Part shown: piece after piece, positions 1-42,084 of the stretch
How positions within the stretch are numbered: position 1 is the first letter of the stretch
Layout of the letters: every line of letters begins with the position of its first letter
Assembly (NCBI RefSeq): GCF_900170035.1
Contig: NZ_LT828553.1
Coordinates: 8,369-50,452 of the forward strand
From: Desulfamplus magnetovallimortis
GTDB taxonomy: Bacteria; Desulfobacterota; Desulfobacteria; Desulfobacterales; Desulfobacteraceae
Direction of reading: 5' to 3'
DNA: 42,084 nt
Position numbers and translations under genes: made by a program
Notes under the pieces: model-generated
Database searches by the model: none
What the model saw: the letters and a program-made list of their open reading frames with translations, nothing else
Told to the model about the DNA's origin: nothing

Positions 1-141
1 TGAGTCAACTTTGAGTATATAGATAAAAATCTTATCATCCACAACTTCTCTAATCTACCACCCAAAAATAGTATTTCCAAAGAAATTGAAAACACAATAT
101 ATGGTGTAATAGTTCAGAATTTACGACTCTTGAGAGAAATA

Positions 142-170
142 TTGACCTTGCTCTCAAACAAGGCTATCTT
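142..170 (+). promoter_or_regulatory. Possible sigma70 promoter of upp-uraA
   Basis: TTGACC at 142-147, a 17-base spacer and TATCTT at 165-170 fit a housekeeping promoter with a mediocre -10 box. It would give a leader of about 87 bases before the upp start codon. Positions 1-141 hold no gene I can support. This is a match by eye only. Confidence 0.35.
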
Positions 171-263
171 AACGCGGAATCGTAAAATAGTCTTAAGGTT
201 AGACTGAGAAGATGTTCAGTGAGATTGAACAAAATGTGCTTCAAATTCAAAAAGGAGAAAAAC

Positions 264-890
264 ATGCCCGTCTATGTAGAGGATCACCCGCTTATACGTC
301 ACAAACTTGGTTTGATGAGAGAAAAGGATATATCAACAAAAGATTTCAGGGATCTTGCATCTGAAGTCGCAAGGCTTCTGACCTATGAAGCAACGCAGGA
401 TCTTGAAACCGAAACCCAGGTTATTCAGGGTTGGGCAGGGGATGTTGAGGTTGAAAGAATCAAGGGAAAAAAGATTACCATTGTTCCGATACTAAGGGCA
501 GGACTTGGAATGATGGATGGGGTCATTGACCTTATCCCCTCAGCCAAAGTAAGTGTTGTGGGTTTTTACAGAAATGAAGAGACCCTGCAGCCTGTGCAAT
601 ATTATGTCAAGACTGCAAGCGCCATGTCCGAAAGAACAGCCCTGATTCTGGATCCCATGCTGGCAACAGGCGGCACCCTGATTGCCACAATTGACCTGTT
701 AAAAGAAGCAGGTTGCAAAAATATCAAAGGGCTTTTCCTTGTTGCTGCTCCCGAGGGAATAGCAAAAGTAGAGGCAAAGCATCCTGATGTAGATATACAT
801 GTGGCTGCAATTGATGATCGTCTCAACGAGGTTGGTTATATACTTCCAGGACTTGGGGATGCCGGAGATAAAATTTTTGGAACAAAATAA
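264..890 (+). CDS. upp: Uracil phosphoribosyltransferase
   Basis: Converts uracil and PRPP to UMP in the cytosol (pyrimidine salvage). The start at 264 is chosen because AAGGAG lies 8 bases upstream and it gives 208 residues, the family's usual length; an upstream in-frame start at 219 has no ribosome binding site. Visible motifs are the PRPP-binding loop [12 protein letters not shown] and the C-terminal uracil-binding segment [16 protein letters not shown]. The uracil permease gene follows 150 bp downstream on the same strand, so the two probably form a salvage operon, an arrangement common in bacteria. Nothing in the protein looks damaged. The identification is secure. Confidence 0.96.
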
Positions 891-916
891 ATATTTGTAA
901 GTATTGTGTGATGTGC

Positions 917-971
917 TTTTTCAGGTGGTGACCCGCGGCAGAATTCTCATTTTTCTGGCCTCGTCATTTGC
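917..971 (+). repeat. 55-bp displaced copy of an internal uraA segment
   Basis: Positions 917-971 match 1234-1288 inside uraA at a constant offset of 317 bases with four mismatches (945, 947, 948, 960). The copy is still in a frame that reads QVVTRGRILIFLASSFA, against QVVTRGRIPIFLASSFA in the permease. It lies between upp and the uraA ribosome binding site. The small open frame around it (904-1092) runs on into the start of uraA and is not treated as a gene. Confidence 0.85.
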
Positions 972-1040
972 CGTTCATTCAAATTACCTTGCACTGACAA
1001 AAGAAAAGGATAACCCTGTAAAAAGGAGAAGAGATAAAAC

Positions 1041-2315
1041 ATGTCGGATTTTTCATCAACATCCCTGTCAACAAAAGATAATGCTGGCTTGACTGAATAT
1101 CATTTAAGGCCCAAGGATGCTCTTCTTGGTGCCCAGATGCTCTTTGTGGCTTTTGGCGCTCTGGTACTCGTTCCGCTGCTCACGGGACTTGACCCAAATG
1201 TTGCTCTTTTTACGGCAGGAGCAGGAACACTTATTTTTCAGGTGGTGACCCGCGGCAGAATCCCTATTTTTCTGGCTTCGTCATTTGCGTTTCTTCCACC
1301 CATCATGTACGGCGTTAAAACATGGGGAATCCCGGGAACCATGTGTGGCCTGTGCGCTGCCGGTTTTGTATATGTTGTATTAAGCTTTCTCATAAGATGG
1401 CAGGGCAGTGAGATAATAAAAAAGATATTGCCTCCTGTTGTAACAGGTCCTGTCATAATGGTTATCGGACTCATACTTGCTCCTGTGGCTGTTAACATGG
1501 CAATGGGGAAAACCGGAGACGGCTCATTTGAACTTTTTCCACGCAACACAGCCATGGTAATCTCCCTTATCTCCCTTGCAACAACAATACTTGTTTCAAT
1601 TATGGGAAAAGGCATCCTGAGACTTATTCCCATACTATGCGGTATAATTGTGGGCTATATACTGTCACTTGTCTTTGGAATTGTGGATTTTTCACCAGTA
1701 ACTAATGCCGCATGGTTTGCTGTTCCGTCTTTTGTATTGCCGGAGTGGAACTTTCAGGCAATTTTTTACATAGTTCCCATCGCCATTGCACCGGCCATTG
1801 AGCATTTTGGAGATGTGCTTGCCATAGGCGGTGTAACAGGCAAGGACTATCTAAAGGACCCCGGTGTTGAGAACACCATGCTTGGAGATGGCCTTGCAAC
1901 ATCATTTGCATCATTTTTAGGTGGCCCTCCCAACACCACCTACTCCGAGGTTACAGGTGCTGTTGCCCTGACAAGGGTTTTTAATCCAGCGATCATGACC
2001 TGGGCTGCCATTACTGCCATCCTTCTTGCTTTTGTGGGAAAAGTTGGTGCCATTCTCCAAACCATCCCAGCACCTGTCATGGGTGGCATCATGCTGCTTC
2101 TTTTTGGTGCAATAATGGTTATAGGTATGAATACCCTTGTTCAGTCAGGCGAGGATCTTACAAGCCCCAGAAATTTAAGCATTGTTGCATTAATTCTGGT
2201 GTTCGGAATCGGAGGGATGAGTTTTTCAGCAGGGGATTTTACGCTTCAGGGAATAGGACTTGCGGGAATTCTTGGAGTTGCTATGAATCTTTTGCTTCCC
2301 TCTGATAAGAGATAG
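1041..2315 (+). CDS. uraA: Uracil permease (NCS2 family)
   Basis: Inner-membrane uracil:proton symporter of the nucleobase-cation symporter 2 family, 424 residues, the normal length. Most of the protein is hydrophobic with many membrane spans. The conserved carboxylate motifs are visible as APAIEHFGD and, about 50 residues later, NTTYSEVTGAV, corresponding to the glutamates that contact uracil and carry protons in UraA. The start at 1041 follows AAAAAGGAG by about 13 bases. It lies downstream of upp, which uses the imported uracil. A 55-bp copy of codons around residues 65-83 sits just upstream of the gene. Confidence 0.95.
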   Translation: MSDFSSTSLSTKDNAGLTEYHLRPKDALLGAQMLFVAFGALVLVPLLTGLDPNVALFTAGAGTLIFQVVTRGRIPIFLASSFAFLPPIMYGVKTWGIPGTMCGLCAAGFVYVVLSFLIRWQGSEIIKKILPPVVTGPVIMVIGLILAPVAVNMAMGKTGDGSFELFPRNTAMVISLISLATTILVSIMGKGILRLIPILCGIIVGYILSLVFGIVDFSPVTNAAWFAVPSFVLPEWNFQAIFYIVPIAIAPAIEHFGDVLAIGGVTGKDYLKDPGVENTMLGDGLATSFASFLGGPPNTTYSEVTGAVALTRVFNPAIMTWAAITAILLAFVGKVGAILQTIPAPVMGGIMLLLFGAIMVIGMNTLVQSGEDLTSPRNLSIVALILVFGIGGMSFSAGDFTLQGIGLAGILGVAMNLLLPSDKR

Positions 2316-2334
2316 CGGAATTCTTCAAAAATCT

Positions 2335-2386
2335 GCCACCATACTATTGTATTTTGGGTTTTATGTAAATTGCAATATATGGTGGC
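2335..2386 (+). terminator. Inverted repeat after uraA, possible terminator
   Basis: GCCACCATACTATTG (2335-2349) and CAATATATGGTGGC (2373-2386) pair over 14 positions with one bulged base and a 23-base loop. A T-rich tract follows at about 2397-2403. The long loop and the 10-base gap before the T tract make it less than a textbook terminator, but it lies 20 bases after the uraA stop and before a convergent gene. Confidence 0.4.
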
Positions 2387-2401
2387 CACCGAGAAAATTT
2401 T

Positions 2402-2478
2402 TTTTATATGAAAGTCTCTATAACATCCTGTTTTTTAAATGACTTTCATCTTTCATTGTGGCAGATCAGACTGCCATG
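2402..2478 (-). repeat. Dispersed palindromic repeat 'beta', copy 1
   Basis: Read on the minus strand this segment aligns with 39251-39333 and, less well, with 5977-6050. Shared blocks include GCCACAAT followed by GATGAAAGTC and ACAGGATGTTA. ATGAAAGTC and GACTTTCAT form an inverted repeat within the copy. It fills most of the gap between uraA and the SH3-domain gene. No coding function is seen. Confidence 0.6.
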
Positions 2479-2529
2479 GGCGGCATATGAAAAAGATCTG
2501 CTGTTCTTTATCCGGCTTTCATATTTTTG

Positions 2530-3141
2530 TCAAAGCAGAGAATTTCTCTTCTCCTTTTTTGCACTGACCCCGAGAATTATCCCAACAAGAAGGACACCTG
2601 CGCCACTTATAAACCATATCATATCCTCATTTTTCAACTGACTTTCAAGGGTTGACACACGTTCTTTCTGCTCTTCAAGCTGACGTGCAGCTTCATTGTA
2701 TTTTTGTTCCATGACCAGAAATGTAGAAGATTTTTCCTTGAGAATGTTGTATGATTTTTCAAGGTTGATAAGTTTTTCCCGCGTTTCCGAGAGTTCAAGA
2801 TTGTCTGTTTTCATTTTATCCAGCATTACAGAGAGCTCCTGGTTCTTCTCTCTGAGTTCATCAACAATGAGTGCAAGAGGTCTGTTTTTTGTTATAAAAC
2901 GGGTAAGCACCCATCCCTCTTTACCGTTGGCAGCCCTTACCCTTGACCACTCTTTTGAGTATTCCAGCATTGTCAGAATATCACCGGATGATACCATTGA
3001 GATGACTTTGTGACTGACTCCCGGGCCTGTCCTCATGGTAATTTTCATCAGTTCACTTACATAGTACTGCTCTGCACTGGCATTGTTGTTGATTGATAAA
3101 ATTATGATAACCGTTATTATAATTTTTATTATGGCTTTCAC
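2530..3141 (-). CDS. Membrane-anchored bacterial SH3-domain protein
   Basis: A 203-residue protein that starts with GTG, preceded by AAAAGGTGAG at good spacing. Order of parts: signal peptide about 1-23 ending NNNASA, one bacterial SH3 (SH3b) domain about 24-88 with MRTGPGVSHKVI and GWVLTRF, a coiled coil about 95-172 rich in E, K and L, a membrane helix about 177-197, and a short basic tail. This layout matches the SH3-and-anchor family (TIGR04211, related to YgiM), thought to sit in the inner membrane with the SH3 domain in the periplasm, possibly contacting peptidoglycan. The exact role is unknown. It stands alone, convergent with uraA. Confidence 0.85.
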   Translation of the reverse strand: MKAIIKIIITVIIILSINNNASAEQYYVSELMKITMRTGPGVSHKVISMVSSGDILTMLEYSKEWSRVRAANGKEGWVLTRFITKNRPLALIVDELREKNQELSVMLDKMKTDNLELSETREKLINLEKSYNILKEKSSTFLVMEQKYNEAARQLEEQKERVSTLESQLKNEDMIWFISGAGVLLVGIILGVSAKKEKRNSLL

Positions 3142-3389
3142 TTAGCTCACCTTTTCAATGACAAATTCCAAGTAAATGTGCCCATTACTAACATTGCAGA
3201 GAAAATTGATCAATACAAAATTGCCTTTCTTTTAAACCTGCTAATATACTGTCTGGCAATATTAAAAAATTATCTGCAAGGCATGATAACAGTGTTAGAT
3301 TGATCATTTCGGTTGTTGTTGTTTTTGATTTACACCAGTGTTGAATTTGGTTGACGATTGCCACTGTTTTTTTTATATTAAGGAACAAC

Positions 3390-3450
3390 TTTACCGTGGC
3401 AGTGGATAAAATTTCCATCTTTGGTGGTGGCTGTATTACAGTCATGTACG
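3390..3450 (+). repeat. Diverged single unit of the two-hairpin repeat
   Basis: The 61-base unit starts TTTACCGTGG like the array units and ends before TTTAG. Its second hairpin is TGGCTGT-ATT-ACAGTCA, seven pairs including one G-T (G-U in RNA) pair. It is separated from the main array by 200 bp of unrelated sequence. Confidence 0.6.
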
Positions 3451-3650
3451 TTTAGAATTAATTTGCCCATTTGCTTCACCAAAATGACTTTACAATAGCG
3501 TTTTTGATGAAGGTGCCGCAGTAATTCAAGTGTGCTGATACAGTAACCAGATTTGAAAAACAACAACTTTCAGCCAGATAAAGCACTTAAAAAATCGCAA
3601 TTGAAAGCACTTAAAAATCGTTATGGTATGATAAATGCTATAATATTATT

Positions 3651-3989
3651 TTTACCGTGGAAATAGATACATTATTCCCATGTTCGGGGGTGGCTGAATC
3701 ACAGCCATGTCTGTTTACCGTGAAAACACATTCTGTTTTCATGATCGGGGGTGGCCGAAATCTCATTTGGCCATGAGTGTTTACCGTGAAAATAACTATC
3801 ATTTTTATATTTGGGTGTGATTGATACGTAATCATTCATGTCTGTTTACCGTGAAAATGGATACATATTTTCATATTCGGGGGTGGCTGAGTCACAGCCA
3901 TGTCCGTTTACAGTGAAAATGACTATCATTTATCGTGAAAATGACGATCATTTTTATATTGGGGGGTGATTGATACGCAATCATGCCTG
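3651..3989 (+). repeat. Tandem array of ~63-bp two-hairpin units (upstream array)
   Basis: Units begin with TTTACCGTG at 3651, 3714, 3780 and 3845, with a partial unit at 3907 and a further one at about 3929; lengths are 62-66 bases. Two unit types are mixed. Type A has a GGGGGTGGC core with GGCTG/CAGCC arms. Type B has a GGGTGATTGATACG core with TGATT/AATCA arms. Each unit has a first hairpin after the conserved start (for example TGAAAACA 3721-3728 with TGTTTTCA 3734-3741) and a second after the G-run, and most end CATGTCTG-like. The array ends about 165 bp before the sigma54 activator gene. A matching array lies just after that gene. Confidence 0.85.
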
Positions 3990-4057
3990 TTTACTAACAT
4001 CTTTTTTCATATATTCAAAATCGACATCTTATTTCTTTTTCAGAAATTATTGAATCT

Positions 4058-4079
4058 GTCTGAATCAGGATAACCAGGA
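4058..4079 (+). repeat. Dispersed 22-bp repeat 'gamma', copy 1
   Basis: GTCTGAATCAGGATAACCAG plus two more bases is identical to 14677-14698. Here it stands without the large hairpin seen at the second copy. It lies 75 bp upstream of the activator gene. Confidence 0.6.
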
Positions 4080-4154
4080 ATAAAACTTATACTAAACATT
4101 ATATCGATTCTCAATCTTGCAATACTGTAAACAAAGGAAGGAACAGGTTCAACA

Positions 4155-5771
4155 ATGGAAAAAACAATTGCCTTGAATCAACGGCTTTCAGATCTGAAAA
4201 ATCGTCTTGATCAGATTGAATCAGCCTGGACAATTACTGATCATGAAGTGACCCTTGAATTTTTTGTAAAACATATTCCCGAACTGGTCAGGGCGGAACG
4301 GTGCAGTATTTTTGTTGCAGAGCCTGGTATGGAAAAAATTTGGCTGAAATATGGAAGCGGCCTTGAACATCAAAAAATTGAAGCCCCCCGTGAAGGAAGT
4401 ATTGTCGGTGAGTCAATATCCAATGGTACTGTACTCATTGAAAATAACCTTGCCAGTCGTAATGGCTTTCATAATATTTCAGACATGAAAACACAGTTTG
4501 TTACCCGTAATATTATCTGCATCCCCATAAACAGCCTTGTGGGCGGAGAGCGTATCGGAGCAATAGAGGTTCTTAACAAAAAAGATGGAAAAAATTTTGA
4601 CAATGAGGATCTTCAGCTACTTCTCACCATTGAAAAATATCTTGCACTTGCACTGGAAAGTTCTGTAATCAACAATCGACTCAAAAGTATCTCAAACCAG
4701 ATATCCAACAATATTGATTACCTGAATCAGGAGAGCATAGGAAATGTAACTTTTATTGCAAAGAGCGCATCCATGAGAAAACTTCTTGATACAGTTTCCC
4801 GTGTAAGTCGTGTTCCTGTCAATGTGCTTATAACAGGAGAAAGCGGTACCGGAAAAGAGGTGATTGCCCGCCTTATTCATAACAGCAGTGAGAGATATAA
4901 TGGCAGATTTGTTCCTGTCAACTGCTCTTCTATTCCGGAGAACCTCATGGAGAGCGAATTTTTTGGGCATACAAAAGGTGCTTTCACCGGTGCCATTGCA
5001 AATCGAGCAGGTAGGTTTGAAGAGGCAAATAAAGGCTCTCTTTTTCTTGATGAAATTGGTGAGATGCCGCTTATGATTCAACCCAAATTTTTGAGGGTTC
5101 TTCAGGAGAATGAAGGAAGCCGCATAGGCAGCAACACCATTGAACAGTATGATTTTCGCCTTATAAGCGCCACATGCCGTGATTTAAAACAGCTTGTTGA
5201 TGAAGGGGTATTCAGAGAAGATCTCTATTTTCGCCTTTTTTCCGTGGAGATTCATATTCCACCCCTGCGGGAAAGAACAGATGACATAATTCCCCTTGCC
5301 TTGATGTTTTCATCGAGAATATCCACCAGATTTAAGCGCAAAACAGCAGGATTTGACAAGGAGACACTAAAACTCTTTGAGCGTTTTCCCTGGCCAGGCA
5401 ATGTGAGGCAGCTTATACATGAAATTGAACGTCTTATTGCCTTGACTCCTGAAGGTGAAAATCTCTCCATTGAAAACTGTTCATCCCATATACAGGAATT
5501 TAGAGAGGGTAACTATAATGACACTTTTTGCTCATCTGTCAGTTCTTCACTCATTAGCCATTCTGCCATTTGTGCCTCTCAGGATAATAACTTGGTGAAT
5601 ACCTCTTTGAATTTAAAGGACTTTGTCGAAAAATCAGAAAAACTTTACATTGAAAAAATTCTTGAAGAGTGTGGAAACAATAAAACAAAGACTGCCGAAG
5701 CTCTTGGAATCTCAAGGCAGGCACTCTACAAAAAGATGAATCAGTTTGCGCTTTCGGAAAATGCTGCATAA
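4155..5771 (+). CDS. GAF-domain sigma54-dependent transcriptional activator
   Basis: A 538-residue cytosolic enhancer-binding protein. Order: GAF sensory domain about 20-175; sigma54-interaction AAA+ domain about 205-430 with Walker A GESGTGKE at 228, the sigma54-contacting GAFTGA at 275, Walker B LFLDEIGEM near 297-305 and an FPWPGNVRQL segment; and a C-terminal Fis-type helix-turn-helix (KTAEALGISRQALYKKM). It belongs with the NifA/NorR/FhlA type, where a small ligand or another protein acts through the GAF domain; the signal here is unknown. GGAAGG is about 13 bases before the ATG, a rather wide spacing. The gene is framed on both sides by the same tandem repeats, which might be its own binding or RNA control sites; that is inference. 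Confidence 0.92.
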   Translation: MEKTIALNQRLSDLKNRLDQIESAWTITDHEVTLEFFVKHIPELVRAERCSIFVAEPGMEKIWLKYGSGLEHQKIEAPREGSIVGESISNGTVLIENNLASRNGFHNISDMKTQFVTRNIICIPINSLVGGERIGAIEVLNKKDGKNFDNEDLQLLLTIEKYLALALESSVINNRLKSISNQISNNIDYLNQESIGNVTFIAKSASMRKLLDTVSRVSRVPVNVLITGESGTGKEVIARLIHNSSERYNGRFVPVNCSSIPENLMESEFFGHTKGAFTGAIANRAGRFEEANKGSLFLDEIGEMPLMIQPKFLRVLQENEGSRIGSNTIEQYDFRLISATCRDLKQLVDEGVFREDLYFRLFSVEIHIPPLRERTDDIIPLALMFSSRISTRFKRKTAGFDKETLKLFERFPWPGNVRQLIHEIERLIALTPEGENLSIENCSSHIQEFREGNYNDTFCSSVSSSLISHSAICASQDNNLVNTSLNLKDFVEKSEKLYIEKILEECGNNKTKTAEALGISRQALYKKMNQFALSENAA

Positions 5772-5778
5772 ATCCGTT

Positions 5779-5966
5779 TTTACCGTGGAAATAGATACAT
5801 TATTTCCATGATCGGGGGTGGCTGAATGCCGGCCATGACCGTTTACCGTGAAAATGACTATTATGTTTATACTTGGGGTGATTGATACACAAGCATGAAT
5901 GTTTACCATGAAAATGACTATCATTTTTATATTTGGGGTTGATTGATACGTAATCAATCATGCCCG
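5779..5966 (+). repeat. Tandem array of two-hairpin units (downstream array)
   Basis: Three units start at 5779, 5842 and 5902 (63, 60 and 65 bases), in the same orientation as the upstream array, beginning 8 bases after the activator stop codon. Unit 1 is type A: GGAAATA 5787-5793 pairs perfectly with TATTTCC 5801-5807, and its second arms are TGGCTG/CGGCCA with one T-G pair. Units 2 and 3 are type B. In unit 3, AAAATGA 5911-5917 pairs with TCATTTT 5921-5927. The minus-strand open frame across the array (5712-5957) is an artefact of the repeat. Confidence 0.85.
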
Positions 5967-5976
5967 TTTACTGCAT

Positions 5977-6050
5977 AACGTGTATGGCGGATGACCGCCA
6001 CAATTGAAGAGCTGAAACTCTTTTTAAAACAGCTAAAGAGAGGCACATAG
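5977..6050 (+). repeat. Dispersed palindromic repeat 'beta', copy 2
   Basis: Begins AACGTGTATGGCGGATGACC and contains the hairpin GGCGG-ATGA-CCGCC. It aligns with 39251-39333 over the block GATGACCGCCACAAT. It ends 28 bp before the cyclase start codon, so it lies in that gene's leader or promoter region. Confidence 0.6.
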
Positions 6051-6078
6051 TAAAAAAATAAGAAGGGGGGGGCTGAAC

Positions 6079-8598
6079 ATGGATATCGAAAAGGATATGG
6101 AGGATTACCTCCGTGAAAAAGAGAAAATTGAGCAAAGCATATCAGAAAAATTTATGGAATATGTCACTATAATGTTTACTGATATTGCCGGATACACAAG
6201 TTTTGTTGAAACACACGGGGACCTTGCTGCAAAATCCCTTCTTTTTTGCCATAACAAAATTGTGTTTGAAATAATAAAAGAGAATAACGGAACTGTAATA
6301 AAGACAATCGGGGATGCTGTGATGGCATCCTTTAAAGAGCCCCTTGATGCTGTTCAAGCTTCGGTTGCAATACAGAAGGCACTTAAAGAGTATAACTCTG
6401 GTGTGGCAAAACAGAAAAAAATCAACATCAGAATAGGACTCAATGCCGGCAATGCATTCAAGGACAAGGGTGACTATTTCGGAGATGCTGTCAATGTTGC
6501 GGCAAGAATAGAACCTGCCGGTTCAGCAGGGCAGATCATGGTCTCCCAAAGTGTCCATGATGCTGTAAAATCATGTACTGATATTTTTATCCGTTTCCAT
6601 GGAAGAAAAATGGCCAAGGGAAAATCAAGACCCCTTGATCTTTACAGGGTTTTTATTGATAAAGAAGAATTTGATGCAGAAGAAACACCACCACCTGACA
6701 GGATAATAGAGGATTCCGGCTCAAAAATTAAAGATATTGTAGAAAATAAGGATGTAGGTGGACAAAAGGCAGATGAAGAGCTTGTCAAAACTGTTGAAGA
6801 GGAAGACCGTTCAAAACAACAAGGAAGTGTAAAAAATAGACCAGATTCAGGAAGTTATAAAAATAGACCAGATTCAGATAGCTATTCCGATTCTTCAAAA
6901 AATGTACAACAATCCTCCGTCAATAATGAAGAGCCTTCAAGAAGTGATACTCCTCTATCCGGTAATAATAGATCTCCTTTTGAGAAAAACAGAGAAGTTA
7001 CTGAAAGGGATGCTGATTTTTCATCAATGCCTGTGCATCGTTTTGATCTTATATGGAAACTCTCGTTGCCCATTATGGTGATACTTGGAATTTTTGTCTA
7101 TTTTTATCCCCAGATCATGCCCGTTGGCAATTCAGGCAATCTTTTAAATAAGTATGTACAGGCATTTAGCCTTCTGCGTTCCGGAAATATTGAAGATGCA
7201 AAAGAGCTTTTTCTTGATTTTGGTGAAAATGACAGCAAATGTCAGGAAGGCCTTGCCGCAATTGCATATCGTAAGAACTCCTATGATGAAGCCCGTAAAT
7301 ATTGTGATAATTCCATTGCTGCTGATTCTGGAACTTTTTATCCAAGAGTTATAAAAGGGAATATCTTTTTTGACACAGGTAAAGTGGATCAAGCAAAAAA
7401 GGCTTACAATGAGGTTTTAAAATATCCTTCACCCCTTGACTGGCAGAAGGGAGAATTATTTTTTCGCATGGGAAGGATAAGTTCCCTTGAAAGCGACCCT
7501 GAAAAGGCACTTGAGTATTATAATCAGGCAATGGAACTTGATGGAAGCAATGTTGATATAATGACAGCAAGAGGAGTTATCCTTGAAAAGATGGGAGATC
7601 TTCAGAAGGCTTTAAATGCCTATGACGCAGCTCTTAAAATTGCTCCTGACAATGTAATGGCTGCTACATTTTATCGCCAGATCAAACAAAATATGGAGAC
7701 AGCACAAAACAAGGAGAAACAGGAGAGGGTCAACAAATTGATTCAGGAACTTCTTGAAGCAATGCATAAAAAGGAGTCCCGTTCATCAGGTGCAGTTGCA
7801 TCAGGTGCAATTGCATCAGATCTGTCAGGCTCTGAGGATGGAACAGAGTTTGGAGATGGAGTAGATGGTGGGGATGGCACAGATACTGCTGATGTAAAAG
7901 ATGGTGCAACTAAAATTGACACATGGACATCACGGCCAGTTACGCTCTTTTTTGCAGGAAACCAGAGAAAAGGTTCCATTTCATTAAGGGAGGGGGAGGA
8001 TCTCTTTTTTGAGCTTGCTCTGATGGAATCCCTTGGGGCCTCACCAAATGTGGAAATTGTGGAGCGGGCATTAATGGACAAGCTTCTTGAAGAGCTGAAG
8101 CTTAGCAGCACTGACCTTGCAAATCCTGATACTGCACTAAGGCTTGGCAAAATTCTCTCTGCAAGGCTAATAGGAAACCTCACATTTCTGGGTTATGCCG
8201 GTGAAACAAAGGTTTACCTCAAACTTATAGAAACAGAGACATCTTCTGTAAAAATAAGCCTTTCAGGAAATGTCGGGAACGGTTTTACACCGGATTCAGC
8301 AGCTCAGAAACTTGCACAGGAGATTTCACAAAAGGTTCTCTCTTCATTTCCTGTAAGGGGAAAAATCATGCAGACAGGTGACAATGATGTTCTGTTAAAT
8401 ATTGGAGCAGTGCATGGCGTAACAGAAGGGATGATAATGAAGGTTTTTCCTGGTGAAGCTGCATCAAACTCACTTAAACGCAAAGCTGTTGGTGCAATTA
8501 AAATAATTTCTGTGGGTCAGGATGGCTCAACAGGAGAGATTGTAAAAGGTACAGAGGTTATTGACTCAACCCACATTGTTGAGGCTGCGGCTTCATGA
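6079..8598 (+). CDS. Class III adenylate cyclase fused to TPR and CsgG/FlgO-like domains
   Basis: An 839-residue membrane signalling protein. The N-terminal class III cyclase (about 26-195) keeps both metal aspartates (FTDIAGYT, D35; TIGDAV, D79), the base-selecting pair K75 and D132, and the transition-state N139 and R143 (AVNVAARIE). The K/D pair predicts ATP, hence cAMP. A charged linker about 215-315 includes a duplicated 9-residue KNRPDS unit. One membrane span lies at about 325-346, TPR-like repeats at about 354-527, and an acidic linker leads to a C-terminal domain (about 614-839) resembling the CsgG/FlgO group, with KLLEELKLSSTDLANPD. The C-terminal half should face the periplasm. AGGGGGGG is 8 bases before the ATG. 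A related CsgG-like gene follows. The domain order is unusual; a guanylate-cyclase reading is less likely. Confidence 0.85.
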   Translation: MDIEKDMEDYLREKEKIEQSISEKFMEYVTIMFTDIAGYTSFVETHGDLAAKSLLFCHNKIVFEIIKENNGTVIKTIGDAVMASFKEPLDAVQASVAIQKALKEYNSGVAKQKKINIRIGLNAGNAFKDKGDYFGDAVNVAARIEPAGSAGQIMVSQSVHDAVKSCTDIFIRFHGRKMAKGKSRPLDLYRVFIDKEEFDAEETPPPDRIIEDSGSKIKDIVENKDVGGQKADEELVKTVEEEDRSKQQGSVKNRPDSGSYKNRPDSDSYSDSSKNVQQSSVNNEEPSRSDTPLSGNNRSPFEKNREVTERDADFSSMPVHRFDLIWKLSLPIMVILGIFVYFYPQIMPVGNSGNLLNKYVQAFSLLRSGNIEDAKELFLDFGENDSKCQEGLAAIAYRKNSYDEARKYCDNSIAADSGTFYPRVIKGNIFFDTGKVDQAKKAYNEVLKYPSPLDWQKGELFFRMGRISSLESDPEKALEYYNQAMELDGSNVDIMTARGVILEKMGDLQKALNAYDAALKIAPDNVMAATFYRQIKQNMETAQNKEKQERVNKLIQELLEAMHKKESRSSGAVASGAIASDLSGSEDGTEFGDGVDGGDGTDTADVKDGATKIDTWTSRPVTLFFAGNQRKGSISLREGEDLFFELALMESLGASPNVEIVERALMDKLLEELKLSSTDLANPDTALRLGKILSARLIGNLTFLGYAGETKVYLKLIETETSSVKISLSGNVGNGFTPDSAAQKLAQEISQKVLSSFPVRGKIMQTGDNDVLLNIGAVHGVTEGMIMKVFPGEAASNSLKRKAVGAIKIISVGQDGSTGEIVKGTEVIDSTHIVEAAAS

Positions 8599-8679
8599 AA
8601 AAAAGTTCAATTTCATAAAGAATGTTGAATAATGGAAAAAGTTGAATTTCGTGAAGATTGTTGAATCATGAAAAAATAG
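8595..8679 (+). repeat. 36/37-bp tandem repeat spanning a stop codon
   Basis: Two and a third imperfect copies start with ATG at 8595 (37 bases), 8632 (36 bases) and 8668 (12 bases, partial). Shared blocks are AAAAAGTT-AATTTC and TTGAAT. The first copy overlaps the cyclase stop codon, and the partial copy runs up to the ribosome binding site of the next gene. It therefore makes up the entire spacer between the two CsgG-like genes. Confidence 0.7.
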
Positions 8680-8691
8680 GGGGACATGGTT

Positions 8692-11070
8692 GTGAAAAAA
8701 AAACAAAACAGAATCAAAACAGTTATTGCCTGCACTCTTTTCTTCCTGTTTCCCTTTCTGATGTTCTGCGCTCCGGTGCAGGACAAGGGAAAGCTGAAGG
8801 ATGGAAAGCTCTATGGCGTAACCGAAGGACTTTTTCGTGGAAAATGGTGGAACTATTATGAAAGAGCATTATCCTTTGCAGAAGGGGATTTTCTGGAAGA
8901 TGCTGAAAGGGATTTAAGGGTGGCTTTAAACCAAAGAGACCCTGATCAGCGCAGAGCAAGAACCTATGGCATGCATTTTGTTGATTATTTCCCCCACAGG
9001 GAGCTTGGTATTGTTCTTCTTTCCATGGGAAGGGTTTCTGAAGCAATTGACGAGCTTGAAACTTCACTTGCAGCAGAGGATAGTGCCAAGGCCAAGTTTT
9101 ACCTCAACCGAGCACGTAAAATGCTTCTGATGTCTCAGTCAGGCCCTGGGGATGTCATTCCGCCTGAAATTAATATTACAAGTTTATTCTCTTCCTCTTC
9201 ATCCCTTTCTTCCTCAGAACCAACTTTGCCATCTTCTGCCCCTTCTATGTCATCATCTTCTGCCAAGGTTGCTTCAGACCGGCTTTTATCTTCTTCTTCT
9301 GTTCTGACCAATAATTTTGTTATTGACATTTCAGGGGCAATTACAGATCAGAATTATGTTTATTGTGTTACTGTGAATAATACTCCTCAGTTTATGGAGC
9401 TTGCGGAAAAAAAGATCCGCTTTGAACAGCGTGTTAACCTTGTGCCAGGTAAAAACTCCATTATTATTGAGGCTGAAGATCTCATGGGAAACAAAACCCG
9501 AAAAACCATTGATGTTATTGCAGATGACGTAGGCCCCCAGATTTCAGTTCTCAATTATATGAACGGGCAGAAAGTTGATCAATCCTCTGTGGAACTCACC
9601 ATCTCTTATTATGATGATTCAGGTGTTGATTATCTTGTTATCAATGATGACAGGTTGACTTCAGAGAACAGAAAAAATGGAATATTGTCAAAGGTGGTTT
9701 CTCTTCAGCCAGGAAAAAACACAATAAGTATGGAAGCTCTGGACAGGGCAGGCAACAGAACCCGTGGCCAGATTGATCTTTTTTACGGAAGCTCAGAGAG
9801 CAAAGCAGCTTCTTTAAATTCTGCTGGGGATGTTTATTTGGCACTCAATGATGACTATTTGCTCTTTAATGGCTATACTTCTCTCAATGATGATTATTTG
9901 CTCTTTAATGGTTATGCTTCTCTCAATGATGAATATTCTGACTTAAATGGTGCTTATGCTGTAGGTGAGATGAAGAGTGTTGTTGTTTCTGATGCTGATC
10001 CGACAGGTTACATTGCAAGCAACACATCTGTTGCTTCAGATGCAGAAACAAAAGATTCGTATCCGCCGGAAATAGTATTTCGGGGTCTTCTTCGTGATAT
10101 GGGCACAGATTCCGGAATTGTCATGACAGGCCGTCAGAAGGACAACAGGTTTCTTATTGAGGGGCAGGCCTCTGATTCAGGAGGTATTGAGGGCATCTTA
10201 ATAAATGGACGACCTGTTGTGGAATCCCTTGCAGGAAAAGAGATCTTTTTTAACCGTCTTGTTGAACTTGTGGAGGGCGAGAATGTTTTCTCCATTGAAG
10301 CAACTGATAGTGTTGGAAATAGTGTTACAAAAAAAGTTCGTGTTAACAGAAAAATACAGAAAATTGACATGAACGAATCCAGAATTTCACTTTCTATCAT
10401 GCCATTTAAGAATGAGTGTATTTCACCAGCTCTGGCCGAATCTGTATATAACCTTTTTGTTGACAGGGTTATAAATGACGGCAGATTCAATGTTGTGGGA
10501 CGTGGTGAAGGGCTTGAAGCTATAATGAGGGAATTGCAGTTAAGCCAGACAGATCTTGTTGACAAGGAAAAAGCTGTCAGGGCAGGTCGCCTTGTGGGAA
10601 GTGAAACCATAATGTTTGGCAAGATCATTGAAACTCCGGACTCTGTTGAACTTTTTGTCTATTTAACTGATACTGAAACCTCAAGGATAATGGCATCCCA
10701 CGATGTTTATGATCAGAGAAAAGGAAGGAACGAGCTTGAATTCCTCATGCAGGGACTTTCATCCAAGTTTATCTACTCTGTCCCCCTTATTGAGGGAAAG
10801 GTGCTAAAGGCAAAAGGAGATAAATTTTTCCTTGACCTTGGAAAAACAAAACATGTTAACCTTCAGGAGGGTCTTAAATGCATTGCATACAGAAGTGAAC
10901 CTTTTGTTGTGGATGGTATGGTTCTTGGGGAGGATATAACTGTGCTTGGTACCCTTGTTCTGAAAAACGTACAGGAAAAGATATCCATTGCTTCTCTGGT
11001 TGAAGGCGAAGTCGGCATGGGTGATGAAAACTTATCAATTGTTGACAAAGATCTTGTAATTACAAAATAA
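8692..11070 (+). CDS. Exported protein with Ig-like modules and CsgG/FlgO-like C-terminus
   Basis: About 792 residues. I prefer GTG at 8692, because AGGGGG ends 8 bases before it; the ATG at 8686 would leave only a 2-base gap. A signal sequence about 9-27 ends FLMFCAPV; a lipoprotein site is doubtful because F precedes the Cys. Then come TPR-like helices about 40-140, a Ser-rich linker about 165-205, and two or three Glucodextranase-B-like beta-sandwich modules (EGENVFSIEATDSVGN). Three 13-residue LNDDYLLFNGY repeats sit near 383-422. The CsgG/FlgO-like C-terminal domain, from about residue 560, includes IMRELQLSQTDLVDKEKAV. That C-terminus is clearly related to the cyclase's C-terminus upstream, so the two probably work together at the envelope. 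A role is not established. Confidence 0.75.
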   Translation: MKKKQNRIKTVIACTLFFLFPFLMFCAPVQDKGKLKDGKLYGVTEGLFRGKWWNYYERALSFAEGDFLEDAERDLRVALNQRDPDQRRARTYGMHFVDYFPHRELGIVLLSMGRVSEAIDELETSLAAEDSAKAKFYLNRARKMLLMSQSGPGDVIPPEINITSLFSSSSSLSSSEPTLPSSAPSMSSSSAKVASDRLLSSSSVLTNNFVIDISGAITDQNYVYCVTVNNTPQFMELAEKKIRFEQRVNLVPGKNSIIIEAEDLMGNKTRKTIDVIADDVGPQISVLNYMNGQKVDQSSVELTISYYDDSGVDYLVINDDRLTSENRKNGILSKVVSLQPGKNTISMEALDRAGNRTRGQIDLFYGSSESKAASLNSAGDVYLALNDDYLLFNGYTSLNDDYLLFNGYASLNDEYSDLNGAYAVGEMKSVVVSDADPTGYIASNTSVASDAETKDSYPPEIVFRGLLRDMGTDSGIVMTGRQKDNRFLIEGQASDSGGIEGILINGRPVVESLAGKEIFFNRLVELVEGENVFSIEATDSVGNSVTKKVRVNRKIQKIDMNESRISLSIMPFKNECISPALAESVYNLFVDRVINDGRFNVVGRGEGLEAIMRELQLSQTDLVDKEKAVRAGRLVGSETIMFGKIIETPDSVELFVYLTDTETSRIMASHDVYDQRKGRNELEFLMQGLSSKFIYSVPLIEGKVLKAKGDKFFLDLGKTKHVNLQEGLKCIAYRSEPFVVDGMVLGEDITVLGTLVLKNVQEKISIASLVEGEVGMGDENLSIVDKDLVITK
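9844..9960 (+). repeat. Three 39-bp in-frame repeats
   Basis: Units start CTCAATGATGA at 9844, 9883 and 9922. The first two are nearly identical; the third has drifted after the first 12 bases. They encode tandem LNDDYLLFNGY-type segments between two beta-sandwich modules, so copy number could vary without shifting the frame. Confidence 0.8.
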
Positions 11071-11141
11071 GTGCTTATCACCGCAATATTGACAAAGTTT
11101 TGTCGATATCTGGTGGTTTATATCTGCCCCCTAATGGGCCA

Positions 11142-11169
11142 CTTTTTCCAGGCATACTCCTGGAAAAAG
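11142..11169 (+). terminator. Perfect hairpin between two exported-protein genes
   Basis: CTTTTTCCAGG (11142-11152) and CCTGGAAAAAG (11159-11169) are exact complements around the loop CATACT. No T-run follows, so it is not a clear intrinsic terminator. It could end the upstream transcript inefficiently or protect the mRNA. The spacer 11071-11206 holds nothing else recognisable. Confidence 0.45.
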
Positions 11170-11206
11170 CGTAGATACTTATCTAAAAAAAACGGGGAGA
11201 ACGACA

Positions 11207-14200
11207 ATGAAAAAGGGTCTGTTAAACTATTTTTTGCCCCAGAAAAAGGGCATTTTGATCTTCCATTGTATCATTTTTGTTTTTGTTATGGGCATCACCA
11301 TAACAGAGAGGGCTTCAGCCAGTGGAGTCATGATTGGTGCTCAGCTTACAGATGTAAAGAGATTTACAGGAACCTTTTCTATAAAAATCAACACTGATTG
11401 CAGCGACTCTTTGGATGCAGACATCTATTTGCTGGCCTATTTACCGTCTCAAACCCTTATGGTTGAAAGGGATCTTTTCTCGTTGCAGGCAGTCAGTTCG
11501 GAATCCACAGATTTTCAATGGGTTCAGGGTGTCTCCATGTTTGACACATCCGGAAATAATGAATCGCTTGGAAGCTGCGATTGGGTAACCTTCTCCAATG
11601 TTGACTACTCTGTTTTTAGTTCCCGTATCCAAGATACATTTTTAATTGCGTTGCTTGTTAAAAACGGAGGTAACCCCTATGATCCTTCTCTCTGGATTGA
11701 TGCGGGCTTTACTTACATTGTAACAGATCCCCAGGTTCGGGTCCCCGGACAAACCCAGTTTGCATCAGATCAATGGCAGGGAAGGGATGATTCAGAGGTG
11801 TATGTTGATGCTCCTGTTGTGGCTCCTGACGCTTCAGAAGATGCTGACCAGAACAATGATGAAAAAAACGATGGTGATGTTGAGAAGCCTGACATTTACA
11901 AAATATCCGGAAAGCGCATCTATTATGCCAATGGCAGTGCTGACAGGTTTCAGGTGGTGGACATATCCATACCTGAAAATCCGGTTATAATTCACTCTGA
12001 AGCCCTGGAAAACATGCCACTGGATCTCTATGTTGATGGCGGTTATATCATGCTTCTGGAACAGGCAAGTGATAAAAATGAAAGCTATGTTCTCCTAAAG
12101 GTTTTCCATGACAGTGGCTCAAATATAGTAAAGGTGGCCCAACAAAAATATGACAATCTCTATTATATCAATTCGAGGAAATCAGGAGATCATATATTTA
12201 TCACAGCAAGTTCAGCCACACAGGTGTACCATTATGCCATGGCAGATGAGCCTGCTTTTGCTGATGATACAGAACAAGATGCTGCTGATGGTCCAGAACA
12301 AGAGACTGTTGATGGTACAGAAAAAGAGACTGTTGATGGTACAGAAAAAGAGATTGCTGATGGTACAGAAAAAGAGACTGCTGATGCTACAGAAAAAGAG
12401 ACAACAGATTATGCTGATGAGTCAGGTATTGTTGTTGTTGCAGTGGATGTTGAGAATCATGAAGAACCACAGATTCTGGCAAGAAAAAGCTTTTCCGGAT
12501 ATGATTCCGATATATATCTTGATCAGAACTATATGGTTCAGATAGCAAGGGAGAGCTGGCAGACAACCATACTTTATCTGTTTGACTTAAATGATAAAAC
12601 CAATCTTTTTAGCAGTAGCACAGAGATAAAAATTCCCGGGCAGGTACCATCGGAATATCATGTAAATGTTTCCGATGATACTCTGTTTGTTATTTATCGT
12701 AATGAAGATATAAATAAAGGAAGTACACTGAAAATATTTGATCTTGCAGCTTCCGGTGATGATAATGATAAAGAGACAGAACACTCTGTGAAAAAGGCTT
12801 CACTTCAGCCTGTTGAAAAAGGGTCTGTTGAGGGGATTGCCCAGGGCGAAGAGCTATATGCAGCAACATTTACAGGAGACAGAGCATATATAGTAACCTA
12901 TGAGAGACAGGATCCTCTGTGGGTGGTTGATATTTCCGATCATGACTCTCCCATGATTACAGGTGAGCTTGAAGTTCCAGGATGGTCTGAATATATAAGA
13001 TTTTATAATAATCGCCTCATTGCCCTTGGATATGATGACAGTAATGGCAAAAGACTTGTTTCAATAGCTCTTTTTTCAGTTGAAGATCCGTCTGAGCCGC
13101 GACTTCTTGACAGGGTGACTCCTTTGCAGGGAATTGCAGATTACACAAGTTCAGTTGCCATAAGCGATGACAGAGCTTTTTACTTTAACAGTGAATCAGC
13201 TCTTGTGGTCGTGCCAATACAATACTATTCCTCAGAAAGCTATTCCGGCCTTGGGATTGTAAGGATAGACTCTGATTACAACTCTTTTCAATGGAACGAT
13301 TTTGTGCAGTCAAGGTTTTATATGCAGAGAGGAGCTGAGGCAGACTCAAGTGGTGATCTTCTGGTGGGTATGGGAGATGCGGCACTTAACACCATTGATA
13401 TCTCGTCCTCAAGACCGGTGGTGCTTGGAGAGTTAAGGCTTGCCTATAATGTTGAAAAAATAGCATTGTCAGAAAATGACACTTCCATTTTTGCTGTTGG
13501 AGGAGATTACTACTACAACAACACATCTGATCTGATGCGTTTTGACATGACAGCGATAAAGAACCAGGATCAAGGGACAACTGTTTCAGGTCAGGAGTCA
13601 GGTGTTATAACTCCGGTGGAGGTTGTTGATTCTGAACTCTTGTATCCCAACATTGTAATGCCAGAGAGTAAGGAAGATAAGGGACTGCTCTTTTCCTGGA
13701 GTTCTTCTGCTTTCAGGTGCTTCAATCCCGGAACAATGACAACAGAAAAAATTATAAAATTTGACAATGAATATAGCTGGATGGTTTCAGATATCATTTA
13801 TCAAAATGAGATGCTCTACTTTGCAGTTAGGGATTATGACTCAATAGTTATTTATGATTCAGAAAATTACACTTCCACTGACGTTTATGAAGAGCCTGAG
13901 CCATCTTTGTACAGAGAAATCTACAGCATGGCTACAACATTGAGGGTGTATGACTGTAATGGAAGCAGTACCCCTGAGAAACTGCCTGAACTCTCTATTC
14001 CTGGTGAACCAGTGGCAATTTTTGACGATGACAGACTTATTACTGTGGAAAACAGTTATTACTACTACCCTTACCCTCTTTACGATTATAGTTCCGATTC
14101 AACTATATCTAATGATACAGATGGCATGGATGAGTATATTCCTGGTATCAGAATCAATGCACTTGATCTTTCAAGGGATGCTGCCGTGCTTGATGTAACA

Positions 14201-14617
14201 CTATTCTTTGATCAGGAAACCTACGGCTATTCACAGGTTATATGTGATGAAGAAAATGTTTATATTGTATCGCAACAGAATGAAAATACAACTGTAAGAA
14301 AACTTGATCCTGATACCCTTGAAATTGTAAGTGAATACTCCATAAGCGGTAACCTATCACCGGTCAAGGCATCAAACGGTATTGTGGTTTTTACAGAAAG
14401 CGTCTCTTATCCCTATTGGGAAGTTGCATATGATTTATGTGTCCCTTACTGGAACAACCAGGAGATCAGGGTGTTTGACCTTTCTGAAAGCAGTGCAGAA
14501 GAGCTTTTGAATGTTTCAACAGATTACTATATTTCAAAGGAAAATGTTGGTATAACTGATACCGAGATTTATATGGCAAATGGATATAAGGGGATTTCCA
14601 TGATTCCTTTTGAATAA
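11207..14617 (+). CDS. Secreted beta-propeller protein
   Basis: 1136 residues. The signal peptide is about 1-38 (KKG basic start, hydrophobic core, end ERASA). GGGGAG sits 8 bases before the ATG. An N-terminal domain about 39-190 has two cysteines. From about 225 to the end the protein repeats beta-propeller blades with VVDISDHDSPMITGELEVPG and similar motifs, typical of the beta-propeller family Pfam PF09826. Such proteins are extracellular and of unknown function. An acidic stretch of six 8-residue DGTEKETV-like repeats (about 353-400) interrupts one blade, suggesting a surface loop. It lies between the CsgG-like gene and the large carboxypeptidase-regulatory repeat gene, all on the same strand. 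I see no enzyme motif. Confidence 0.8.
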   Translation: MKKGLLNYFLPQKKGILIFHCIIFVFVMGITITERASASGVMIGAQLTDVKRFTGTFSIKINTDCSDSLDADIYLLAYLPSQTLMVERDLFSLQAVSSESTDFQWVQGVSMFDTSGNNESLGSCDWVTFSNVDYSVFSSRIQDTFLIALLVKNGGNPYDPSLWIDAGFTYIVTDPQVRVPGQTQFASDQWQGRDDSEVYVDAPVVAPDASEDADQNNDEKNDGDVEKPDIYKISGKRIYYANGSADRFQVVDISIPENPVIIHSEALENMPLDLYVDGGYIMLLEQASDKNESYVLLKVFHDSGSNIVKVAQQKYDNLYYINSRKSGDHIFITASSATQVYHYAMADEPAFADDTEQDAADGPEQETVDGTEKETVDGTEKEIADGTEKETADATEKETTDYADESGIVVVAVDVENHEEPQILARKSFSGYDSDIYLDQNYMVQIARESWQTTILYLFDLNDKTNLFSSSTEIKIPGQVPSEYHVNVSDDTLFVIYRNEDINKGSTLKIFDLAASGDDNDKETEHSVKKASLQPVEKGSVEGIAQGEELYAATFTGDRAYIVTYERQDPLWVVDISDHDSPMITGELEVPGWSEYIRFYNNRLIALGYDDSNGKRLVSIALFSVEDPSEPRLLDRVTPLQGIADYTSSVAISDDRAFYFNSESALVVVPIQYYSSESYSGLGIVRIDSDYNSFQWNDFVQSRFYMQRGAEADSSGDLLVGMGDAALNTIDISSSRPVVLGELRLAYNVEKIALSENDTSIFAVGGDYYYNNTSDLMRFDMTAIKNQDQGTTVSGQESGVITPVEVVDSELLYPNIVMPESKEDKGLLFSWSSSAFRCFNPGTMTTEKIIKFDNEYSWMVSDIIYQNEMLYFAVRDYDSIVIYDSENYTSTDVYEEPEPSLYREIYSMATTLRVYDCNGSSTPEKLPELSIPGEPVAIFDDDRLITVENSYYYYPYPLYDYSSDSTISNDTDGMDEYIPGIRINALDLSRDAAVLDVTLFFDQETYGYSQVICDEENVYIVSQQNENTTVRKLDPDTLEIVSEYSISGNLSPVKASNGIVVFTESVSYPYWEVAYDLCVPYWNNQEIRVFDLSESSAEELLNVSTDYYISKENVGITDTEIYMANGYKGISMIPFE
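12263..12406 (+). repeat. Six 24-bp in-frame repeats coding acidic octapeptides
   Basis: Units start at 12263, 12287, 12311, 12335, 12359 and 12383. The consensus GATGGTACAGAAAAAGAGAC plus four bases encodes DGTEKETV/A. The middle units differ by one or two bases, so the tract is young or prone to slippage. It encodes a very acidic loop in the beta-propeller protein. Confidence 0.85.
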
Positions 14618-14676
14618 AAGACGCAAAATTGATATTTTGTTGCTTTCCGCTTGCTGAACTTGCCTGAATTGCATTT

Positions 14677-14740
14677 GTCTGAATCAGGATAACCAGGATA
14701 AAAAGGATGTTCAGGATTAGATAATCCTGCCTTATCCTGA
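14677..14740 (+). repeat. Dispersed repeat 'gamma' copy 2 with nested hairpins
   Basis: The first 22 bases equal 4058-4079. The segment folds on itself: CAGGATTA-GA-TAATCCTG (14712-14729) is a perfect 8-bp hairpin, and AATCAGGATAA near 14682 can pair with TTATCCTGATT near 14732. It lies about 60 bp after the propeller gene and could act as a terminator or simply be a repetitive palindrome. Confidence 0.6.
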
Positions 14741-14781
14741 TTTGGATTGCATTTTTTACATTGTTTTCGGGAGATTGTATA

Positions 14782-17700
14782 ATGAAAATCATTATTAAAT
14801 TGGCAACTATTCTTTCCATATTACTATATTCCACAGTCGTTGCTGCACATAACTACGCAGACACGCTTATTGGTAGTGATGGCGCAGAGAGCTTAGGTAA
14901 GTCATCAGTGGAGGAATCACTTACAGGCTCACCTCCCAACCTGGAATCTGTAAGATTATCTGATTATACCTATGTTGTTTTGGGTTTTACAGATAAAACC
15001 ATTGTTGACTCTACAGGTGATGATCTGATTGTGCATTCATCAGCAGATTATGGCTTTGCCGAAGTATTTGTGTTTTCCGAATATGCGGATGAGAGCATGA
15101 CATGGGTTGACTTTTCACAGGCCATCTCTTTTGGCTCTGCAAGGGGGACAACTTCGTTTGATATCGGAAGGCTTGGCATTCAGTCAGTGGTTGCTGTAAA
15201 AATTGAAGGCTTTAATAACAGTCAGATGGATTCTCCAGGTTATGATCTTCAGTACATTGAAATTGCCGGCAACTCTGTGGGGCCTGCGCCCCAGACCCAG
15301 ACAGAAGAATTCGTAACGATATATGGTATTGTCAGCGATTCAACAACTGAATTGCCCATTGAAGGAGCAACCGTATCTGTGACTGGCGGCTCTATTCCTG
15401 CTGGAAGCGCTATTGTTGCAATCACATCGTCACAGGGAGATTATTTTATAGAAAATGTTCCATCGGGAACACTTACCATTGAAACCTCCAAGGATGGTTA
15501 CAAAAGCACAGAGATAACGTTGCCGTTTGCTCCAGGCTCAACAGAGGTAAACTTCATTCTGGAGCCGGAATCTGTATCCCCGTCAGATATTGTCAAAGGT
15601 TATGTGACTGATGCCGAAACAGGCCTGCCCATTGCAGGGGCAGATGTACTTGTTAATGGTGGGATCTTATCGGGCATTACATCAGAAGATGGAGAGTATT
15701 GGATTGAAGGCTTTTCATCAACTGTTGTATCTGTTGAGGTAATTGCTGATGGCTACATAACCCAAACAAAGGAAGAACCCGTACAGGATAATGGCGAACC
15801 ACTTATAATTGATTTTGCCCTTACTCCTGAACCTATAGAGCCACAAACAAGCACCATTAATGGCATTGTTACAGACAAAAGTACAGGTTTACCCCTTGAA
15901 GGTGTTGATGTGAGTATCAATGGAGGCACTCTTTCAACACTTACATCAGACCAGGGTTATTACGTAATTGAAGGCATAACCTCAAGGATTGTGCTTATAA
16001 AAGTTTTTCTTGATGGATATACCGAGCGAACAAGACAGGTGACTCTGACAGAAGGAGCAACATCAACCTTTGACTTTGAACTTGACCGCGAAATTGAGCC
16101 TGTCATAACAGGAAGTATCCGTGGTACTGTTACAGATTCAGATACAGGTGAGCCGCTTGAAGGTGCCGAAATATCTGTGGATAACTATGAATATTCAACC
16201 ACAACATATGTACACTACTTAGTTGATGATGAGTTGCCTGGGGTTACAATTATCACATCAAAGGGCTATTATCTTATTGAGGATATTCCACTTGGCCTTC
16301 ATACTGTTGAGGTTTTCAAGGATGGGTACTCAGATGGCTACATGGAAGTTGAGTTAAAAGCAACAGACAGAGATCCTGTTGTTGACTTTATCCTTGAGCC
16401 TGATAATCCCCAGCCACAAACTGCTAAAATAAGCGGCACTGTAACCGATTCAGTAACAGGTCAGCCCCTTGCAGGGGTTGAGATAACCATGAACGGAGTT
16501 GCACTTTCCCCTCTTACATCTTCCCAAGGTTATTACCAGATTGAAGATGTCCAGCCAGGACAGATCTCTCTTGAGTTTGACCTTGAGGATTACAATAAGG
16601 CTACAAGGCAGTTTACCCTTGAAGCCGGAGAGGAGCGAACACTTAATGTGACTCTTGAACCGGTAGTTGATATAAATACCGGAATAATTGTGGGAAATGT
16701 TATGGATGCTGCAACAGAAGAGCCTCTTGAAATAATGGAGGTAACCCTAAATGGCAACAACTATCCCATGATTTCTGATACAGGCTATTTCATGTTTGAG
16801 GAGCTGCCGCCAGGAACATACCTTGTTGAGGTTTATGTTGATGGTTATGCAAAAGGCTCTATACAACGCTCACTAATATCAGACGAGGTTGTTACAATAA
16901 ATTTCAGGCTTGAAGCAGAAGGAATAACCGAACCTGACACAGGCAGTATCAGAGGTAATGTAACTGATTCAGTAACAGGTCAGCCCCTTGCAGGTGTTTT
17001 GATAACAATGAACGGAGTTCAACTTTCGTCTTTTACATCTTCCCAGGGTTATTACCAGATTGAAGATGTCCAGCCAGGACAGATATCTCTTGAGTTTGAC
17101 CTTGAGGATTACAATAAGGCTACAAGGCAGTTTACCCTTGAAGCCGGAGAGGAGCGAACACTTAATGTGACTCTTGAACCGGTAGTTGATATAAACACCG
17201 GAATAATTGTGGGAGCTGTTGTTGATGATGAAACAGAAGAGCTTCTTTCAGGGATAGAAGTAACCCTCAATAGAAATGATTATCCAATGATTTCTGATAC
17301 AGGATATTTTATTATTGAGGAACTTCCGCCAGGAACATACCTTGTTGAGGTTTTTGTTGATGGTTATAAAAAAGGAACTCAACAGGTGACTATTACAGAA
17401 GAGCTTGTCGCCATTGATTTCAGGCTGGAACCAGAAGAATCAACCGACCCTGTTACAGGCAGTATAAGCGGAACCATAACAGATGATACAACGGGTCAGC
17501 CACTGACAGGAGCAGAGGTTGCTGTTGATGGAACAACACTTTCTGCAAAAACGTCTGCCCAGGGAAGATATCTGATTCAGGGAATTCCCCTTGGAGATTA
17601 TTCTGTAAAGGCATCTCTAACAGGATACTCCTTACAAACAAAATATATCTCTATAACTTCAGATCAACTTCTCACACTTAATTTTCAGATGGAAAAAGAG

Positions 17701-19458
17701 GCCACACTTTCATCTTCTGTACAGGGAAAAGTTGTAGATGCTGCAACCTATGAACCTATTGACGGTGCAGCAATCAAGATTATGTCCCAGAGTACGGTTA
17801 TTGCAGAAACAACTACTTCATCCAGCGGTATTTTTGTTTTGAATGGATTGCCTTCTGGAGCATACTCCGCACAGGTCTCAGCAACAGGATATACAACAAA
17901 AAAGGTGGATCGCATAAATCTTGTCCCCGGAGAATCGGAGACTCACAGAGTCGAGCTTGAATCAAGTGCTCCTAAAATAATAGATCCCATTAAAGTGACA
18001 CCAGAAAAAATTGAAGCTGGAGCAAATCAGGAAGTCACCTTTAATGTGACAGTTTACGACCCTGACGGTGCAAATGACATTACAAGGGTATTCCTTGGCC
18101 ATGAGCTTCTGAAAAACATATTTGGAACAGCCGGAGTTGAAATGACCCGTGTGCAATTGGGAAGTGATGCTACAACCAAAATTGCATATTATCAGTTCAA
18201 AACAACCCTTTTATCTTCTCTGCCTCCACGGGATTATCCTCTCAATGTTGTTGCCCAGGACAAATCAGGTTTTCATGGAGTTAAAACTGTCGATTTCAGC
18301 GTGATACAGAATAAAAGGGAAACCATTGCCTATCTTGAGTCATTTTTAGAAAATGTTAATAATACATTTGAAAATCAGACACTTGTGATATCTGTTAATG
18401 TTGCTCAGAATCTTTTTGGCATTACCTCGTCAACAAGGTCTGCCGGAACAAAATCAGGTTCATCTGCATCTACTACATCTACGTCTAATACATTTGCGTC
18501 TGCATACGGATTATCCAATGCGGAATCTGCTTCTGACTCTTCAGATTTTCTCTATCGGACAGATACACCTGTAACTCCAGGAGCCGAAAAATGCGGAGAC
18601 TGCTATGTTGAGGTGATGATCTACAAGCCGGACGACACTCTCTATAATACAGAACCCTATATTATCTGTGAATCCGAGGATATCACCATAGAAAACGCTG
18701 AATCAGGTGATTGGACATACGAAACCACAAGCCACTGCGCATCATCCCTTGATGTTGAAATTGAGACAAGGGGAGCCGATACAGCAGTTCTTACAGGAAT
18801 TGTAAGGGATTCAAGCAGTGGTAAAAGCGTTGCAGATGCAAGGGTACAATGGAATCTTGGAGGAGAGACATACTCATCTGATGACGGCTATTTTTCTACT
18901 GTTGTTGTTGCAGGAGAAGGACTTATTACAACTTCACTTGAAGATTACCTTACAAACCTTAAAAGTAGGGTTGTTCTCACATCAGGGGAGACAAAAAAAA
19001 TTCAGATAACAATTGCTCCTGAAAACTCATCTAATGAAAGTGTTCCTGATACACCGGCTGTGGAGGAAATATCCTCTCCACTGGCATATCCGGATCCATA
19101 TTACCAGCCATTTGCAGCAGGGGTTATTGATTCCAATCTTGTTCTTTCAGCAAATTTTCCACCCTATGAATCAAGTGTATGGATTTATCTTGGAATTACA
19201 ACCGATCTCCCGGGACTGAACTCATATATATTTCTTTTTGACAGCAATAACGGCCTTGCCCCAATGACCGGCACTCCGGTTGCCTGGCGTGAGGGTGCAG
19301 GGTGCTGTAAATGGCAGCAGGATGATCAAATTTTGACATTTCCTGTGGATCTACTTCCCAAGGGAAATTATGTTTTTTATTCTCTTGTTACGGCAGAACC
19401 AGATGGAATGCCAACCTTTGACCTGCGTTACTTTACCCTTGATTTAACGTCAGATTAA
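14782..19458 (+). CDS. Giant exported protein with eleven carboxypeptidase-regulatory repeats
   Basis: 1558 residues. The start at 14782 is chosen because CGGGAG lies 8 bases upstream and it gives a clean signal peptide (MKIIIKLATILSILLYSTVV, then AA|H). An N-terminal domain about 20-175 carries LGFTDKTIVDSTGDDLIV, seen in many surface proteins. About ten CarboxypepD_reg-like beta-sandwich repeats run from about 180 to 1060 with the pattern GxVTDxxTGxPLxGAxV…GYYxIE…DGY. Then come an Ig-like region, a Thr/Ser linker, an eleventh repeat about 1340-1420 and a distinct C-terminal domain. Repeats 5-6 and 7-8 come from a recent internal duplication. It is probably an adhesin or surface stalk. No catalytic carboxypeptidase domain is present, and no sorting signal is recognised. 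Confidence 0.85.
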   Translation: MKIIIKLATILSILLYSTVVAAHNYADTLIGSDGAESLGKSSVEESLTGSPPNLESVRLSDYTYVVLGFTDKTIVDSTGDDLIVHSSADYGFAEVFVFSEYADESMTWVDFSQAISFGSARGTTSFDIGRLGIQSVVAVKIEGFNNSQMDSPGYDLQYIEIAGNSVGPAPQTQTEEFVTIYGIVSDSTTELPIEGATVSVTGGSIPAGSAIVAITSSQGDYFIENVPSGTLTIETSKDGYKSTEITLPFAPGSTEVNFILEPESVSPSDIVKGYVTDAETGLPIAGADVLVNGGILSGITSEDGEYWIEGFSSTVVSVEVIADGYITQTKEEPVQDNGEPLIIDFALTPEPIEPQTSTINGIVTDKSTGLPLEGVDVSINGGTLSTLTSDQGYYVIEGITSRIVLIKVFLDGYTERTRQVTLTEGATSTFDFELDREIEPVITGSIRGTVTDSDTGEPLEGAEISVDNYEYSTTTYVHYLVDDELPGVTIITSKGYYLIEDIPLGLHTVEVFKDGYSDGYMEVELKATDRDPVVDFILEPDNPQPQTAKISGTVTDSVTGQPLAGVEITMNGVALSPLTSSQGYYQIEDVQPGQISLEFDLEDYNKATRQFTLEAGEERTLNVTLEPVVDINTGIIVGNVMDAATEEPLEIMEVTLNGNNYPMISDTGYFMFEELPPGTYLVEVYVDGYAKGSIQRSLISDEVVTINFRLEAEGITEPDTGSIRGNVTDSVTGQPLAGVLITMNGVQLSSFTSSQGYYQIEDVQPGQISLEFDLEDYNKATRQFTLEAGEERTLNVTLEPVVDINTGIIVGAVVDDETEELLSGIEVTLNRNDYPMISDTGYFIIEELPPGTYLVEVFVDGYKKGTQQVTITEELVAIDFRLEPEESTDPVTGSISGTITDDTTGQPLTGAEVAVDGTTLSAKTSAQGRYLIQGIPLGDYSVKASLTGYSLQTKYISITSDQLLTLNFQMEKEATLSSSVQGKVVDAATYEPIDGAAIKIMSQSTVIAETTTSSSGIFVLNGLPSGAYSAQVSATGYTTKKVDRINLVPGESETHRVELESSAPKIIDPIKVTPEKIEAGANQEVTFNVTVYDPDGANDITRVFLGHELLKNIFGTAGVEMTRVQLGSDATTKIAYYQFKTTLLSSLPPRDYPLNVVAQDKSGFHGVKTVDFSVIQNKRETIAYLESFLENVNNTFENQTLVISVNVAQNLFGITSSTRSAGTKSGSSASTTSTSNTFASAYGLSNAESASDSSDFLYRTDTPVTPGAEKCGDCYVEVMIYKPDDTLYNTEPYIICESEDITIENAESGDWTYETTSHCASSLDVEIETRGADTAVLTGIVRDSSSGKSVADARVQWNLGGETYSSDDGYFSTVVVAGEGLITTSLEDYLTNLKSRVVLTSGETKKIQITIAPENSSNESVPDTPAVEEISSPLAYPDPYYQPFAAGVIDSNLVLSANFPPYESSVWIYLGITTDLPGLNSYIFLFDSNNGLAPMTGTPVAWREGAGCCKWQQDDQILTFPVDLLPKGNYVFYSLVTAEPDGMPTFDLRYFTLDLTSD
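16441..17213 (+). repeat. Near-identical internal duplication (offset 519 bp)
   Basis: Positions 16441-16694 and 16960-17213 are nearly identical at the DNA level, with long stretches from about 16523 and 17042 differing at only a few bases. The similarity fades but continues in the next repeat pair. The 519-bp offset equals two beta-sandwich repeats (173 residues), so the unit of duplication was a repeat pair. Confidence 0.85.
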
Positions 19459-19548
19459 AAGGGTGGATAATTTGACATCTTTCACATCGTTCCAGAACAT
19501 AAAGGATATGTTTATTTGTAATGAAAATTTATGTGGGAGGATAAACAA

Positions 19549-19800
19549 ATGAATACGAAATTAACCTTAAGCTTAGACAAAGATGTCATAGAGCAAGCAA
19601 GGCAGTATGCACACGCCAAACAACAGAGTTTATCACTGCTTGTTGAAAATTATTTTCGTTTTTTGATCCATAAGAGAGATTCTGTAAAAGCCTCTGAAAT
19701 TTCAGCAACTGTCCAAGAATTATCTGGAATTATTAACCTTGACTCCAAAGATGATATTCGTGAAGAGTACACTGACTACTTGCTGGAAAAGTACAACTGA
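19549..19800 (+). CDS. DUF6364-like antitoxin
   Basis: An 83-residue protein starting MNTKLTLSLDKDVIEQA, the signature of DUF6364-type antitoxins with an N-terminal ribbon-helix-helix-like DNA-binding segment. The start at 19549 is preferred over the in-frame ATG at 19531 because GGGAGG lies between them, 8 bases before it. The C-terminal half, acidic and polar, would wrap the toxin. The stop overlaps the toxin start as ATGA, so the two are translationally coupled. A perfect TTGACA lies at 19472-19477, but the -10 at the right distance (GAACAT) is poor. Antitoxins of this sort usually repress their own operon. Confidence 0.8.
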   Translation: MNTKLTLSLDKDVIEQARQYAHAKQQSLSLLVENYFRFLIHKRDSVKASEISATVQELSGIINLDSKDDIREEYTDYLLEKYN

Positions 19801-20237
19801 TGACATTATTGTTTCTTGATACTGATATAATCATGGATGTATTTGCAGAACGTGACCCTTTTTATGACGCTGCTGCTGCACTCTTGACTATTATAGAAAA
19901 TAAGCAAGTTTTTGGATGTACATCATCCCTCATCTTTTCAAATCTTTACTACGTTCTTCGCCGATTACGTGATAAGACAATAGCTATCAGGTCACTTAAG
20001 AAATTATATGGTCTGCTTCATATTTTGCCTGTTGAAAAAAAGAATATAGAATTTGCGTTGCAATCTGATTTTACCGACTTTGAAGATGCAATACAGTATC
20101 ATACTGCTGTACAAAATGGCGTAACTCATTTAATCACTCGAAACATCAAAGATTATAAAGCCGCTGACAGATCTATTGTAACTATTTGTACAGCAGATGA
20201 TTATATAAAAATTAGAGATGCTTCACAAAATACATGA
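19800..20237 (+). CDS. PIN-domain toxin (VapC-like)
   Basis: A 145-residue PIN-domain ribonuclease, the toxin partner of the gene it overlaps by one base. Acidic active-site candidates are D7 (LFLDTDIIMDVF), E95/D96 (DFEDAIQY) and D118 (TRNIKDYK), at the usual spacing. The third motif reads TRN rather than TRD, which is common in this subgroup. Length and motifs are complete, so it should be active when free of antitoxin. RNA targets of such toxins (tRNA or rRNA in characterised members) cannot be told from sequence. The pair sits alone between two giant surface-protein genes. Confidence 0.85.
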   Translation: MTLLFLDTDIIMDVFAERDPFYDAAAALLTIIENKQVFGCTSSLIFSNLYYVLRRLRDKTIAIRSLKKLYGLLHILPVEKKNIEFALQSDFTDFEDAIQYHTAVQNGVTHLITRNIKDYKAADRSIVTICTADDYIKIRDASQNT

Positions 20238-20566
20238 TTTTTGAAATTAGACGAAAATAATTTGTCACTCAAGCCACCAAATCAATATATACTTATGAGA
20301 TGGAATCTCTTTCAAAATAGCAAAAAAAAAGAGGAAATCGTCTGGGTCAGGCTTTACGGGATAAAAAATCCTGGCTCTCAGATTCAGACCAGATTCAATA
20401 TATCCCCAAAAAGTATAACTTTTCAGAAAAGTATTTTTTTTGCTCAAATAAATTAGTATAGATAACAGATGGTTATACTTTTTCATTCTCAATTTACTTA
20501 TCTGGAATACTATAAATAGAATGTCAATTTTGAGTAATAACCACAAAACAGCAAGGGAGGATGATT
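20238..20566. other. Gene-free spacer with a long-range inverted repeat
   Basis: No gene is supported. AAAAAGTATAAC (20408-20419) and GTTATACTTTTT (20472-20483) are exact complements 52 bases apart, perhaps the ends of a small element or a large hairpin upstream of the protease gene. Short open frames on both strands here lack ribosome binding sites. Confidence 0.5.
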
Positions 20567-23500
20567 ATGAAAAGCAGACTATTTTCAAATATCCCTGAAA
20601 AAAATGATCACGGCTTTTACAAAAAAGCTATTTTTATCTTTATGCACTTTTCTATCCTCCATTTTCTGCTCTTTTCATCCTTTTGCCTGTTCCAGCCATC
20701 CCCCCTCTTTGCATCGGAATTATATCAATATCAATCCATGTTTCCCTCACTTCAGCAACCCTGGTATTTCCAGCAGCCAATGTCTGTAGTTGCAACAGGC
20801 AACGGCAATCTTCTTGTTGCAGATACCGGCAATAACAGGATTGTAAAGTTCAACCCTGATGGCCAGATGATTACCACATGGGGAAAATATGGTCATGGTG
20901 ATGGTGAATTTGATACTCCTTCGGCCATTGCAGTTGACAGTAATGGAAATGTCTATGTTCTGGATTGCGCTTTTGAGAAAAACAGGCTTATTAAATTTGA
21001 TCAGTACGGAAATTTTATTTTTTCACGGGACAGAGGAGAAAGTACTGACCAGGGAAAATTCTTTTTTTCATCCAGTCACAGCAATATTGCTGTTTCCCAT
21101 GATAATATAATTTATATTTCAGACACAAATAACAACAGGATTCAGAAATTTACGGTTGATGGTTCATTTCTGGGATATATTGACACCCTTTCCGGAAATT
21201 GCACTTCTGATTGTCAACTCTATTTCCCATCCCGCATGGTTTTTGATTCTTCCGGTAATCTTTTTGTGCTTCACAGAAATTCGTTTGGAAAAGAGAAAAA
21301 TATTGTTGTGAAACTATCTTCATCAGATGAATATATATTATCATTTGAAATTGAGTCTGACATTGACTCTGAAGTCTATTCTGATGATTCGTCATCCATT
21401 GCTAATCTTGCCGGAATGGCAATTGATGAAAATGATAATTTATATATCTCAGATGCTACCGACCACAGGATCCTCTCTTATTCCTCCGAAGGTCTTTATC
21501 TTGGCACAATTGGCAGTAAAGGCTCAGGAAAGGGACAGTTTAATGCTCCTTATGGACTTTGTTTTGGAAAAGATGGAAAGCTTTACGTTGCTGACAGGGA
21601 CAACAACAGAATAGAAAAATTCAGCAGGGAAAAGCTGTTTGTCAATTCATGGTCAAGCAATGGAACTGAACCTGGAATGTTTAATAAACCTTCAGGGATT
21701 GCCGTTGATATCGCCGGTAATGTTTTTATAGCAGACAGAAAAAATCACAGGGTTCAAAAATTAGATGCAAATGGCAATGTTCTGATGATTATCGGCGAAA
21801 AGGGAGAAGAAAACGGAAAATTCAATTCCCCGTCCAACGTAGATGTTGATCAAACAGGTAATATTTATGTGGCAGATAGCTGGAACAACAGAATACAAAA
21901 ATTTGATTCTCAAGGTAACTTTATTGCCACATGGGGCAATATATATGAACACTTCGGAGAAGGGAATGGAGAGTTAAAAGCTCCTGTTGGTATAGCAGCG
22001 GATTCAATGGATAACCTGTACGTTGCGGATTTTGGAAATGCAAGGATACAGAAATTTACTTCAGATGGTCTGTTTGTCTCTCAATGGGGCACCGCATGTC
22101 ATGATAATGGCATGGATGATATCTGTTTTTACGATATAGAAGATATTGCAGTTGACTCTTCAGGCAATGTCTATGTTTCTGATTCCAGTGATGAATTTGA
22201 TAATAGTAATACATATGATCATGCCCACAGAATTCAAAAATTTTCACCTGACGGGGAACTTCTTGCCACCATTGGCGCTTATGGCTCCGATGACGGTCAA
22301 CTAAACTACCCGTTTGGCATTGATGTTGACGACAATGGAAATATCTATGTTGCTGATTCCCGTAATTACAGGATACAGAAATTCAGCTCCAGCGGTGAAT
22401 TTCTGGGAACTGTGGGAGAGTTCGGTGCAGGCCCGGGACAATTTATGCTCCCCTATGATGTTGCCACAGGCAAAGATGGCAAACTCTTTGTTGTGGACTC
22501 TTTTACAAACACAGTACAGGTGTTTGATACTTTTACCTATGATGATTCAACAGCTCCAGATACAGCACCTGATGCCTCTCCTTCTGCATCAGATGGCTCT
22601 CCTGTAATCAAAAAAAAGGCACTGATTGTAGCAGGTGGCGGTCCATACACCGGAAACACCCTTTGGGACACCACAAGAAGCTGTGCCAACTTTGCATACA
22701 GAACCCTTCGCCATAAAGGATTTGCAAAAAAAGACATATACTATCTTTGCGATGATGACGGGCTTGATCTGGACGGGAATGGAATTTTTGATGATATTTA
22801 CGCCAAACCAGGAAATGATATCATTGAAAGCATTATAACTGAGAGTGCCCTTGATGCTGATGAGTTTCTTATCTACTTTGTTGATCACGGAGGTGACCTG
22901 ACATTTTCCTTAGATGGCACAACAAATCTTGTGGCAGAATCCCTTGATCAGTGGCTTGACACCTATGAATCTGGCTCTTCCGGCAAATCAACACTTGTTT
23001 ACGATGCCTGCCAGTCAGGAAGTTTTATCTCGAAAATGACACCCGATTCCACCGGAAGCAGAACGGTTATAACAAGTGCAGGCCAGGATGAGTATGCCTA
23101 TTTTGTCAGTGCCGGAACAATATCCTTTTCAGAGTATTTCTGGTCATCAATTTTCAATGGAAATAATCTTGCCACCTCATTCAGGCAGGCATCAGGCGGA
23201 ATAACCCTGCTTGATCTCTCCCAGACTCCGGAACTTGATGCCAATGGCAATAGTATCTCAAATGAGGATGAGGATTATACCTTTTGCCTTGCACTTGACT
23301 CTGTTTTCAGTGGAAAAAACGGCCAGGGCACTGCAAATTCATCTTCAGGTGATATTCCTGTAATAGGGGATGCTGATACCGTAACCCTTGTTGATAAGTC
23401 AGGTCAGGCAATTATTAAAGCCAGCGGAGTTTTTGATAATGATGGCATTGAACGGGTTTGGGCAACCATCATTCCGCCGGATTATATACCTTCGGATCCT

Positions 23501-25324
23501 GATATACCTGTCACGGATCTGCCGGAAATTGAACTTTTGCCTGTTTTGACTGATATTGATAGTACTTCAGGAGGCAGCCAGGATAGGGCAACAGTATATA
23601 CATCAGGAAGCAACCAGGGCTCTGGAACAGGATATACATCAGGAAGCTGGCAGGCACTTTACAATGGGTTTACAAAATCAGGAATATATCGGGTTACCAT
23701 ATATGCAAGGGATGTAAAGGGGAACAGTGCAGTTCCTGTTACAGCAGCTTTTGTAACCGATACTGAATCACTTCCAAAGGCTTTGGTTGTCACAACAGAT
23801 TCGGATAATCCATCCCGTACTTCCATCTATAAATCCCTTGGAGATCAGGCTGAAAATGCACTTATGGTACAGGGCTTTTCCCAAGATAGAATCTATTCTA
23901 TGCACGCCCCTTCATACAGTGATCTTACATCTGCAATTACATCCTGGGCATCTGACACCCATGATCTTATTATATTTATTGTGGGAGATGGCACTGCTTC
24001 AGGAGTAAACCTTAACAGCTCTCTTCAATCCGGAACTCAAGATGAAGGTGTCGGTGAAAACGAAGAAAATTATGACGATGACGATGGGAACGATGAATCT
24101 CAGGTGGATGGGGAAAACATATCTCCGTCAGCCTTAAAAAGTCTTCTGGATCAATATCAGAGTTTAACTGGAGGTAATGTAAATGTGGTTATTGATGCTG
24201 ACTTTTCAGGTCAATTTTTAAAAGGAGTTGCAGATTCCTCAGAAATATCCGGTAACTTGCAAAGGATTATTGTTTCAAGCACAACCGAAACAGGTAAAGC
24301 CTCTTTTGAAAGTCAGGGGCTTTCATCCTTCAGCAGCTATTTCTGGAATTCTGTACTTAAAGGCTCCAATCTTTGGGATGCTTTTTTATCATCAATGAAT
24401 GCTGTCTCCTACCTTAGCCAATCTCTTGTTATCCTTGGCCTTTCCAATGAAATCCAGACTCCTCTGATTGACGATAATGGCAATGGTATAGGCAACGAAG
24501 ATTATGAAGGGCTTAATGCAAAAAATCAACATATTGGCCTTGGAATAATTACAGGAGCTGATCACTTTGCAACAGGTAATATTGAGAAATCAATTATCCT
24601 TGATGGTGATATATCTGCAATGCTTGCTGTTGATGAAATAAATACAACCGCAGATGTCATAAAAGTATGGGCAGTTATAACTCCGCCAGTTGATTCCGCC
24701 ATGATGCAGCAGAATCAGGAGATATCTGAAACACTTTCTCTTCCGATTGTCTATCTTCTGCCTGCCGGAAATGGCAAATATCAATGGATGTACAGCGGTT
24801 TTGATGTTGCAGGGACATACTATACAGACTATTATCTTCTTGATTCATCAGGAACTGTCTCATTCATCGGCAGAAGCATAATCAGTCAGACAGTGGTACC
24901 GGAATCCACCTCTTTTCAGGTTGTTCAGGGAGGCGATTCTTTGGTGACAGCATATGTTGATGCAGATGAGCTTGTGACTCTGAATCTGATGACATATCTT
25001 GAACCGGAAATCAGGAAAAATGTGGTGCATGAGTGGCTTGTGTTGGCAACAGGTAATCTTGAAGGCAATATCTCATTTTATCTTTTTTCTCCTTCCGGTA
25101 TTGCTTCAGTACCATTAAGCAATGGGATTTTTTCAGATCACGCCTTTCCCTTTGATCACTTCCGTAATTACACAAATTTTGCTACCCTGACCCTGAATTC
25201 CATAGGGATTGCTTCCGGAGAGTTCCTTGCTTATGCCTATGCGTACAGTTTAAAGGAGGATGTTACAGATATCTTTGATCTTGATGTGGTGTTTCACAAC
25301 TGTGTGATTGTATTTGCAAAGTGA
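20567..25324 (+). CDS. Exported NHL-propeller protein with one active-looking and one dead legumain-like domain
   Basis: About 1585 residues. ATG 20567 is chosen because AGGGAGG directly abuts the ATG at 20561 and is correctly spaced for 20567. The signal sequence is about 15-50, ending PSPLFA. Residues about 55-660 are NHL repeats (ADTGNNRIVKF type), probably two propellers. Then comes a clan CD peptidase domain (about 682-930) with VDHGGD (H774) and YDACQSGSF (C815), like legumain (C13). A module with RVWATIIPPD follows, then a second caspase-like domain about 1070-1310 in which the His and Cys positions read VGDGT (D1141) and IDADFSGQF (D1212), so it should be inactive. A second VWAVITPP module and a beta-rich C-terminus end the protein. 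A PorV/FadL-like gene follows 23 bp downstream. Substrate unknown. Confidence 0.85.
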   Translation: MKSRLFSNIPEKNDHGFYKKAIFIFMHFSILHFLLFSSFCLFQPSPLFASELYQYQSMFPSLQQPWYFQQPMSVVATGNGNLLVADTGNNRIVKFNPDGQMITTWGKYGHGDGEFDTPSAIAVDSNGNVYVLDCAFEKNRLIKFDQYGNFIFSRDRGESTDQGKFFFSSSHSNIAVSHDNIIYISDTNNNRIQKFTVDGSFLGYIDTLSGNCTSDCQLYFPSRMVFDSSGNLFVLHRNSFGKEKNIVVKLSSSDEYILSFEIESDIDSEVYSDDSSSIANLAGMAIDENDNLYISDATDHRILSYSSEGLYLGTIGSKGSGKGQFNAPYGLCFGKDGKLYVADRDNNRIEKFSREKLFVNSWSSNGTEPGMFNKPSGIAVDIAGNVFIADRKNHRVQKLDANGNVLMIIGEKGEENGKFNSPSNVDVDQTGNIYVADSWNNRIQKFDSQGNFIATWGNIYEHFGEGNGELKAPVGIAADSMDNLYVADFGNARIQKFTSDGLFVSQWGTACHDNGMDDICFYDIEDIAVDSSGNVYVSDSSDEFDNSNTYDHAHRIQKFSPDGELLATIGAYGSDDGQLNYPFGIDVDDNGNIYVADSRNYRIQKFSSSGEFLGTVGEFGAGPGQFMLPYDVATGKDGKLFVVDSFTNTVQVFDTFTYDDSTAPDTAPDASPSASDGSPVIKKKALIVAGGGPYTGNTLWDTTRSCANFAYRTLRHKGFAKKDIYYLCDDDGLDLDGNGIFDDIYAKPGNDIIESIITESALDADEFLIYFVDHGGDLTFSLDGTTNLVAESLDQWLDTYESGSSGKSTLVYDACQSGSFISKMTPDSTGSRTVITSAGQDEYAYFVSAGTISFSEYFWSSIFNGNNLATSFRQASGGITLLDLSQTPELDANGNSISNEDEDYTFCLALDSVFSGKNGQGTANSSSGDIPVIGDADTVTLVDKSGQAIIKASGVFDNDGIERVWATIIPPDYIPSDPDIPVTDLPEIELLPVLTDIDSTSGGSQDRATVYTSGSNQGSGTGYTSGSWQALYNGFTKSGIYRVTIYARDVKGNSAVPVTAAFVTDTESLPKALVVTTDSDNPSRTSIYKSLGDQAENALMVQGFSQDRIYSMHAPSYSDLTSAITSWASDTHDLIIFIVGDGTASGVNLNSSLQSGTQDEGVGENEENYDDDDGNDESQVDGENISPSALKSLLDQYQSLTGGNVNVVIDADFSGQFLKGVADSSEISGNLQRIIVSSTTETGKASFESQGLSSFSSYFWNSVLKGSNLWDAFLSSMNAVSYLSQSLVILGLSNEIQTPLIDDNGNGIGNEDYEGLNAKNQHIGLGIITGADHFATGNIEKSIILDGDISAMLAVDEINTTADVIKVWAVITPPVDSAMMQQNQEISETLSLPIVYLLPAGNGKYQWMYSGFDVAGTYYTDYYLLDSSGTVSFIGRSIISQTVVPESTSFQVVQGGDSLVTAYVDADELVTLNLMTYLEPEIRKNVVHEWLVLATGNLEGNISFYLFSPSGIASVPLSNGIFSDHAFPFDHFRNYTNFATLTLNSIGIASGEFLAYAYAYSLKEDVTDIFDLDVVFHNCVIVFAK

Positions 25325-25347
25325 TGTTAATCATGGGAGGAGGAGTC

Positions 25348-26739
25348 ATGGCTTATGTTATTAACAACAATGGGGTTAGAAGATTTTTCGGGATAATTTT
25401 GGTTTGTGTCTGTGTCTTTTTTATTGGTGGTGTGGGATACTGTGGCATTACAGGTAGTGAGGATGACCCAGATCATGATGTGCCTCGACAGTATGAAATG
25501 ATTGAATTTGGATCCAGCCCTAACCCTGTAGGTTCAGGTGCAAGGGCAATGGGCATGGGTGGAGCATTTATCAGTATTGCAGACGATGCAACAGCAGCTT
25601 CATGGAATCCTGCAGGTCTTATTCAGCTTGAGCTTCCGGAAGTTTCTATTGTCGGTGCTTATACATCACGAAATGATCAATATTACTATGAATCCCATCC
25701 TGATGCCCCCTCAGACCAGAGCATTTCAGCAACTGCTCTCAACTATTTAAGTGCTGCGTTGCCTTTTAAAATATTTAATAGAAACATGGTTGTCTCTTTG
25801 AATTATCAGCACATGTATGAGTTTGATAAAAAAGTGTATTTGAATTACCAAGAAATTTATAGTGGTAATAATCCCGATGACTCAGGTTCTTATCAATATA
25901 TTGAAACTAACATTAGGCAATATGATCAGGATGGTTCATTATACACAATATCCCCAGCTTTTGCTGTACAAATTATTCCCACTTTAAGTATGGGAATGAC
26001 TCTTAATTTTTGGGAAAATTTTTTGGTGGATAATCAGTGGCAGACAATAAATATAATTAAAACTAATGCTACGGGAGATTTGAATTATCTTACATATAAT
26101 AGATATAATGACAGCTATAGTTTTTCAGGTATAAATTTTCATGTCGGTTTTTTATGGAATCCAAACAGTTTTTTAACAATAGGAGGGGTTTTTAAATCTC
26201 CTTTTAAAGCTGATATTGAACATATCTATGAACGATATGATGAGGAACAAGATTTAGATGCCTATAAGTGGGATGAAACTCTTGATATGCCAATGTCATA
26301 CGGCCTTGCAATGGCCATCAGGGCAAATGATGTGTTGACGTTTGCTATTGATGCATATACCACCCACTGGGAAGATTATCTTCTCAATACACCGTCCGGA
26401 AAAAAGGTAAACCCCATTACTTCGCTGTCTGAAGATGACTCCGATATTGAGGCAACGACACAGATCAGGCTTGGGATGGAGTATCTAAAGATGTTTGAGA
26501 AAACAATTATTCCTTTTAGATGTGGCCTTTTTTATGACCCTGAACCCGCAAATGGGCATTCAGATGAATTTTGGGGAGTCTCTCTTGGCACAGGTTTCCT
26601 TTATAAGAAAATAGTTTTTGATATAGCATGGCAATATCGTTTCGGTGATGATGTTAGAGGTGTGGCGTTTCCTAATGAAAATACAACACAGGATGTTAAG
26701 GAGCATAAGATTTATACATCTTTGATTTATCATTTTTGA
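25348..26739 (+). CDS. PorV/FadL-like outer-membrane beta-barrel protein
   Basis: 463 residues. The start at 25348 follows GGGAGGAGG by 4 bases; upstream in-frame starts (25321, 25324, 25333) overlap that site or the previous gene. A signal sequence about 10-34 comes first. The mature N-terminus carries GSGARAMGMGGAFISIADDA followed by SWNPAGL, the hallmark of the OMPP1/FadL/PorV (UPF0164-like) group. The rest alternates short amphipathic strands and ends in F, as many outer-membrane barrels do (YTSLIYHF). It follows the double-peptidase protein by 23 bp, so the two are almost certainly co-transcribed. FadL members import hydrophobic compounds. PorV members help secrete and attach proteins in type IX systems. 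Which applies here is open. Confidence 0.8.
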   Translation: MAYVINNNGVRRFFGIILVCVCVFFIGGVGYCGITGSEDDPDHDVPRQYEMIEFGSSPNPVGSGARAMGMGGAFISIADDATAASWNPAGLIQLELPEVSIVGAYTSRNDQYYYESHPDAPSDQSISATALNYLSAALPFKIFNRNMVVSLNYQHMYEFDKKVYLNYQEIYSGNNPDDSGSYQYIETNIRQYDQDGSLYTISPAFAVQIIPTLSMGMTLNFWENFLVDNQWQTINIIKTNATGDLNYLTYNRYNDSYSFSGINFHVGFLWNPNSFLTIGGVFKSPFKADIEHIYERYDEEQDLDAYKWDETLDMPMSYGLAMAIRANDVLTFAIDAYTTHWEDYLLNTPSGKKVNPITSLSEDDSDIEATTQIRLGMEYLKMFEKTIIPFRCGLFYDPEPANGHSDEFWGVSLGTGFLYKKIVFDIAWQYRFGDDVRGVAFPNENTTQDVKEHKIYTSLIYHF

Positions 26740-26756
26740 TAAATGCATACAAAATA

Positions 26757-26942
26757 TAGGCATCTTTCATATCAACTCAAAAGTAGTTTACACTTTTGGG
26801 GAGATATTGAACTGATTAAAGGATTTAAGGATTAACATGATTTAAAAATCAGGGTAATCCCTTAATCATGAAAATCATGGTTCAAAAAAATGTAAATGAA
26901 TAATGTCTATAATCCCATTAAAAAATGGAAATGATGATGCCG
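26757..26942 (+). mobile_element. Miniature palindromic element, CGGCATC family, copy 1
   Basis: The left end AGGCATCTTTCAT (from 26758) and the right end AAATGATGATGCCG (to 26942) are imperfect terminal repeats. Inside are TTTACACTTTT…TTGAAC and GGTTCAAAAAAATGTAAA. The core between TTGAAC and GGTTCAA matches the reverse complement of the core in the copy at 38997. It lies between the PorV-like gene and the next gene and accounts for most of that 225-bp gap. No coding capacity. Confidence 0.6.
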
Positions 26943-26964
26943 AATTCAAATAAGGAGTAATTAA

Positions 26965-27948
26965 ATGAGACTGATAAGATTCTTTTTTATAGGTATAATG
27001 CTACTTGCACCATGTTTTTTGCACGCCAATCCAAATGTTGAAATGGCTTTTCCAGATGTCTTTGAAATAGATGATAGCCCTGCCGATGCCGTATATTTTA
27101 ATCATAACGCTATCTCTTACCAAATGCATACCTTTCATAAAAGTGGTGATGAAGATTGGATTTCATTTTCAGCTCTTAAATCTGATGAATCTATTGAGAT
27201 CAAAACCTTTGATCCCGGGCCGGATTGCGAAACTGTTATTGGCCTGTATGATACAGATGGTGAAACATTGATGATTCCTGAGTCCAGGCATTCCTTGAGT
27301 GACGGCACACATCTTGTTTCATGGAGGCCAGTATCGGATGGAACATATTATGTTAAAATTGCCAATAAAAATGAATCTATTTATGGTAGAAATGCATATT
27401 ACAAACTTTGGATATATAAACCGGTCATGAGTACTGTGGATGGCAGGATAGATGGTATTGTAACTGACGATTATTCAAAGGATCGTCTTGAAGGAGTATT
27501 ACTCTCAACTCCTTTTGATGAGGTTCGAAGCCAGGAAAAAGGCTTTTACTACCTTAAATGTCCAGCAGGTGAAATATCTTTTATTGCGTATAAAATTGGA
27601 TATGAAAAGTTTAAAACCGTAGTTGATATGGGGCAAGATCAACGAATCCAGATTAACATCGAACTTACCCCTTCCTATGAATACATTTCAGACTATGAAG
27701 TGGCACAATGGGCTTTAAGGGGTGATGATTTATATTACTGTGTGGATATCTGCGACGTGAACGGTAATCTGATTCTTGAATCCGTTGCCTGCGGCGAAAA
27801 CCTTAATGCATGGTCTGCACAGGATTTTGTCAACATCACCCTTGGTTTGCCGGATTCAGCATTTAGCGGATTGACGTTCATGTGGAAGGTTCGCTCTGAA
27901 TCTGGTTATGGCGGAGATGGTTATGAGGGGCTTATTACGGTTCCATGA
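26965..27948 (+). CDS. Exported PPC-domain and carboxypeptidase-regulatory-like protein
   Basis: 327 residues. AAGGAG is 7 bases before the ATG, and the signal peptide is about 1-21, ending FLHA. Residues about 35-150 resemble a bacterial pre-peptidase C-terminal (PPC) beta-sandwich (GDEDWISF, DGTYYVKI). Residues about 155-235 form a carboxypeptidase-regulatory-like repeat (DGIVTDDYSKDRLEGV, GFYYL), as in the 1558-residue protein upstream. The last about 90 residues contain three Cys and no family I recognise. It has no enzyme motif and is probably a small surface or periplasmic accessory protein. Its stop overlaps a possible ATG of the following protease gene, so the genes are likely co-transcribed. 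Confidence 0.7.
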   Translation: MRLIRFFFIGIMLLAPCFLHANPNVEMAFPDVFEIDDSPADAVYFNHNAISYQMHTFHKSGDEDWISFSALKSDESIEIKTFDPGPDCETVIGLYDTDGETLMIPESRHSLSDGTHLVSWRPVSDGTYYVKIANKNESIYGRNAYYKLWIYKPVMSTVDGRIDGIVTDDYSKDRLEGVLLSTPFDEVRSQEKGFYYLKCPAGEISFIAYKIGYEKFKTVVDMGQDQRIQINIELTPSYEYISDYEVAQWALRGDDLYYCVDICDVNGNLILESVACGENLNAWSAQDFVNITLGLPDSAFSGLTFMWKVRSESGYGGDGYEGLITVP

Positions 27949-28031
27949 TCTGGACGTTCCTTTATTGCAAAAATTACAATTTTTTTTCAACTATAAAAAA
28001 ATACAAAATAATCACCATTATAGGCATCCTC

Positions 28032-30767
28032 ATGAAACAAAAGGCAACAAACACAAAATACGATTATGAATTTAAAAAAGGCCTATTTTTTCTCAGCATA
28101 CTAATAGTCAGTTTTATATGGCCAATTTCAGTAGCTCAGTCTGATATAGAATGCGGTGAAATTCTTTTTCATGATAGTTTTGATATTATGGATTTTTCAA
28201 AATGGGATTATAGCAGTTTGTGGAACCAAAATAATCTTGATACCACACAGTATTTTGAAAATTTGAAAACCTCAAATGGTTATTTGATTATTGAAGACAA
28301 TGGAAACCTTCCTACACTTGATGATAACAACTCGGCTTCTATAAGTATTCACTCAATCAATTCTCCTGTTTTTGGTGATTTTGAAATGATCGTCAATATA
28401 AAAGACTTTACAATAGATAGAATCATATCAGGCGAGGGATGGTATGCCAGTTTCTATCTATGGTTAGGAACAAGCACAATATGGGAGGAAGGAGAACGAA
28501 TTCATTTGAGAATTGGAGAAGGAAATGAACATTATGGTGACTTTAATGTATTTGGTTTAGGTTATTTCAAGAATGGTGTGCCACAAGATATTGGTTGTTA
28601 TTATGATAATGGGACAAATTGCTGTTGGGATAAGTCTGATGTATCTGGTGATACTGACAGTATTAAAGTAGTGCGTATTAAAGACAATGTTAAGGTTTAT
28701 ATGGGTGATACACTGTTGCACAGTTTTGACAATGCAACTAAAGACAATATGTATTTAACCCTTAGAGCAACTGCTTTTAACGAAGAGCAGGGAACAATAC
28801 TTGGTTATCATGCAGAAATAGCGGAAATCAAAATAACAAAACCTTGTGAAGATAATAATATTAACCTTTTCCCTCATGCAAACATAAGCGTAAACAATCC
28901 CACCACCGGCTCCGCCCCTCTTTTTATCACCTTTATTCCTGAAGTATCGGATAGAGATGGATATGTAACACAATGCAAATGGGATTTCGGGGACGGTTCT
29001 GATGTAGAGACTGAATCACCATCCCAGTCTGTCAACCACACCTTTGCCACTCAAGGCACTTATACTGTTACGCTGACAGCAACAGATGACCAGGGTGCTT
29101 CAACAGATGCCAGTATGACAGTAAAAGTGACTGGAACATCTCAAACCCTCACTGCATTTCCCAAGACACTTACAGTCCCGATTGATAACACTGCATCTTT
29201 CAGGATTTCCGGCGGTTCCGGTTTTTATGACTCTTCTCCTGAAGATTATGACATTGCAACCTGTTCCCAATCCAAAAATGAAGAGTCAGAAGTTATTGTC
29301 ACTGTAACAGGAAAACAACTTGGAAACACTGAAATCCTGATTAAGGACAGTTCCGGGGAAATCCTGTCCGTTCCGGTTACTGTCACTGAAAAAGTAAAAG
29401 CAATTATTGTTGCCGGAAGCGGCCCATATCCTGGAAATATGCTGTGGGATCAAACCCTTGCCTCCTGCGCAAAAACATATCGTATTCTGATGGCTCAAGG
29501 ATATACCCACGAAACCATCTTGTTTCTCTCGGCTGATGAGAGCAACAACATGGATATTGACGGAGACGGGAAATTCAATGAGATTGATAACCAGGCCACT
29601 TCTGAGCGCCTTGAAAACGCCATAATCCAATGGGCAGGAGATGCAAAGGATGTGCTCATTTCCATGACAGGTCATGGCAATGACGGTTTGTTTCGTATCA
29701 ATGAGGATGAATTTGTTGAAGCATCTGCCTTTGGGGGCTGGCTTTCCTCTCTTAAAAGCTCTGTTTCCGGCCAGGTGGTTCTGGTTTATGACTCCTGTTA
29801 TTCAGGTTCTTTTCTGCCTCAAATAAAATCAGATGGAATTATCAGCATTGCAAGTACAGGAGAGAATGAAGTAGCATTTTTTACATCAATTGGCCAGCTC
29901 TCCTTTTCGTCATTTTTCTTTGACGGTATCTTTAATGGCGGGAATGTGATGGATGCGTTTATAAATGCAAAGAATTCCACGCAGTTTACCCACAGCTCCC
30001 AGACTCCATTAATTGATGACAATGGAAACGGAATCGGCAATGAAGATGATGACGGTAAACTTGCCCGCAACGTTTATATCGGAAACGGTGTTGCAACTGC
30101 TGCTGATATTCCTGGCATTAACTCTGATGATATAAATGTGACTCAAAACGGAGAAAATTCCCTGATAATGACAGTTAACAATATTGTGAGCGGTACTTCG
30201 ATCGATAGAATCTGGGCGGTTATCACACCACCTGATTGGAATAGTGGAGCTTCAGGTGACCCGGTGCTGGATTTGCCTGTCATTGAATTTCAGAATGAAG
30301 GTAATGCCTCCATATATGAGGGCATTTACTCACAGGAGATTTACTCAGAAAATTTAAAACAGGGTACCTATAATATTGCCTTGTTTGTGAGAGATATTAA
30401 TGGTAGCACGTCCTTTCCCGCACAGTTGACATATACATATTCTCCATCGTCAACATCATCTTCATGCCTTGAGTTTTCAAGAGACCTTGGCCTGGATATT
30501 CCTTGCGTACAGTTTGCCGGTAACGACTACAGTTTGCACCTTATTTATGTTGAGGGCTTTACCTGGAAGCTGGATCTGGCATCGGTTGGAATGAAAACAG
30601 ATGACCTTTTGTGTACATCACTTTCCCAGGATCTCAACCTGAACATACCCTGTGCGTCATTTATGGGAACACAATTCAGCTTTATATTTCAGTTTAACGG
30701 GAACCCATTGGCAGGTGAGCTTTCCTGGGAGATTGATATAAATTCAATTATGGAGAAGGTAAAATGA
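28032..30767 (+). CDS. Exported legumain/caspase-like peptidase with PKD domain
   Basis: 911 residues from ATG 28032, chosen because the signal sequence (ends ISVAQS) then begins properly; an in-frame ATG at 27945, overlapping the previous stop, would add 29 residues. Neither has a strong ribosome binding site. Residues about 40-250 are a LamG-like beta-sandwich (FHDSFDIMDFSKWDY). A PKD domain with WDFGDGSD lies at about 260-355, and a beta-rich segment follows. The clan CD peptidase domain (about 450-660) has TGHGND (H548) and YDSCYSGSF (C589). A VWAVITPP module and a C-terminal pair of Cys-containing repeats (LGLDIPC, LNLNIPC) end the protein. From 29409 on it is nearly identical to the next gene, which it overlaps by 4 bases. 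Confidence 0.85.
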   Translation: MKQKATNTKYDYEFKKGLFFLSILIVSFIWPISVAQSDIECGEILFHDSFDIMDFSKWDYSSLWNQNNLDTTQYFENLKTSNGYLIIEDNGNLPTLDDNNSASISIHSINSPVFGDFEMIVNIKDFTIDRIISGEGWYASFYLWLGTSTIWEEGERIHLRIGEGNEHYGDFNVFGLGYFKNGVPQDIGCYYDNGTNCCWDKSDVSGDTDSIKVVRIKDNVKVYMGDTLLHSFDNATKDNMYLTLRATAFNEEQGTILGYHAEIAEIKITKPCEDNNINLFPHANISVNNPTTGSAPLFITFIPEVSDRDGYVTQCKWDFGDGSDVETESPSQSVNHTFATQGTYTVTLTATDDQGASTDASMTVKVTGTSQTLTAFPKTLTVPIDNTASFRISGGSGFYDSSPEDYDIATCSQSKNEESEVIVTVTGKQLGNTEILIKDSSGEILSVPVTVTEKVKAIIVAGSGPYPGNMLWDQTLASCAKTYRILMAQGYTHETILFLSADESNNMDIDGDGKFNEIDNQATSERLENAIIQWAGDAKDVLISMTGHGNDGLFRINEDEFVEASAFGGWLSSLKSSVSGQVVLVYDSCYSGSFLPQIKSDGIISIASTGENEVAFFTSIGQLSFSSFFFDGIFNGGNVMDAFINAKNSTQFTHSSQTPLIDDNGNGIGNEDDDGKLARNVYIGNGVATAADIPGINSDDINVTQNGENSLIMTVNNIVSGTSIDRIWAVITPPDWNSGASGDPVLDLPVIEFQNEGNASIYEGIYSQEIYSENLKQGTYNIALFVRDINGSTSFPAQLTYTYSPSSTSSSCLEFSRDLGLDIPCVQFAGNDYSLHLIYVEGFTWKLDLASVGMKTDDLLCTSLSQDLNLNIPCASFMGTQFSFIFQFNGNPLAGELSWEIDINSIMEKVK

Positions 30768-32970
30768 AATTAAAAAAATTATCGTCATTTTTTGTAATTA
30801 TGTATATGGCTATAACTGTGGTTCAGACACATGCTGAAGTTGACTTGAACGATTGCAGAGAAACAACACTGTTCAGAGGTGATGAGAATAGAATTGATAG
30901 AGGAAATCATTTTGGTTCAGAGTATTCTGATGAGACAAATGTCTCGGAAATCGCTGTAAAATTTTTCCCTGAAGCACATTCGATTATAATAAAAAGAGCT
31001 CAGTTCTATATTGACACTTATGGGATTTTTAATATGCCTTTTACAGTCCATGTTTATGATGACACAGGACCTGCTGGTTATCCTGGAAATGAACTTACGA
31101 AGGAATTAATAACCGCATCTGCAACAACTGGTGATGAGTGGGTTGATGTTGAGTTACCCACTCCTATAGAAATTTCAGATAGCAACTTTTATATCAGTAT
31201 GCGCTGGACAGAAAGTGCTCCTGGCAACAATCCGTCACTTGGTGCAACATATGATCCCGATAATATTTATAATAGTTTTAGTGTAGGAAGACGTTATTCT
31301 GATTCTTGGTCATCTCAATGGTTTGAAGCTGTATTTGAGGGTCAGATAAGAGCTCAAGCAATCAAGGCTATTGTATGCGAAATTGTTGATAATCAGCTTG
31401 TAGCCCAGCCTTCTGAATTGACAGTTCCTTTGGAAAACAATGCATTTACAACTATTGAAGGAGGTACAGGTTTTTATAAGGTGTTTTCAAGTGATAAAAA
31501 TATAGCTTCCTATACATTGACAGATAATATGGTTATTGTCACGGGAAAATCCTTGGGCAATGCTGTCATTACGGTACAAGACAGTGAAGGTAAAAGCGTT
31601 TTGATCCCTGTTGAAGTGACTCAGCCTATAAAAGGCATTTTAGTTGCCGGAAGCGGCCCATATCCGGGAAACATGCTGTGGGATCAAACCCTTGCCTCCT
31701 GCGCAAAAACATATCGTATTCTGATGGCTCAAGGATATACCCACGAAACCATCTTGTTTCTCTCGGCTGATGAGAGCAACAACATGGATATTGACGGAGA
31801 CGGGAAATTCAATGAGATTGATAATCAGGCCACTTCAGAGCGCCTTGAAAACGCCATAATCCAATGGGCAGGAGATGCAAAGGATGTGCTCATTTTCATG
31901 ACAGGTCATGGCAATGACGGTTTGTTTCGTATCAATGAGGATGAATTTGTTGAAGCATCTGCCTTTGGGGGCTGGCTTTCCTCTCTTAAAAGCTCTGTTT
32001 CCGGTCAGGTGGTTTTGGTTTATGACTCATGTTATTCAGGTTCTTTTCTGCCTCAAATAAAATCAGATGGAATTATCAGCATTGCAAGTACAGGAGAAGA
32101 TGAAGTAGCATTTTTTACATCAATTGGCCAGCTCTCCTTTTCGTCATTTTTCTTTGACGGTATCTTTAATGGCGGGAATGTGATGGATGCGTTTATAAAT
32201 GCAAAGAATTCCACGCAATTTACCCACAGCTCCCAGACTCCATTAATTGATGACAATGGAAACGGAATCGGCAATGAAGATGATGACGGTAAACTTGCCC
32301 GCAACATTTATATCGGAAACGGTGTTGCAACTGCTGCTGATATTCCTGGCATTAACACTGATGATATTAATGTAACTCAAAATGGAGAAAGTTCCCTGTT
32401 AATAACAGTGAACAAACTTGTGAGCGGCACTCCGATTGATAGAGTCTGGGCAGTTATCACACCACCTGATTGGGATAGCGGAGCTTCAGGAGATCCTGTG
32501 CTGGATTTGCCCGTCATTGAGTTTCAGAATGAAGGTAGTGCTTCCATATATGAGGGCATTTACTCACAGGAGATTTACTCAGAAGAGTTAAAACAGGGTA
32601 CCTACAATATTGCCTTGTTTGTGAGAGATATTAATGGAAGCACATCCTTTCCCGCCCGGTTGACATATACATATTCTCCATCGTCAATATCATCTTCATG
32701 CCTTGCGTTTTCAAGTGACCTTGGGCTGGATATCCCCTGCGCACAGTTTGCCGGTAACGACTACAGTTTGTACCTGGATTATGTTGAGGGCTTTACCTGG
32801 AAGCTGGATCTGGCATCGGTTGGAATTAAAACAGATGATCTTTTGTGTACGTCACTTTCCCAGGATCTCAACCTGAACATACCCTGTGCGTCATTTATGG
32901 GAACACAATTCAGCTTTATATTTCAGTTTAACGGCAACCAATTGGCAGGTGAGCTTTCCTGGGAAATTGA
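29409..32970 (+). repeat. 1.33-kb gapless direct repeat in two protease genes
   Basis: Positions 29409-30736 match 31643-32970 at a constant offset of 2234 bases, with no indels needed at either end. Identity is very high across the peptidase domain (runs of well over 100 identical bases) and lower toward the C-termini. The sequence before each copy, coding the N-terminal modules, is unrelated. Confidence 0.9.
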
Positions 32971-33001
32971 CATGATGTCTGTGAATGAGGTTTCAGATTG
33001 A
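30764..33001 (+). CDS. Exported legumain/caspase-like peptidase, tandem duplicate
   Basis: 745 residues. The ATG overlaps the previous stop as ATGA, and GGAGAAGG lies just upstream, so translation is coupled. The signal peptide is about 1-24 (ends THA). The N-terminal domain (about 25-205) is a beta-sandwich with DDTGPAGYPGNELT and NFYISMRW, unrelated to the PKD/LamG part of the upstream copy. A short Ig-like segment leads into the peptidase domain with TGHGND (H382) and YDSCYSGSF (C423), acidic loops DIDGDGKFNE and DDNGNGIGNED, a VWAVITPP module and two Cys repeats at the C-terminus. It probably acts outside the cytoplasm. A third copy's tail survives about 1 kb downstream. Confidence 0.85.
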   Translation: MKLKKLSSFFVIMYMAITVVQTHAEVDLNDCRETTLFRGDENRIDRGNHFGSEYSDETNVSEIAVKFFPEAHSIIIKRAQFYIDTYGIFNMPFTVHVYDDTGPAGYPGNELTKELITASATTGDEWVDVELPTPIEISDSNFYISMRWTESAPGNNPSLGATYDPDNIYNSFSVGRRYSDSWSSQWFEAVFEGQIRAQAIKAIVCEIVDNQLVAQPSELTVPLENNAFTTIEGGTGFYKVFSSDKNIASYTLTDNMVIVTGKSLGNAVITVQDSEGKSVLIPVEVTQPIKGILVAGSGPYPGNMLWDQTLASCAKTYRILMAQGYTHETILFLSADESNNMDIDGDGKFNEIDNQATSERLENAIIQWAGDAKDVLIFMTGHGNDGLFRINEDEFVEASAFGGWLSSLKSSVSGQVVLVYDSCYSGSFLPQIKSDGIISIASTGEDEVAFFTSIGQLSFSSFFFDGIFNGGNVMDAFINAKNSTQFTHSSQTPLIDDNGNGIGNEDDDGKLARNIYIGNGVATAADIPGINTDDINVTQNGESSLLITVNKLVSGTPIDRVWAVITPPDWDSGASGDPVLDLPVIEFQNEGSASIYEGIYSQEIYSEELKQGTYNIALFVRDINGSTSFPARLTYTYSPSSISSSCLAFSSDLGLDIPCAQFAGNDYSLYLDYVEGFTWKLDLASVGIKTDDLLCTSLSQDLNLNIPCASFMGTQFSFIFQFNGNQLAGELSWEIDMMSVNEVSD

Positions 33002-33014
33002 TTGTTGAATATTG

Positions 33015-33546
33015 TTATTTACAAAACAGATGGTCAATAGTCTTCATAGGCAAAAACATACGAATACGTTTATTGTGTTCACACAATACTTCAAAATCAT
33101 ATTTTGAATAAAAGCTGTGCAGAATCTGTTATGCAGTCAACTACAACAGAGTAGGCATGCATATATCTGTTGACGTTCCATAAATACTTTAACGACTCAA
33201 TCAAGGTTATTTTGCCTAATCCTTTTCCATGGAGTTTTTTATGAACCGCGAGTTGGGCCAACAAAAAAACAGGAATGGGGTAATGTGGCAGTTTTTTTGC
33301 AATATTTTCAGGTAAAGTGCAACGAGATATTGAACCTGGTGCCACACTATAAAAAGAACAAATAGGGTATTTTTGATTTGAAAGCAGGTCAGTTGCAGGC
33401 AATACCATAGTACGGCTAATGCCAGCTTTCATGTGGCTTGCCGCTTTAGTTTTAATAAATGTGTTGAGTTCCGGCTCTCCACAATCAAATGAAATTCTAT
33501 CATGGATTGCTTTGTTTAACTCACTGAAATCTTTTGCCCAGTTCAT
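33015..33546 (-). pseudogene. Frameshifted GNAT-type toxin (TacT/AtaT-like)
   Basis: The gene next to the DUF1778 antitoxin encodes a GNAT acetyltransferase of the class that blocks translation by acetylating aminoacyl-tRNA. The acetyl-CoA loop is visible as LHGKGLGKITL. The frame stops at 33097 after QLLFKI. The neighbouring frame continues with FYSKYDFEVLCEH, then RMFLPMKTIDHLF, and stops at 33015, which is the expected family C-terminus including the likely catalytic Tyr. A one-base change in the T run (33110-33113, minus strand) explains this. Without the shift the product lacks the active-site Tyr and should be dead, unless the ribosome slips there. It begins one base after the antitoxin gene and converges on the protease gene. 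Confidence 0.8.
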
Positions 33547-33813
33547 TTAAAAACCATTTTCTTCAGAGAAAGCAACAGCCTCAAACAGGGCTTTGCCTGG
33601 TTTTTTTACCTTGTTACAAGCAGTTATGAATTGGTCAAAAATATCGTTGTCAATAATGATATTTTCATGTTGATCAATAACTCTTGTTGCATCTTTATCC
33701 ATTAGTATGACTATATACTCGGTTAAACTTTTTAATCCTAAAATTGCAGATGCCTTTTCAGCTTTTGCCTTTATTTTTTCATCAAGCATAAGATTTAAGT
33801 GTGCAGTTGCCAT
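33547..33813 (-). CDS. DUF1778 antitoxin (TacA/AtaR-like)
   Basis: 88 residues starting MATAHLNLMLDEKIKAKAEK, an N-terminal ribbon-helix-helix segment, with a C-terminal toxin-binding tail, typical of DUF1778 antitoxins paired with GNAT toxins. The start at 33813 is chosen because GGAGG lies 5 bases upstream; the longer frame to 33834 has no site of its own. It reads directly into the toxin gene. The antitoxin is intact although its toxin is frameshifted. Such antitoxins repress their promoter together with the toxin; a good promoter lies just upstream. Confidence 0.85.
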   Translation of the reverse strand: MATAHLNLMLDEKIKAKAEKASAILGLKSLTEYIVILMDKDATRVIDQHENIIIDNDIFDQFITACNKVKKPGKALFEAVAFSEENGF

Positions 33814-33853
33814 AAGTTGCCTCCATATGTGCAAGATTCATTGCGTATGCTGT

Positions 33854-33882
33854 ATATTAACACCCCAATAAAGAAGGTGCAA
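33854..33882 (-). promoter_or_regulatory. Sigma70-type promoter of the DUF1778/GNAT pair
   Basis: On the minus strand TTGCAC (33882-33877), a 17-base spacer and TAATAT (33859-33854) form a good promoter. Transcription would start near 33847, about 35 bases before the antitoxin start codon. Confidence 0.55.
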
Positions 33883-34003
33883 CTATTAGACTTTTGTATT
33901 CAAATTTCCTACAAAGGAAGGGTATGTAGTACGTTGTCAAAGCTTAATTTTTCAGATGTGTGTGCGCCTTATGCACAATGTATTGCAATATTATCAACCT
34001 TAA

Positions 34004-34113
34004 CATTTATGGGAACACAATTCAGCTTTATATTTCAGTTTAACGGCAACCCATTGGTAGGTGAGCTTTCCTGGAAAATTGACATGATGTCATTAAATGA
34101 GGTTTCATATTGA
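34004..34113 (+). pseudogene. C-terminal relic of a third protease copy
   Basis: These 110 bases match 32892-33001, the end of the upstream protease gene including its stop codon, with seven mismatches by my count. The frame still reads GTQFSFIFQFNGNPLVGELS. Just before it, TCAACCTTAACAT resembles the TCAACCTGAACAT of the full gene, as if 14 bases were lost at the junction. The open frame from 33799 that contains it has no matching protein sequence upstream and no proper start, so this is a relic, not a gene. Confidence 0.85.
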
Positions 34114-34270
34114 TTCTTTTAATTTGGAAAATAATAAAAGCAATAAATATAAAAGTATAGCCAGTATAAAACTGAAAGCAAAATACTTATGAAAAAAAAA
34201 TTGCCAAATCTGCCTAAGGGACAATTTTCCTTTGAAAAAATAAGAGAAAACAAATCCGTTTATGTAGATA

Positions 34271-34369
34271 TAGTTTTCCAGATAATTAAATTGGCAAGCA
34301 TAACGTAGGGGCAACCCTATGTAGCTGCCCTTCAAAGTTGAGATGGAAAAATATTTTTCTGGAAGTCTA
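34271..34369 (+). mobile_element. 99-bp miniature inverted-repeat element with TA target duplication
   Basis: Ends TAGTTTTCCAGA and, reverse-complemented, TAGACTTCCAGA (10 of 12 match), flanked by TA at 34269-34270 and 34370-34371. Removing the element and one TA (101 bp) restores the frame exactly: VYVD joined to KTSHIFQM of the AAA-ATPase-like gene. The interior contains GTAGGGGCAACCCTA and GTAGCTGCCC. TA duplication suggests mobilisation by an IS630/Tc1-mariner type transposase. Confidence 0.8.
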
Positions 34370-34932
34370 TAAAACCAGCCATATTTTCCAGATGATTCAA
34401 AGTGGTGAGTTTTACTTTATCTCAAGACCAAGAAGATTTGGCAAATCCCTTACGGTTTCCACGTTAAAATGCCTGTTTCAGGGTCAGAAAGAGCTGTTTG
34501 AGGGTCTTTGGATTGCAAAATTTTGGAGTTTTAAAAGGTATTGATGTGATGCCATTGCTCCGCCTGGTATTTATAACCGGGGTTTCCAAATTCAGTCAGG
34601 TATCAATATTCTCGGAGCTGAACAATCTTACTGACCTTACAATGCACCGTGAATATGCTGATATGATGGGCTACACCAGAAATGAGCTTGAAAAATTCTT
34701 TAATAATCATATTCAAGCATTTGCCATTGAAACAGGCGAAGATTCAGATAGCATCCTTGACAAATTGCGTCTATATTACGATGGTATTCGTTTTTCTGAA
34801 AAAGATATCCGTGTCTATAATCCCTATTCCGTTATTTTATCACTTGATGAAAAAAGATTTAAAAAATACTGGTTTGAGACCGACACACCAACCTTTCTCA
34901 TAAATCTGCTTAAGGAAGAAGAGTGGCATTTT

Positions 34933-35040
34933 CGGCATCCTTCATATCATGCAGAAAGTACTTTACACTTTCCGGAACAGGCTGCCAGAAAAATCGGCAT
35001 TGTGTTCAGGAAAATGTAAACTGGCAAATGAAAGATGCCG
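34933..35040 (+). mobile_element. 108-bp miniature element, CGGCATC family, with CATTTT duplication
   Basis: The terminal repeats CGGCATCCTTCAT and ATGAAAGATGCCG (12 of 13 pair) are flanked by CATTTT at 34927-34932 and 35041-35046. Excision with one CATTTT restores the gene's EEWHFPVIEN. The inside holds CTTTACACTTTCCGGAAC and its counterpart GTTCAGGAAAATGTAAAC. This clean insertion defines the family also seen at 26757-26942 and 38997-39250. Its length is a multiple of three, but it introduces a stop codon. Confidence 0.85.
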
Positions 35041-35706
35041 CATTTTCCTGTCATTGAAAATATGAAGGCAACCGAAGCATTGTTCAGTGTTTATGAAATT
35101 GACAGCCTTCAAATTCAAGCCATTCTGTTCCAGACCGGATATGTTACCATAAAGGAAATCGAGGATAATCTTTAAACTTTTGACTATCCCAATCAGGAAG
35201 TTAAAAGTGCTTTTATAGAATCCCTGTTTTATGAATGGGCAGGGACAAATGAAAAAAGTTCACATTTTGCCTTGCTTTCCCGTTATCTGAAGCAGGAGGA
35301 GCTGGAAAAATTTATTGAAACAATACGATCCATTTACGCATTCATTCCCTATACACTGGAGATAAAACGGGATGAAGCCTATTTTCACACGCCTTTTTAT
35401 CTAATGGTATCGGCATCAGGTGTGATAACAAGAAGTGAAGTTCTCACCTGTGACGGCAGAATAGATCTTGTGATGGAGTTCAATGACAAAGTGTTTATCA
35501 TTGAATTCAAATGCAATCAAAGTGCTGAGGTGGCATTGAAGCATATTGTCGATAAAAAATATCATCTCCCCTATATGCAGGGTAAAAAGAAGATATTTAT
35601 TGTGGGTATCAATTTTAACAGCAACACGGGAAATATTGATGACTGGCAACATGAAGCATTGTTAAACGATACTTAAGTAAATAATATTTCGATAGGAAAA
35701 ACTGCC

Positions 35707-38700
35707 ATGAATGAAACCATGTTTTACACAAAAACAAATCTCGGCAATCCACTAAAATCATTATCTTTATTGTTTGTAATAACAGTGGCGTTTTTATTAA
35801 TTGCTATACAAAGCACTACTCTTTCCTATGCCAAACAATATCAATCCACAGGCGTTTTCCCGGTTGTCACCCAGCAATGGTTTTTGGGGCTTCCATCATC
35901 TGTTGCGGTGGATAACGATGGAAATGTCTATGTTTTGAACTACTCTTCCGACAATGTTTACAAATATTCTCCTGAAGGTCAATTTATCAAGGGATGGGGA
36001 AAGAGAGGAACCAATAACGGCGAATTTTCAGGCCCTTCATCAATTGCCATAAGCCCTGATGGCTTTGTATATGTTTCAGACACATTTAATAATAGAATCC
36101 AAATATTTTCCCTTGATGGAATTTTTGTTGAGTCGGTGGGAAAGAAAGGCTCCAACCCAGGAGATTTTAATTTGCCCTGCCAAATCGCATTTGACAGCGA
36201 TGGACATTATTTTGTGGCAGACAAGGGAAATAACAGGGTTCAGAAATTTTCACGTCAGAATGAATTTATTGAAGTTTTCAGCAATACAGGGGGCAAACCA
36301 CACCACTTTGAAGGACCTAATGGAATTGCAATTGACAGCAATGATAATCTTTATATTGCTGACAATGATAATACAACAATTAGGGTTTTTACATCAGGTG
36401 GCATACTGATCAACTGGTGGATTGTAAGCTCTTTTTATGATGATCGTTATTATCACTTTGAAGATATCCATATTGATCAAAATGATTATCTCTATATGCC
36501 CTATATGTACGGAAAAGAATTTTCATACTGGAGCGGAATCTTAAAATTTTCAAATGATGGGAATCTTCTTGAAAGGTGGGGAGGAAACATCGGAAATCAG
36601 GATGGAAGATTCTCCTTTAGTTTTCCCGCAGGTATGACTGATGATGGCAATTACTATTACTACAATTATGGTGCCGTGACATCAGGAAAAAACGGAGAGC
36701 TAATAGTAGCTGATACATACAACAACAGACTCCAGATGTTCAGCCAGGACGGTGATTTTATAATGTCATGGAGCAGTGGAGGCACAGATAATGATCATTT
36801 GCATTTTCCTTTTGGTATAACAATTGACAAATCAGATAATGTTTACGTGGTGGATTGCGGTAATGACAGAGTGCAGGTCTTTTCTCCGCAGATGGAGTAC
36901 AGGTTCACCATTGAAGAAACAGGTAGTCAGAATGGAAAGTTCAGTGCTCCACATGGAATTGCTGTTGACTCCTCCGGCAACATCTATGTTGCTGATACCT
37001 ACAATCATCGCATTGAAGTGTTCTCTTCAAATGGTACTTTTATCAGAGCTTTTGGTAGTTTGGGTTCAGGTCGGGGTCAGATGGATCAACCCTTTGGTAT
37101 TGCAATAAATTCAAAAGATGAAATTCTGGTTGCAGATTCCGGCAATAACAGGATTCAAAAATTTTCAAAAAAAGGTGAATTTATCTCCTTGTTCGGTGAT
37201 TCTATTTATTCAGGCCAAAAGCTTAATTATCCTGTTGATATAGAGATTGACCGCAATGATAATATCTATCTTCTTGATACTTTTAACAATAGAGTCGTAA
37301 AATTTTCTTCAGATGGAGAATTTCTTTTCTCTTTTGGAAAGTATGGAAACGTCAATGGGGGTGATGGAGATGGAGAGTTTAATTCTCCCCAGGGAATAGC
37401 AATTGATTCCAAAGGCAACATTGCTGTTGCAGATACTGGAAATAATCGCATCCAGATATTTACTTCAGATGGCACTTGTGTGGAGTCATTTGGAGAGCTG
37501 GGCTTTAACTTGAACCAGTTGAGTAGTCCCGATAACATTGCTTTTGACTCCAATGATAACCTCTATGTTGCTGAAAACGACAATAACAGAATCCAGATTT
37601 TTTCAAAGCCTTCTGATGAAACTTCTAACACCATAAAAAAGGCAATTATTGTTGCTGGTGGAGGCGGATATGAGGGCAATGTTTTATGGGAGGCCACACA
37701 GCTCTGTACAAACTATGCATATCGTGTTCTGACATTTCAGGGTTATACAAGGGATGAGATCCATTATCTTTCCTCTGATACCACACTCGATCTTGATGGA
37801 AACGGCCTTTATGACGATGTTGACATTGATGCAACAAAAGAGAATCTTTCCCTTGCAATCACGGACTGGGCATCTGATGCTGACGAACTTCTTGTATATA
37901 TAACCGATCATGGTGGGGATTCATCTTTCAGGATGAGCCAGACAGAGATTTTGAGTGCAGAAGATCTTGATTCGTGGCTTGACTCAATCCAGACTAATAA
38001 AACAGAACAGGTTATTGTTGTATATGATGCATGTCAATCCGGAAGCTTTCTTGATAAACTAACGCCACCCCAGGGTAAAAAGAGGGTTGTAATTGCATCT
38101 TCTTCTGAGGGGCAGCAGGCATATTTTACATCACATGGGTCTCTATCTTTTTCATATATTTTCTGGGGCTTTGTTATGAATGGCATGAATCTTTTTGATG
38201 CATTTTTAGGCACAAAAAATTCCATTGAATATACATACCAGAGTCAAAATCCTGTCATTGATGATAATGGTAATGGTACGGGAAATGAGGATAACGAAGG
38301 TGAACTTGCCAAAAATATCAATCTCGGTAGAGGGATAATTTCAGCCGGAGATATGCCCAATATTGGCTCTGTCTCTTCCATGCAGATTCTGAATGGCGAA
38401 AAAAGCGCATCCATTGTGGCAGAAAATATAATTGACGCCGATGGAATAGTGAGGGTCTGGGCAGTAATTACTCCGCCTGACTTTAAAACAGTTGATCCAG
38501 ATGAACCTGTTTTATCCCTTCCGTCAATTGACCTGCAAAAGGATGGTGAAGTTTATAAAGGAACTTATGGCGACTTTTCAGTAACAGGCACATATGAAAT
38601 TGCAGTTTTTGCAATGGATACCTGCGGAATTATTTCGTTTCCTCAAAATACATCAGTTGTTCAAAGGCAAGGAGCGGCAACTGATACTCCGCCTGCGGCA

Positions 38701-38949
38701 CCAGTGCTCTCAACAATGATGGATAATACAAGTGTCACTATTTCATGGAGTATATCAAATAGTGCAACAGGTTATGAGCTTTTTTATGCTCCATATCCAG
38801 GAGCAGAAACTATTGGTTCCATTGATATGGGAAATGTTTCTACTATCTCTTTCGACTTGATAAAAGGTCTTGGTTTTTATGTGGCAGTGAGAGCCTATAA
38901 TGGTGCGGGCAGCAGTGAATTGTCAAATATCTCTGTGATCATAATGTAA
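35707..38949 (+). CDS. Exported NHL-propeller legumain/caspase-like peptidase
   Basis: 1080 residues. AGGA lies 9 bases before the ATG. The signal or anchor segment is about 16-42, ending TLSYA. Residues about 45-640 consist of NHL repeats (VADTYNHRIEVF, VADTGNNRIQIF), enough for two six-bladed propellers. The clan CD peptidase domain (about 645-870) has TDHGGD (H735) and YDACQSGSF (C776), plus acidic loops LDLDGNGLYDDV and DDNGNGTGNED. A VWAVITPPD module lies near 917, and a fibronectin type III domain (about 995-1080) ends the protein. It is the closest relative in this window of the 1585-residue protein at 20567, but has a single peptidase domain. NHL propellers usually bind proteins or glycans. 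Substrate and processing are unknown. Confidence 0.87.
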   Translation: MNETMFYTKTNLGNPLKSLSLLFVITVAFLLIAIQSTTLSYAKQYQSTGVFPVVTQQWFLGLPSSVAVDNDGNVYVLNYSSDNVYKYSPEGQFIKGWGKRGTNNGEFSGPSSIAISPDGFVYVSDTFNNRIQIFSLDGIFVESVGKKGSNPGDFNLPCQIAFDSDGHYFVADKGNNRVQKFSRQNEFIEVFSNTGGKPHHFEGPNGIAIDSNDNLYIADNDNTTIRVFTSGGILINWWIVSSFYDDRYYHFEDIHIDQNDYLYMPYMYGKEFSYWSGILKFSNDGNLLERWGGNIGNQDGRFSFSFPAGMTDDGNYYYYNYGAVTSGKNGELIVADTYNNRLQMFSQDGDFIMSWSSGGTDNDHLHFPFGITIDKSDNVYVVDCGNDRVQVFSPQMEYRFTIEETGSQNGKFSAPHGIAVDSSGNIYVADTYNHRIEVFSSNGTFIRAFGSLGSGRGQMDQPFGIAINSKDEILVADSGNNRIQKFSKKGEFISLFGDSIYSGQKLNYPVDIEIDRNDNIYLLDTFNNRVVKFSSDGEFLFSFGKYGNVNGGDGDGEFNSPQGIAIDSKGNIAVADTGNNRIQIFTSDGTCVESFGELGFNLNQLSSPDNIAFDSNDNLYVAENDNNRIQIFSKPSDETSNTIKKAIIVAGGGGYEGNVLWEATQLCTNYAYRVLTFQGYTRDEIHYLSSDTTLDLDGNGLYDDVDIDATKENLSLAITDWASDADELLVYITDHGGDSSFRMSQTEILSAEDLDSWLDSIQTNKTEQVIVVYDACQSGSFLDKLTPPQGKKRVVIASSSEGQQAYFTSHGSLSFSYIFWGFVMNGMNLFDAFLGTKNSIEYTYQSQNPVIDDNGNGTGNEDNEGELAKNINLGRGIISAGDMPNIGSVSSMQILNGEKSASIVAENIIDADGIVRVWAVITPPDFKTVDPDEPVLSLPSIDLQKDGEVYKGTYGDFSVTGTYEIAVFAMDTCGIISFPQNTSVVQRQGAATDTPPAAPVLSTMMDNTSVTISWSISNSATGYELFYAPYPGAETIGSIDMGNVSTISFDLIKGLGFYVAVRAYNGAGSSELSNISVIIM

Positions 38950-38996
38950 GTAGTGTTTTTTTAATCTAACGCGGGCAATTAAACCCATAAACATCT

Positions 38997-39250
38997 CGGC
39001 ATCTTTCATTTATCTGTTTACACTTTTTTTGAACTATGATTTTCATGATTAAGGGATTATCCTGATTTTTCATAATGTTAATCCTCAAATCCTTTAATCA
39101 TGGTTCAAAATTTCAAAAAAATGTAAACTACTGTACTGTCAAGACTTAATTTTAGGGTTATCTGCAACGTAGAGACAAGGCATGCCTTGTCTCTACAATT
39201 AAACGAACCCTAATTTTTAGCTTTGACAATGCACTACTTTGAATTGATAT
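38997..39250 (+). mobile_element. Miniature element, CGGCATC family, copy 3, broken by a nested element
   Basis: The left end CGGCATCTTTCATTT starts at 38997, then GTTTACACTTTTTTTGAAC, a palindromic core, GGTTCAAAAT and AAAAAAATGTAAAC. At TA (39129) a second element of 108 bp interrupts it. After that, CTTTGAATTGATAT continues what the copy at 26757 predicts. The right terminal repeat is missing, replaced by the beta repeat from 39251. Together these fill the gap between the last protease gene and the response regulator. Confidence 0.6.
39129..39236 (+). mobile_element. Nested 108-bp TA-flanked miniature element
   Basis: The terminal regions TACTGTACTGTCAAGAC and, reverse-complemented, TAGTGCATTGTCAAAGC match at 23 of 31 positions out to AGGGTT. 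The centre (39169-39196) is a perfect 28-bp palindrome, with half-site GTAGAGACAAGGCA. TA is present at both outer edges, and joining across it restores the host repeat. A lone end of the same type (TAGTACGTTGTCAAAGC) occurs at 33927-33943. Confidence 0.7.
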
Positions 39251-39333
39251 AACGTACATGGCTGATGACCGCCACAATCGAAGAGATGAAAGTCGTTTTA
39301 AAAACAGGATGTTACAGAGACTTTCATATAAAC
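39251..39333 (+). repeat. Dispersed palindromic repeat 'beta', copy 3
   Basis: Begins AACGTACATGGCTGATGACC and contains GCCACAATCGAAGAGATGAA. ATGAAAGTC near 39285 pairs with GACTTTCAT near 39319. It lies 115 bp upstream of the response-regulator start, as copy 2 lies upstream of the cyclase. Confidence 0.65.
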
Positions 39334-39447
39334 GGATGCCAACATTTCTAAATTTTTTGTTTTTTTTTAAGCAAAATTGAGGAGTCTGGTGCTAAAACTA
39401 TAGCTGTGAACAATCATGGCATTTCAAATAAAATGGAGTTCTTTTGC

Positions 39448-40857
39448 ATGAAACACAAAATCATGCTTGTGGATGACGAAACAGTTACTCTTAAGCGTTT
39501 AAGACGACTTTTGGAAAAAAACGGCTACCAGGTATCTTCATATAAATCTCCGTCAGGGGCATTAGAACAGATGGAATCAACCCATTATGATCTTCTTGTT
39601 ACAGACGTAAAAATGCCCGAGATGAATGGAATGGAACTTATGGTAACTGTAAAGAGCCGGTTTCCGGAAACTGAAGTTATACTCATGACAGGCTATGCAA
39701 GCATTGACAGTGCAATTGAGGCCACCCGTGAAGGGGCTTTTCACTATCTTGCAAAACCTTTTACCCCCGAGCAGTTCATGGCAAGGGTGGAACAGGCTCT
39801 TGATCGCCACAGACTTTGGAAAAATGCTTTAAATGCAGGCAACGAGACAGGGAAAAAGAGCAGCTCCACGGAAAACAATAACGATGCTTGTATTCATCAA
39901 ACAATGCAGGAAACTGCTCGACCGCCGGTCATAATAGGCAAAAATATAAAAATTCGCCAGATACAGACATTGATCCATCAGATAGCTCCCACAGACTGCA
40001 ATGTCCTAATTACCGGTGATTCAGGGACAGGAAAAGAGCTTGTTGCAAGGTCAATTCACGCCTTGAGCAATCGCTCCAGCCAGCCATTTGTTGCGGTAAA
40101 TTGCGGAGCCTTCAATGAAACCCTGCTTGACAGTGAACTTTTTGGTCATGAAAAAGGGGCTTTTACAGGTGCTGTGAAAAGCAGGGCAGGGCTTCTGGAG
40201 GCTGCTGATAAAGGTACCATTTTCCTTGATGAAATTGGTGAAATGCCCCACTCAATGCAGGTAAAGTGTTTGCGGGTACTCCAGGAAAACGAGATTCTGA
40301 GGGTTGGTGGCACCAAGGCTATTCCCGTGGATATACGAGTAATATCTGCAACTGCAAAGGATCTTAAGGCAGAAGTTGAGGCCGGTGCATTTCGTAAGGA
40401 TATGTATTACAGGATCAATGTGGTTAATATAAAAATTCCACCTTTAAACCAGAGAGCCGAGGATATACCTCTTCTGGCATGTCATATTATTGATAGTTTT
40501 CACAGAAAAGGGCTTAAAAGGGTAACAGGCATATCTTCAAGGGCAATGTCTCTTCTTGCCGGTTATGCATTCCCAGGCAATGTCAGAGAGCTTGAAAACA
40601 TTCTGGAACGTGCTGCTGCCATAACAAGTTCAAGTGAAATCCGTGCCTGTGACCTTCCACAGGATATTGCAGAACTTGAGCTTCACAGCTTTCAGCTACC
40701 CGAAGATTATATGATGACCCTTGAAGAGCTTGAGAGGGATTACATTGCCCACCTTCTTAAAATTACCAACAATGCAAAAACAAAAACCGCTGAAATCCTT
40801 GGAATAGACCGTGCTTCACTTTGGCGGAAGATAAAGAAATTTGATCTTGAACAGTAA
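39448..40857 (+). CDS. NtrC-family response regulator (sigma54 activator), orphan
   Basis: 469 residues. ATG 39448 is chosen because the receiver domain starts right there (MKHKIMLVDDE) and GGAG lies 10 bases upstream; the longer frame from GTG 39406 adds unstructured residues. The receiver domain (1-120) keeps D9/D10, the phosphoryl-accepting D53 (LLVTDVKMPEMNG) and K103. The AAA+ domain has Walker A GDSGTGKE at 190 and GAFTGA at 237. The C-terminal Fis-type helix-turn-helix is KTAEILGIDRASLWRKIKKF. It activates sigma54 promoters after phosphorylation. No histidine kinase gene lies nearby in this window, so its partner is unknown. The linker about 128-155 is polar and variable. Confidence 0.93.
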   Translation: MKHKIMLVDDETVTLKRLRRLLEKNGYQVSSYKSPSGALEQMESTHYDLLVTDVKMPEMNGMELMVTVKSRFPETEVILMTGYASIDSAIEATREGAFHYLAKPFTPEQFMARVEQALDRHRLWKNALNAGNETGKKSSSTENNNDACIHQTMQETARPPVIIGKNIKIRQIQTLIHQIAPTDCNVLITGDSGTGKELVARSIHALSNRSSQPFVAVNCGAFNETLLDSELFGHEKGAFTGAVKSRAGLLEAADKGTIFLDEIGEMPHSMQVKCLRVLQENEILRVGGTKAIPVDIRVISATAKDLKAEVEAGAFRKDMYYRINVVNIKIPPLNQRAEDIPLLACHIIDSFHRKGLKRVTGISSRAMSLLAGYAFPGNVRELENILERAAAITSSSEIRACDLPQDIAELELHSFQLPEDYMMTLEELERDYIAHLLKITNNAKTKTAEILGIDRASLWRKIKKFDLEQ

Positions 40858-40979
40858 CATTATACTTTTTGAAACGCCTTGCAACCTATCATAAAATATA
40901 CTATTGCTTTAATTATTACTTTATGTCCCGATGGTTATACTAATATTAAAATTGCAATGATAGACGGAGGAGGAGGGAG

Positions 40980-41150
40980 ATGAAATTCGGCGTAATGATT
41001 AAATTGACAATGTGGATATGTGTCTGCCTAATTGTTTATGTTATGTTGCCGGCTACACTGCTTGCTGTAGATATTGCACCACGGATATCAGATCGTGAGA
41101 TTACGGAAAAGCTGGCACGTTTGGAGGCTGGCCAGGATGCTGTATATTGA
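40980..41150 (+). CDS. Small exported peptide, probably truncated
   Basis: A 56-residue frame with a very strong GGAGGAGGAGGGAG ribosome binding site immediately upstream. Residues 1-30 form a signal peptide (MIKLTMWICVCLIVYVMLPA, then TLLAVD). The mature part begins IAPRISDREITEKLARLEAGQ, which looks like the start of a small coiled-coil family, then ends abruptly with DAVY and a stop. The following sequence reads as transposase remnant in the same frame, so the 3' part was probably lost to an insertion. Whether the short product is made or useful is unknown. Confidence 0.5.
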   Translation: MKFGVMIKLTMWICVCLIVYVMLPATLLAVDIAPRISDREITEKLARLEAGQDAVY

Positions 41151-41708
41151 ACCGGAAATAATAAAGACCTCCACCGGGGAATAGGTTGCTGCAATTATTT
41201 TTTTGGCAATTTTGGACGATACAATTTTATACAAGCATTGGTAAGATTACCTGAGAAACTACCTTCTCATCTGTTAGCGGATGAGAAGATTACAAGGTTG
41301 AACGGTGAGAAAGTTGCGGTAGCAAGAACAGTAGGCAATGACTGTGTTTTAGGTGCATCTGTTGCGCTTGGTGCCGACACAGCAAACCTTACGGAAGCCT
41401 ATAAGCACTTCAAGGATGAGGCACAATCGTTGTCACCAGACTATTCACCGGAAACAGTCAATACAGATGGTTGGAATTAAACTCAGTCTGCCTGGTTGAA
41501 CTTGTTTCCAATGATTGTAAGCATTGAATGCATCCTGCACGCATATATTAAAATTCGTAAGACTGGTAAACATCTGAAAGATGTTTTTTTGTCTCTGTCC
41601 AAATATATATGGAACATCTATCGTGCCGGGAATGCTGATGATTTTCGTTCACAAACTTCCAGTTCACAAGTTGAACGGATTTGTTTATCATCAAAATTGG
41701 TTACATAA
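41151..41708 (+). pseudogene. Transposase relic
   Basis: One frame reads NKDLHRGIGCCNYFFGNFGR, RYNFIQALVRLPEKL, EAYKHFKDEAQSLSPDYSPE, VNTDGWN, then an in-frame TAA at 41478, and continues TQSAWLNLFPMIVSIECILH with AYIKIRKTGK and IWNIYRAGNADDF to a stop at 41706. The VNTDGW…TQxAW…LFP…LHAYIKIR pattern recalls an insertion-sequence transposase family whose name I cannot give with certainty. There is no start, no N-terminus and no identifiable inverted repeats. It is a decayed fragment. Confidence 0.6.
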
Positions 41709-42084
41709 TCTCATGATTTCAACTTCGATGTCGGGTTATACGACCTGACTGTCAATGGCCAAAAAATAAATTAGAATCAGGGTTTTTCCTATGCCATATG
41801 AATTTTTGTGATCTACTGAACTTATGCTATAGCGCTCAGCAAAACTGATACAGCTTTGCTCACTTAAACTGATACAATGCTGATTTTACAGAGTATGTTG
41901 ATGTTGTCTATTGACAAAAAGATAACATTATTATATAGGGTATATGCAGTTGGATTGCATAAATCCCATTCGGTGATATATGCTGAGTTTATACGTATAA
42001 ACCCAACAAAACTCACCCCTATAGTAACATCCTAAAATTATTGCATTTTTACGCCAACACCTCAAAAGCAGCCTATCTCTTATG
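41709..42084. other. Gene-free end of window
   Basis: No gene is supported. Visible features are two copies of AAACTGATACA near 41850 and 41875 and a perfect 16-bp palindrome GTTTATACGTATAAAC at 41987-42002, flanked more loosely by TGAGTTT and AAAACTCA. The palindrome could be an operator for a gene beyond the window. Confidence 0.5.

Follow-up and report, generated by a model that had tools for sequence, protein, structure and literature searches.

A short two-hairpin repeat of Desulfamplus magnetovallimortis is probably a gene-less mobile element that inserts at TTTA

The PATEs of Haloquadratum walsbyi are the closest known kind to the repeat units described here, for which we infer the cognate enzyme. 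PATEs are related to IS605-type transposons; according to the parts of their description consulted, they have no inverted ends, carry palindromes near their termini, cause no target duplication and contain no transposase gene, and some are 52-bp forms made of the termini only (PMC3119063). Their palindromes are attacked by inverted-repeat elements of about 110 bp (SMR-A), likewise without duplication, and 177 and 194 PATEs are reported per genome (PMC3119063). In the IS200/IS605 elements, a guide tetranucleotide located 5' of each hairpin matches the cleavage site (PMC8266576). REP, BIME and REPIN sequences, which are associated with TnpA-REP, form a further group for comparison. No description of the present repeat was found in the portion of the literature that the search reached.

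The window, i.e., the whole 42,084-nt stretch of DNA analysed, contains nine two-hairpin units and one fragment, all on the + strand. As the first-pass annotation had noticed, they lie beside a gene for a sigma54-dependent activator (GAF, Sigma54_activat and Fis-type HTH; 4155-5771, + strand), a neighbour that is outside the element. The activator protein matched only Treponema/Spirochaetales MAGs and a Rufibacter, at 34-36%, in a search from which the window's own records may be missing. A single unit with an aberrant hairpin 1 extends from TTTA to GTTTA at 3390-3454. The first array consists of units at 3651-3717, 3714-3783 (arms GAAAACA/TGTTTTC and GGCC-AAAT/ATTT-GGCC), 3780-3848, 3845-3910 (arms TGGCTG/CAGCCA) and 3929-3993, the last with GTTTA at its end; a 22-nt left-end fragment of a further unit (3907-3928) has apparently been cut into by the unit at 3929. 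The second array comprises units at 5779-5845, 5842-5905 (with decayed hairpin arms) and 5902-5970. Adjoining units of an array in the window have exactly one TTTA in common, so that the second unit of the first array has a TTTA in common with both of its neighbours. A 63-base period, and with it in-phase DNA binding, had been proposed for these units; however, the start-to-start distance in the window varies from 60 to 66 bases, and helical phasing is therefore unsupported. Rfam gave no matches at the gathering score within the window.

The unit ends are sharp, with TTTA followed by CCGTG on the left and CATGNCC-GTTTA on the right, and the flanks are unconserved. Conservation starts at TTTA (76 first units) and stops at GTTTA (75 last units); nearly all of the 76 first units begin with TTTA, in a single orientation. 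Copies sit 3' of TTTA in one orientation, and each ends in its own TTTA. The boundaries and the consensus indicate that the terminal sequences, TTTACCGTG and CATGNCCGTTTA, form no terminal inverted repeats. Most units are 64-70 nt long including both TTTA, too short for a transposase gene. T or C precedes the left TTTA in 120 of 135 clusters, compared with 62% for intergenic TTTA. The right TTTA is followed by C in 63 of 113 clusters (44 of 94 without the 19 in which a decayed unit comes next) against a background of 17%. The mobile-element model has no account of this preference for C, which is unexplained and is counted against the model.

With up to one mismatch allowed, the 6.68-Mb genome contains 377 occurrences of the 15-mer GTTTACCGTGAAAAT from the unit start, compared with two of a reversed control. 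A profile built on the window units and widened on contig C1 was applied at E <= 0.01 to the whole of C1 (1,093,269 bases), the whole of C2 and 120 kb of C3, together 1.88 Mb or 28% of the genome. It gave 250 matches (C1, 138; C2, 93; C3 part, 19), of which 180 were near full length (105 on C1, 75 on C2 and the C3 part). On C1, the 95 clusters comprised 69 single units, 15 doubles, 7 triples, 3 of four and 1 of six; on C2 and the C3 part, the 76 clusters comprised 50 singles, 18 doubles, 6 triples and 2 of four. The window holds one single, one cluster of five and one of three.

The units resemble PATEs in that they lack terminal inverted repeats, have palindromes near both termini and contain no transposase gene, and in that they are attacked in hairpin 1 by an inverted-repeat element, in this case a 105-106-bp MITE. 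The claim of the first-pass annotation that no element of this design had been described stands for the repeat itself in the literature reached, but most of the design is shared with PATEs (PMC3119063). As far as the consulted parts of that source go, the two differ in several respects: the MITE leaves an 8-bp duplication whereas SMR-A leaves none; the units end in their target word and stack head-to-tail; 250 unit matches lie in 28% of one genome, compared with 177 and 194 PATEs per genome; and, in the incomplete genomes of the genus, no co-resident IS200/IS605 with unit-like ends was found at the Y1 matches. Like IS200/IS605 elements, the units have a strand-specific target 5' of the element and a hairpin at each end, and they insert in one orientation 3' of a fixed word; half of the gapless empty sites described below carry a changed TTTA. 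However, judged by eye against the guide rule in the portion of PMC8266576 consulted, they have no canonical guide words; TTTA is separated from hairpin 1 by CC alone, and a G run lies at hairpin 2. REP, BIME and REPIN sequences are similarly short, intergenic, palindromic, high-copy and gene-less. In contrast to what the consulted parts of PMC3733652, PMC3116915 and PMC8266576 describe for them, the units have no GTAG tag and no RAYT tied to them, and they form direct head-to-tail arrays rather than mainly inverted pairs.

The hairpins were examined in three alignments: A1, with 76 units hand-picked from 109 listed ones (many weaker units were excluded); A3, with all 109, the full set of distinct units with clean ends from C1 and the window; and A2, with 48 picked units from eight genomes (G000 and window 12, G001 7, G002 3, G006 8, G008 8, G159 5, G338 4 and G062 1), excluding seven long-loop units of G062 and identical copies. 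RNAalifold found both hairpins unprompted on A1. Paired cells amounted to 91.1% in A1 (86.4% shuffled), 89.0% in A3 (84.9% shuffled, 38-53% when slid) and 96.5% in A2 (33-58% when slid). Two-sided changes numbered 120 in A1 (45 +/- 10 shuffled), 159 in A3 (52 +/- 20) and 75 in A2 (24.7 +/- 4.7), although many of them are subfamily differences and therefore not independent, so that subfamily ancestry inflates the counts. The covariation score of A3 was 0.290, against 0.209 shuffled. Two of the five A3 measures do not beat the shuffles: pairs with two-sided change (9 vs 7.5, reached in 125 of 500 shuffles) and extra pair types (33 vs 31.4, reached in 127 of 500). The former measure was 7 vs 5.7 in A2, reached in 78 of 500 shuffles. 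The arms therefore covary as had been claimed, but pairing is not kept in every unit; that at 5842, for example, has broken arms.

G-T cells far exceed A-C cells (272 vs 15 in A1, with two nearly fixed pairs, columns 7-31 and 40-64, giving about half of the G-T cells; 397 vs 42 in A3; 107 vs 9 in A2), and the contrast is weaker when pair positions are counted (18 vs 9, 19 vs 17 and 11 vs 7, respectively). The cell counts indicate that the strand reading TTTACC...GTTTA is the folded one. Energy by itself would have left this hidden: folded as DNA, the two strands of five window units have similar energies. The natural covariation could be used to map what the enzyme must recognise in each hairpin.

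These hairpins bear on the idea that the units are cassettes that a site-specific recombinase, of the tyrosine or serine type, mobilises through a TTTA(C) core. Direct TTTA at both ends, a fixed orientation, head-to-tail stacking and the excess of C following the target would all suit a shared core. However, recombination at a double-stranded core would not require a pair of covarying hairpins whose G-T pairs fall on one strand, and we consider this origin unlikely.

The whole is probably best explained by a mobile element that has no gene, measures about 60 bases, carries two end hairpins and is moved in trans. That the units are copies of a mobile element and that the arrays grow by serial insertion is very probable. 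In the proposed mechanism, the TTTACC...GTTTA strand would fold into the two end hairpins, and movement would pass through a single-stranded intermediate, with cleavage and joining behind TTTA carried out by a HUH transposase of the tyrosine type (Y1, IS200/IS605-like) supplied in trans. New copies enter at the TTTA of resident copies, giving head-to-tail arrays. A TTTA that is carried by each copy and serially inserted into explains the head-to-tail order, the unlike members and the common TTTA. Mean identity was 0.760 for array neighbours and 0.763 between arrays on C1 and the window (41 pairs, fraction 0.57), and 0.753 and 0.772, respectively, on C2 and the C3 part (25 pairs, fraction 0.86). 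Since units within an array resemble their neighbours no more than they resemble units of different arrays, the arrays point to serial insertion, and tandem duplication as their origin is ruled out (41 and 25 pairs). The alternative of a neutral satellite, raised in the first-pass annotation, also fails here, as array neighbours are not duplicates of one another. No clusters of opposite orientation lay within 150 bp of each other, either on C1 and the window or on C2 and the C3 part. The units document, in hundreds of natural copies, repeated insertion in a fixed orientation into a single short word.

Empty sites were sought by joining the flanks of 96 clean-ended clusters (78 of 174 clusters were dropped because their ends were unclear) and searching for them elsewhere in 1.92 Mb; 960 random intergenic segments, excised at TTTA in the same way, served as controls. 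The joined flanks gave 10 spanning matches with 8 gapless junctions, compared with 72 spanning matches and no gapless junction for the controls. In four of the eight gapless cases TTTA was intact in the best empty copies. Three sites, C1:98137 (25 matches, 18 gapless), C3:111766 (22 matches, 18 gapless) and C2:182280 (41 matches, 37 gapless), lie in other dispersed repeats, with one TTTA at the position of the unit. The site at C1:493595 keeps TTTA, yet it is gapless in only 1 of 71 matches. Empty copies at C1:38605, 142027, 569164 and 929867, either the best ones or most of them, deviate from TTTA by one or two bases, which is counted against the model; C1:929867 sits in locally repeated sequence. 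Firm cases number three or four, and the clearest unoccupied sites hold a single TTTA.

Whether a Y1 enzyme moves the units is an evenly balanced question. In the genus, 25 Y1 matches were found in 8 of 10 genomes. None had unit-like ends in flanks of up to 1.5 kb, where two partial matches had E values of 0.6 and 0.94. No full-length Y1 match was found in the unit-bearing G001, G002 and G008, whose assemblies are 63-74% complete. A search of 1.92 Mb for an autonomous copy (left end, ORF, right end) returned nine pairs, each of them, to the extent inspected, weak or interrupted by other repeats. The one intact Y1 gene of G000 belongs to an IS200 (L031). By eye, this IS200 has similar TTTA/GTTTA end words, while its hairpins differ in sequence from those of the units and its hairpin 1 starts about 22 nt after TTTA, compared with 2 nt in the units. 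The TnpA of an IS200 in G151 is 72% identical to that of L031, and four fetched copies of this element have TTTAT on the left and GTTTAGT on the right, in differing flanks. These ends set a precedent for TTTA/GTTTA sites in the taxonomic family; they are not proof that such an enzyme moves the units, because the hairpins differ and guide words are absent from the usual place. The IS200s of G154, G004 and G007 show no TTTA ends. Given that no transposase gene with unit ends was found in the flanks and contigs searched and that guide words are not in the usual place, we infer the enzyme. Naming it would test the lower size limit of a single-strand transposon.

A Y1 profile built on eight proteins found nothing at the unit-flanking loci L179-L208 and L243-L266 and recovered two IS200 controls; it missed the RAYT remnant L032, so RAYT-like genes would escape it. 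The TnpB family (PF07282) gave no match at E 0.001. IS91/Y2 was rejected as the enzyme, with partial matches only; one of these (L211) lies about 1.4 kb from a unit, a proximity taken as coincidence because of the unit copy number.

The units could instead be REP/BIME-type elements mobilised by a REP-associated transposase (TnpA-REP/RAYT). This enzyme belongs to the same superfamily, the units share the high copy number, intergenic location and palindromes of such elements, and G000 does contain RAYT-like remnants. However, these three homologous REP-associated-type Y1 remnants (L032, L033 and L034, on C8 and C10; 594-636 aligned bases) lie in stretches ending in their own GGGGTCGGGCCA-type inverted ends, with no units within 1.5 kb, and the unit consensus lacks a GTAG/CGTC-type tag. 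RAYT was accordingly rejected as the partner, and we regard a REP/BIME origin as quite unlikely.

A covariance-model search of related genomes, which the first-pass annotation had proposed, extended the distribution beyond one genome. Among ten genomes of the genus, model R1 gave 142-150 matches among the best 150 candidates scored in five (the own genome included), one match in another and none in the remaining four. With stricter filters and the best 36 candidates scored per genome, 8 of 145 relatives had matches, namely five of the genus and G159, G062 and G338 from other families of the order. The last three carry divergent variants of the unit design with other hairpin-2 arms, and many of their weaker matches have E above 0.01; G338 and G062 each have one head-to-tail pair with a single TTTA between the two units. 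A strict 19-base pattern matched only G000 and G001 among 389 genomes of the class, but it misses known carriers and is therefore a weak negative. The viral contigs gave one exact pattern match, which is not a unit, and plasmids and phages gave no match. We suggest tentatively that the units represent an order-wide, undescribed family of minimal single-strand elements that carry their own landing site, stack for that reason into ordered head-to-tail arrays and use an enzyme outside the known IS200/IS605 guide rule. In G062, seven units (L244, L251, L254, L257, L260, L263 and L266) have enlarged hairpin-1 loops, with total lengths of 79-120 bases, and some of the loops are short internal repeats.

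Two of these genomes show recent movement, with identical copies in different flanks. In G002, 68 identical bases are common to six fetched loci, whose flanks are unrelated except for two with another unit at the right; in G159, 58 identical bases are common to four loci without flank similarity. ATC follows the right TTTA in all four identical G159 copies, which places the right TTTA inside the element there and argues against a target duplication of TTTA. TTTA on both sides of single copies, as seen in G000, would also be expected of a conventional MITE whose DDE transposase duplicates TTTA, but this origin is very unlikely in view of these shared bases, the absence of terminal inverted repeats and the single orientation in which nearly all first units begin with TTTA.

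By a simple in-house gene caller, 157 of 171 clusters are intergenic (C1, 87 of 95; C2, 57 of 62; C3 part, 13 of 14), compared with about 23 expected at random, and the units adjoin many different genes across C1, C2 and the C3 part; the special tie to the sigma54 activator that had been suspected is unsupported. Where the flanking genes run in the same direction, 75 clusters have the folded strand antisense and 39 have it sense (p about 0.001), whereas YTTTA is similarly common on either strand (1272 sense, 1259 antisense). Such a bias would be expected if hairpins in mRNA are selected against, and it speaks against a regulatory RNA read in sense. Of the earlier proposal of selection on an RNA or single-stranded DNA structure, the folded single strand is borne out by covariation and by the strand-specific G-T excess, but the sense regulatory RNA is not. 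No clear trend with replication strand was seen by eye. A regulatory array providing binding sites or RNA of the activator, with its structure under selection, would fit arrays that flank the activator gene and covary, but it is ruled out by the hundreds of copies beside other genes genome-wide and by the empty sites, runs counter to the antisense bias and variable spacing, and is extremely improbable. In the mobile-element reading, the arrays flanking the activator gene are insertions like any other, not binding sites of the activator. Covarying hairpins repeated in tandem do not necessarily signal a regulatory or RNA array: a mobile element that brings its target along also produces such an array.

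Other repeats occur in this genome besides the units. The palindromic MITE (GGCATCCTTCAT...ATGAAGGATGCC) is a second dispersed repeat, with 95 copies in C1, C2, the C3 part and the window; 64 of them are 105-106 bp long and 60 have an 8-bp target duplication. The window copy (34933-35039) overlaps the end of an ORF at 34498-35019. Visual inspection of 21 candidate rows places about 10 of the 95 copies inside hairpin 1 of two-hairpin units, similar to SMR-A in the PATEs as described in the consulted parts of their report; such sites include C1:103937, 147696, 345465, 363870, 739717, 877412 and 1063078, and C2:315465 and 426156. Conversely, at C2:182280 a two-hairpin unit lies inside a repeat resembling the MITE, at an internal CTTTA. 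Further dispersed repeat families that match unit flanks are represented in the window at 39005-39132, 26759-26893, 39248-39333 and 2436-2488. The window also contains a 24-bp tandem repeat in six copies (12259-12402) within a large gene at 11207-14617.
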